A stretch of DNA of 42,154 nucleotides from assembly GCA_021776375.1 (NCBI GenBank), contig JAJFGA010000025.1, positions 1 through 42,154 on the forward strand. Reading direction: 5' to 3'. The notes under the pieces are model-generated. The model was not told the DNA's origin, searched no databases, and was given only the letters and a program-made list of their open reading frames with translations. The translations under genes were made by a program, and so were the position numbers. This document shows, in pieces, positions 1-42,154 of this stretch. Every line of letters starts with the position of its first letter. Within the stretch, counting starts at the first letter, position 1. The DNA is from Hyphococcus sp. Lineage in GTDB: Bacteria; Pseudomonadota; Alphaproteobacteria; Caulobacterales; Parvularculaceae.

Positions 1-263
1 ATGATCATGGATCTATGGCGACAATCGGACGCGACAAAGCGATCGCAGATATTAACGGCTTCAGGTTCAGCGGATTTCCGGGATGGCTTTTTTGGAGCTT
101 TGCGCACATTTATTTTCTTGTCGGATTTCGAAACCGAATAACCATCGGACTTAGTTGGTTATGGTCCTATTTAACGTGGCAACGGGGAGTGCGACTGATC
201 ACTGGTATTAACGAGCCTGTACAAACCGCGCAGCAAAAATCCAAAACGTCTCGCGCGGCATAA
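1..263 (+). CDS. ndh: Type II NADH:quinone oxidoreductase (NDH-2), 3' end only
   Basis: The window opens inside this gene; the reading frame starts at base 3 and runs to a TAA at 261-263. The visible C-terminus reads DHGSMATIGR followed by FPGWLFWSFAHIYFLVGF and then a RxRL/RxTIG-type tail ending in RGVRLITG. The GSMATIGR motif and the amphipathic Trp/Phe-rich helix before it are typical of the C-terminal part of type II NADH dehydrogenases. In that family this part covers the FAD/quinone site and anchors the monotopic enzyme to the inner membrane. Known family role: transfer of electrons from NADH to quinone without proton pumping. The FAD- and NADH-binding Rossmann domains lie outside the window, so only the tail can be judged. 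The ATG at 15 is internal and not the start. Confidence 0.85.
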   Translation, partial: DHGSMATIGRDKAIADINGFRFSGFPGWLFWSFAHIYFLVGFRNRITIGLSWLWSYLTWQRGVRLITGINEPVQTAQQKSKTSRAA

Positions 264-317
264 ATATTGTTTGCGCTTAACGGTTAGCGCGGCGTCCGAT
301 AGGTTTTTACTCCACCG

Positions 318-432
318 CTATCCTTCGCGACGCGAACCTTTCGGTTCGCTCCTCAGGATGAGGGTTTTTTATTATGGAAAAGTTGCTCCACCCTCATCCT
401 GAGGAGCGGCGAAGCCGCGTCTCGAAGGATAG
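318..432. repeat. Palindromic intergenic repeat (CCTCATCCTGAGG type)
   Basis: Two arms face each other. The inner 15 bases at 350-364 (ending CAGGATGAGGG) are the exact reverse complement of 391-405. The outer 16 bases at 318-333 match the reverse complement of 417-432 at 15 positions. Each arm also holds its own small hairpin (GCGAACC/GGTTCGC at 332-349, GCGGC/GCCGC at 406-418). The element lies between the convergent ends of ndh and the YceI gene. Elements with this core are common dispersed repeats in alphaproteobacteria. Here it probably also acts as a bidirectional transcript end. Confidence 0.75.
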
Positions 433-448
433 CTGCAAAGCGCGAACA

Positions 449-1075
449 TCAGTTTCTGATAAACTCCGCCTCAATCGTAATTTCTACCGCATCGGCAATA
501 AGTCCGCTGAACCGACTAACGCCAAACGCAGTCCGGTCGATTACCGCGCGTGCGGAAAAACCAACAATATAGGCGCCGCGCAAACGGTCTCTCCCGCCGC
601 CGTTAAACGTCACCGCAAATGTCACCGGCGAGCTGACGCCGTGCAGCGTTAAATCGCCGGTCATCTCACCAGTATTGTCGCCGGTAAGGGTGATCGCGGT
701 GGAACGGAAGCTCGCTTCGGGGAAAGCGCCAGCGTCAAACCAGTCTGGACCCATCAACGTGGCGGCAAATTCGTCATTGGCAATATCGAGGCTGGTCATG
801 TCGATGACGGCCTCGATGCGCGCGGCCTGCGGGTTGTCCGCATCGAAATCAAGACTGGCGTCGAAACGCTCAAACCGGCCGGTGAATGTTGAAAATCCAA
901 GATGGTCGATGCCGAACAAGAGGGCGGCGTGATCTTTATCGAGCGCATAAGCGCCGGCGCGCAGGGCCGTCGCCTCGCTCGAAACATTGGGTTTGAGTGC
1001 TGGCGCCAGCACCGAAGCGCAACCGGCGACGGCAATCAGCACTGTCGCGGCAAGGGCTTTTAAGGATACCGACAA
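449..1075 (-). CDS. YceI family lipoprotein
   Basis: About 208 residues. I chose the TTG at 1075 because GGAG lies 8 bases upstream and the product then starts with a clean lipoprotein signal (hydrophobic stretch, then VAGC, with Cys about residue 18). A TTG at 1105 has no ribosome site. The mature part has the YceI fold signature: DKDHAALLFGIDHLGFSTF near the N-terminus, a long series of beta strands, GDLTLHGVSSPV, and a conserved DRTAFG motif near the end. YceI proteins are periplasmic lipocalin-like barrels that bind long isoprenoid or amphiphilic lipids in solved structures; the ligand here is unknown. The gene starts just past the stop of the upstream moeB-like gene, so the two are probably cotranscribed. 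The function of the pair together is not obvious. Confidence 0.85.
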   Translation of the reverse strand: MSVSLKALAATVLIAVAGCASVLAPALKPNVSSEATALRAGAYALDKDHAALLFGIDHLGFSTFTGRFERFDASLDFDADNPQAARIEAVIDMTSLDIANDEFAATLMGPDWFDAGAFPEASFRSTAITLTGDNTGEMTGDLTLHGVSSPVTFAVTFNGGGRDRLRGAYIVGFSARAVIDRTAFGVSRFSGLIADAVEITIEAEFIRN

Positions 1076-1077
1076 GA

Positions 1078-1848
1078 TCAGATCTCCAGATTTTGCCCGC
1101 CACAATCAGGACAGGCGGGATCGGCCGGCAGAGCGACGGCGCGAAAAGACGCCGCCAACCCGTCATATATCAACAAGCGGCCGGCAAGACTGTCGCCGAG
1201 CGATAACAATTCCTTGAGCACCTCCATGGCGGCGAGCGTTCCCATCACTCCGGTGACCGCGCCGAGAACGCCTTCTTCGGCGCAATTGACCTGACCCTCG
1301 CGCGGCGGCTCCTCGCGCACCAGGCAGCGATAACACGGCAGGACGCCGGGCGCGGCGTAAGGCTTGAATGTCGCCAGCTGGCCTTCAAACCGCCCGACAG
1401 CGGCGGAGACCAGCGGCTTTTTCGCGGTTGTGCAAGCGCGGTTCAGCACGTAGCGGGTCTGGAAATTATCAACGCCCTCGGCGACGAGATCATAACCGGC
1501 GATAATTTCCGCGGCATTGTCATCAGTGAGGCGCAACGCATGGGGAATGATTTCAACGCCGGAATTGAGCCGCCGGGCAAAATCCGCCGCGCTCGCGGTC
1601 TTGGCGCGACCGATATCTTCCGTGCCATGAATGGTCTGGCGCTGAAGGTTCGACAAGGCGACCGCATCGTCATCAACAACGCCGATAGTCCCAACCCCGG
1701 CGGCGGCGAGATATTGGATCAGCGGACTGCCAAGCCCGCCGGCGCCAACCACCAGCACGCGCGCAGCCAAAAGCTGCTGCTGGCCCTGGCCGCCAACCTC
1801 TTTCAGAAGGATATGACGGGCGTATCGTTCGCGTTGTTCTTCGTTCAT
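1078..1848 (-). CDS. moeB: MoeB/ThiF-type sulfur-carrier protein adenylyltransferase
   Basis: 256 residues, full length for a MoeB without a rhodanese domain. The ATP-binding motif GAGGLGS lies at residues 35-41, followed by the acidic VVDDD at 58-62 and the conserved NLQRQ segment at 67-71. Asp127 sits in the GVDNFQTR motif, which aligns with the TDN(F)xTR motif of the family. Four zinc cysteines are present: Cys172 and Cys175 (PCYRC) and Cys246 and Cys249 (CPDC). Family role: adenylation of the C-terminal Gly-Gly of a ubiquitin-like sulfur carrier (MoaD or ThiS) for molybdopterin or thiamine synthesis, in the cytoplasm. With no moaD or thiS in view, MoeB versus ThiF cannot be decided; length and motif layout favour MoeB. 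Its stop overlaps the ribosome site of the downstream YceI gene. Confidence 0.88.
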   Translation of the reverse strand: MNEEQRERYARHILLKEVGGQGQQQLLAARVLVVGAGGLGSPLIQYLAAAGVGTIGVVDDDAVALSNLQRQTIHGTEDIGRAKTASAADFARRLNSGVEIIPHALRLTDDNAAEIIAGYDLVAEGVDNFQTRYVLNRACTTAKKPLVSAAVGRFEGQLATFKPYAAPGVLPCYRCLVREEPPREGQVNCAEEGVLGAVTGVMGTLAAMEVLKELLSLGDSLAGRLLIYDGLAASFRAVALPADPACPDCGGQNLEI

Positions 1849-1877
1849 GGCCGCAGCTTAGACCCGCACCGCGCCGG

Positions 1878-2052
1878 CGTCATCCCGTGCGCAATGCGTC
1901 GCGAAGTGACGCTTTGCAGGCCTCGATGATAGTCGGGGCGGATCGCCCGCAACAGATCCCGGACCAGCATTGCATCACCCCGACCGCGAAGGCGGTCGAA
2001 TCATAAATTGCGCGCCTTCGCGCGCGTGTGCTGCAACGCATCCGGGATGACG
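1878..2052. repeat. Intergenic repeat with CGTCATCCCG terminal arms, copy 1
   Basis: The element starts with CGTCATCCCG at 1878-1887 and ends with its reverse complement CGGGATGACG at 2043-2052. Inside lie a second CCCGGACCAGC-like core near 1958 and the segment TGCAACGCATC just before the right arm. A second copy with the same ends and similar internal words lies at 11171-11306. No credible gene is seen in this gap; a 65-codon minus-strand frame across it has no coding character. It fills the space between the start of moeB and the stop of dut. Confidence 0.7.
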
Positions 2053-2076
2053 ACGCCTCTTCCTTTGGTATGTCCA

Positions 2077-2592
2077 CTAAACCCCGGTCGACCCAAACCC
2101 GCCAGCGCCGCGGTCGGTCTCGTCGAGCTCGCCAACCTCTTCAAAGCGCGCCTGCCACACCGGGGCGATGACCATCTGGCCGATGCGGTCGCCGCGATTG
2201 ATGGTGAAGTCGTCTTGCCCGTGATTGATCAAGATCACCTTCAGCTCGCCGCGATAATCGGCGTCGATCGTGCCCGGCGCGTTGACGCAGGCGATGCCGT
2301 GCTTTGCCGCCAAACCGGAGCGTGGGCGCATCTGCGCCTCCCAGCCCGGCGGCAGGGCGATGGCGATGCCGGTCGGGACCATGAACCGCTCGCCCGGCGC
2401 CAGGGTCAGCGGCTGGTCAATCGCCGCGCGCACGTCACAGCCAGCGGCAAGCGCGGTCTCGTAACGCGGCAGGTCGAGACCGCGACCATGCGCCAGGCGC
2501 ATGACCCGAACCACTGGCGCTGCGGCCAGGTCCTCGCGGGCATCCAGATGAACCGTGATTTCGTCGTCAGAGCGTATTTTTGTTGCTGACAT
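2077..2592 (-). CDS. dut: dUTP diphosphatase (dUTPase)
   Basis: 171 residues with all five trimeric dUTPase motifs in order: motif 1 GCDVRAAID (51-59), motif 2 PRSGLA (90-95), motif 3 around [13 protein letters not shown] (107-119) with the catalytic Asp110, motif 4 [12 protein letters not shown] (133-144), and the Gly-rich motif 5 [10 protein letters not shown] (161-170) that closes over the substrate. The enzyme splits dUTP to dUMP and pyrophosphate, keeping uracil out of DNA and feeding dTMP synthesis, in the cytoplasm. It is about 20 residues longer at the N-terminus than the E. coli enzyme. That extension (residues 1-25) is acidic and may be partly a leader; a later Met (31) would remove the first strand, so the ATG at 2592 is kept. 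The gene stands alone between repeat-rich gaps. Confidence 0.96.
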
Positions 2593-3150
2593 TTGGCGTT
2601 CCTGTCGCGTTTTGCAGCGCCATTATCCAGCAGTTTGCCTCATAAACGAATGTTTCTTTCCACAGCTTTTCCGGCAGACTCCCCCAGTTTTTTCCAAACA
2701 GGGAAATGCCCGCAAAAATCAAAATGTCAAAGAGCCCACGCGAGCGAACAAGCAGTGTTCCTCACGCATGAACGCCGTAAAGGGCTGGATGTGTGTTGCG
2801 GCGCTCCTTCCATGAGGAGCCGACCCGCCTGGTTCAAAAGCCGCATCTCGACGCTGAGAAGAGCTTAAGGCCGCCGAAATGCGTGAGGATAACTTTTCAC
2901 CAAATATAGGTTTTATGGCCAACTACCCTCTCAGGGTTGTAAAATCGAAGAATCGATTCGTGTCAGGGTTGTGTGGATAGAGCCTTATACTCAGGCTTTT
3001 GATTCAGCCCAAGCGCCCCCTCCGTCACTACGTGACACCTCCCCCGTAAACGGGGGGGTAATTAAGGCCAAGCTTGCTGCAAGCGCCTTCTTCCCCCGTT
3101 TACGGGGGAAGTGGCGGCGAACGGTCGAAGGGGGCTTAGCGGCCGCGCCG
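2593..3150. other. 558-bp intergenic region without a supported gene
   Basis: This gap lies upstream of dut and downstream of the DUF885 gene. I find no reading frame with coding character and no tRNA fold. It holds a direct repeat TCAGGGTTGT at 2931-2940 and 2963-2972, 32 bp apart and flanking the palindrome GAATCGATTC (2950-2959). It also holds a hairpin repeat element at 3011-3137. The dut promoter must lie here but no convincing -35/-10 pair stands out. Confidence 0.6.
3011..3137. repeat. Palindromic repeat with two CCCCCGTAAACGGGGG hairpins
   Basis: Hairpin CCCCCGTAAACGGGGG lies at 3041-3056, and a related hairpin TTCCCCCGTTTACGGGGGAA lies at 3091-3110. The outer flanks (AAGCGCCCCCTCCGTC at 3011-3026 and a GAAGGGGGCTT at the right end) are imperfect inverted copies of each other. 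The whole element can fold as one large cruciform. It sits just downstream of the DUF885 gene stop at 3151 and may serve as its transcript end. Confidence 0.65.
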
Positions 3151-5046
3151 CTACCCTGCCTTCTTCGCCACAACCCAACCATCAATCTTCCGCTCCAGCA
3201 CGGGCAGCGGCATTGAGCCGGTCATCAGGATTTCGTCGTGGAAGGCGCGGATGTCGAAATCGTCACCGAGCGCGGTTTCTGCTCTTTCGCGCAGCTCGTT
3301 AATCTTCAGCATACCGAGCTTGTAGGACGTCGCCTGACCGGGCCAGACGGCGTAGCGTTCAATTTCGCGGGTGATGGACGCGCGGGTGTCGCCGGTGACT
3401 GATTGCATATAATCGATCGACTGTTCACGGGTCCAATGTTTGTGATGCAGGCCGCTATCGACCACCAGGCGCGCAGCGCGGAACAGCTCCGACTGCAGAC
3501 GGCTGAGATTGCCGAACGGATCCCCCTCATACATCCCCATTTCAGCGGCGACCTGTTCGGCGTAAAGCGCCCAGCCTTCGGAAAACTCTGAATAGCGGAG
3601 CATGTTACGGATCAGCGGAAGTCCAGCCGATTGCTCCAGTGAGCGCTGGAAGTGATGGCCGGGCACAGCTTCATGATAGGTCAGCGTTTTCAGCGTGTGC
3701 TTGGGCCAGTCGGCCGTGTCTTTGAGGTTGATCCAGTAAACGCCGCCGCGCGAACCGTCGAGCGCCGGGCTGGTATAGTAACCGCCGGGCGAGGTATCTT
3801 GTTCATAGACCGGGATGCGGCGCACCTCGATGCTCTGTTCGGGGATGGTTCCAAACCAGTCCGGTGCGACAGCCATGATCGCGTCGACCTGGTCCTTGAG
3901 GGAGGCAAGAAGCTCTGCGCGGCCTTCATCCGTATTCGGATAACGCATGTCCTCGCGCGCGCCAATCGCCTCAAAGCGCTCGGCAGCTGAGCCTTCCGTG
4001 AGGCCCTCGGCTTGAAGGATCGCTTCCATCTCGGCGGTAATGCGCGCAACTTCGGAAAGCCCGAGCGCATGAATATCATCGCCGGTGCGCCCGCCGGCGC
4101 CATAAGAGTCGAGGGCATGCTGGTAAAATTCAACGCCGACATCGCCGAGACGCCACACGCCAGCCTCCCGGCCAGCCTGCGCTGTGAAGTTTTCAAGCGC
4201 CGCCGCCAACCGTGCATAGGCGGGATAAACAACACTATCGACCGCCTCCGCTGCGCGCCCGTTCAGCCCCTCGCGCTCATCTTCGCTAAGGCCTTCGATC
4301 TCCGCGATCTTGGCTGCAAACGTCGTCGCCAGCGGGTTGTCAGCCGGTTCGGAGGATGTGAAGCCCTTGATCGAACCGACCGCGCCTTCGATGGCGAAAT
4401 AGGGCGGCACGACGCCGAGCGCCGCGTCCCCGCCAAGGGATTCAATCACCTCGTCAAACACCCGTCCAAACTCAGCCAGGCGCGTAAGATAAGCTTCTGC
4501 ATCAGCTTTCGTCGCCAGGGGCTGCTGGGTCTGTAACAGGCGCGGCAGGAAGAGATGCGTGCCGGTGAGTTGGGTAATCGTATAAGGGCTCGCCGAGCCC
4601 CAGGGCGTGGCGCCGCCAAAGTCAAACTGGTTGCGCCGGGCGCCGGTCTCATAAGCGTCGCGCAACACATCATAGGTTGTGCGCGCCTGCGTCCCCAGCG
4701 CGTCGCGATCGAGCCCGCGAATATCCTGCAGGAACCGCTCATTCATATGGCGCGCCTCATCATTGGCGGCAAAGCCATATTTCCCGAGCCGAGCATTATA
4801 ACCGGCCCCGCCAACCTCCTCGCTCACGCCGAGTACGGTGGCGAACTCCGGCGCGGCTTTTAAAACCTCCGCCGCATGCGCCGCCGCCATCTCCAGCAGC
4901 ACGTCGTCAGGATTGGCGACAACGGCCTCTTCAGCCGCCGGCGTTTGCGTATCCGCGGCAGGCGCCTGCGCACCGTCTTTCTCGCCGCAACCGGCGAGCG
5001 CAATCAGCCCTATGCCAACATATAAAAATGATGATTTCTGGCGCAT
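3151..5046 (-). CDS. DUF885 family putative metallopeptidase, lipoprotein
   Basis: About 631 residues from the ATG at 5046, chosen because a GGGGAG ribosome site precedes it and the product then begins with a lipoprotein signal (MRQKSSFLYVGIGLIALAGC, Cys20). A GTG at 5085 would bury that signal behind a charged leader. After a Pro/Ala-rich linker comes the long helical DUF885 domain. The zinc-site motif HEAVPGHHFQ lies near residue 457 and EGWALYAEQ near residue 490; together they give the HExxxGHH...E arrangement typical of the family. DUF885 proteins are related to M32/M3-like zinc carboxypeptidases, and the substrate is unknown. The protein is probably anchored to the outer membrane facing the periplasm. 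It follows an S10 carboxypeptidase gene on the same strand, 180 bp away, so both may belong to peptide scavenging. Confidence 0.88.
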   Translation of the reverse strand: MRQKSSFLYVGIGLIALAGCGEKDGAQAPAADTQTPAAEEAVVANPDDVLLEMAAAHAAEVLKAAPEFATVLGVSEEVGGAGYNARLGKYGFAANDEARHMNERFLQDIRGLDRDALGTQARTTYDVLRDAYETGARRNQFDFGGATPWGSASPYTITQLTGTHLFLPRLLQTQQPLATKADAEAYLTRLAEFGRVFDEVIESLGGDAALGVVPPYFAIEGAVGSIKGFTSSEPADNPLATTFAAKIAEIEGLSEDEREGLNGRAAEAVDSVVYPAYARLAAALENFTAQAGREAGVWRLGDVGVEFYQHALDSYGAGGRTGDDIHALGLSEVARITAEMEAILQAEGLTEGSAAERFEAIGAREDMRYPNTDEGRAELLASLKDQVDAIMAVAPDWFGTIPEQSIEVRRIPVYEQDTSPGGYYTSPALDGSRGGVYWINLKDTADWPKHTLKTLTYHEAVPGHHFQRSLEQSAGLPLIRNMLRYSEFSEGWALYAEQVAAEMGMYEGDPFGNLSRLQSELFRAARLVVDSGLHHKHWTREQSIDYMQSVTGDTRASITREIERYAVWPGQATSYKLGMLKINELRERAETALGDDFDIRAFHDEILMTGSMPLPVLERKIDGWVVAKKAG

Positions 5047-5091
5047 GGTTTCGCTCTCCCCGTCGCGTTTTGGTTTTTTGTTCACCGCAAC

Positions 5092-5134
5092 CTAGAGCAA
5101 ATCCGAGCTAAGTTAAATCACAGATTTGCTCTAG
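5092..5134. repeat. CTAGAGCAAATC palindrome
   Basis: A perfect 12-bp inverted repeat, CTAGAGCAAATC at 5092-5103 and GATTTGCTCTAG at 5123-5134, with a 19-base spacer. Palindromes with this AGAGCAAAT core are dispersed in alphaproteobacterial intergenic regions. It lies between the S10 carboxypeptidase stop and the DUF885 start, within the only space for a DUF885 promoter. Confidence 0.7.
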
Positions 5135-5226
5135 TTTCTTTGTTTGTCGCATTCCTACCGGATAACCGCGTCACACTTATCCGAAAGCGCTCTGGCAACA
5201 CCCCTTAAAAAAGCACGGGGCGGGCC

Positions 5227-6747
5227 TCATTGCCCGACGATAAAGGCGCGAATATCCGCCGCCAGCGCTTTTAGCGACGGCTCATGGATATACATCATAT
5301 GGCCCGCCTCATAATAGGTAATCGTCAGGCGGTTCCGGTCAAATCCCGGTTGCGCAAGCGTCAGCTCGGTCCCGAAAAAGGGCGTCGCCAAATCATAATA
5401 ACCGTTTGCGGCAAACACGCGTAACGATCGGTTCTGACGCATCGCCCGCTCAATCCATGGCGCCACATTAACGTAAGAGTTTTCCCCGCCGCCATCCTCC
5501 GCGTCCCAGTTCCACTCCCGCACGCCGCCAAGCGTCACATAGGGCTCACTAATCTCAACGCCGAGATCCCGCGTGAAATAGTCAAGCATCGAAGCCGTAT
5601 AGGCAGCATCTATTCCGTAAGCGGAGGGGTCATATTCCGGGTTTTCTGAAACGCCATCCGCTTCAACGCCGGTAAAGCGAGCGTCGAGCCGACCGACGGA
5701 CACGCCCTCATCGCGCAACAGCTCGCGCATGTAGCGGCGCAACGGAATGCGCAAATTGGAGCGCTCCACATAGGCAGGACTGAGCCCTGTGAAGGCGGCG
5801 AATTTTTCCGCAATCGCACTGCGCACTTCGCGCGGAGCAAGCTGCCCCTTCAAGAGCACTGGAATATATTCATCCGTGGCGAAGGCGCGCGCCGCGTTCA
5901 GAAAACGGTCAAAATCGCCGCCCCATAGGGTTTTATCGACACGGTCATGATACCAAGCCGTCGCCGCATAACTCGGCATCAACCCGATATAACCAACATC
6001 ATTGCCTGCATCGGTCGCATCCAGACCAAAGTTCAACACCGATGAAATCAAGACAACGCCATTCATGGCGATATCCGTCCAGCCGCCTTCAAGAGCCTGT
6101 AAAAGCGCGCCCGAACGGGTTGTGCCATAACTTTCGCCCATCAGATATTTCGGCGAATTCCAACGTTTATGTTCAACCAGCCAGCGGCGGATAAATTCGC
6201 GTACGGATTTAGCGTCCTGCTTGACGCCCCAATAATCATCCGTACGCGCCTCACCCAACGTGTCCGACCAACCCGTCCCAACAGGGTCGATAAACACCAG
6301 ATCGGCAACGTCGAGGATAGTTTCAGGGTTGGTGATAATATCATAGGGCGCCGCGCCGTCATCATCAGGCCCGTCCGGCAGATCAACGCGCTTTGGCCCG
6401 AAGACCCCCATATGCAACCAAAGCGACGCTGAGCCGGGACCGCCATTGAAAATAAAAGCAACCGGGCGCGTTGAAGAATCGCCAATGCCCTCCGCAATAT
6501 ATGAGGTTGAAAAAATTGAGGCGGCAGGCTCGCCGTTGTCATTATTGATATACGTCTCACCGGCGATAACCCGGTAGCGTATTGCTTTACCATTCGCCGT
6601 GATCCGGCCTTGAGATTTATAAATCCGGGGCGCTTTTTCAGTATCTGCGGCCGCAGAGGCTTTTTCTTCCGTATCCCCCTCATCCTGGGCGGCCGCGCAA
6701 GCGGTCATGATGGATAAGATAGCGGCGGCGAATATGCGTTTGATCAT
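5227..6747 (-). CDS. S10 family serine carboxypeptidase, exported
   Basis: 506 residues. The N-terminus is a signal peptide ending IMTACAAAQ; Cys17 gives a possible but not ideal lipobox. The S10 landmarks are all present: oxyanion segment NGGPGSAS (101-108), IDPVGTGWS (153-161), nucleophile Ser206 in GESYG, catalytic Asp452 in NGYYDLATPF, and catalytic His483 in GHMMYIHEPS. Family role: removal of C-terminal amino acids from peptides, most active at acidic pH in the eukaryotic members. Bacterial members are exported and common in Xanthomonas-, Caulobacter- and Sphingomonas-type genomes. Its neighbour is a DUF885 peptidase-like lipoprotein, which fits joint peptide degradation in the periplasm. 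The start ATG lies 5' of a normal basic n-region (MIKRIF). Confidence 0.93.
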   Translation of the reverse strand: MIKRIFAAAILSIMTACAAAQDEGDTEEKASAAADTEKAPRIYKSQGRITANGKAIRYRVIAGETYINNDNGEPAASIFSTSYIAEGIGDSSTRPVAFIFNGGPGSASLWLHMGVFGPKRVDLPDGPDDDGAAPYDIITNPETILDVADLVFIDPVGTGWSDTLGEARTDDYWGVKQDAKSVREFIRRWLVEHKRWNSPKYLMGESYGTTRSGALLQALEGGWTDIAMNGVVLISSVLNFGLDATDAGNDVGYIGLMPSYAATAWYHDRVDKTLWGGDFDRFLNAARAFATDEYIPVLLKGQLAPREVRSAIAEKFAAFTGLSPAYVERSNLRIPLRRYMRELLRDEGVSVGRLDARFTGVEADGVSENPEYDPSAYGIDAAYTASMLDYFTRDLGVEISEPYVTLGGVREWNWDAEDGGGENSYVNVAPWIERAMRQNRSLRVFAANGYYDLATPFFGTELTLAQPGFDRNRLTITYYEAGHMMYIHEPSLKALAADIRAFIVGQ

Positions 6748-6880
6748 CCCAAACCCTTACGTTTTCTTTATTTGCCCCAATCTAACAGGCTTTTTCCGCC
6801 GCCCGCTAGAGGCTTTTCAAGGGCCATGACGACTAGCGCCCCGTCAGAAAAGGCGAGAAATACGAAAGATCTGGCGCTAT

Positions 6881-8071
6881 TTATCGCCCACGGCGCGGGC
6901 GCAGCAGATAGCGCCCATAAACGAGTGCGAACAATACGAATGCGCTGCTCCAGACCAGGCCGGCAAAGCCTATCGCGGTATTGTAGGAAACAGGCAGAAG
7001 CGGCGCAGCGACGCGCAAGCCCGCGCCGATATTGACCAATGCGTAGATCGCAATTGTCAGCCGGTCAGCATTAAGGGCAAGGCCCGTGTGACCGCGTGTT
7101 GCCCGGGTCATCACCGCCAGCGTCATCACGCCGGCAGCGCCTGCGGTCAACGCATGCAACGCCGCGCTTTGCGCGACCAAGGCCGGCGCCAGCACTGACA
7201 GACCTAGCAAGACGAGTGCTGTCGCGAGCCAGAAATAGCCAAGATGCAGAACAAGAACCAGCGGCTCGGCGAATGTGCGCCAGCCGCGCCACCGCAACAG
7301 CCGGATATAATGCAGCGCCCCGGCGGCGATCAGAATGACGCCGCTTGAGGGCGAACCTGGCGCAAACAGCCAGGCCAAAACCCCCGCAACAAGCACCGCG
7401 AGCGCAACCTTATCGATTGCGGCAAATGGCGCTTCGAATGGCGCCCCGCTGGTTTTCGCCAACCAGTTTCGGGTAAAGCTCGGCGTTACGCGCCCGCCGA
7501 TCAGCGCCAACAGGACGGCGACCACGCCAAGCCCCCAATGCAAGCCAAAGGTCCCCGCACCGCCCTGCGCCAAACCAGCATGCCAAAGGACATTGCCCAG
7601 CCCGAGAAGACCAATCAGTACACAGATGGGTATATTGCGCCAGTTCTTGCCGGTGATCACCTCGCGCCATAAGAGCAAATCCAGCACTATCAGAAAGCCG
7701 CAATCGACCACCATCGTCAGCGGCGCACCGATCAGGTCTGCGGAAAGAATTGCCGCCCGGCCGGCGAGCCACAACCCGGCCAGCGCCGCAAGGCGAAGCC
7801 CATTGATCGGCAACCGGCCAGTCCAATTGGGGACGGCCGTCAGAATAAAACCGGCGATCACGGCGGCGAGATAACCATAGACCATCTCGCGCCCATGCCA
7901 GGCGATCAGCCCGTTGGGCGGATTAAATGTAATCACGCCGCTTAAAGCTGCCACTGTGATAAGCGGCGTAATCGCTGCGATGATCGCGCCGCCGAGGAAG
8001 AACGGGCGAAAGCCGAAGCTGAAGAACGCCGGCCCCTTATAGTGTCGCATCTGCTCGGAGGAAGACGTCAT
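6881..8071 (-). CDS. nnrS: NnrS family membrane protein
   Basis: 396 residues with about twelve hydrophobic segments spread over the whole length. The signature FFSFGFRPFFLGG lies near the N-terminus (17-29), WHGREMVYGY at about 58-67, TAVPNWTGRLP at about 78-88, and GGRVTPSFTRN near residue 200; these are the conserved blocks of NnrS. NnrS is a haem- and copper-containing inner-membrane protein whose gene in Rhodobacter is part of the nitric-oxide regulon and which protects against nitrosative stress in Vibrio. No denitrification gene or Nnr/FNR regulator is visible nearby, so this is an isolated copy. It begins about 50 bp beyond the pnp terminator. Confidence 0.93.
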   Translation of the reverse strand: MTSSSEQMRHYKGPAFFSFGFRPFFLGGAIIAAITPLITVAALSGVITFNPPNGLIAWHGREMVYGYLAAVIAGFILTAVPNWTGRLPINGLRLAALAGLWLAGRAAILSADLIGAPLTMVVDCGFLIVLDLLLWREVITGKNWRNIPICVLIGLLGLGNVLWHAGLAQGGAGTFGLHWGLGVVAVLLALIGGRVTPSFTRNWLAKTSGAPFEAPFAAIDKVALAVLVAGVLAWLFAPGSPSSGVILIAAGALHYIRLLRWRGWRTFAEPLVLVLHLGYFWLATALVLLGLSVLAPALVAQSAALHALTAGAAGVMTLAVMTRATRGHTGLALNADRLTIAIYALVNIGAGLRVAAPLLPVSYNTAIGFAGLVWSSAFVLFALVYGRYLLRPRRGR

Positions 8072-8122
8072 GATGGTGCTTTGTCCAGGTTGCGCCCATG
8101 TCTTTTAAAACGACTCTCCGCC

Positions 8123-8156
8123 AAAAAATAAGCCCCCGCAAGATACGGGGGCTTAT
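8123..8156 (-). terminator. Rho-independent terminator of pnp
   Basis: On the minus strand the sequence reads ATAAGCCCCCG, a short loop, CGGGGGCTTAT and then a run of T (the A run at 8123-8128 on the plus strand). It lies about 36 bp past the pnp stop at 8192. The strong GC stem and U tract are a textbook intrinsic terminator for the end of the rpsO-SDR-pnp transcript. Confidence 0.9.
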
Positions 8157-8191
8157 GTAGTGTGTCCGTTGTTTCGCTTAATAGCGAAAAA

Positions 8192-10309
8192 TCAGTCGTC
8201 CTTAGAAACTTCCTTGCCGGTTTCCTGATCAACGATTTTCATCGACAGGCGCACCTTGCCGCGGTCGTCAAAGCCGAGAAGTTTGACGAAAACTTCATCG
8301 CCCTCTTTGACCACGTCGGTGGTTTTTTCCGGCCGGCCGTCAGACAGCTGCGAGATATGCACCAGCCCGTCGCGCGGGCCGAAGAAGTTGATGAAGGCGC
8401 CAAAGTCCATGGTCTTGACGACCGTGCCTTTATAGATTTCACCAACTTCCGGTTCGGCGACAATCGAATGGATCCACTTGTAAGCGGCGTCGATCTTTTC
8501 TTTGTCATTGGAGGCGATTTTGATCAGGCCGTCATCATTGACGTTGATCTTGGCGCCAGTTTCTTCAACGATCTGGCGGATAATCTTGCCGCCAGCGCCG
8601 ATGACGTCGCGGATTTTATCCTTGTTGATCTGCATGGTCTCAATGCGCGGCGCATAATCGCCAAGGTCATCACGAGCGCTCTCGAGAGATTTGTTCATCT
8701 CGCCGAGAATATGCATGCGCCCGTCTTTCGCCTGATCGAGCGCCACTTTCATGATCTCCTCAGTGATGCCGGCGATTTTGATGTCCATCTGCAAGGAGGT
8801 AACACCCTCATCGGTGCCGGCGACTTTAAAGTCCATGTCGCCAAGATGGTCCTCGTCGCCGAGAATATCGGACAGCACCGCATAGCGTTCGCCCTCGAGG
8901 ATAAGCCCCATGGCGATGCCGGCGACCGGACGCTTGATTGGCACGCCGCCATCCATCATCGCCAAAGACGCGCCGCACACCGTCGCCATCGACGACGAAC
9001 CGTTGGACTCAGTGATCTCCGAGACCAGGCGAATAACGTAAGGAAATTCCTCCTGAGACGGAATAACCGCTTTCATCGCCCGCCAGGCAAGCTTGCCGTG
9101 GCCGATTTCGCGGCGTCCGGTAAAGCCCATGCGACCAACCTCGCCGACCGAATAGGGCGGGAAGTTATAATGGAGAAGGAACTGTTCTTTATAGGTGCCG
9201 GCCAGCGCATCGATGAATTGTTCATCTTCGCCAGTGCCAAGGGTTGCAACCACCAGCGCCTGGGTTTCTCCCCGGGTAAACAGCGCCGAGCCGTGGGTGC
9301 GCGGCAGGATGCCGGCTTCAGCGACAATCGGGCGAACGGTTTTGGTGTCGCGGCCGTCAATGCGCTCGCCGGTGTCGAGAATGCCGTTGCGAACAATGTC
9401 GGATTCGATTGCTTTGAAGAGACCGCCAACGACGCTTTTCGGTAATGCGTTCTCATCTTCGTCATTACAGAACTCGGCAATCGCTTTGTTTTTCGCCTCG
9501 CCAAGCTTTTCCTGACGCACCTGTTTGACCTGCTCATTATAGGCGGCGCGAACATCAGCCTCAACCAAAGCGCGAACTTTGCCTTCGTGCTCTGAGTGAT
9601 CCGGCGCAACAAAATCCCATGGGTCTTTGGCGCTGTCTTCAGCAAAATCGAGGATAAGGTCGATCGCTTCTTTCGCCGCTTTATGACCAAAGCCAACCGC
9701 GCCGAGCATGACCTCTTCGGAAAGCTCTTTCGCTTCCGATTCAACCATCATCACCGCGTCAGCCGTGCCGGCCATCACCAGGTCGAGCTTGGTTTCCGGC
9801 ATCTCGTCGATCTGCGGGTTCAAAACATAATCGCCGTTGATATAACCAACCCGTGCGGCGGCGATCGGTCCGAGGAACGGAACGCCGGCAATCGTCAACG
9901 CGGCGGAGACGGCAATCATCGCCACCACATCAGGGTCGTTTTCAAGATCGTGCGACAAAACCTGCGCAACGACCAAAACTTCGTTTTTAAAACCTTTGGC
10001 GAACAACGGACGGATCGGCCGGTCTATCAGGCGCGAGGTCAGCGTTTCTTTTTCGGTCGGGCGCGCTTCGCGTTTGAAATAGCCGCCGGGCACGCGTCCC
10101 GCAGCATAATAGCGTTCTTGATAGTGAACGGTCAGCGGAAAGAAATCGAAATTCGGGTTCGGTTGCTTTGCGGCCGTTACAGCGGCGAGAACGGTGGTCT
10201 CACCATAGGTGGCGAGCACTGCGCCATCGGCTTGGCGCGCGACGCGCCCGGTCTCTAAGGTCAGCGTGCGGCCGCCCCATTCGATTGATTTTTTCGTGGT
10301 GTTAAACAT
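8192..10309 (-). CDS. pnp: Polyribonucleotide nucleotidyltransferase (PNPase)
   Basis: 705 residues, normal for PNPase. The order is RNase PH domain 1 (about 10-140), a helical linker, RNase PH domain 2 (about 310-540), then a KH domain near 556-610 ([20 protein letters not shown]) and an S1 domain near 620-690 ([20 protein letters not shown]). The active-site region of the second PH domain, including the [17 protein letters not shown] segment, is intact. It degrades RNA 3' to 5' by phosphorolysis as a trimer and is a core part of the RNA degradosome. In most relatives pnp directly follows rpsO; here an SDR gene and a repeat element lie between. The leader before the ATG has a purine-rich stretch (GAGAGAAG) as ribosome site. 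Confidence 0.98.
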
Positions 10310-10397
10310 TTTTTTTCTTCTCTCTCGTGAATCGCGCCCTACGCGGATCGTCTGGCGCCGTGGTTATGTAGCCGTTGTCAAGCGAGCTTTGTCTCGC

Positions 10398-11159
10398 CTA
10401 TCGGGGCTGCATTCGGATAGCGCCGTCAATTCGAAAGACGGCGCCGTTGATCATTGTGTTGCGGCATATCTCCAATGCCAGCGATGCATATTCTTCTGGT
10501 TTGCCAAGGCGCTTGGGGAACGGAACCATGGCGGCGAGCGCGTCCTGAACCTTTTGGTCCATGCCCGCCATCATCGGCGTCCAGAAAATTCCAGGCGCGA
10601 TTGTGTTGACGCGAACACCGATATTCATCAGGTCGCGCGCGACGGGCAGCGTCATGCCGGCGACGCCGGCCTTGGATGCAGCATAAGCCGCTTGGCCAAT
10701 TTGCCCCTCAAAAGCGGCGACCGATGCGGTGTTGATAATCACCCCGCGTTCGCCATCCTCGCCGGGCTCTAATTTTTCCATCTCCGCAGCGACGAGACGC
10801 GTGCAGTTAAACGTTCCTGCCAGATTGATATCGAGAACCTTTTTAAAACTCTCTAACCGGTGCGGGCCGTTCTTGCCGATGGTCTTCTCGCCAATCGCAA
10901 TACCGGCGCAGTTGATAAGAATGGACGGCGCCCCATGTGCGGCGACCGTCTTTTCCAGCGCAGCAGAGATGGTTTGCTCATCCGTAACGTCCACGGAGCA
11001 AAATATTCCGCCAAGTTCGGCGGCCAGCGCCTCGCCTTTTTCTGCGTTGAGATCCCAAAGCGCAACTTTGACGCCCGCTTCATGGAGCGCTTCAGCGGTC
11101 GCAGCGCCAAGACCTGACGCGCCGCCGGTAATGATGGCTGAGGTGTCCGATAGGTTCAT
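10398..11159 (-). CDS. SDR family NAD-dependent dehydrogenase (3-hydroxyacyl-CoA dehydrogenase type 2-like)
   Basis: 253 residues. The cofactor motif TGGASGLG lies at 11-18, Asp36 at the end of the second strand points to NAD(H), NCAGIA lies at 83-88, and Asn112 with Ser146, Tyr159 and Lys163 forms the catalytic tetrad. The sequence style (GGASGLGAATAEAL start, PGIFWTPMM after the active site, and a PFPKRLGKPEEYASL tail) resembles the type 2 3-hydroxyacyl-CoA dehydrogenases (HSD17B10-like) of fatty-acid and branched-chain degradation. The exact substrate is inferred, not shown. GAGGA sits 6 bases before the ATG. The gene lies between rpsO and pnp on the same strand, separated from rpsO by a repeat element, an unusual position for a metabolic gene. 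Confidence 0.9.
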   Translation of the reverse strand: MNLSDTSAIITGGASGLGAATAEALHEAGVKVALWDLNAEKGEALAAELGGIFCSVDVTDEQTISAALEKTVAAHGAPSILINCAGIAIGEKTIGKNGPHRLESFKKVLDINLAGTFNCTRLVAAEMEKLEPGEDGERGVIINTASVAAFEGQIGQAAYAASKAGVAGMTLPVARDLMNIGVRVNTIAPGIFWTPMMAGMDQKVQDALAAMVPFPKRLGKPEEYASLALEICRNTMINGAVFRIDGAIRMQPR

Positions 11160-11170
11160 TTTCTAGTCCT

Positions 11171-11306
11171 CGTCATCCCGTGCGCGGTGCAGCATCTTGA
11201 TGATGCGCCGCAGACACGGGACCTATTGCGGCGAACGCGGCTTTGGTTGGTAGCGACCCCGGATCAGCGCAGCGATATTTCATGCCGCAACGCGTCCGGG
11301 ATGACG
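11171..11306. repeat. Intergenic repeat with CGTCATCCCG terminal arms, copy 2
   Basis: It starts CGTCATCCCG at 11171 and ends CGGGATGACG at 11306. It shares the internal words CCCGGATCAGC and GCAACGCGTC with the copy at 1878-2052. It is placed between the rpsO stop and the SDR start, so it is transcribed if the operon is read through and could fold into a stable hairpin. Confidence 0.7.
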
Positions 11307-11311
11307 CCGTC

Positions 11312-11581
11312 TTAGCGCCGGATGCCAAGCGCTTCGATCAGCTTTTTGTAACGGGGCTCGTCACCGCGCTTCACATAATCGAGCAGGCGGCGGCGCTGGG
11401 AGACCATTTTCAGGAGCCCGCGGCGCGAGTGGTTGTCTTTTTTGTGCTCTTTGAAGTGCTCGGTGAGGTTGGTGATGCGCTCGGTGAGGATGGCGACCTG
11501 CACCTCGGGGGAACCGGTATCATCCGCTTTTTGCGCGTATTTTTTGATGAGTTCAGCCTTACGGCCAGCCGTAATCGACAT
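11312..11581 (-). CDS. rpsO: Small ribosomal subunit protein uS15
   Basis: 89 residues, the standard length. The family's conserved blocks are visible: [15 protein letters not shown] (residues 22-36), [20 protein letters not shown] with the invariant HxxDxHSRR helix, and the C-terminal [16 protein letters not shown] block. It binds 16S rRNA at the central domain junction and is an early assembly protein of the 30S subunit; in E. coli it represses its own translation. A GGAG ribosome site lies 8 bases before the ATG. A good sigma-70-type promoter is seen at 11658-11686. Downstream on the same strand come a repeat element, an SDR gene and pnp. Confidence 0.98.
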
Positions 11582-11657
11582 GCTTTATTCTCCGCGGCGT
11601 CGCTAAATTTCCGGCCCCGCCGGGACGCCGTCCAGCAGGGTCAGGGATTTGGCGCGG

Positions 11658-11686
11658 GTGATAGGGGAAAAGCGGGCGTGTGGCAA
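11658..11686 (-). promoter_or_regulatory. Putative rpsO promoter
   Basis: On the minus strand TTGCCA (11686-11681) and TATCAC (11663-11658) are separated by 17 bases, giving a -35/-10 pair about 77 bp before the rpsO ATG. The spacing is ideal and the -35 is close to the alphaproteobacterial TTGAC consensus. Confidence 0.55.
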
Positions 11687-11742
11687 CTCCTGCCCCCTGT
11701 TGCATCACTATTCATGACACTCAGCTGGCGCGCCTCTGCGCA

Positions 11743-11771
11743 TTGACAAAACTGTCTTTTCATAATATGAA
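11743..11771 (+). promoter_or_regulatory. Putative promoter of the tetR-CPBP operon
   Basis: TTGACA at 11743-11748 and TATGAA at 11766-11771 are spaced by 17 bases. The -10 lies inside the palindromic operator that follows. A start of transcription near 11778 would give a very short leader of about 14 bases before the ATG at 11792. Confidence 0.6.
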
Positions 11772-11796
11772 CATGAATTATAGTTCATATTATGAG
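11759..11796. promoter_or_regulatory. Double palindromic operator over the tetR start
   Basis: The region is a perfect 13-bp inverted repeat (arms 11760-11772 and 11783-11795, 10-base spacer). Read the other way, it is two similar 13-bp palindromes: TTCATAATATGAA centred at 11765 (perfect) and TTCATATTATGAG centred at 11790 (one mismatch). The two centres are 25 bp apart. The first covers the -10 box and the second covers the annotated start codon. This is the layout expected for an autoregulated TetR repressor that binds as two dimers. Confidence 0.8.
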
Positions 11797-12430
11797 TCAC
11801 GCCATGCCAACCACAGCACCAGCCGTTATTCGCCCGCCCCAACAAGCGAGGAGCAGCGCGGCGCTCGCGCGTATTTTCAAAGCCACCCAGCAGATGCTCG
11901 AAACAGCCTCGTTTGACCAAATTCGGGTAAACGACATTGCCGCAGAAGCGGACGTTTCCGTTGGCTCCATTTATCAAAGGTTCAAAAAGAAAGATGATTT
12001 GCTCTGGGCGTTATACGACGCCTATTTGACGCAGACCGAACGACAGTTCGAAAACTTAGTTGCAGAAAGTCACCACTTATCACTCAGCGTGCGTGTTGCG
12101 GATTTGATAGAGCTGATATCCAGCCTTTTCACAGAGCGACGCGGCGTCGTCAGATCATTGTTGGTAAAATATCGTCATAATACGGATGATATACCGCCGA
12201 ATTTCATTGCACGAATTGGCGCCGTCTATGACGCGGGCGTAAAATTAATCGCACAAGCGCCAAACTCCAATCATTCTGCCGAAGATGCTCAATTTGCCTT
12301 CTCATTAATCATGTCATTCATTCGTGAAGAGCTTTTGTTCGGCGACACGCGCCGCTTAATGCCTGATGAAGAAATCAGCCCTCATTTCGAAAAACTACTA
12401 CACAAAGCGGTTATGGGCGCATTGAAATAG
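11792..12430 (+). CDS. TetR/AcrR family transcriptional regulator
   Basis: 212 residues. The N-terminal DNA-binding domain (about residues 18-75) holds the helix-turn-helix FDQIRVNDIAAEADVSVGSI followed by YQRFKKKDDLLWAL, the family pattern. The C-terminal two thirds is a helical ligand/dimer domain with no recognisable ligand signature. The ATG at 11792 lies inside the right operator arm; an ATG at 11804 (MPTTAP), with GAG 7 bases upstream, is an equally good start and leaves the operator outside the gene. The palindromes upstream make autorepression likely. It is followed after 12 bp by a CPBP-family membrane protein, the probable regulated partner. Codon use is more AT-rich than in the neighbouring housekeeping genes, which may mean recent arrival. 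Confidence 0.93.
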   Translation: MSHAMPTTAPAVIRPPQQARSSAALARIFKATQQMLETASFDQIRVNDIAAEADVSVGSIYQRFKKKDDLLWALYDAYLTQTERQFENLVAESHHLSLSVRVADLIELISSLFTERRGVVRSLLVKYRHNTDDIPPNFIARIGAVYDAGVKLIAQAPNSNHSAEDAQFAFSLIMSFIREELLFGDTRRLMPDEEISPHFEKLLHKAVMGALK

Positions 12431-12442
12431 GATACAGATTCA

Positions 12443-13156
12443 ATGACAGAAGAAGCCATGCAAAAATCAGCGCCCGGTGGCGATTGGCGGCCAGCGTTTG
12501 CAACTTTCGCCGCCCTTGCATTCGTTCTCGTAGCCTATCCCGCCATCCGCATGGCCATACCCTACCTTAATCTGTTTCCCGCCGCTGGAGGGCGGGAATG
12601 GTGGTGGGTTTTGTGGTCAAGCATATTCGTTGGACACTGGATTTGCGTCGCCATTTGCGCAGCCGCTATATCGTCAGAAAAAGGTCGCTGGGTTTCAATT
12701 GGCTTTGACTGGAAACTTTTTATTCGAGGCCGTTACGTATTCATATTGGTCGTCATTCTCGCCGTCGTAGTGGCTTATTATGCGCCAGCTTATTTTTATG
12801 ACGATACGCTGCCGGAACAAATGCGTTCCCATCCTCTAGGGCCGGTATCGTCAGCAGAGCGCATGTTCTGGATCGCCATGGCGGTAACGGCAGGCGTCGC
12901 CGAAGAGATCATGTATCGTGGATATGCCATTACGAGGCTTCGCCGCTTATTCAACTTGCCTGTCGCAATTCTTTTGCCGGCGATTTCATTTGCCCTAATG
13001 CACGGCCCAAGCGCGTTTATTCCACAATTTCTCGGGCTTTATATTTTTTCCGCGTTACTCTTTACAGCCGCATTCCTTTTTCTCGGCTCTCGCCGACTTG
13101 AATGGATAATCTTGCTGCACATAACCATAGACCTGGCCATCATTGCGGCGCCCTAG
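12443..13156 (+). CDS. CPBP family intramembrane glutamic endopeptidase (Abi-like)
   Basis: 237 residues with about seven membrane segments. The three CPBP motifs are present: EExxxR as Glu154-Glu155...Arg159 (EEIMYRG), FxxxH as FALMH with His187, and a third HxxxD as His226...Asp230 (HITIDLA) in the last membrane helix. Family members are Rce1-like intramembrane proteases; in bacteria they include bacteriocin self-immunity proteins and proteases acting on membrane-bound or prenylated peptides. The substrate is unknown. The gene lies 12 bp after the TetR gene and is almost certainly in the same transcript, so it is probably induced by whatever ligand releases the repressor. No bacteriocin-like gene is visible next to it. 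Confidence 0.9.
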   Translation: MTEEAMQKSAPGGDWRPAFATFAALAFVLVAYPAIRMAIPYLNLFPAAGGREWWWVLWSSIFVGHWICVAICAAAISSEKGRWVSIGFDWKLFIRGRYVFILVVILAVVVAYYAPAYFYDDTLPEQMRSHPLGPVSSAERMFWIAMAVTAGVAEEIMYRGYAITRLRRLFNLPVAILLPAISFALMHGPSAFIPQFLGLYIFSALLFTAAFLFLGSRRLEWIILLHITIDLAIIAAP

Positions 13157-13414
13157 ATGATCCCGGCGCCACTCTACTTCGGCGCGGCAATCTGGCGATG
13201 GTTTAACGGCTGCACCGGCCGCGCATTATCGCCGAGACCGGATCTATTCAAATCTATCATTAAACGCGCAAGCTTGCCGCATTGTCTGGAGGTCAAAACA
13301 GCCTTGAAATTTGCGACAAGCTGAAGTGTCCCACAGCATTAGATAATGTTATAAACCACCCTTAATGTCGCAGCTGGTGCTGTCCCTTGTCCAGCTACTA
13401 TCAATGAGGTCCCT

Positions 13415-14284
13415 ATGCGCTTGATTGCTCTGTCCCTGTCCGCATCGCTGCTGTTTGCCTGTTCCGGCCCCGACGCGCCCGCGCCAACCGATCCGCAAGC
13501 GCAAAGCAGCGGCGTCCCGGCGCTTGAAAAACTCTGGGTCGCGGATGGGTTTTCCGCGCCGGAAGGCGTCGCGCCCGCGCCCGGCGGCGGCTATTATATT
13601 TCCAACGTCGCCGGCGAAGGCGACGCCAAGGATGGCGAAGGCTGGGTTACACATATTTCCGAGGCTGGCGATATCTTAAATGAACACTTCGTCGACGGCA
13701 TGAACGCGCCCAAGGGCATGGCCGTTTTGAATGATGTTCTTTACGTTTCCGATATCGACACGGTGAGGCGGTTCCAACTTCCCGGCGGTGAAGCGCTCAG
13801 CGACATTCCAATCGACGGTGCAAAGTTTTTAAATGATGCAACAGCCTGGAATGGCGCGGTCTATGTTTCAGATTCCGGCATGAGCCGTATACATCGCATT
13901 GACGGCGACGCCGCTTCCGTCTGGCTCGAAAGTGACGCGCTTGCCGGCGTCAACGGACTGCTCGGCGACGGCGCGCGGCTTTTGATCACAACCATGGACG
14001 CGGGCGCGCTTTATGAAGCCGGCGCCGACGCGACGTTGACCACAATCGCCGAAGGCATGATTGACGGCGACGGCGTTGGGCTGCCGCCAAGTGGCGGCTA
14101 TCTGGTATCGGCCTGGCGCGGCGATATATTTTTCGTTTCAAAAGACGGCGAAGTCGTCAAACTTCTCGATACCCGCGAAGAGGGGACTCTACAGAACGAC
14201 CTCAGCGTATTTGGCGATCTGGTTATTGTCCCCAATTGGCGGCCGGGAACGGTCACCGCATGGCGGATTGTTGATCCGAGTTAA
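13415..14284 (+). CDS. SMP-30/gluconolactonase-like beta-propeller lipoprotein
   Basis: 289 residues. The signal peptide ends LLFAC with Cys16 as lipid site, followed by a Pro/Ala-rich linker to about residue 35. The rest is a repeated beta pattern of a six-bladed propeller: phrases such as APEGVAPAPGGGYYISNVAG, NAPKGMAVLNDVLYVSD, NDATAWNGAVYVSDS and LPPSGGYLVSAWRGDIFFVS recur at blade spacing of about 40-45 residues. Asp/Asn residues in YISN, YVSD and NDAT positions resemble the metal-binding residues of SMP-30/gluconolactonases, but the catalytic assignment is not secure. It is probably a periplasmic outer-membrane lipoprotein. A GAGG ribosome site precedes the ATG by 5 bases. No operon partner is evident. 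Confidence 0.8.
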   Translation: MRLIALSLSASLLFACSGPDAPAPTDPQAQSSGVPALEKLWVADGFSAPEGVAPAPGGGYYISNVAGEGDAKDGEGWVTHISEAGDILNEHFVDGMNAPKGMAVLNDVLYVSDIDTVRRFQLPGGEALSDIPIDGAKFLNDATAWNGAVYVSDSGMSRIHRIDGDAASVWLESDALAGVNGLLGDGARLLITTMDAGALYEAGADATLTTIAEGMIDGDGVGLPPSGGYLVSAWRGDIFFVSKDGEVVKLLDTREEGTLQNDLSVFGDLVIVPNWRPGTVTAWRIVDPS

Positions 14285-14396
14285 GGACGGCTGCGCCGGA
14301 ACGCCATCCGGCAGGGACATAGATCGAGGCGTCTGAGGGAATGGGTCCTAGGCAAGAGTCTGGCGGGCGTCAGCGGCCACAGGGCGCTGCAAGACA

Positions 14397-14425
14397 TTGC
14401 AACTCGGGCATTTTATCCCTATAAT
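14397..14425 (+). promoter_or_regulatory. Putative promoter of the VPLPA-CTERM gene at 14450
   Basis: TTGCAA at 14397-14402 and a perfect TATAAT at 14420-14425 are spaced by 17 bases, 25 bp before the start codon. A small inverted repeat ATGAT-CGATA-ATCAT (14423-14437) overlaps the -10 and could be an operator. GGGGG lies 5 bases before the ATG. Confidence 0.65.
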
Positions 14426-14449
14426 GATCGATAATCATAGGGGGTTATC

Positions 14450-15130
14450 ATGAAAACATCATTTGGCGCGCTTTGCACTGCCATCGCAGCGCTCACTACT
14501 GTCACACTGCTTCCCGCCACTGCAAACGCAGCCATTATCTCGGTGAATGACAAGGCGGGATTTTTAGCAACATCAGGGGCGACCAGCGCCACTGGCGCGA
14601 TCCCGATCGCCGGTGCAAGTTTGGCCAGCTTGACGGCGGGCTCCGTTACATTCAGCCAGGTAGCCGCCAATTCTTTGAATTTTTCCTTAGACTGGACCAC
14701 CAGAATTGCAGGCAACCAGTTTGCCATAAACGGTCTTGAAGACCTGGATGTCGATTTTGGCGGGAACATATTTTCATTTGGTTTTGATTTTGTTGAGCCG
14801 GAAAATGACCCAAGTGTGAATGCTCCTTTTGTCGATTCCACGTTTGCAATTTCACTGTGTGATGATGGCGTTTGTTTTGAAACACTTCAATTTTCAGTAG
14901 CAAACGATATTGCCGCATTCGTCGGCGTTATTTCGACTTCGCCTTTTGACAAAGTGTTCATCCGTGAAATTATTGGCGGCATAGAGAACGAATTTTTTGG
15001 GGAATTCTACACATCAACAGCGCCGCCGCCGGAAATACCGCTGCCTTTAGCGGCTCCTCTGTTTCTTGTAGGCCTTGCTGGCCTTAGCTCTGTAGCGCGC
15101 CGACGCAAACGCGCCACGATTAGAGATTAA
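14450..15130 (+). CDS. VPLPA-CTERM/PEP-CTERM-type sorted exported protein
   Basis: 226 residues. An N-terminal signal peptide ends at ATANA (about residue 27). The middle is a beta-rich, Phe- and Asp-rich domain (for example DVDFGGNIFSFGFDFVEP and SLCDDGVCFETLQF) of the kind often seen in PEP-CTERM proteins. The C-terminus is a tripartite sorting signal: EIPLPLAAPLFLVGLAGL followed by RRRKR, which fits the VPLPA-CTERM class recognised by an exosortase. No exosortase gene is in the window. Family role: proteins exported, cut and anchored or released at the surface, often linked to exopolysaccharide production. A strong promoter lies just upstream. The stop overlaps the convergent truB stop by 11 bp. 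Confidence 0.85.
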   Translation: MKTSFGALCTAIAALTTVTLLPATANAAIISVNDKAGFLATSGATSATGAIPIAGASLASLTAGSVTFSQVAANSLNFSLDWTTRIAGNQFAINGLEDLDVDFGGNIFSFGFDFVEPENDPSVNAPFVDSTFAISLCDDGVCFETLQFSVANDIAAFVGVISTSPFDKVFIREIIGGIENEFFGEFYTSTAPPPEIPLPLAAPLFLVGLAGLSSVARRRKRATIRD

Positions 15131-16052
15131 ACACTCTTGTCGGCTTGAGCTTCAGCCCGTCCAACTCGCATATCGCGACCGGGTCGTCGTGCAAGACCGC
15201 GAGCACTGCCTCGATGGTCCCGGCATGCTCGCCCCTGACGCCCTTGGCGACCGGCGGGGCGATCACCGCCGCCTGACCGCGGCGTAGTTTATCCGCTTGC
15301 GGGCCGTCGATGGCCGCTTGCGGCAAGCCCGAGAGCGCAATCGCAATCGGCGTCAGCGCTGCATCACGGTCTTCCAGGAGGGTAATGTCTTCAAGCTGCG
15401 CAATGGTTACGCCGTCGTCGGCGTGAAACGGGCCAACGCTGAGGCGACGCAACTGCGAAACATGACCCTCAGTCCCCAGGCATTTCGCGATATCGCGCAC
15501 CAGCGCGCGCACATAGGCGCCCTTGCCGGTGACCGCCTCAAACACGGTTTCATCCGCAGACGGCGTATCGACAATTTCCAACTCGTGGATAGTGATGGTG
15601 CGCGCGGCAAGCGCCACCTCGCCGCCCTCGCGGGCGATATCATAAGCGCGCTCGCCGCCAACTTTGATGGCGGAAAATTGCGGCGGGACTTGCTCTATCT
15701 CACCGGTGAATTGATCCAGAACGCCTTCGATCTCTTCAACGGACGGGCGCTTGTCAGAAGTCGCGACCACCTCGCCTTCGCCATCATCGGTCGCGGTCGA
15801 GACGCCCCATTTGGCGGTAAACCGGTAGCGCTTTTGCGCATCCATGATGTAGGGAACCGTCTTGGTCGCCTCACCCAGCGCAATCGGCAACACCCCCGTC
15901 GCCAGCGGGTCAAGCGTGCCGGCGTGACCAGCTTTTTGCGCCTGGAACAGCCATTTCACCTTGGAAACCGCCTCGGTCGAGCCGAAATCATGGGCTTTAT
16001 CGAGGATCAGCCAGCCGGAAACCGGCCGGCCCTTTTTGCGTCGTCGGCCCAT
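15120..16052 (-). CDS. truB: tRNA pseudouridine(55) synthase
   Basis: About 310 residues. I chose the ATG at 16052 because AGGAG lies 8 bases upstream; a GTG directly before it is also possible. The TruB motifs are present: GWLILDKAHDFGS near the start, the catalytic-loop block KAGHAGTLDPLATGVLPIALGEATK with the active Asp (about residue 45), YRFTAKWGVSTATDDGEG and GAYVRALVRDI. The enzyme converts U55 to pseudouridine in the T-loop of tRNAs and acts as a tRNA chaperone. It lies 132 bp downstream of rbfA on the same strand, the usual order. A PUA-like C-terminal segment is short. The gene end overlaps a convergent surface-protein gene. Confidence 0.97.
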   Translation of the reverse strand: MGRRRKKGRPVSGWLILDKAHDFGSTEAVSKVKWLFQAQKAGHAGTLDPLATGVLPIALGEATKTVPYIMDAQKRYRFTAKWGVSTATDDGEGEVVATSDKRPSVEEIEGVLDQFTGEIEQVPPQFSAIKVGGERAYDIAREGGEVALAARTITIHELEIVDTPSADETVFEAVTGKGAYVRALVRDIAKCLGTEGHVSQLRRLSVGPFHADDGVTIAQLEDITLLEDRDAALTPIAIALSGLPQAAIDGPQADKLRRGQAAVIAPPVAKGVRGEHAGTIEAVLAVLHDDPVAICELDGLKLKPTRVFNL

Positions 16053-16184
16053 CACTCGGGCTCCTGTAAATAAGCTGCTCGGTTACCGCGGCGCCGGTTT
16101 GGACGGCATGCACGGCGTATTTGCCGGTTCAAACAGGTCCAGGCCTGGCGGTCAAGGGCTGGGGGCAATAGGCGGCGGCAAAGG

Positions 16185-16580
16185 CTATTCGTCGCCGAGG
16201 TCGCGGGCGACGTCGGGGCGGGAGAGCAGCGTGTCGATCCGCTCGGCTTCTGCAAACGTCTCGTCGCTTAAAAATACCAGGGCCGGCGTGAATTTGAGCT
16301 CAATTTTTTTGCCGAGCAGCCCACGCAAGTAAGGCGCGCCCTTGTTGAGGGCTGCAACGACTTCGCGTTGGTTCTCACCGCCAAGCGGGGCCGCAAAAAC
16401 GCTCGCCTGCTTCAAATCGGGCGAGACCCGCACCTCGCTCACCGTTACCGAGACACCCTCAAGCGCCGGGTCATGGAAGCTCTCACGCTGCATAATCTCG
16501 ACCAGTGCATGACGAAGCACTTCGCCGGCGCGGAGCTGGCGCTGGGATGGACCGGAAGAATTTGAAAATCGTTTTGCCAT
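16185..16580 (-). CDS. rbfA: 30S ribosome-binding factor A
   Basis: 131 residues, normal length. The KH-like fold blocks are visible: RQLRAGEVLRHALVEIMQRE (residues 14-33), the SEVRVSPDLKQASVFAAPLG strand-helix block, and the LRGLLGKKIELKFTPALVFL segment before the acidic tail (DETFAEAERID). RbfA binds the neck of the 30S subunit and helps mature the 5' end of 16S rRNA. It lies downstream of infB in the usual gene chain, but here a TrpF-like gene, a GNAT gene, a membrane protein gene and a hydrolase gene separate it from infB. Confidence 0.96.
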   Translation of the reverse strand: MAKRFSNSSGPSQRQLRAGEVLRHALVEIMQRESFHDPALEGVSVTVSEVRVSPDLKQASVFAAPLGGENQREVVAALNKGAPYLRGLLGKKIELKFTPALVFLSDETFAEAERIDTLLSRPDVARDLGDE

Positions 16581-16670
16581 GGGATGTCAAATAGGCGCTG
16601 AACGCCGCCGGCGAAACCCTCTTTAGAGGATATTTTCAACCTTGGGGACTGTCCTTGGTTTCCTGCGCCA

Positions 16671-17354
16671 TCAGCGGGGGTCCATCTGACGGATGACGGC
16701 CGCAAAAGCCTGCAGCTTCTCCGGCACAAGCCGGTAAGCGTCCGCCTTGTCGCGAATGCCGGAACAGATGTCTACGCCATAAGGCCCGACCGTATCGACC
16801 GCGTCGGCGACATTGTCGGGCCCGAGACCGCCGGCGAGAAAAACCGGGACCGGGACCGCCTCGATAATCTGCCTGCTGATGGTCCAGTCATGGGTCTCGC
16901 CAGTGCCGCCAAGAGTGCGCGCCGACGTGCTGGGCTTTCCCGAGTCCAGCAAAATGACGTCAACACTTTGCGCTGCCTGCCTTGCCGCATCGACAGCGCC
17001 CGCATCCTCCACATGAATGACCTGCATCAGCCGTACAGCCTCATGCGCCTTGCGGATTGCATCATAGGCGCCGTGTTCCGGCGCATCGACGATCTGCACG
17101 GTGTTAACGCCGGTCGCGGCGATATGATCGGTGATCGCTTCGCCGTCGGTTCGGCTGGTTAGCAACGTAGTCCAGATATTATCGCCATGGCGAGCGCGAA
17201 CATGGGCGGCAATCTCACGGATTTTATCGTCAGATATGGGCCCTGGCCCGTTGGGCATCTCGGCCACAAGCCCCACCGCCGCCGCGCCGGCGGCAATGGC
17301 CATATCCGCCTCGTCGGCGGAGCGGATGCAGCAAACCTTGAAGTGAATAGCCAT
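16671..17354 (-). CDS. Phosphoribosylanthranilate isomerase (TrpF)-like protein
   Basis: 227 residues with a TIM-barrel TrpF outline. The N-terminal KVCCIRSADEAD (6-17) matches the KxCGI motif with Cys8 in the place of the catalytic Cys, but the next Gly is Cys9. LLDSG (135-139) gives Asp137 in the place of the general acid, GGTGETHDW (149-157) matches the GGTGxxFDW block, and AGGLGPDNV (174-182) and GVDICSGI (193-200) are the phosphate-binding loops. TrpF isomerises phosphoribosylanthranilate to CdRP in tryptophan synthesis. The altered motifs and the position among translation genes, away from trp genes, suggest a paralogue with another or narrower role; I do not know which. It lies 90 bp upstream of rbfA on the same strand. 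A normal trpF elsewhere in the genome would confirm paralogy. Confidence 0.8.
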   Translation of the reverse strand: MAIHFKVCCIRSADEADMAIAAGAAAVGLVAEMPNGPGPISDDKIREIAAHVRARHGDNIWTTLLTSRTDGEAITDHIAATGVNTVQIVDAPEHGAYDAIRKAHEAVRLMQVIHVEDAGAVDAARQAAQSVDVILLDSGKPSTSARTLGGTGETHDWTISRQIIEAVPVPVFLAGGLGPDNVADAVDTVGPYGVDICSGIRDKADAYRLVPEKLQAFAAVIRQMDPR

Positions 17355-17534
17355 ATCGGTGTCCTAGTTTGCCAATGGCGAGATAGACGGCCGTCATCTG
17401 CGCCGGAATTGTCACCACAGATAACATCTGCGTGAGGCGGGCGCCATTCATCGCGTCAAGATATCGCTCCGCCTCATGATGATTGCCGCGCGCACCCAGC
17501 TCCGCAACAACGGGACCAAACTGGAGGTGGAAAT

Positions 17535-17897
17535 ATGAGCTTTATCGGAAAAGTTATTATCACGGCATTCTTTGCCCTGGCGGCGCATATCGGCGTCATT
17601 GTTATTCTGGCCGGCGGACAATGGCCGATTTCAAACGCCTTCCTACAGGAGCTTATCTTGCGCTGGTCCATAGCAGCACTGTTTGCGCATTCTATATCCT
17701 GGCCATTTCCGGTGTTTTTAAACGCCGCCATTGTCGGGGGCTTGAGCGCGATCAATATGGCGTTTGTTGTGCTAACCTTTCAGGGACAATTTGCGTTTTT
17801 CCTGCGCGCACTCTTGACCAACGGAACCGGCGCCGTGGGCCTTATGGTCGGCGCGGCTACTGTAACGATGCTGGCAGCGAAGCGAGCTGAGATTTAA
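17535..17897 (+). CDS. Small four-helix membrane protein, unknown function
   Basis: 120 residues. Four hydrophobic segments are evident at about 7-27, 42-60, 62-82 and 92-113, with few charged residues outside the ends. An excellent ribosome site (GGAGGT, 17523-17528) precedes the ATG by 6 bases, which is the main reason to accept it over another frame that overlaps it. I do not recognise a family. It is transcribed opposite to its neighbours, between the TrpF-like gene (minus) and the GNAT gene (minus); its last 4 bases overlap the stop of the convergent GNAT gene. It may be an inner-membrane protein of a lineage-restricted family. Confidence 0.7.
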   Translation: MSFIGKVIITAFFALAAHIGVIVILAGGQWPISNAFLQELILRWSIAALFAHSISWPFPVFLNAAIVGGLSAINMAFVVLTFQGQFAFFLRALLTNGTGAVGLMVGAATVTMLAAKRAEI

Positions 17898-18415
17898 CGC
17901 CACGGCCGCGGATCGTCGTCGATCAGCGCCATAATGATAGAATCGCGCACGCCCATATGGGTTTTCCATGTTGCGCGGTGCAGGCCCTCACGCTGGAAAC
18001 CGAGCTTTTCAAAGGCCCGGATGCAAGCTCTATTGTCGGGATCAATATCAGCATAAAGCCTTCTCGCGCCGCGGCTTTCAAAAGCAATATCCAAAACCTG
18101 AGCCAGCGCCGCCGTTGCGTGACCGCGCCCATGAACCGCCGGCGAGACCATCACTCCGACCTCAAAGATGCTGGCGGCGCGCGCCATCAAGGTGATGCGC
18201 CCCAAAGCCGGTCCGTCCTCACACGCGACAATAGCCCAGCTCGTGTCTTCGGTTCCCGTCGTCCACTTGGTCAGCAAACGACAGGTCTCGGCAACGCTTG
18301 CCGTTGCCGGCCCCGACATTAACCGGCAACAGGCTTCATTGCCGAGAATGGCGTGCAGCGCTTGGGCGTCGCGGGCCGGATCTAGGCGGCGAAGAAAAAT
18401 TGGCGGCGTTATCAT
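17894..18415 (-). CDS. GNAT family N-acetyltransferase (RimJ/RimL type)
   Basis: 173 residues. The order is typical of the RimJ-like group: IFLRRLDPARDAQALHAILG at the start, the central strand ASIFEVGVMVSPA, the acetyl-CoA pyrophosphate loop HGRGHA (95-100) and the C-terminal NRACIRAFEKLGF (128-140) followed by REGLHRATWK. The enzyme transfers an acetyl group from acetyl-CoA to an amine; the acceptor (protein N-terminus, antibiotic or metabolite) cannot be read from sequence. It lies downstream of a hydrolase gene on the same strand with a 48-bp gap, and probably shares its transcript. Confidence 0.88.
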   Translation of the reverse strand: MITPPIFLRRLDPARDAQALHAILGNEACCRLMSGPATASVAETCRLLTKWTTGTEDTSWAIVACEDGPALGRITLMARAASIFEVGVMVSPAVHGRGHATAALAQVLDIAFESRGARRLYADIDPDNRACIRAFEKLGFQREGLHRATWKTHMGVRDSIIMALIDDDPRPWR

Positions 18416-18463
18416 CCGGCCATCAATACCCGAAAGGAACCGCGCGGAAAAGGCGCGCCTTGC

Positions 18464-19528
18464 CTACTCTTCGACGACGTCCAACGCCGCAGGGATTTCT
18501 TCGCTCACAGGTTCTGGAAACTGCGCACCATACCAGTCGACAATCGCCGCACCAATGGCCGGGCCGTTGTCTTCCTGCACAAAGTGGATACCCTCGCCAA
18601 GGAATTTGGCTTCGGTATTGGTCCAGTCCCTGCCGATTTTTTCTGCTTCTTCTTTCGTAACCAGCGCGCCGGGCTCAAAATAGAGCATCAATTTTGGTAC
18701 GGATGATGTCGGCAGCCAATTGACGAAAGGTCGCATCCGGTCGGCAACATCTTCCGGCGATCCGTCAAACGGGATCTGGCGCGGCCAGACAAGCGTCGGA
18801 AGGCGCGAGCCGAATGTCGGAAACGGTTCGCGGTAGGCGTCCATCTCTGCTTCGGAAAGTTCACGCACTACGCTGAGCGGCAGGACCTTTTCGACAAAGC
18901 CGTTGCCGCCCATGATCAAAAACTCGCCGACGCCGGGCGTGCGAAAAGCGGTGAAGAGGTTTTTCGGAAGCGGGTCGAGATCATCCATCGAGGCAATACG
19001 ATGGATCGATTCCATAAAGACGATGCCCTTCACATTGTCCTGATGGCGATAGGCATAATCAAAGCCGAGCGCAGAGCCCCAATCGTGAATCACGAGGGTG
19101 ACGTCAGCCAGCTCCAGAGCGTCAATAAACCTTTCGATATAGTCCGCATGCTCAGCAAATGTGTAGCCGATGTCGGGCCGGTCGGAGGCGCCAAAACCGA
19201 TATTATCGACCGCGATCACGCGCCCGCCAGAGGCTGCGACCGCCGGAACGACATCGCGCCATAGATATGATGATGTGGGATTGCCGTGGAGGAACAAAAA
19301 GACCGGACCGTCTTTGTCGCCCTCATCAATGTAATGCATGCGGGCGCCATTGACGGCGACATAATGGGACGTGAACGGATAACCCGACCAAACCTCGGAC
19401 ATCTGGCGCTGAGGCTTCTGAACCGGATCAGGCCCGAGCGTAGTTAAATAGAACGAAAAACCAACGATCGCGACCAGCGCAATCAAAATGACGCGAAACA
19501 GCCACTTAAATAAAAAACCCACGACCAA
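18464..19528 (-). CDS. Membrane-anchored alpha/beta hydrolase of haloalkane dehalogenase type
   Basis: 354 residues. An N-terminal membrane anchor (about 8-28) precedes the alpha/beta-hydrolase domain. The catalytic set of class II haloalkane dehalogenases is present: HGNPTSSYLWR with halide-binding Asn83, nucleophile Asp149 and halide-binding Trp150 in VIHDWGSALG, acid Glu173 in FMESIH, and His315 in GEGIHFVQEDNG. Haloalkane dehalogenases split carbon-halogen bonds by hydrolysis. Cap-domain differences could change the substrate, so halide release is inference. The start is TTG at 19528 or GTG at 19522; GGGG lies about 8 bases before the GTG. It follows infB by 70 bp on the same strand. Confidence 0.85.
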   Translation of the reverse strand: MVVGFLFKWLFRVILIALVAIVGFSFYLTTLGPDPVQKPQRQMSEVWSGYPFTSHYVAVNGARMHYIDEGDKDGPVFLFLHGNPTSSYLWRDVVPAVAASGGRVIAVDNIGFGASDRPDIGYTFAEHADYIERFIDALELADVTLVIHDWGSALGFDYAYRHQDNVKGIVFMESIHRIASMDDLDPLPKNLFTAFRTPGVGEFLIMGGNGFVEKVLPLSVVRELSEAEMDAYREPFPTFGSRLPTLVWPRQIPFDGSPEDVADRMRPFVNWLPTSSVPKLMLYFEPGALVTKEEAEKIGRDWTNTEAKFLGEGIHFVQEDNGPAIGAAIVDWYGAQFPEPVSEEIPAALDVVEE

Positions 19529-19598
19529 TACCCCTCAACTTGAAGCTCGTAACAAGCCGCAGAAGGTATTCGCTAGAAGCGGATCCGACAAGTGCGTC

Positions 19599-22190
19599 TT
19601 AAAGCGTCCGTTTGATGGTCTCGACCGAGAAGCACTCAATGGTGTCGCCAACGCGCATGTCTTCGTAATTGGCAAAGCTCATGCCGCATTCCTGGCCCAT
19701 GGGCACGTCGTTAACGTCGTCCTTGAAGCGTTTGAGCTGGGAGAGCTCGCCCTCGTGGATGACGACATCGTCGCGGATAAGCCGCACCGATGCGCCGCGC
19801 TTGACCTGACCTTCGGTGACGCGGCAACCAGCGACCTTGCCTTGTTTGGAAATGTTGAAGACTTCAAGAATTTCCGCATTGCCGAGGAACGTCTCGCGCA
19901 ATTCCGGCGCGAGCATGCCGGAAAGAACAGCTTTGATGTCATCGATGAGATCGTAAATCACCGCATAATAGCGGATTTCCACGTGGCCGCGTTCGGCAGC
20001 ATCGCGCGCTTGCTTATTGGCGCGAACATTAAAGCCAAGCACCGGGGCGGCGGACGCCTCGGCCAGAACGACGTCACTTTCGGAAATCCCGCCGACGCCG
20101 GTATGGAGAACTTTAACCCGCACCTCATCGGTAGAAACCTTTTCAAGCGAGGAAACAATCGCCTCAACAGAGCCTTGTACATCGCCTTTGATAACGATCG
20201 GCAGCTCTTTGATTTGCGAATCTTGAAGCTGCGCCATCATCTGCTCAAGCGAGGTGCCGGAGGTTTGTGCAACATCGCTATCGCGACGCGCGCGACGACG
20301 GAATTCGCCAATCTCGCGAGCTCTCGCCTCGCTCTCAACAACATGGAACGTGTCGCCTGGATTAGGTACGCCGTTCAGCCCGAGCACCTCGACCGGAACC
20401 GCAGGGCCAGCTTCCTTGACCGTCGCGCCTCTATCGTCGGTCATGGCGCGCACGCGCCCCCACTCGCTGCCGACCACAAGAATGTCGCCGCGCTTCAACG
20501 TCCCGTTCGCAACCAGCAATGTGGTCACCGCGCCACGGCCTTTATCTAGGCGGGCCTCAACAACAGCGCCGCTTGCCGGACGCTTGGGATTGGCTTTCAG
20601 CTCCAGAAGCTCCGACTGCAGAAGAATTGCGTCCTGCAATCCGTCAAGATTGAGTTTCTTCAGCGCCGAGACTTCAATATCTTGCACCTGACCACCCATG
20701 GCCTCGACCTGGATCTCATGTTGGAGAAGGTCGGTGCGCACTTTGTTGGCGTCGGCGTCGGGCTTGTCGATTTTGTTGATCGCAACAATGATCGGAACGC
20801 CTGCCGCCTTGGCGTGACTGATCGCTTCTTCGGTCTGCGGCATGATGGAATCATCGGCCGCAACAACCAGAATGATAATGTCGGTAACGCTGGCGCCGCG
20901 CGCACGCATCTGCGTAAAGGCGGCGTGGCCTGGCGTATCGAGGAATGTGATTTTGCGATCATCGCCCAGATTAACCTGATAGGCGCCGATATGCTGGGTG
21001 ATGCCGCCGGCCTCGCCGCCGACCACATCGGTCTCGCGCAAAGCGTCCAAAAGCGACGTTTTGCCGTGATCGACATGGCCCATGATGGTGATCACAGGCG
21101 GGCGCGGCTCAAGCGCGGCGTCATCATCAGCCGCGCCGTCAAGGCCTTCTTCAACATCGGATTCCGCCACGCGCTTGATGGTATGGCCGAAATCTTCCGC
21201 CACAAGTTGCGCGGTGTCGGCGTCAAGCATCGTGGCGCCGGTGACCATCTGGCCCTGCGACATCAATTCCCGAACCACATCAACCGCACGCATCGACATC
21301 CGCGCGGCGAGGTCCTGAACGGTGATGGTCTCGGGGATGATCACTTCACGGATAACGCGTTTGCCATCGCCGCGCTGCTGGCGCGCCTTCTTCTCACGTT
21401 CGCGCGCGCGCTTGACCGACGCCAGCGAGCGTTGCCGCTCTTCGTCGTCGAGCGCATTGCCGATAGTCAGCTTGCCGGTGCGCCGGCGCGGCGTCTCTTT
21501 GGATTTTGCCTGGCGGTCGTCGCCGGCGATATTGCGTTTGGTTTTCAACCGGCCGCCGAGCTGCGCCAGCGGATTGTTGGCGTCGGCTGCAATCGCGTTG
21601 GGGTCGGCTTCAGCAGCGGGTTTCCCACGCGTATCGGTTTTGGCGGCGCTGCGCATTTTGCGCTCGCGCTCTTCTTCTTCAAGCGCCGCTTGCGCGCGCT
21701 CTTCTGCGATGCGGCGGATCTCGGCTTCTTTGGCGCGTTTTTCTTCGTCATCGGCGCGGCGCTTGCGATCCACCTCAAGCTTCGCGCGCTCCTCGGTTTC
21801 GCGCGCTTCGCGGGCCTCACGCTCTGAGGCGGCGCGTTTGTCACGCTCGGCTTTGTCGCGGCGCGCATTGGCCAGCGCGCCGGCGCGCGCGGTTTTTTCG
21901 TCGTTGGAAAGGGTTTTTAAAACCGCGCCTTTTTTCTTGGCGTCATCAGAAGCGGGTGCTTTCGGGGCGGTTTTCGCGGCTGGCTTGGGCGCGGCTTTTT
22001 GTTCCGGCGCGGCATCCGCGGCGGCTGCTTTTTTCGGCCCTAAAACACGGCGGCGTTTGGTTTCGACCACAACCGTTTTTGAACGGCCATGCGAAAAGCT
22101 CTGCTTGACCGCACCGGTCTCGGTGCGGCGCAAGGTTAAGGGACGGCGCCCTTTTGCCGGCGTATCTTCGGTTTCGACCTCGTCGCTCAT
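19599..22190 (-). CDS. infB: Translation initiation factor IF-2
   Basis: 863 residues. The first 300 or so are a charged, Ala/Lys/Arg/Glu-rich N-domain with a long coiled-coil-like stretch (about 95-185), followed by an IF2N domain with [20 protein letters not shown]. The GTPase domain starts near residue 365: G1 [16 protein letters not shown]2 [13 protein letters not shown]3 [16 protein letters not shown] and G4 NKIDKPDAD. Domains II-IV end with the fMet-tRNA-binding C2 domain ([19 protein letters not shown]). The factor delivers initiator tRNA to the 30S subunit. GGAG lies 5 bases before the ATG. It lies downstream of ylxR with a 126-bp gap, as in related genomes; the next gene is an unrelated hydrolase rather than rbfA. 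Confidence 0.99.
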
Positions 22191-22316
22191 CCAAACTCCA
22201 ATTTGCGCTTTTCAAAAAGCGCGCTTTCATCGCCGCCGATCCCATCGACAGGCCTATTTCGAAAGCCGCCAAGGACATACAGCCCAAAGCAGCCGGGGTC
22301 CACCAATGAACCCTAA

Positions 22317-22883
22317 TTAATGCGCCCCATCCGGTGCGCGAAATCCTTCAAGGCGCGTTGCCGCGCGTAAAATCCGCTCCGCCGCCGCGCCGCCTTGAAC
22401 CGCGGCGTGAATAACGTTGTCGCGCCCAAGGGCGGCTGATAATTCACGCTCGTCAAACAGCGCAATCTGCGCAGCACCGCTCGCCAGCGCCTGTAACTTT
22501 CTAACACCGTCCGCCGCGCCGTCGCGCGCCGAAATCAACACCGCGACTTTCCCGTCCTTCAAAGCCGCGCGAACCTTTTCAAAACCGATAACCACATCGC
22601 CGCTCCGCCGTCCGAGACCGAGAGCCGAAAGCGCGGCTTTGGCAAGGCCCGCCTCAATCCGTGCCTCAAGATCACCTGAGACTTTCGCCTCACCCTTAAA
22701 CGACCGTGCAAAGGCCTGCTGCTTGACCGCCGCGGCGAGGGCGTCCGCGCTGGCCGACACCCAGGCGCCGCGTCCCGGCAGCTTGCCGGAAAAGTCCGGC
22801 GTCACCACTGCGTCGGGCGAAAGCACAAACCGGACAAAGCCTTCGGGCGAGCCCGTCCGCCCGGTGGCGATGCACCGGCGCAT
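22317..22883 (-). CDS. ylxR: YlxR/DUF448 family RNA-binding protein with L7Ae-like C-domain
   Basis: 188 residues. The N-terminal YlxR domain (1-80) begins RRCIATGRTGSPEGFVRFV and contains the GRGAW motif at 37-41, close to the family's GRGAYL. The C-terminal half (about 85-175), with GDVVIGFEKVRAALKDGKVA and RKLQALASGAAQIALFD, looks like the L7Ae/L30e-like domain fused to YlxR in alphaproteobacteria. YlxR has been reported to bind RNase P RNA and to influence transcription; its function here is inferred from family. The frame is open back into the nusA end but has no ATG, GTG or TTG there, so the ATG at 22883 with AAGGA about 10 bases upstream is taken. It is placed between nusA and infB, the standard order. 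Confidence 0.92.
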   Translation of the reverse strand: MRRCIATGRTGSPEGFVRFVLSPDAVVTPDFSGKLPGRGAWVSASADALAAAVKQQAFARSFKGEAKVSGDLEARIEAGLAKAALSALGLGRRSGDVVIGFEKVRAALKDGKVAVLISARDGAADGVRKLQALASGAAQIALFDERELSAALGRDNVIHAAVQGGAAAERILRAATRLEGFRAPDGAH

Positions 22884-22950
22884 CCGTGGATCGTCCTTCT
22901 GCGGCGGCGCCGGAGGCGCAACGGCATCAAGCTCAGTGCCAAGTTTTGTA

Positions 22951-24585
22951 TCAGGCGACTGCGTCAGCGGTAGCTTGCTCCTCTGCTTCTTTCAGTTCTT
23001 TTTCTTCCTGTTCAGCGCGCATCGCATCGAGGTCTTCTTGGGTAATCCAACCGGCCTTGAGGCGCACGCGGATGATCATATCTTCGGCTTCCTCGGCGGT
23101 AATTTTGTAGGCCTCGAGAATGCCGTCATAGTGCTTGCGCTCGCCATCAACCCGCTCGGTCCAGCCGACAAGGTCGTCGGTTGCGCAACCGGCAAGGTCT
23201 TCCAGCGACTTGATGTCGTTTTCGCCAAGGGAGACAACCATCTTCAAATCAAGCCCCTCGACCGCGACAACATCGTCGCTAACGCCAAGCTCTTTGCGTT
23301 TATCGTCGAGCTTTTTGTTTTCCGCTTCGATGAAATCACGCGCCCGCGCCTGCAGCTCTTGCGCCGTGTCTTCGTCAAGCCCGTCAATCTCGGTCAGTTC
23401 ATCAACGTCCACAAATGCGATTTCTTCAATCTTCGCAAACCCTTCAGACACCAACAACCCGGCCATCATATCATCGACGTCAAGGCCGGCCATAAACGCT
23501 TCAGACCGTATACGGAATTCTTCCTGGCGCTTGGCGCTTTCGGCTTCCTCGGTCATGATGTCGATCTCGTAGCCGGAAAGCTGCGAGGCGAGGCGTACAT
23601 TCTGACCGCGCCGGCCGATCGCCAGTGACAATTGTTCGTCCGGCACAACCACTTCGATACGCTCAAGCTCTTCGTCGAGCACAACCTTGCTGACCTCTGC
23701 CGGCGCCAACGCATTAACGACGAAAGTTGCGTCGTCAGGCGACCACGGCACGATGTCGATTTTTTCTCCGCCCAGCTCGTTGACCACCGCCTGAACACGG
23801 CTGCCGCGCATGCCGACGCAAGCCCCGACCGGGTCAATCCCGCCATCATTGGACATTACGCCGATTTTGGCGCGGCTGCCCGGATCGCGCGCAACCGCGC
23901 GGATTTCAATAACGCCGTCATAGACTTCCGGCACTTCCTGCTCGAACAGTTTCGCCATGAATTGCGGATGCGCGCGCGACAGAAAAATCTGCGGGCCCCG
24001 TGTCTCACGGCGCACTTCCATAATATAGGCCCGCACACGATCATTATTGCGATAATTCTCGCGCGGCAATTGCTGGTCGCGGCGGATGATCGCCTCGGCT
24101 TTGCCTAGATCGACGATCACATGACCATATTCAACACGCTTAACAACGCCGTTGATGATCTCGCCGACGCGACCTTTAAAGTCTTCATACTGACGTTCGC
24201 GCTCTGCGTCCCGCACTTTCTGGGTGATGACCTGCTTGGCGGCCATCGCCGCAACCCGGCCGAAATCAATCGGCGGCAGGGGATCGGACATAAAGTCGCC
24301 GATTTCAGCTTCCGGATTTCGCTGGCGCGCTTCAGCAAGCGTTATCTCTGCGGAATCGTTTTCGATCTCTTCAACCACCTCAAGCAAACGCCAAAGTCTG
24401 GTCTCGCCGGTCTTGGGATTGATCTCAGCCTTAACGTTGGTCTCATGGCCGTAGCGCGAGCGCGCCGCCCGGGCGAGCGCGTCTTCCATCGCTTCAATCA
24501 CCAGCGTTGGCTCAATCGATTTCTCGCGAGCGACCGCATCGGCGATCTGGATCAGTTCAAGTTTATTGGCGCTAATCGCGTTCAC
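22951..24585 (-). CDS. nusA: Transcription termination/antitermination factor NusA
   Basis: 544 residues. The N-terminal RNA-polymerase-binding domain (about 1-125) is followed by an S1 domain (GRVGEIINGVVKRVEYGHVI), then two KH domains with DPGSRAKIGVMSNDGGIDPV, ACVGMRGSRVQAVVNELGGE and LAIGRRGQNVRLASQL. The C-terminal region has two acidic helix-hairpin-helix repeats (LLVSEGFAKIEEIAFVDVDE; LGENDIKSLEDLAGCATDDL). NusA slows elongation, stimulates intrinsic termination and takes part in rRNA antitermination. The start is a GTG whose GTGA overlaps the rimP stop by 4 bp, showing translational coupling. ylxR follows after 67 bp. Confidence 0.98.
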   Translation of the reverse strand: MNAISANKLELIQIADAVAREKSIEPTLVIEAMEDALARAARSRYGHETNVKAEINPKTGETRLWRLLEVVEEIENDSAEITLAEARQRNPEAEIGDFMSDPLPPIDFGRVAAMAAKQVITQKVRDAERERQYEDFKGRVGEIINGVVKRVEYGHVIVDLGKAEAIIRRDQQLPRENYRNNDRVRAYIMEVRRETRGPQIFLSRAHPQFMAKLFEQEVPEVYDGVIEIRAVARDPGSRAKIGVMSNDGGIDPVGACVGMRGSRVQAVVNELGGEKIDIVPWSPDDATFVVNALAPAEVSKVVLDEELERIEVVVPDEQLSLAIGRRGQNVRLASQLSGYEIDIMTEEAESAKRQEEFRIRSEAFMAGLDVDDMMAGLLVSEGFAKIEEIAFVDVDELTEIDGLDEDTAQELQARARDFIEAENKKLDDKRKELGVSDDVVAVEGLDLKMVVSLGENDIKSLEDLAGCATDDLVGWTERVDGERKHYDGILEAYKITAEEAEDMIIRVRLKAGWITQEDLDAMRAEQEEKELKEAEEQATADAVA

Positions 24586-25118
24586 GATTGGTCTCCATCA
24601 TGATGTTCTTGCTCCTGCATAGTGTTTTTTGCAGCCCTCAGGCTTTCGGTAACCAATTCATCGGTCAAAACCAGCTTGGCGCTGGCGATCCACTCCATTG
24701 GAAAGAGCGCGGTCTCATCCTCGCCCTCGATATCGAACGCAACCTTGCCGTCATCGATGCCGGCGACGACGCCGGAAAACCGCTTGCGGCCCTCAACCAA
24801 CCGGTTCAGCTCCAGCTTCGCAGGCCAGCCGCGCCAGTCCTCAAAATCTTTCGCCCTCACCAACGGACGGTCGATCCCCGGTGAGGACACTTCAAGATTG
24901 TAACTGCCGTCTATCGGGTCCGCTTCCTCAAGCACCGGCGACAAAGCGCGAGAGAGGCTGGCGCAGTCTTTCGCCGACATGGTCTTGTCGGAACGCTCGG
25001 CCATAACCTGGAGAACTTTGGTGCTGCCGCCGGTGACCTTAACGCGCACCAGCTCAAACCCGGCCGTCTCTACGGCAGGGTTGATAAGGTCAAACAACTG
25101 TTGGTCTTGCAGCGTCAA
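24582..25118 (-). CDS. rimP: Ribosome maturation factor RimP
   Basis: 178 residues. The family blocks are DLINPAVETAGFELVRVKVTGG near the start, the CASLSRALSPVLEEADPIDG segment and the YNLEVSSPGIDRPLVRAKDF motif; the second domain is the small SH3-like barrel (KRFSGVVAGIDDGKVAFDIE). RimP helps early 30S subunit maturation. The tail after residue 160 is polar (MQEQEHHDGDQS). It is the first gene of the rimP-nusA-ylxR-infB run and is coupled to nusA by a 4-base overlap. A strong hairpin with a T run lies 35-60 bp upstream and could attenuate the operon. Confidence 0.97.
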   Translation of the reverse strand: MTLQDQQLFDLINPAVETAGFELVRVKVTGGSTKVLQVMAERSDKTMSAKDCASLSRALSPVLEEADPIDGSYNLEVSSPGIDRPLVRAKDFEDWRGWPAKLELNRLVEGRKRFSGVVAGIDDGKVAFDIEGEDETALFPMEWIASAKLVLTDELVTESLRAAKNTMQEQEHHDGDQS

Positions 25119-25151
25119 ACTTCGGGCCTTTGAAACACCTATTCAGGTAAT

Positions 25152-25182
25152 GAAAAAGCGGGCCCCGCGGGGCCCGCTTTCG
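25152..25182 (-). terminator. Intrinsic terminator or attenuator ahead of rimP
   Basis: The stem AAAGCGGGCCCC/GGGGCCCGCTTT around 25154-25180 is followed on the minus strand by a TTTTT tract. It lies about 35 bp before the rimP ATG. No minus-strand gene lies just upstream, so it is more likely an attenuator in the rimP-nusA-infB leader than the end of another gene; on the plus strand the T run is too short. Confidence 0.65.
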
Positions 25183-25220
25183 ATTATTCGATAGCGTTTG
25201 AGGGCTATATAAGGCGCCTA

Positions 25221-25251
25221 TGCGGACTTGTCAGCCCCTGAGCGGTCCGCA
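25221..25251. promoter_or_regulatory. Stem-loop in the rimP/VPLPA intergenic region
   Basis: TGCGGAC at 25221-25227 pairs with GTCCGCA at 25245-25251, and inside it TCAG pairs with CTGA. The hairpin lacks a T run on either strand. On the minus strand it would be in the rimP leader, upstream of the terminator-like hairpin, so an antiterminator or protein-binding role is possible. Confidence 0.4.
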
Positions 25252-25323
25252 ATGACGAATATACTTAGAAATCTGGCGCCAGTCTTGAAGTCTTTCCTCT
25301 GACAGAAATGACGGGTGCGGGCC

Positions 25324-26034
25324 ATGAAACGCCGTGAAGTCTTGGCGTTAATTATCTTTTTTGCAATGACGACGGCGGCTTTGACGCCGACGGCGTACCG
25401 TCTTGGCGTCACCCATGGGAGCGCTTTTGCCGCCATTGCGCCGGTTACGCGCCCAATTCTGTCCGAAAATGGCGCCCTAGCACCCTCCCCTGGACCAATC
25501 GCGGCGCGCCGCCTGACGGCCGAGGACTGCTCTAATCTGGGACAACCGGGGAGCATTGCTCGCCCGGGCATGGAAATTGACTGCCTGCCGGCGTCCGGCG
25601 CCCATGCAGCGCCCGCCTTTGCTGCCGCGCCACCACATAATTCAGGAACCCGTGCGGGGGCGAAGCCTGGGAATTTGACCACCGCCATGGTCTCGGCCAT
25701 CACCGAAGGCGGCGCACCCAGCGCAGCCACCGCAACGGCTGAACCGCGCGCAAGCGTTCTCGGCTCGCCGATAGGCCTGGCGCTGGCGCCGGACGGCAAG
25801 CCTGGCGAGCCGGGGGTTTTCCCCGGTGGCGGACTTCCCGGCTCTTTCATTCCCGTGGGCCTTGCGCCACAGGTCCCGCCGCCTGGAAATGTCCCTCCCG
25901 GAGAGGACCCGACTGGCGATCCGCCCGATGACCCGTTTGAAGATCTGCCAGATCTGGTGGTGCCGCTCCCCGCTGGTTTTCCCCTGATGCTGACCGGCCT
26001 GATCGGACTTTTCGCCGCCTTGCGTAAAAAATAG
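25324..26034 (+). CDS. Pro/Gly-rich exported protein with VPLPA-CTERM sorting signal
   Basis: About 236 residues from the ATG at 25324 (a GTG at 25315 is in frame). The N-terminus is a signal or anchor (MKRREVLALIIFFAMTTAAL). There is no compact domain. Residues 30-150 are Ala/Pro/Ser-rich with two Cys (EDCSNL, IDCLP), and 155-210 is a Gly/Pro/Asp stalk (PGEPGVFPGGGLPG, PPPGNVPPGEDPTGDPPDD). The C-terminus VVPLPAGFPLMLTGLIGLF followed by ALRKK is a good VPLPA-CTERM signal, which is the main evidence that this frame is real; a long frame on the opposite strand has no such feature. It is probably a surface protein processed by an exosortase coded elsewhere. It is divergent from rimP. Confidence 0.78.
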   Translation: MKRREVLALIIFFAMTTAALTPTAYRLGVTHGSAFAAIAPVTRPILSENGALAPSPGPIAARRLTAEDCSNLGQPGSIARPGMEIDCLPASGAHAAPAFAAAPPHNSGTRAGAKPGNLTTAMVSAITEGGAPSAATATAEPRASVLGSPIGLALAPDGKPGEPGVFPGGGLPGSFIPVGLAPQVPPPGNVPPGEDPTGDPPDDPFEDLPDLVVPLPAGFPLMLTGLIGLFAALRKK

Positions 26035-26136
26035 CCGGCAACCTTCTCAATTGGCGCCAATTTTATGGCTTTTACCGCCCCGATGGGTCAAAATCGGAGC
26101 TGGGGTGAATTGTCGCCGTCGCGAGGGGTGGGCTTC

Positions 26137-26634
26137 ATGGGACGTTTTTTGGCTTTTCTTTTAGGCATCGCCGGAGCGTTGATCGGCGCTCAGGCGCCGG
26201 GTTTTACCCTGCAATATATGCAAAGCCTGCAAGGGCGCGTGGATGAGCTGACCACGATTGTCAGCGCCTATGACGCCGATATGGCCGACCATGGCTACAC
26301 CCGCGAGGCGGCGTTAAGCGAATGCAGCGATTCTGAGGACCTGCTCAAAGCAATGTGCGGGAGCTATGATGCGTCCGTTGATCGCCTTGATGGCCTCAAA
26401 CAGCATCTCGCCATGCTGGAGGCCGCAAACGATTATGTGCGCCCGCTCCTGGTGGCGCGCCATCTTGATCGTACGGTCGCGAAATCCGTCTACAAACAAT
26501 TTGAGCCGGCGGTCCCGGCCACCATCCATGGCGCCGTCTATGCTGGCGGCGGCTTCGCGGTTTTGTGGGGCGCGGCGTCCTTCCTGTTCGGCGTCATCGG
26601 CGCCATGTTCGGCGGCGGACGGCGATACGCCTGA
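26137..26634 (+). CDS. DUF2937 family membrane protein
   Basis: About 165 residues from the ATG at 26137, chosen because GAGGGG lies 8-10 bases upstream and the product then starts with a membrane helix (MGRFLAFLLGIAGALIGAQA). A 24-residue longer form from 26065 is not needed. The middle (about 30-125) is helical and soluble, with LQGRVDELTTIVSAYDADMA and the TREEAL-like TREAALSE segment; a Gly-rich membrane helix closes the protein (GGGFAVLWGAASFLFGVIGA). The layout and the ExRVDEL/YDADM blocks match DUF2937 proteins, predicted inner-membrane proteins of unknown function in proteobacteria. Downstream is a glycosyltransferase gene on the same strand. Confidence 0.72.
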   Translation: MGRFLAFLLGIAGALIGAQAPGFTLQYMQSLQGRVDELTTIVSAYDADMADHGYTREAALSECSDSEDLLKAMCGSYDASVDRLDGLKQHLAMLEAANDYVRPLLVARHLDRTVAKSVYKQFEPAVPATIHGAVYAGGGFAVLWGAASFLFGVIGAMFGGGRRYA

Positions 26635-26721
26635 CCGGCGCTCACAAAACGGCGTGATTTTTGTAAACGGGTCTCATCGGCGCATCGCATTCGGCGCCAA
26701 GTCAGGTTAGACCGCGCTTCC

Positions 26722-27720
26722 ATGGACACGCACTCAGATAACGCTCCCGGTATCAACATCGGCATCGTCATTATTGGCCGCAATGAAGGCGCGCGGCTGA
26801 TCGCCTGCCTGAAATCGGCGTCCGGCGCAGGCCGCAGCCTTGTTTATGTGGATTCCGGCTCCACCGATGGCAGCGCCGATGCGGCGCGCGCGCTGGGCGC
26901 GGATGTGGTCGCGCTGGATATGGATGCGCCGTTCACCGCCGCGCGGGCGCGCAACGCCGGTGCGCGACGGCTTGAGGCGCTCGGCGCACCGGCGCTGATC
27001 CAGTTTGTCGATGGCGATTGCGAAATTACCCCGGGTTGGATTGACGCCGCCACGGCTTTCCTCAACGCCAACCCGGAAGTCGCCGCTGTCTGCGGCCGGC
27101 GGCGCGAAAAGTTCCCGGAACGGACGATTTATAACCGGCTTGTGGATCGCGAATGGGCGACCCCGGTTGGCGAAACGCAAGCCTGCGGCGGCGATGTCTT
27201 GATGCGCTCGAGCGCGCTCGCTGACGCTGGCGGATATCGCGACGGGCTGATCGCCGGAGAAGAGCCGGAGCTGTGCGTGCGTCTGCGCAGGAGGGGGTGG
27301 AAAATTTACCGGCTGGATGCGGAAATGACGGCGCACGACATCGCCATGACAACGCTCGGACAATGGCTGAAGCGCGCGAGACGGGCAGGCCACGCATTTG
27401 CGGAAGTCTCCCAACTTCATCGCGGCGAGCCGGAACAGATATGGACGCGCGAGACTTTGCGGGCGTATTTCTGGGCCGGGCTCGGCCTTACAGGATTGCT
27501 TGGCGGCGCGTTTGTTCACCCCGCGCTGTTTTTCACTCTCCTCGCCTACCCGCTGCAACTCGCCCGCATGGCGCTGCGTGATAAGCCCGTCACCATCGAT
27601 AGCTGGGCGCATGCCGCCCTCATCATGGCGCAAAAACCATGGGAGGTTGCTGGTGCAATGCAGTTTTGGCTGGGGCGTCTCAGCGGCAAAAGCGGGAAGC
27701 TTATTGAGTATAAAAAATAG
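26722..27720 (+). CDS. Family 2 glycosyltransferase, membrane associated
   Basis: 332 residues. The GT-A domain starts with INIGIVIIGRNEGARLIACL, continues with VDSGSTDGSAD (43-53), the AARARNAGARR segment and the metal motif DGD (97-99) in FVDGDCEITPGW, and ends with GEEPELCVRLRRRGWKI, the ED-like acceptor/base region. One or two hydrophobic segments (about 255-285) follow, suggesting membrane attachment. GT2 enzymes move a sugar from a nucleotide-sugar to a lipid-linked or protein acceptor. Neither sugar nor acceptor can be read from sequence. It is convergent with the sulfotransferase gene (6 bp apart), and with the second GT2 gene forms a likely surface-glycan set. Confidence 0.9.
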   Translation: MDTHSDNAPGINIGIVIIGRNEGARLIACLKSASGAGRSLVYVDSGSTDGSADAARALGADVVALDMDAPFTAARARNAGARRLEALGAPALIQFVDGDCEITPGWIDAATAFLNANPEVAAVCGRRREKFPERTIYNRLVDREWATPVGETQACGGDVLMRSSALADAGGYRDGLIAGEEPELCVRLRRRGWKIYRLDAEMTAHDIAMTTLGQWLKRARRAGHAFAEVSQLHRGEPEQIWTRETLRAYFWAGLGLTGLLGGAFVHPALFFTLLAYPLQLARMALRDKPVTIDSWAHAALIMAQKPWEVAGAMQFWLGRLSGKSGKLIEYKK

Positions 27721-27726
27721 CCTCAG

Positions 27727-28623
27727 TCAGCTGCGCGACGTCCAGTCCAACGACTTCGCGCAAACCGTTTCCTTAAAATTGGCGCAGGAGAGATCGGCGC
27801 CGAGCAATCCGCCCAGCTGTTGCAAATCCTGATCAAAAATTTCGGAAAGCTCGCTTTGTTTCGCCGCCGACAGGGACGGGCGCGTCCGCATTTGCAACCG
27901 CGCCTTGACCCAGTCGCGAAGGCGCTTTGGGGCCAAGGCCCGACGCAAAGCCGTCGCCGGCGCGCTCTCAACCAACAAATCATAAAACGCAAAACGTTTG
28001 ATACGCTCGCGCGAGACATTTTGGGCGCCGAGATCATCGCGCCATGAAACCTTGTCCATGTGACCTAAAAAGCGCGCGACACGACTAAGCTCATCATCGG
28101 GCGCGATGTTCATCCGCTCAAGGAAGACCGGCAAAATATGCTCTTTGCCATACCGTTCGATATAGGGCGCCAGCTGCCGGTAATATTGGCCATAGGCGAC
28201 ATAAGCGGTTTCTAAATTTGCAACATCATCGATGTTTCCGGCCACACCTTCCATTGTCCAGTCATGGATATAATGCGAGACCAGACGGTCTATCGGATGG
28301 CGCATAAGATAGATCAGTTTTGCATTCGGCGCGGCGGCGATAAGACGTTCAACCGTTCGCGGGTGGGTGGGTTGTTTGGTGTAGTGGGTGCTGGCCTCGC
28401 CTTTGAGATCGCCAGCCTGCGCACCCTCAAACAGGGCGGAATACCAATCGTCCCCGAGCGCAAAAATCTCATCATCGCTGAAGAAGTTCGGCTCCTTCGG
28501 CGTCGTCATGAAAATTCCCGGCTGCTCGGCAAGTTGCGCCTGCAGCGTCGAGGTGCCGCATTTCATCGCGCCGATGATGATGAAATCAGGCATCGTCCCG
28601 TTTGTGGGGGATGGCGCGCTCAT
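27727..28623 (-). CDS. PAPS-dependent sulfotransferase domain protein
   Basis: 298 residues. The 5'-phosphosulfate loop IIGAMKCGTSTL (16-27) and the 3'-phosphate motif LIYLMRHPIDRLVSHYIH (103-120) with Arg108 and Ser116 are the two defining motifs of sulfotransferases that use PAPS. KEPNFFSDD (43-51) and GEASTHYTKQP (75-85) match the heparan-sulfate N-deacetylase/sulfotransferase-like group. The product probably sulfates a sugar on a cell-surface glycan. Its ATG overlaps the stop of the upstream GT2 gene by 4 bp (ATGA), so the two are translationally coupled and likely act on the same molecule. Confidence 0.92.
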   Translation of the reverse strand: MSAPSPTNGTMPDFIIIGAMKCGTSTLQAQLAEQPGIFMTTPKEPNFFSDDEIFALGDDWYSALFEGAQAGDLKGEASTHYTKQPTHPRTVERLIAAAPNAKLIYLMRHPIDRLVSHYIHDWTMEGVAGNIDDVANLETAYVAYGQYYRQLAPYIERYGKEHILPVFLERMNIAPDDELSRVARFLGHMDKVSWRDDLGAQNVSRERIKRFAFYDLLVESAPATALRRALAPKRLRDWVKARLQMRTRPSLSAAKQSELSEIFDQDLQQLGGLLGADLSCANFKETVCAKSLDWTSRS

Positions 28624-29651
28624 TCGGCCGCCGCCTTGGCTGCTTTTGGAGCGGGGGTAAGCAGCGCTTTATTCTCGCCCAAGGGGTTGAGCCCGTTGGT
28701 CCAGATATCCCTCGCCTGATTTTTACAGGCCCGCCGCAGCGGCTTGCCGATCAGCGGACGTATGCGCGCAATCAGGCGGCCAATAAGCCACATGAGATTT
28801 GCGGTGAGAGGCCCCAGCGGACCATAAAGCTTACGAAAATAGCGCGTGCGCGATGCATAATAATAGGCCGGCGGGCGGGCGCCCCGCGCCATCGCCGCTT
28901 TGACCGGCGATGACCCGCCGCGCAGATGAACCACCCGCGCCGCCGGGTCATAGACCGTAGGGTAACCGGCTTTCGCGATGCTGTTGCAATAATCGGCGTC
29001 TTCGAAATACATGAAGAACCCTTCATCCATCGGCCCGGCGGCGTCCACGGCCGCGCGGCGCAGCAAGATGCAGGCAAAGCTCGCCCAGTCGCATTCCATC
29101 GGCGTATCCGAGACCGGCAACGCCACCGCAAAACGACCCAGAAGCCGTGACAAGTGTCGTGAAGAGGCGCTCTCCAACAATTCGCTCATGGGGCTGATAA
29201 ATTGAAAGCAACTTTGCTGTGCGGTTCCATCTTCATCTTCAAGCCGCGGAGCGATCGCGCCAGCTTGCGGATGGCGCGCCGCCGCCGCCAACAGCCCGCC
29301 AAGCGCGCCGGCGCGCAGCAGCGTGTCGCTGTTCAACAGCAGATAGAAATCCGCATCAAGCGCCGCCAAACCGAGATTGTTGCCGCCGGAGAAGCCTGTA
29401 TTGGTCTTTGAACGGATCAGATTCGCACGATCGGCGATTGACGATGCGGCGAGCCACGCCTCAATCTTGTCAGCAGATCCGTCGCCAGAATGATTGTCAA
29501 CAACCGCGACCCGTCCATTCACCGCTTCAAGCTCTCCGGCGAGAGACGCCAAAGAGGCCAGTGTCAGCTCGGGCGTGCAATAATTGATGATCACAATGCC
29601 GACCCGCGCATGCGGCGGTTGCGGGATTTCAGGTACAGTTCGCTCTTGCAC
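28620..29651 (-). CDS. Family 2 glycosyltransferase (rhamnosyltransferase-like)
   Basis: 343 residues with a GTG start at 29651. The domain begins RVGIVIINYCTPELTLASL, then VDNHSGDGSAD (51-61), TNTGFSGGNNLGLAA, and the metal motif in LLLNSDTLL (Asp109). The acceptor-side block DEGFFMYFEDADYC near residue 210 and the VHLRGGSS segment are typical of WsbD/rhamnosyltransferase-type GT2 enzymes that build O-antigen or exopolysaccharide. The last 80 residues are basic and amphipathic. It is coupled by a 4-base overlap to the sulfotransferase gene. The sugar donor is unknown. Confidence 0.92.
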   Translation of the reverse strand: MQERTVPEIPQPPHARVGIVIINYCTPELTLASLASLAGELEAVNGRVAVVDNHSGDGSADKIEAWLAASSIADRANLIRSKTNTGFSGGNNLGLAALDADFYLLLNSDTLLRAGALGGLLAAAARHPQAGAIAPRLEDEDGTAQQSCFQFISPMSELLESASSRHLSRLLGRFAVALPVSDTPMECDWASFACILLRRAAVDAAGPMDEGFFMYFEDADYCNSIAKAGYPTVYDPAARVVHLRGGSSPVKAAMARGARPPAYYYASRTRYFRKLYGPLGPLTANLMWLIGRLIARIRPLIGKPLRRACKNQARDIWTNGLNPLGENKALLTPAPKAAKAAAE

Positions 29652-29811
29652 AGTTTACGTCTACCAATCCTCGCCCCGGGGCAGGGCGCTCTATCCCCGA
29701 GGGGTTAGCGCGATCCGGAGGCGATGAAAATCGGGTGCATGAGGTTCGGTCAGTCTTTTTTTCGCAGAGAGCCGGCGAGCCGCCTATGCGCGATGTCACA
29801 TCCGGCCAACG

Positions 29812-30201
29812 TCAAAAAGCGCGGATCGTCTTATCGGTGAGGTCGGCGACTTTCCCGTCATTATCATCGCCTGACGCACACTCCGGTGACACGCTCAAAA
29901 TAACCTCATCGAGCTTTCGCTTCTGACTTTCAGTAATATTGAAACGTACACCATGAGATTTAACGCCGAACCGCCTGACCACGGTGCCGGTCCACACGCC
30001 ATGGCCTGTAAGGTGGAAACCGTATTGACGCCCAATATCAAGGAGCGGGAAAACCGACACCGCCGCACCATCACGCGACAGGTTGTCGACCATGCCAAAC
30101 GCAATTTTTTGTCCGTCGCTGACCACATCAACCGACAGTTTGATGTCAAACCGTCGGCTTTGCCGACGTTCGACAAATTTCGCCTGTGCTGGTGTCGTCA
30201 T
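29812..30201 (-). CDS. PilZ domain protein, copy A
   Basis: 129 residues. The c-di-GMP-binding signature is present: the arginine motif ERRQSRRFD (11-19) and the DNLSRDGAAV loop (39-48, matching [D/N]xSxxG), followed by beta strands and RRFGVKSHGVRF (76-87). A single-domain PilZ protein usually acts as a c-di-GMP receptor that binds a partner controlling motility or polysaccharide export. It is a close paralogue of the next gene upstream: the two align without gaps over 129 residues with 81 identities by my hand count. It lies downstream of copy B on the same strand with a 157-bp gap, and upstream of the GT2-sulfotransferase pair, which it might help regulate. Confidence 0.9.
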   Translation of the reverse strand: MTTPAQAKFVERRQSRRFDIKLSVDVVSDGQKIAFGMVDNLSRDGAAVSVFPLLDIGRQYGFHLTGHGVWTGTVVRRFGVKSHGVRFNITESQKRKLDEVILSVSPECASGDDNDGKVADLTDKTIRAF

Positions 30202-30358
30202 TCCTAAAACCCCCTTAACAAGACATATTTCGCCTCTGTGTCGAGAAAATTCATCCTATGCGGGAATTTTGCTCCCCAAACACCAATGAAAAGTAAACAC
30301 CGATCCGAAGCTTGGACCGGAGGCGATGAGAAATCGGCAAGGTCGAGGACGACAATCG

Positions 30359-30748
30359 TCAAAAAGCGCGGATCGTTGGGTCCCGGAGGACGGCGAGGGC
30401 CGTATCTTTATCGTCATATGAGGCCATATCAGGCGACAGTATTCGAATAATCTCGTCCAGCTTTCGCTTGTCGCTTTCACCAATATGAAAACGAATGCCG
30501 TGTGATTTGACGCCGAACCGCCGGACAACGGCGCCGGCCCACGCGCCATACCCTCGCAAGTGGAAAGAGTATGTGCGTCCAATATCAAGCAGCGGGAAAA
30601 CCGACACCGCCGCGCCGCCGCGCGACAGGTTTTCCAGCATGCCAAACGCAAGCCGGCGCCCATCGCTGGCGACATCGACGGGCAACGCGATGACAAAACG
30701 GCGATCTTTTCTACAGTCGTCGGGTAGAGTCTTTACGTGTGCAGACAT
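30359..30748 (-). CDS. PilZ domain protein, copy B
   Basis: 129 residues, paralogue of copy A. The arginine motif is CRKDRRFVI (12-20): the first of the paired arginines in copy A is Cys here, while Arg13, Arg16 and Arg17 remain. The second motif is ENLSRGGAAV (39-48). The block AAVSVFPLLDIGR (46-58) and RRFGVKSHG (76-84) are identical in both copies. A strong ribosome site (GGGGAG) lies 8 bases before the ATG. Loss of one Arg may change affinity for c-di-GMP, an inference. The downstream flanks of both genes share the words GGAGGCGATGA and AATCGG, showing that the duplication took in more than the coding part. Confidence 0.88.
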   Translation of the reverse strand: MSAHVKTLPDDCRKDRRFVIALPVDVASDGRRLAFGMLENLSRGGAAVSVFPLLDIGRTYSFHLRGYGAWAGAVVRRFGVKSHGIRFHIGESDKRKLDEIIRILSPDMASYDDKDTALAVLRDPTIRAF

Positions 30749-31058
30749 TTCTATTTCTCCCCAAATAGATGGTATGCAGTTATTTGAACTCTATAGTTCT
30801 ATGTATGCTTATATTTATTCCCAACAAAAATTAGCGTAAGTACAATGCCGTCGATAAATTTCGCAGCATATGATAAGACCGTGGCAAGCATTGAGTATTC
30901 ATGAAGCATAGTTGGCAGAGAATGACCCAAAAACTCTAGTGGTAGCAGTCAATCGTGGATTGAGTTGGCAGAAGTCCGCAAATAGAACGTCAGATCCGCG
31001 ACATGTGCGCACAGGGCAACAAACTATGACCGAACCGCACGCCAACAGCCCAAACATT
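30749..31058. other. 310-bp AT-rich intergenic region, no gene seen
   Basis: This stretch separates the PilZ pair from the CE15-like esterase gene, both on the minus strand. It is clearly lower in G+C than its surroundings. No frame has coding character. A small inverted repeat GAACT-CTAT-AGTTC lies at 30786-30799, about 40 bp before the PilZ copy B start, and could be a binding site. The promoter of the PilZ pair should be here but no strong -35/-10 pair is evident. Confidence 0.5.
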
Positions 31059-32327
31059 CTATTTCTTTAAGAAATGCGCATCCATAAAGTCTAAAAACGC
31101 CGGCCAGTCTTCTTTGACAACGCCATGAGTGCCGGGGCGGATCCAGTAGGCGAGATTTGCACCGGGCGCCCAGACGTCGAGGCGGTTCTGGTCAAGCCCT
31201 TGCGCTCCATAGAGCTTATAGACCGGGTCGGCGCCCAATGCGGCGCGAAACGCCCCGTTCGGATCGGACCAGACATCGCGCCGCGCATTGCCAAGCAGAA
31301 CCGGGCGCGGCGCAATCAGCGCCAGCAGCTGGTGCTGGTCAACCGGCATCGCCCCCTCAGCGTTCGCATAGCTTTCGTAAGCCTTTGCAAACCAGTGCGG
31401 GAACGCATCAATGATCGCCTTAACGCTCTCGCCTTTCTTTTGCCGGTTGAGCGAGGCGCCGCCAGTGCCCGACTGATGCGATATCACACCAGTGATACGA
31501 TCATCAAAAGCGGCAGCGAGAAGCGCTGATTTTCCGTATCGCGAATGGCCCCAGGAAATATAATCACGAGGCGCGTCTGCGTCTTGTTCGAGCGCGTCGA
31601 TCATAAGCGAATAGCCCCATGCCCAGGCGGCGATCGCGCCCCAGCGCTGCTTTCCCGGCGCGCGCCCCTTAGACAATTCTTTCAGCGCCGCCAGCCCCTT
31701 TTCTTTCCTGTCCGGGGCGAACTCGCTTGGAAAAATCGTCGCCACCGCATAGCCGCGCGCCAGGATCGTCTCCGTCGGCGGCGTCGCAATATAACGCCCG
31801 AAGACATAAGTCATCGCCCCTGTCGCCGGACCGCCGCCGCATCCGCCTGCGTCTTCAGGGCGATAGATCGCCGGGTGCGGAAGGGTGTCCCAGCGCGGGC
31901 AGAAGGTCTGTATAAGAATGACCGGCGCATTCGGGGCGCCCGCTGGCGTGACCACGTCCATGTAGAAAATTTTCGTTTCGCTGGTCGCCTCGCCAAAATG
32001 CAATTGCGCGCGCAACTTATATTCTTCAAGCCGGCCGCCGCCGAAAGCATTCTCGTCAAGCACTTTTCGGTCCAGAACCGCTAATTTGTAGCTGTCAGGA
32101 AAATAGCCGTAGATATTTGCCTGTAACGCATCCTTGAGCGCCGGACGCCGCCGCTCCGTCCAGTCTTCGAGGCTGGAGATCTGCCCTTGAGACCCGAACC
32201 CGCCAAGCACTTCGGGCTGCGCCGCCGGACCGTCAGGTTTTAAGTCCGCCCAGGCAAGGGTCAGCTTTGAGCATGAGCCTACGCCCAGCGCGGCGATCAC
32301 AACAACCAGCAGCGGCCATCTATTCAT
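31059..32327 (-). CDS. CE15-like glucuronoyl esterase lipoprotein
   Basis: 422 residues. The signal peptide ends GVGSC (Cys19), so it is probably a lipoprotein. The alpha/beta-hydrolase domain has the CE15 signature: nucleophile Ser262 followed by Arg263 in SWGHSRYGKSALLAAAFDDR, then VISHQSGTGGASL, the HQLLALIAPRPVLL block (332-345) and catalytic His401 in GTHGVVKEDW. The loop HSRYGK corresponds to GCSRNGK in fungal CE15 and GHSRxGK in bacterial ones. CE15 esterases cut the ester between lignin alcohols and glucuronic acid on xylan; bacterial members vary in substrate. AGGAG lies 6 bases before the ATG. No xylan-degradation genes are in view. It sits downstream of trmB. Confidence 0.84.
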   Translation of the reverse strand: MNRWPLLVVVIAALGVGSCSKLTLAWADLKPDGPAAQPEVLGGFGSQGQISSLEDWTERRRPALKDALQANIYGYFPDSYKLAVLDRKVLDENAFGGGRLEEYKLRAQLHFGEATSETKIFYMDVVTPAGAPNAPVILIQTFCPRWDTLPHPAIYRPEDAGGCGGGPATGAMTYVFGRYIATPPTETILARGYAVATIFPSEFAPDRKEKGLAALKELSKGRAPGKQRWGAIAAWAWGYSLMIDALEQDADAPRDYISWGHSRYGKSALLAAAFDDRITGVISHQSGTGGASLNRQKKGESVKAIIDAFPHWFAKAYESYANAEGAMPVDQHQLLALIAPRPVLLGNARRDVWSDPNGAFRAALGADPVYKLYGAQGLDQNRLDVWAPGANLAYWIRPGTHGVVKEDWPAFLDFMDAHFLKK

Positions 32328-32395
32328 AATTTGCTCCTGCTGTTATCTGCGGACACTTCAGAAAATGTGCAAGTCACAACCGGGTCAAGCGGCGC

Positions 32396-33082
32396 TCATT
32401 TGCGATGAAATATGAGATAGGCTGGGCGCCGCCCTTCGCGAATGGCCTTTGCCTCATAGCGGGTTTGCGGCCAGTCCGCCGGGCGCTCGCGCCAGTCTGC
32501 GGGTCGTTCCGCAGTCCATTCAAACGCTGGCGCTCCTTGCGCATGCATCAGCGTCCAGCGGACATAGTCGGCAATGTCCGAGGCGACGCGCAACTGCCCG
32601 CCCGGCGCCAACAGGCGAGCGGCCTCACAGAAAAACCACGGGCTGATCATCCGGCGTTTGTGATGGCGCTTTTTCGGCCATGGGTCCGGGTGCAATACGA
32701 ACAAGCGCTGCAGAGATCCGTCCGGCAGCGCCTCGATCAATGGCCGCGCATCGCCAAAATGGATGCGGATATTGTCCAAGCCCTCCGCGTCGATCGCCGT
32801 CACCAGCTTGGCGACGCCGTTGATGAACGGCTCAGCGCCGATAAAGCCGATATTGGGATGTTGCGCAGCCTGCCATGCGAGATGCTCGCCGCCGCCAAAT
32901 CCGACTTCCAGCCATAACTCATCCGCCTGCGGAAAGATCGCCGCCGGGTCAATCGGCCCCGCTTCCGGGTCCGGCGCGGCAACACGCGGCAAAACCGTCT
33001 CCATCAGCTGCGCCTGACGCGTGGTCAGCGGCTTGTCCTGGCGGCGGCCATAGATCTGTGGAATGTAACCTTGCTCACTCAT
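32396..33082 (-). CDS. trmB: tRNA (guanine-N7-)-methyltransferase
   Basis: 228 residues. The SAM-binding motif is LWLEVGFGGGEHLAWQA (residues about 55-71), followed by FIGAEPFINGV and the substrate-side block FVLHPDPWPKKRHHKRRM, the TrmB signature. The enzyme methylates G46 in the variable loop of tRNAs. In many alphaproteobacteria trmB lies between metK and rimP; here it is separated from metK by a TTL-type gene and a small lipoprotein gene, and from rimP by about 7 kb of accessory genes. The start is the ATG at 33082. Confidence 0.97.
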   Translation of the reverse strand: MSEQGYIPQIYGRRQDKPLTTRQAQLMETVLPRVAAPDPEAGPIDPAAIFPQADELWLEVGFGGGEHLAWQAAQHPNIGFIGAEPFINGVAKLVTAIDAEGLDNIRIHFGDARPLIEALPDGSLQRLFVLHPDPWPKKRHHKRRMISPWFFCEAARLLAPGGQLRVASDIADYVRWTLMHAQGAPAFEWTAERPADWRERPADWPQTRYEAKAIREGRRPAYLIFHRK

Positions 33083-33250
33083 AAGCGGCTATATAGCGCA
33101 ACCAATGGAAAATGGTCATCGGTTTTTTCGCTGGCGTAAAAGTGACGTGGCCATAGCCGGATTGAGCCTCAAGTCACTTGCCACTGCAATTGTGGTGGTG
33201 TCATTGTCCCCGATCAGGGCAGATCAAACAGAGCGGCGCAGCAGTACGGC

Positions 33251-35623
33251 ATGAGCGACAAAAAGCGATATTGGACCGGGACACGCAAAGCCCCGGGGCA
33301 GGACAAGTTCTTCATTGAGGCGCTGGACCCCGGTCTTTGGGAGGCGGGCGACAAGGACCATTGGGATACATGCTGGCATACGGGCATGCCGGCGGCGCGC
33401 GCGTTCAAAACCATGGGCCCTGGCCAGACCATCAACCACATTCCCGGCAACAGCGCCGTCACCGTTAAATCCATGCTCTATGAGACGCTTAGCGCGGCGC
33501 AAGGCCGCGTTGCGGGTGATGAGCGGCGCGCCCGGTTCGGGATTTTTCCGCGCAGTTTTTCAATGCCGGAAGACTATCACGCCCTCCAGCGCGAGGGCTT
33601 TCAACATCCCGACAAAAAATGGATCGCCAAGCCCAAGCGCCTGTCACGCGGGCGCGGGATCAGCGTCCATCAGGATGCAGCGACGCTGCCCAATGACGCC
33701 AAATGGCTGGCGCAGGAATATCTCGCCGACGCACACCTTTATGACGGCTATAAATATGTGTTGCGATGTTATGTTCTGATCAGCTCGATCGATCCGTTAC
33801 GGGTTTATCTTTACAAGGATGGCTTCGTGAAGCTCGCCTCCGAGCTGTATCGCCATGGCGATTATAACAATCTCTATGCGCATCTGACCAACCCCGATGT
33901 CAATGCGCTTAATGAGGGCGCGGACGCCTCCGTGGTGTTTCATAGCTTTGATACCTATCGCACCTGGCTGCGGCGCCAGGGTGGCGCCCCGGAGGCTCTG
34001 TTTGACGGCATTCGCGATATTGCCATCCTCACCGCGATTGCAGCGCGCGAACAGATGCGCCAGCGCATCGCCGCCGCTGGCGCGATTGGCTCTGGATGTT
34101 ACGAGCTTATCGGGCTGGATTGCATGATCGACACGGCGCTTAAACCGTGGCTGCTAGAATGTAATCTCAGCCCCTCGCTTGAGGTTTGCGCCGAACCTGG
34201 AAGCGGCGGCAGAGAGGAAGAGGCGACAAAACGCGCTGTGGTCGCCGATCTGGTCGGGCTAATTGGCCTGAACCGCGCGCGTCAGCCGTCTGGCGAGCGT
34301 GCTGATAAAACCCAGATCATCGCCGAGGCGGCCGACGAGATGAAAAATGCCGGCGGGTTTGAACGGATATTTCCGGGCGAGGACGCCAGCGAATTTCTGC
34401 CCTACTTTCCTGCGCCGCGTTATAGCGACGTTGCGCTCGCCCGCGCGATTTCAAAAACGCCCCCGCCGGAAATGCCGATGCAGCCGGCTGGCGAACAGGC
34501 GTTTGAATTTGACCATAGGTTGGCGTTGTTCTCGCAACAGACCGGCCAGTTCACGACGCCTAATGAGGTGCGCGCCTTCATCTGGCTGAAGGCGTCGCAA
34601 GGCGCAGCGCCGGATGCGATCACTGAGGAGATGGCGCGCCTTACCGGCGCCAGCGCGGCCGAGTGGGAGGCGCTCAGCCGTGATGTTTGGGACGCCATAT
34701 GCGACTGGACCCAGGCCGGCCTGCTTGTGTTGCGCGATGGGCAAACGCCGGGAAAGGCGCCAGACAGTTTAAGTGAAAGCGGGCCCGATGAAAGCTGGTG
34801 TTGCGAGGAATGGCTTAAGGCCAGCGGACAATCCATACGGTTGCGCTATGGCGCGGCGGAAATCCGCCCGCGCTTGGAGACCTTGATAACAGCCTTGCGC
34901 GCTGGCCCATCAGAACCCGCAGTTGAAATAGACATCCTGCGCGGCAAGGTTGGCTACGCGATTGCCCGTGGCGCGCGATTGGTCCGCTCGGGGCTCAGAC
35001 TATCGCAAATCGCCGACGCCTTGCGCGAAATATTCCTCAACGATTATGCCGCCAGCCACGCCGATCAACTTTGTTGTGACGCATCACTATGCGCGTCGCC
35101 GCAAGGCGCGGTGATTTTCGCCAGCACGGCCGGCGGACGCTGGGACGAGCTGGCGCTGCGTTATGCGACAACGCATGGCGGCGCATTCCTCGCTGGGGCG
35201 TGCGCCCTCGGACCGGCGCCGGGCGAGGCGGCAGCGCTGACGGCGCCCGGACGGATTAACGAAGGCGCCGCCGGAACATTCGGCGGCGAGGGCGACTATG
35301 TTGACGCGACAACCCAGGAATGGCGCAGCACACGCGGCTGCTTCATTCCGTACAACGATCAAAATGACAGCACCACATGCAAGGTTCGCGCGGTCGTCAT
35401 TCCCGTGTACGAGGCCAACGCCGCCGTGGCGGAAATATCTGAAATGGACGGCCCGGATGGCTTACTTGCGCTCAATGCGGTGCGCCGCAAAGGCCCAGAG
35501 CCTCTGAAATTTGACAGCGCCCGACAGATCTATGAATGGCGCAAGGCCGTTCGCGTCTTGGAGGTTCGCTATAGCGGCGCCAGCGATGCCGCGCGGCTTA
35601 TTGCCGACACTCTCTCGCGGTAA
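33251..35623 (+). CDS. TTL-type ATP-grasp ligase fused to PqqD-like and HPr-kinase-like domains
   Basis: 790 residues, no signal peptide. Residues about 60-310 match tubulin-tyrosine-ligase-like enzymes block by block: NHIPGNSAVTVKSM (62-75), WIAKPKRLSRGRGIS (124-138) with Lys127, AQEYLADAHLYDGYKYVLRC (154-173), PLRVYLYKDGFVKLAS (182-197), NNLYAHLTN (206-214), and IGLDCMIDTALKPWLLECN (287-305) with Asp290, Glu303 and Asn305 as metal/ATP ligands. Residues about 415-495 (FDHRLALFSQQTGQFTTPNE, ending DWTQAGLLVL) resemble a PqqD-like winged helix. Residues about 525-790 resemble the HPr-kinase-related proteins found beside PqqD-like chaperones, but the P-loop position (621-635, VIFASTAGGRWDELA) lacks GxxGxGK[ST]. 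Expected chemistry of the first part is ATP-dependent ligation of an amino acid to a protein or peptide; the substrate is unknown. It stands alone on the plus strand between trmB and metK. Confidence 0.85.
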   Translation: MSDKKRYWTGTRKAPGQDKFFIEALDPGLWEAGDKDHWDTCWHTGMPAARAFKTMGPGQTINHIPGNSAVTVKSMLYETLSAAQGRVAGDERRARFGIFPRSFSMPEDYHALQREGFQHPDKKWIAKPKRLSRGRGISVHQDAATLPNDAKWLAQEYLADAHLYDGYKYVLRCYVLISSIDPLRVYLYKDGFVKLASELYRHGDYNNLYAHLTNPDVNALNEGADASVVFHSFDTYRTWLRRQGGAPEALFDGIRDIAILTAIAAREQMRQRIAAAGAIGSGCYELIGLDCMIDTALKPWLLECNLSPSLEVCAEPGSGGREEEATKRAVVADLVGLIGLNRARQPSGERADKTQIIAEAADEMKNAGGFERIFPGEDASEFLPYFPAPRYSDVALARAISKTPPPEMPMQPAGEQAFEFDHRLALFSQQTGQFTTPNEVRAFIWLKASQGAAPDAITEEMARLTGASAAEWEALSRDVWDAICDWTQAGLLVLRDGQTPGKAPDSLSESGPDESWCCEEWLKASGQSIRLRYGAAEIRPRLETLITALRAGPSEPAVEIDILRGKVGYAIARGARLVRSGLRLSQIADALREIFLNDYAASHADQLCCDASLCASPQGAVIFASTAGGRWDELALRYATTHGGAFLAGACALGPAPGEAAALTAPGRINEGAAGTFGGEGDYVDATTQEWRSTRGCFIPYNDQNDSTTCKVRAVVIPVYEANAAVAEISEMDGPDGLLALNAVRRKGPEPLKFDSARQIYEWRKAVRVLEVRYSGASDAARLIADTLSR

Positions 35624-35649
35624 AAGGGCGGCGAAACGCCGGCAGAATC

Positions 35650-35677
35650 AAAAAGGCGCCCCATAGGAGCGCCTTTT
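35650..35677. terminator. Bidirectional intrinsic terminator
   Basis: AAAAGGCGC at 35651-35659 pairs with GCGCCTTTT at 35669-35677 around the loop CCCATAGGA. The T run after the stem on the plus strand and the matching A run on the left serve both convergent transcripts, the TTL-type gene (stop at 35623) and the lipoprotein gene (stop at 35710). Confidence 0.8.
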
Positions 35678-35709
35678 CAAATTCTCGGTTGAGCTTGGTT
35701 CGAAGCCGA

Positions 35710-36024
35710 TTACTCGGTTGCGGCTTCTTCTGCTTCAGCTTCTGCTTCGCCCTCTGCTTCTGCTTCGCCTTCAGCTTCTGCTTCACCCTCTGCTTCAGCC
35801 TCGCCCTCTGCTTCGGCTTCACCCTCTGCTTCGGCTTCCGCTTCGCCGGCTGCTTCGCTCGCTGTATCTTCAGCAGCGTCAGCCGCCTCGGTCGCAGCCG
35901 CCTCAGCGCCTTTGTCGCCATCTTCCGGCTGACAAGCCGCCAGCAGCAGCGCCGCCGGCGCCGTCACGGCCAAAACTTTAGTCAGTGTCGCCAGCAAATT
36001 GTCTTTGTTTTCGATTTTCGCCAT
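35710..36024 (-). CDS. Small lipoprotein with Glu/Ala hexapeptide-repeat tail
   Basis: 104 residues. After a basic start comes a hydrophobic signal and the lipobox LLAAC (Cys31), then CQPEDGDKGAEAA. From about residue 60 to 98 the sequence is a tandem repeat of GEAEAE with small variations, and the protein ends EEAATE. There is no basic residue after Lys38, so the tail is strongly negative. A good ribosome site (GAGGACGGGG) precedes the ATG. I know no family. It would be anchored by lipid with a flexible acidic tail in the periplasm or at the surface. It is convergent with the TTL-type ligase gene; a terminator lies between. Downstream on the same strand as metK and 137 bp past its stop. Confidence 0.75.
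   Translation of the reverse strand: MAKIENKDNLLATLTKVLAVTAPAALLLAACQPEDGDKGAEAAATEAADAAEDTASEAAGEAEAEAEGEAEAEGEAEAEGEAEAEGEAEAEGEAEAEAEEAATE
35731..35847. repeat. 18-bp tandem repeat (minisatellite) inside the lipoprotein gene
   Basis: The DNA that codes for the GEAEAE repeats is itself a run of roughly six 18-bp units built from GCTTCTGCTTC/GCCCTCTGCTTC words on the plus strand. Units differ mostly at third codon positions, so selection has kept the amino acids. Repeat number may vary between strains by slippage. Confidence 0.8.
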
Positions 36025-36161
36025 TTTTATGCCCCGTCCTCGTGGCGGCTATCCGCCATTGTTAGATTTTTTATAGTAAAGCGATGGCGAATATTGCGCA
36101 ACAGCACAACCCTAACCAATGGGTCACGTTAGCGATAGCGCGGAATTTCGCCGTTTCAGCC

Positions 36162-37382
36162 TCAAACCGCTGCTTTAAGCGCCTCGACCAAATCGACTTT
36201 TTCCCAGCTGAAGCCGCCATCAGCGTCCGGCTCACGGCCGAAATGGCCATAAGCGGCGGTGCGCGCGTAAATAGGTTTATTGAGGTCGAGCGCCCGGCGG
36301 ATGCCTGAAGGCGACAAATCCATCACCTCGCGCAGCGCCCGCTCCAGCGTCTCCTCATCGACGCGACCGGTCTCGTGCAGATCCACATAGACCGACAGCG
36401 GCTGGGCGACGCCAATCGCATAAGCGAGTTGAATGGTGCAACGCTCGGCGAGATCGGCGGCGACAACATTCTTGGCGAGATAGCGCGATGCATAGGCCGC
36501 AGAGCGATCGACCTTGGTGGTGTCCTTGCCGGAAAACGCCCCGCCGCCATGGGGCGCGGCGCCGCCATAAGTATCAACGATAATCTTGCGGCCAGTGAGC
36601 CCGGCGTCGCCATCCGGTCCGCCGATCACGAATTTGCCGGTTGGGTTTACATGCCAGGCGCAATCATTGGCGATCGGTATATCCGCCACCGAACGACGAA
36701 TATAAGGCTCAACGACGGCGCGCACTTTGTCTGAGTCCCAGCTGTCGTCGAGATGTTGTGTCGACAGGACGATCGACTTGAGTTCAACCGGCTTGCCATC
36801 GACATATTGCACCGTCACCTGGCTTTTCGCGTCCGGGCCGAGCGCACCGGCGTCGCCTTGCCCGGCGTGACGGGCGGCGGCCAGGTCCTGTAAAATCTTG
36901 TGACTGTAATAGAGCGGCGCCGGCATCAGCGCCGGCGTCTCGCGGCAGGCATAACCGAACATGATGCCCTGGTCGCCCGCGCCTTCAGCATTGGCGTCGG
37001 CGGCGTTGTCGACGCCCTGAGCAATATCAGCAGACTGACCATGTAAGAGAACTTCGACTTGCGCAGTATTCCAGTGGAACCCGTCCTGCTCGTAGCCGAT
37101 ATCCTTAATCGCCTCACGCGCGGCGGCGACAAAGGCATCCGGCGCAACCCCGCCATCGCCGTTCATCAAGCCCTCTGGCGCACGCACTTCGCCGGCGATC
37201 ACCACACGGTTGGTCGTCGTCAGCGTCTCGCAAGCCACACGCACATCCCAGGGGCTCATGCCGCTCTCGGCGGCGTTGCGATAGATCAGATCGACAATCT
37301 CATCTGAGATCCGGTCGCAGACCTTATCGGGATGCCCCTCCGAAACGCTTTCGCTGGTAAATAAATATGATTTGCGCGTCAT
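36162..37382 (-). CDS. metK: S-adenosylmethionine synthase
   Basis: 406 residues. The motifs are [20 protein letters not shown] at the N-terminus with the metal-binding Asp, the [15 protein letters not shown] hexapeptide block (about 135-149) and the P-loop-like [19 protein letters not shown] near residue 275. In that last motif the usual KDP(S/T)KVDRS is KDTTKVDRS; the catalytic Lys and Asp remain. The enzyme makes AdoMet from methionine and ATP in the cytoplasm. It lies just downstream of the XRE regulator, the classic alphaproteobacterial order, with a 100-bp leader that contains an 8-bp inverted repeat. AdoMet made here is used by TrmB and MiaB coded in the same window. Confidence 0.98.
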
Positions 37383-37400
37383 GAAAAACCGAACCCCTTA

Positions 37401-37422
37401 CATATAAAGAAAAGTTTATATG
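37401..37422. promoter_or_regulatory. CATATAAA inverted repeat ahead of metK
   Basis: CATATAAA at 37401-37408 and TTTATATG at 37415-37422 form a perfect 8-bp inverted repeat with a 6-base spacer, about 20-40 bp before the metK start. It may be an operator or a small hairpin of the leader. No known AdoMet riboswitch core could be recognised around it. Confidence 0.5.
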
Positions 37423-37482
37423 GGCCGGCGATATAACGAATAGATTTGCAGCTGTCCAATCGAATGACGCAGCGGCGCGCTG

Positions 37483-37956
37483 CTATTTTTTCTTTTTCGC
37501 GGTTTCAGTCTCGGCGATGGAATTGACCAGGTCCAAAACCCGCTTTTTGACCTGCGGGTCATCGATCGCCGAAAAATGGCGACACAGCTGGACCCCTTCC
37601 GGCGAATTGACGAATTTCATGAACGCATCGCCAATATCCGGCTCGGCCATGCCAAAGGCGCGTCCCCCTGTCTTGACGTCATAGTCATCGTAAAAAAACT
37701 GCACCGGCACATCGAGCAGGTTCGAAAGCTGGAACAACCGGCTGGCGCCGACGCGGTTGACGCCCTTTTCGTATTTTTGAACCTGCTGAAAGGTTAGCCC
37801 AAGCGATTTGCCGAGCGCTTCCTGGCTGAGCCCGAGAATCATCCGCCGCAGCCGCACCCGGCCGCCAACATGAACATCGATCGGATTGGGGCCGCCCTTT
37901 TTGTTTTTCACTGCTTTTTTCCGCGTTGCTTTCGCGGGTTTGGTCGCTCTGGTCAT
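37483..37956 (-). CDS. XRE family helix-turn-helix regulator (alphaproteobacterial metK-linked type)
   Basis: About 157 residues from the ATG at 37956, chosen because GAGG lies 6 bases upstream; an ATG at 37980 adds eight residues. After a Lys/Arg-rich start, NPIDVHVGGRVRLRRMILGL (about residues 24-43) leads into the Cro/CI-type helix-turn-helix SQEALGKSLGLTFQQVQKYE and NRVGASRLFQLSNLLDVPV. The C-terminal 70 residues are a helical acidic/basic domain ending ETAKKKK. The GRVRLRR...FQQVQKYEKGxNRVGASRL pattern marks a conserved alphaproteobacterial regulator usually found between lnt and metK. Its target genes are not known to me. A promoter candidate lies at 38010-38037, so xre and metK probably form a transcript. 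Confidence 0.93.
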   Translation of the reverse strand: MTRATKPAKATRKKAVKNKKGGPNPIDVHVGGRVRLRRMILGLSQEALGKSLGLTFQQVQKYEKGVNRVGASRLFQLSNLLDVPVQFFYDDYDVKTGGRAFGMAEPDIGDAFMKFVNSPEGVQLCRHFSAIDDPQVKKRVLDLVNSIAETETAKKKK

Positions 37957-38009
37957 TTCTAACCTCGTTACAAAAGCCATTCTGGCTCGATGGACGGATT
38001 CCCATGGGC

Positions 38010-38037
38010 TCTATAGGGGGTTTTGTTCATCGCGCAA
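38010..38037 (-). promoter_or_regulatory. Putative promoter of xre-metK
   Basis: On the minus strand TTGCGC (38037-38032) and TATAGA (38015-38010) are spaced by 16 bases, about 55 bp before the xre start at 37956 and just downstream of the lnt stop at 38053. Confidence 0.5.
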
Positions 38038-38052
38038 AGGTTGTAATTTTTG

Positions 38053-39684
38053 TCAGGAACGCGCGCGCGGTTTGCCCCAGAATGCGCCGATGGCGAAGCA
38101 TATGGCGGCCATCATCCAGAAAATCCAGTCGCCGGTGCGGTCATAGAGCGTGCGCGGCAAGGCCGGCGGCAAGCGCGCGTCAATGACGCCGCTTTGATAG
38201 AGCTTCACCCGCGCAAGGATGCGCCCCTTGGCGTCGATCAGTGCGGAAATTCCGGTATTGGCGGCGCGCGCCATTGGCAGCCCGGTCTCAATCGAACGCA
38301 ACCGCGCCTGGTCGAGATGCTGGCGCGGACCGGAGGTGTCGCCGAACCAGGCGTCATTAGTCACGGTCACCAACCATTGTGGGCGCTCTTTTTTGGGATA
38401 AGCCGCGCCCGGAAAAATTGCCTCGTAACAGATCAGCGGCGAGAAGGCTGGGCCGCCGACATCAACAACGGATGGACCGCCGCCGGCGGCAAAACCGGCG
38501 TCGCCATAAGGCGTAAGCTGCGCCAGCCCAACCGCCTGCAACAGATCATAAAACGGCAGATACTCGCCAAACGGGACCAGATGGTGCTTGTCATAATAGC
38601 TGACCGGACGCCGGCCCGCGGGCGTCTCGACGACGGTCATGATTGAATTAAAGTACCGATCACTTCCGTCGCCATCAGGCTCGCGGCGCACCGACCCGGC
38701 AATCAACACGGCCTCCTTGGGCAATTCATTAGACAAAATGCCGAGTGCGGAATCGGCTTCATCCAGCAACGGGGCGGCATTTTCCGGCCAGACGACGAAT
38801 AATCTCGATCCAGGCGGCGTTGCGGCTTTGGATAAGTCGAGCAACCTATAAAAATTCCGCCCCCACATATTAGGGTCAATTTTTTCGCGCTGGGGAATGT
38901 TCGGCTGGACGATGCGTACGAAGTTTTCGCCCTCCGCTGCCGGCTCCGGCATTGCAAGGCGCGCTGCGCCGATCGCGAAAATCAGCGCGACGCCGGCAGC
39001 CATCACGAACAGCCCCGCCAACACGCCCCGCGCGCCGGAGCGCCCGGACAGCCCGGCCGCTGGCGCGGCAGCCAGAAAGACCACAACCAGGCTTAATCCG
39101 TATGCGCCATACCATGCCGCAGTCTGGGCGCCGATGGCGGCGCCCGCTAGCGCCTGACCGGCAAGGTTCCAGGGCAGGCCAGTTAAAATATGCCCGCGTA
39201 AATATTCAAGCACCGCCCAGAGCGCAGCAAAGACAAAAATACGCGGCCAGCCGCCGCGCCAGAGCAGCGATGCGCCAAGCGCCGCCGCGCCGGTGAAAAA
39301 GCCTAAAAACGCCGGCATGCCCAAAACTGCAAACGGCGCCATCCAGGCAAATTGATCGGCTTGAACAAAAAACGAAAACGCCATCCAGTAAATACCGGCG
39401 AGGAAATAACCAAAGCCAAAAAACCAGCCCACGCCAAAGGCGCGCAACCTTGGGCGCGAGCCCCCGCCGGCATGCCCGCCACTTGCGTCCAGCAGCACAA
39501 TCAACACTGAAAACCCGACCGCCATCAATGGCAACGCATAGATCGGCGCTAGCGCCAGCGCTGTAACAACACCAGCGGCAAACGCCGCCAGCAAGCGGCG
39601 CCAACCCGTGAGGGCTTTAAGATAGGTCGCGGCGCCTTCCAGCGCAGCCGCTGCGGCGCCAGGCGCGCTCCTCAGATTGGTCAT
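38053..39684 (-). CDS. lnt: Apolipoprotein N-acyltransferase
   Basis: 543 residues. The N-terminal 210 residues hold about six membrane helices (for example FSVLIVLLDA and the LRGHILTGLPWNLAGQALAG loop typical of Lnt). The periplasmic nitrilase-type domain follows with the catalytic triad: Glu in PQREKIDPNMWG (about residue 264), Lys in YYDKHHLVPFGEYLP (about 363), and Cys in LICYEAIFP (about 418). A last membrane helix closes the protein. The enzyme adds the third acyl chain to the N-terminal Cys of lipoproteins in the inner membrane. The start lies 9 bp after the corC stop, in the miaB-phoH-ybeY-corC-lnt operon. It serves the many lipoproteins predicted in this window. Confidence 0.97.
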   Translation of the reverse strand: MTNLRSAPGAAAAALEGAATYLKALTGWRRLLAAFAAGVVTALALAPIYALPLMAVGFSVLIVLLDASGGHAGGGSRPRLRAFGVGWFFGFGYFLAGIYWMAFSFFVQADQFAWMAPFAVLGMPAFLGFFTGAAALGASLLWRGGWPRIFVFAALWAVLEYLRGHILTGLPWNLAGQALAGAAIGAQTAAWYGAYGLSLVVVFLAAAPAAGLSGRSGARGVLAGLFVMAAGVALIFAIGAARLAMPEPAAEGENFVRIVQPNIPQREKIDPNMWGRNFYRLLDLSKAATPPGSRLFVVWPENAAPLLDEADSALGILSNELPKEAVLIAGSVRREPDGDGSDRYFNSIMTVVETPAGRRPVSYYDKHHLVPFGEYLPFYDLLQAVGLAQLTPYGDAGFAAGGGPSVVDVGGPAFSPLICYEAIFPGAAYPKKERPQWLVTVTNDAWFGDTSGPRQHLDQARLRSIETGLPMARAANTGISALIDAKGRILARVKLYQSGVIDARLPPALPRTLYDRTGDWIFWMMAAICFAIGAFWGKPRARS

Positions 39685-39692
39685 TGCGCGCC

Positions 39693-40595
39693 CTATTCCG
39701 CTGCCTCGCTCGGCTTCATCGACGACGGCCTGACACGCAGCCGCCGAACCTTGCGCGCGTCGGCCTCAATCACTTCAACGTCGAAGCCATCATCGCTGAC
39801 GATAACCTCGCCGCGCTGCGGCACCCGGCCGGCGAGCGAGACCACATAGCCGCCGACCGTGTCGATTTCATCATCATCCGCCTCCAGATGAACGCCGGTT
39901 TCCTCAGCGAATTCATCAAGCTCAACGCGCGCATCAACAACCCATCCGCCGCCGCCATGGGGCGCCACCGTCGGGGTTTCTTCTTCGTCATGCTCGTCAT
40001 TGATGTCGCCGACGATTTCCTCAACCAGATCTTCAATCGTCACCAGCCCGTCAGTGCCGCCATATTCATCGATCACCAGCGCCATATGGATGTGCGAGGC
40101 CTGCATTCTGAGCAGCAGATCAGTGATGCGCATCGACGGCGGGGCATAAAGAATTTCGCGGTGGATTTGTTGCAGCACCGGACCGGTTTCGAGATGCTGC
40201 TTTTCAGGACGGTGTTTTCGCCGATCGGCAATGCGTCCAACGACGTCCTTGATATGCACCATGCCAACCGGGTCATCGAGGTCGCCGCGATAAACCGGCA
40301 GGCGCGAATGGCCGGCTTCGGCAAATATCTGGATCAGCTCATCAAGCGTTGTTTCAATATCAACGGCGGAGATGTCGGCGCGGGGCGCCATGACGTCAAA
40401 GACCTGCTTCTGGTCGAAGGCGACGACACGCTCAATCATTTCGCGGCGGGCCCGGACTACGCTTTCCATCGCATCACGCTCGCCATTTTCAGCTGCGGCG
40501 GCAAAGTCATCACTCTCGCGGCGCGATGCGCTGAACAACGCGAGAAGGCGTCCCATCAGACCGCTTCCAGGGCTGCCGCCAGCGCCGCCGTTCAT
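39693..40595 (-). CDS. corC: CorC/HlyC family CBS-domain protein (hemolysin-like transporter-associated)
   Basis: 300 residues, no membrane segments. Two CBS domains span about 65-190 (VMAPRADISAVDIETTLDEL, SRLPVYRGDLDDPVGMVHIK, and the second one with MALVIDEYGGTDGLVTIEDL), followed by the CorC_HlyC domain (about 210-290) with DARVELDEFAEETG and VGGYVVSLAGRVP. Such soluble CBS-CorC proteins are linked to magnesium or cobalt handling; in E. coli the orthologous gene (ybeX/corC) lies next to ybeY and lnt, and mutants have ribosome defects under stress. The ATG overlaps the ybeY stop by 4 bp. Confidence 0.95.
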   Translation of the reverse strand: MNGGAGGSPGSGLMGRLLALFSASRRESDDFAAAAENGERDAMESVVRARREMIERVVAFDQKQVFDVMAPRADISAVDIETTLDELIQIFAEAGHSRLPVYRGDLDDPVGMVHIKDVVGRIADRRKHRPEKQHLETGPVLQQIHREILYAPPSMRITDLLLRMQASHIHMALVIDEYGGTDGLVTIEDLVEEIVGDINDEHDEEETPTVAPHGGGGWVVDARVELDEFAEETGVHLEADDDEIDTVGGYVVSLAGRVPQRGEVIVSDDGFDVEVIEADARKVRRLRVRPSSMKPSEAAE

Positions 40596-41053
40596 CGCCT
40601 CGTCTCCATGGCTGCGCTATTGGGGTCGGCGATGCCGAGGCGGTTCAGAATTTCCGCCTCGCGCCTTTCCATCACTTCGGCTTCATCATCGGTCTGATGG
40701 TCATATCCTACGAGGTGCAGCATGGCGTGAATTATCAGATGCGCCGCGTGATCTTGCAATGCGATGTCTTTGTCCTTTGCCTCGCTAACGCACGTCTCTC
40801 GCGCCAGCGCAATATCGCCGACAAAACCACCGCCATTTTCCTCGCCCCCAGGAAACGCCAGAACATTGGTCGGCTTGTCCTTGTCGCGATATTTGGCGTT
40901 AAGGGCCCGCATCGCCGCATCGTCGGTCAACAACAGCGCAATTTCGCCGTCGAGCGCCGGCTCAAACGCCAGCGCGGCTTCGTAACAGCGCGCCGCCAAC
41001 GCTTTCAGCGCCGCCGCCGGCCAGCCTTCATCTTCAATGACAACGTCGATCAT
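40592..41053 (-). CDS. ybeY: rRNA maturation endoribonuclease YbeY
   Basis: About 153 residues from the ATG at 41053, which gives the usual N-terminus MIDVVIEDEGWP just after the phoH stop. Longer forms from 41092/41095 or 41203 are open but would overlap phoH. The zinc motif is HAMLHLVGYDH, with His109, His113 and His119 coordinating the metal; LNAKYRDKDKPTNVLAFP and the GDIALA segment are the other family blocks. YbeY is a metal-dependent endoribonuclease needed for 16S rRNA 3'-end processing and 70S quality control. Its stop overlaps the corC start by 4 bp, so translation is coupled. Confidence 0.95.
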   Translation of the reverse strand: MIDVVIEDEGWPAAALKALAARCYEAALAFEPALDGEIALLLTDDAAMRALNAKYRDKDKPTNVLAFPGGEENGGGFVGDIALARETCVSEAKDKDIALQDHAAHLIIHAMLHLVGYDHQTDDEAEVMERREAEILNRLGIADPNSAAMETRR

Positions 41054-41057
41054 GGCC

Positions 41058-42032
41058 TCAATCACGGCCGCCTTTTTTTGCGCCAGCCGCATCATAGGCG
41101 TTAATGATCCGCGCGACGAGCGGGTGGCGAACCACGTCAGCGGCGGTAAAGCGGGTCTCGCCGACGCCTTCAACGCCGCGAAGAACGGTGAGCGCGTCGG
41201 CAAGGCCCGAAGTCTGCCCCGCCGGCAAGTCGGTTTGCGAGGGATCGCCGGTCACAGCCATATGCGCGCCTTCGCCCAACCGGGTTAAAAACATTTTCAT
41301 CTGCTCAGGTGTTGCATTTTGCGCCTCATCGAGGATTACCGCAGCGCGCGCCAGCGTCCGTCCGCGCATGAAGGCGATCGGCGCAATCTCAATATCCCCG
41401 GCGGCGATGCGTCGCTCGATATAGTCCGGATGCATCATATCATTCAACGCGTCATAGAGCGGGCGCAAAAACGGATCGACCTTTTCCTTCATGTCGCCGG
41501 GCAAAAACCCGATCCGCTCGCCAGCCTCAAGCGCCGGGCGCGATAAAATAATCCGGTCGACGGCGCCGCTCAACAGCTGGCCGACCGCATGAGCGACAGC
41601 CAGATAGGTTTTGCCCGTGCCGGCCGGACCAACGCCAAAGGTCAAATCGTGGGAATTCAGGTTTTCAAGATAGGCCGCCTGATTGGGGGAGCGCGCCGAG
41701 ATCAACCGCTTGGGAGTTTTGATAGACGCGACCTCGGCCTTTACCGATTTCGGCGCCGGCGCGGCGGACAGTTTCGCGGCGGCCAGCGCCTCGCCAGGCC
41801 CGACCGGCTCGCCGCGTTCAAGCTTTTCATAAAGCGTGGATAAAGCGCGGATCGCGCGGCCGCTCGCCTCGCCGCTTACCGCAAAACGGTTGCCGCGCGG
41901 ATCAATCCGCACGCTGAGGGCGTCTTCAAGAATGGCGAGGTGCGCGTCGTGCTGGCCGGACAACTCAGCCACCAGCCGGTTGTCGTCAAAATCGATATGG
42001 TCAACCTGGTCTGCGGTTTTGCGTTCGCTCAA
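41058..42032 (-). CDS. phoH: PhoH family ATPase
   Basis: 324 residues with a TTG start at 42032 whose TTGA overlaps the miaB stop (coupled translation). The N-terminal 110 residues are a KH-like domain (RIDPRGNRFAVSGEASGRA). The PhoH ATPase domain has the Walker A GPAGTGKTYLA (135-145), the ILSRPALEAGERIGFLPGDM block and the Walker B AVILDEAQNATPEQM, followed by VTGDPSQTDLP. PhoH proteins are cytoplasmic P-loop ATPases linked to RNA metabolism by their constant neighbourhood with ybeY. The next gene, ybeY, starts 4 bp after the stop. Confidence 0.97.
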   Translation of the reverse strand: MSERKTADQVDHIDFDDNRLVAELSGQHDAHLAILEDALSVRIDPRGNRFAVSGEASGRAIRALSTLYEKLERGEPVGPGEALAAAKLSAAPAPKSVKAEVASIKTPKRLISARSPNQAAYLENLNSHDLTFGVGPAGTGKTYLAVAHAVGQLLSGAVDRIILSRPALEAGERIGFLPGDMKEKVDPFLRPLYDALNDMMHPDYIERRIAAGDIEIAPIAFMRGRTLARAAVILDEAQNATPEQMKMFLTRLGEGAHMAVTGDPSQTDLPAGQTSGLADALTVLRGVEGVGETRFTAADVVRHPLVARIINAYDAAGAKKGGRD

Positions 42033-42154
42033 GCGGCGGCCTCAGCTTTCCTTACGAGCACGCCGGCAAGTGCATTGGGCGTTACATCTTCGATACGCAC
42101 CGGCGCAATGGAGCCTAGCATGGATTGTGGCGCATCAACGTGAACGCTTTGCAA
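42029..42154 (-). CDS. miaB: tRNA-2-methylthio-N6-dimethylallyladenosine synthase, 3' end only
   Basis: Only the last 41 codons are in the window; the gene runs off the right edge. The visible tail LQSVHVDAPQSMLGSIAPVR followed by IEDVTPNALAGVL is the end of a TRAM domain, the C-terminal RNA-binding part of MiaB. The identification rests also on position: miaB is the usual gene before phoH-ybeY in alphaproteobacteria, and its TGA overlaps the TTG start of phoH. MiaB is a radical-SAM iron-sulfur enzyme that methylthiolates A37 of tRNAs reading UNN codons. The catalytic domains lie outside the window. Confidence 0.82.
   Translation of the reverse strand: MQSVHVDAPQSMLGSIAPVRIEDVTPNALAGVLVRKAEAAA

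Follow-up and report, generated by a model that had tools for sequence, protein, structure and literature searches.

Polyglutamylation by TTLL enzymes has been investigated in eukaryotes, where tubulin and a small number of other proteins are modified. By analogy, the nearest functional precedent for the system proposed here would be TTLL5, which, as described in PMC13052805, glutamylates the Glu-Gly repeats of RPGR, an acidic repetitive tail being the target there and the proposed target here. Legionella SidJ is also bacterial and glutamylates protein side chains (PMC9117372), but it has a kinase-like fold, depends on host calmodulin and acts on other effectors. On the side of peptide modification, section 7 of the RRE survey PMC12710340 gives W/Y/LxxP/L/I leader motifs for RRE groups, those of PqqD and the lasso peptides among them, in which one hydrophobic residue may stand for another; valine goes unmentioned. 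The same section describes DUF2063/DUF2282 precursors that bear Sec signal peptides; there, as here, an RRE-type domain goes with such precursors, while both the enzyme and the precursor differ.

TTLL enzymes and RREs are already known, and what may be new here is their fusion and its pairing with a Glu-repeat protein. Among the matches listed from the open-access literature, none describes either by its title or the start of its abstract, and a term look-up in the graspetide survey PMC8939145 and in PMC12710340 returned no mention of TTL. The fusion is encoded on a 42,154-nt contig of Hyphococcus sp. (JAJFGA010000025.1), called the window below. Compared with eukaryotic TTLL polyglutamylases of the same ligase family, such as TTLL6 (6vzq, 6vzt) and TTLL7 (4ylr), the protein is bacterial, has an RRE and an HprK-like domain in place of the eukaryotic C-terminal extensions, and has as its proposed target an exported protein with a leader.

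A TTLL-type ligase domain in a maintained gene

The ORF at 33251-35623 (+) encodes 790 aa, as an earlier note made from the sequence had stated, and is flanked by genes that we take from their translations to be trmB-like and metK-like. Compared with four relatives (dS being saturated in one comparison), dN/dS was 0.12-0.15 for residues 1-390, 0.13-0.24 for residues 391-500 and 0.30-0.42 for residues 501-790, which shows that the gene is maintained and that residues 512-790 evolve faster than the ligase part yet stay constrained. The earlier note divided the protein into three parts, and this division is supported: neither of the outcomes it had named as counting against it, ATP-grasp residues that vary among orthologues or a lack of structural matches to PqqD or HprK folds, turned up. 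Elsewhere in the window, the protein encoded at 25315-26034 (+) ends in VPLPAGFPLMLTGLIGLFAALRKK, by its look presumably a VPLPA/PEP-CTERM sorting signal.

Residues 1-392 (33251..34426, +) form the TTLL-type ATP-grasp ligase domain. The TTL/TTLL motifs pointed out for this part are present, as KPKRLSRGRGI and PWLLECN, and Pfam TTL (PF03133) matches residues 57-311 at 9.8e-53 (179.7 bits against a cut-off of 20.1), as it matches 16/16 orthologues. The proposed ATP-grasp residues proved constant, with K127 in 19/19 orthologues that have a letter there (one orthologue is a fragment) and E303 and N305 in 20/20; together with Q155, K168, R172, N214, E285, D290 and K298, they are invariant among orthologues with a letter at the position. 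Deviations within the SRGRG loop, a point against the mechanism proposed below, were K133 with Q135 in G895 and A132 with K135 in G666.

Against solved structures, a profile of 16 orthologues matched TTLL6 at 2.9e-63, TTLL7 at 7.8e-53, TTLL11 at 3.3e-32, 5vlq (which we take to be a TTLL3) at 5e-18 and TTL at 1.6e-16. By these profile scores the domain appears closer to the glutamylases TTLL6, TTLL7 and TTLL11 than to 5vlq or TTL, and the polyglutamylase TTLL6 appears to be the closest of the solved structures to residues 1-390. The TTLL6 alignment spans profile positions 26-384 and so extends past the Pfam domain. The PDB sequence 6vzq, presumably an engineered variant, has Arg at the place of TTLL6 Q180 and scored 156.6 bits, as against 151.6 bits for 6vzt, which has Gln there.

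The same place is occupied by R133 in the window protein, with Arg in 18/19 orthologues and Lys in 1/19. Q180 is named in PMC12366701 as the main determinant of selectivity, and PMC7970040 reports that an Arg replacing it can hydrogen-bond with the acceptor glutamate and that gamma-linked addition is then favoured, so Arg133 hints at an enzyme of the branch-initiating type. This depends on a single position, and the position gives a hint rather than a strict rule, since TTLL7, which both initiates and elongates chains according to a table in PMC7970040, carries Met there in the profile alignment. Leu306 is given no weight here, as PMC7970040 treats TTLL6 H362 ambiguously.

Relatives of the ligase were found in 12/62 genomes of the family, 9/249 of the order, 3/289 of the class and 3/398 of the phylum, the window's own genome being counted in each figure. 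The carriers are Alphaproteobacteria and two genomes outside that class, with relatives at 79-80% identity in two Marinicaulis sp. and one Alphaproteobacteria bacterium. Pfam TTL itself was matched in 4/289 genomes of the class sample and in 16/396 of the phylum sample, where the matches of G000, G666 and G895 were strong over most of the model and the other 13 partial or short. Plasmid records yielded no relative at 1e-5. Phage records yielded two, both weak (LR756501.1 and LR756503.1), in which a TTL-like stretch at 662309-663043 of a 735-kb uncultured phage shows 23% identity to residues 56-311.

A PqqD-like winged helix and a degenerate HprK-related domain

Residues 408-503 (34472..34759, +) had been thought to resemble a PqqD-like winged helix. 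Pfam PqqD matches the window protein weakly (E 0.017, below Pfam's cut-off) and matches 11/16 orthologues, at best at 1e-4, while a profile of these residues matched the lasso-peptide RRE TbiB1 at 0.0013. A structure model of the same residues (pLDDT 73.9) was compared by Foldseek, and the top seven chains were all lasso B1/PqqD proteins, with E values of 0.01-0.71 and large rmsd. By fold and sequence this part is a winged-helix RRE, which bears the earlier note out, and its nearest relatives are structures solved with leader peptides. The lasso B1/PqqD systems (TbiB1, 5v1u; lasso B1, 6jx3; PqqD, 3g2b) share with ours the RRE fold, the nearest sequences and a leader motif of the [YVL]xxP type, and differ in that the modifying enzyme here is a TTLL ligase, that the tail is long and repetitive and that in some genomes a whole cytochrome domain comes after it. 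A full-length structure model made from four close sequences reached a pLDDT of 30.7 and was discarded.

For residues 512-790 (34784..35620, +), library models gave no HprK match in the ligase protein or its orthologues, and the ligase was absent from the matches of TIGR04352 (HprK_rel_A) at E <= 10 in four genomes. TIGR04352, the nearest NCBIfam model, did find P0002 of G895 (locus L100) at E 7.6e-9, below its cut-off; this protein keeps its P-loop and has a C-terminal PqqD domain (1.5e-8). A profile of residues 512-790 aligned with P0002 co-linearly over 225 columns (probability 89.7, score 50.4); 69 decoys reached 18.9 at the highest and 60 shuffles 19.5. The result argues for the HprK-related homology that had been suspected. 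Both proteins thus combine PqqD with an HprK-related part, but in P0002 the domain order is reversed and a ligase is lacking. The same profile gave only chance matches against PDB sequences (best 0.44), and the ordinary HprK of locus L101 gave no alignment.

The P-loop kept in P0002 is lost here. Its place in the window protein reads ASTAGGRWDELA, without GK[ST] as the earlier note observed, and none of the 20 orthologues has GK[ST] there; 17/20 have Trp followed by Asp or Glu, and a GGKT in L025 lies away from the P-loop place. We read residues 512-790 as a probably dead, HprK-derived domain, lacking at this place the P-loop of HprK-related kinases. At L100:1126-2785 the neighbour of the P-loop-keeping HprK-like/PqqD protein is 148 aa long, has SRPxYSRP repeats and carries YVAP in its leader; the two may be a kinase version of the arrangement described below.

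A Glu-rich partner gene at every ligase locus examined

The earlier note was right about the ORF and its domains and incomplete in leaving out the neighbour at 35710..36024 (-), a convergent gene of 104 aa whose product combines a leader or signal peptide with a Glu-rich repeat tail. A GC-rich short inverted repeat with A and T runs on its flanks, terminator-like as read from the sequence, lies between the two genes at 35650..35677. The idea that the ligase is a self-contained substrate-binding and ligating machine fits, and this neighbour would be the likely substrate.

Such a gene was present at 20/20 ligase loci in the 19 genomes of our study set, many of them incomplete, with its nearest copy at most 276 nt from the ligase. 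In 13 loci the two genes are convergent (partner on the 3' side), in five divergent (5' side; G029, G018, G256, G073 and G224) and in two on the same strand with the partner downstream (G666 and G895, each of which has a second partner copy), and in G037 the ORF ends of ligase and partner overlap. At 20/20 loci the layout is RiPP-like, with a conserved-leader precursor beside an RRE-bearing modifying enzyme. Among 2182 ORFs over 341 kb (19/20 loci, G025 being left out), 24 were A/G/E-rich, of which 21 carried the leader motif and were partners and three belonged to one long protein family, by its start presumably NusA. When ORFs of 19 loci were compared in eight groups defined by us on kinship, the ligase recurred in 8/8 groups and the partner, by BLAST alone, in 5/8; no other gene family recurred near the pair in more than 3/8. 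No P value is claimed for the pairing because the genomes are related.

Several loci deserve mention on their own account. In G029 (C28:7977-8581, L015) there is a ligase piece that covers residues 1-74 and contains a stop; the partner leader next to it looks intact. The ligase gene of G026 (C62:9647-12009; L010, L014) is in two pieces with a break near residue 114, from a frameshift or an assembly error. In the genomes outside the class, a DinB-type protein (Pfam 2.8e-6) is encoded near the pair at L047:6774-7379, with a similar-looking frame at about 6490-6750 of L046.

Conservation of the partner leader

The window's leader, residues 1-37 (35914..36024, -), is hydrophobic and contains V20-x-x-P23 and, at residues 28-31, LAAC, which we take to be a lipobox; the partner of the window's group looks like a lipoprotein, going by these residues. 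In the alignment of 22 leaders Pro23 is invariant (22/22) and [YVL]xxP is found in 21/22, the residue three before Pro23 being V in 11, Y in nine and L and A in one each. The motif appears to fit the type that section 7 of PMC12710340 reports for PqqD-type RREs. The leader also looks like a signal peptide, and signal-peptide function could be a partial cause of its conservation.

When the 62 genomes of the family were searched with a leader profile, 14 places matched strongly (E <= 2.7e-13); all of them lie in the 12 genomes with the ligase, always on a contig that also bears a ligase or a piece of one, and one of them (the G029:C28 leader) was outside the profile. The next best match was at 0.002. 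At E <= 0.1 some match appeared in 51/62 genomes, which we took as chance, and therefore only the strong ones were counted. In the order sample the nine carriers gave matches at <= 5.8e-13; G162, which is not a carrier, followed at 5.7e-4. Since most of the family and order leaders were in the profile, the leaders were split into two sets, one from the window's group of ten lipoprotein-type loci and one from the others, a set that took in G029 and the second G038 locus in spite of their belonging to the same genus. The profile of the ten window-group leaders ranked 9/12 others above every non-partner ORF and missed three, and the profile of the 12 others ranked 9/9 window-group leaders above every non-partner, three of them at E 0.11-0.17.

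The pair might be linked in another way, the partner being an effector, regulator or delivery partner of a ligase that modifies a different protein, and a leader conserved as a signal peptide would be explained as well by such a link. We regard this as distinctly unlikely, considering that the enzyme carries a fused RRE, that ligase and partner stay paired though their order and surroundings vary, and that TTLL enzymes usually target Glu-rich tails, as described in PMC13052805. The reading that we prefer is that the partner is the substrate.

The Glu-rich tail and what may be added to it

The tail, residues 36-104 (35713..35919, -), consists of 69 residues, namely 26 Glu, 27 Ala, 8 Gly, 3 Asp, 3 Thr, 1 Lys and 1 Ser, with GEAEAE as its repeat unit. 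TTL-family ligases and the ATP-grasp ligases of graspetides are different classes of enzyme. An RRE, a leader and a repetitive acidic core would together suit a true RiPP pathway in which the ligase, like those of graspetides, makes intramolecular lactam or ester cross-links in the repeats, and some tails (e.g. G029 and G073) do have Lys, Ser or Arg within them. At the same time, graspetide cores offer Lys, Ser or Thr as acceptors, and the window's tail has five such residues (1 Lys, 1 Ser, 3 Thr) to its 26 Glu and none in the repeat unit; moreover, the enzyme belongs to the TTL family and not to the graspetide kind, so that cross-linking seems highly improbable.

With a lipobox-like anchor in the window's group and a Glu-rich acceptor, the tail could also be a primer for a long, envelope-anchored glutamate polymer, a reading helped by TTLL7, which both starts and extends chains (PMC7970040). 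R133, however, looks to be of the initiating and not the elongating type, and we think a polymer primer very unlikely.

In seven of the 19 genomes (G029, G018, G256, G073, G224, G666 and G895) one partner each has a c-type cytochrome domain after the tail, and in 3/3 of the cytochrome-bearing partners scanned SoxA/TsdA cytochrome scored above Pfam's cut-off. In G224 and G073 the surroundings of the pair encode more electron carriers (a cytochrome c and a cytochrome b561), and there the tail could plausibly be an extended anionic appendage of an electron carrier in the periplasm; a purely redox role is disfavoured because the partner of the window's group is a bare lipoprotein-like protein. At L031:6010-12789 (G029) the pair adjoins what we take, by look, to be nitric oxide reductase subunits, a cytochrome c and a high-potential iron-sulphur protein.

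Among partners that lack a cytochrome domain, many have Glu at or close to the end of the tail. This would agree with a partner that is the substrate of something other than a Glu branch, either a different residue (such as Gly, Ala or Tyr) or an addition to the terminal carboxyl, as with TTL and TTLL11. TTLL enzymes vary in the amino acid they add, other amino acids are also bound by ligases, which is a point against Glu as the added residue, and TTLL11 is able to start on a free C-terminal carboxyl (PMC11574253). On the other hand, the nearest solved relatives are all glutamylases. Moreover, the tail is internal in the cytochrome-bearing partners, so the feature common to all is internal Glu and not a C-terminus. 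An addition of this other kind is in our view unlikely, and we continue with glutamate on the side chains of the tail.

Proposed mechanism and implications

We consider it probable that ligase and partner are a writer-substrate pair for bacterial protein glutamylation, in which the RRE would hold the leader and the TTLL domain would add glutamate to side chains of the tail before export. The partner would be synthesised with its Glu-rich repeat tail behind a leader that is at the same time a signal peptide. Still in the cytoplasm, this leader would be bound at [YVL]xxP by the fused PqqD-like RRE and the tail would be threaded to the TTLL site, where the ATP-grasp domain would activate carboxylates with ATP and add glutamate, most likely as gamma-linked branches on tail glutamates if R133 does mark an initiating enzyme. 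The degenerate HprK-like domain may be catalytically inactive and act as a scaffold or hold the tail. Export would follow, and the polyanionic tail would then belong to a lipoprotein in the window's group or otherwise to a periplasmic protein, which in seven genomes is a c-type cytochrome. Export of a tail already modified in the cytoplasm is unusual, which is a point against this order of events. As a dedicated eraser we considered the one M14 carboxypeptidase encoded on another contig of this genome, but M14 is found in 5/14 control genomes and nothing is drawn from it.

An enzyme that resembles the glutamylases of animal microtubules, fused to an RRE and lying beside an exported Glu-rich repeat protein, suggests that bacteria may have a system of their own for attaching glutamate to proteins. 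We see the chances as evenly balanced that this is a bacteria-native TTLL (poly)glutamylation with a dedicated substrate, in which an RRE-guided writer puts glutamate branches on the Glu-rich tails of exported lipoproteins and cytochromes c, forming a class of modified repeat proteins of its own. Such a system would have the tubulin code as its eukaryotic counterpart, and might have given rise to it or descended from it. If true, the pair would offer a compact two-gene model of how TTLL enzymes select acidic tails, would link protein glutamylation to the RRE-guided modification of peptides, and would put the origin of the TTLL family up for question again.
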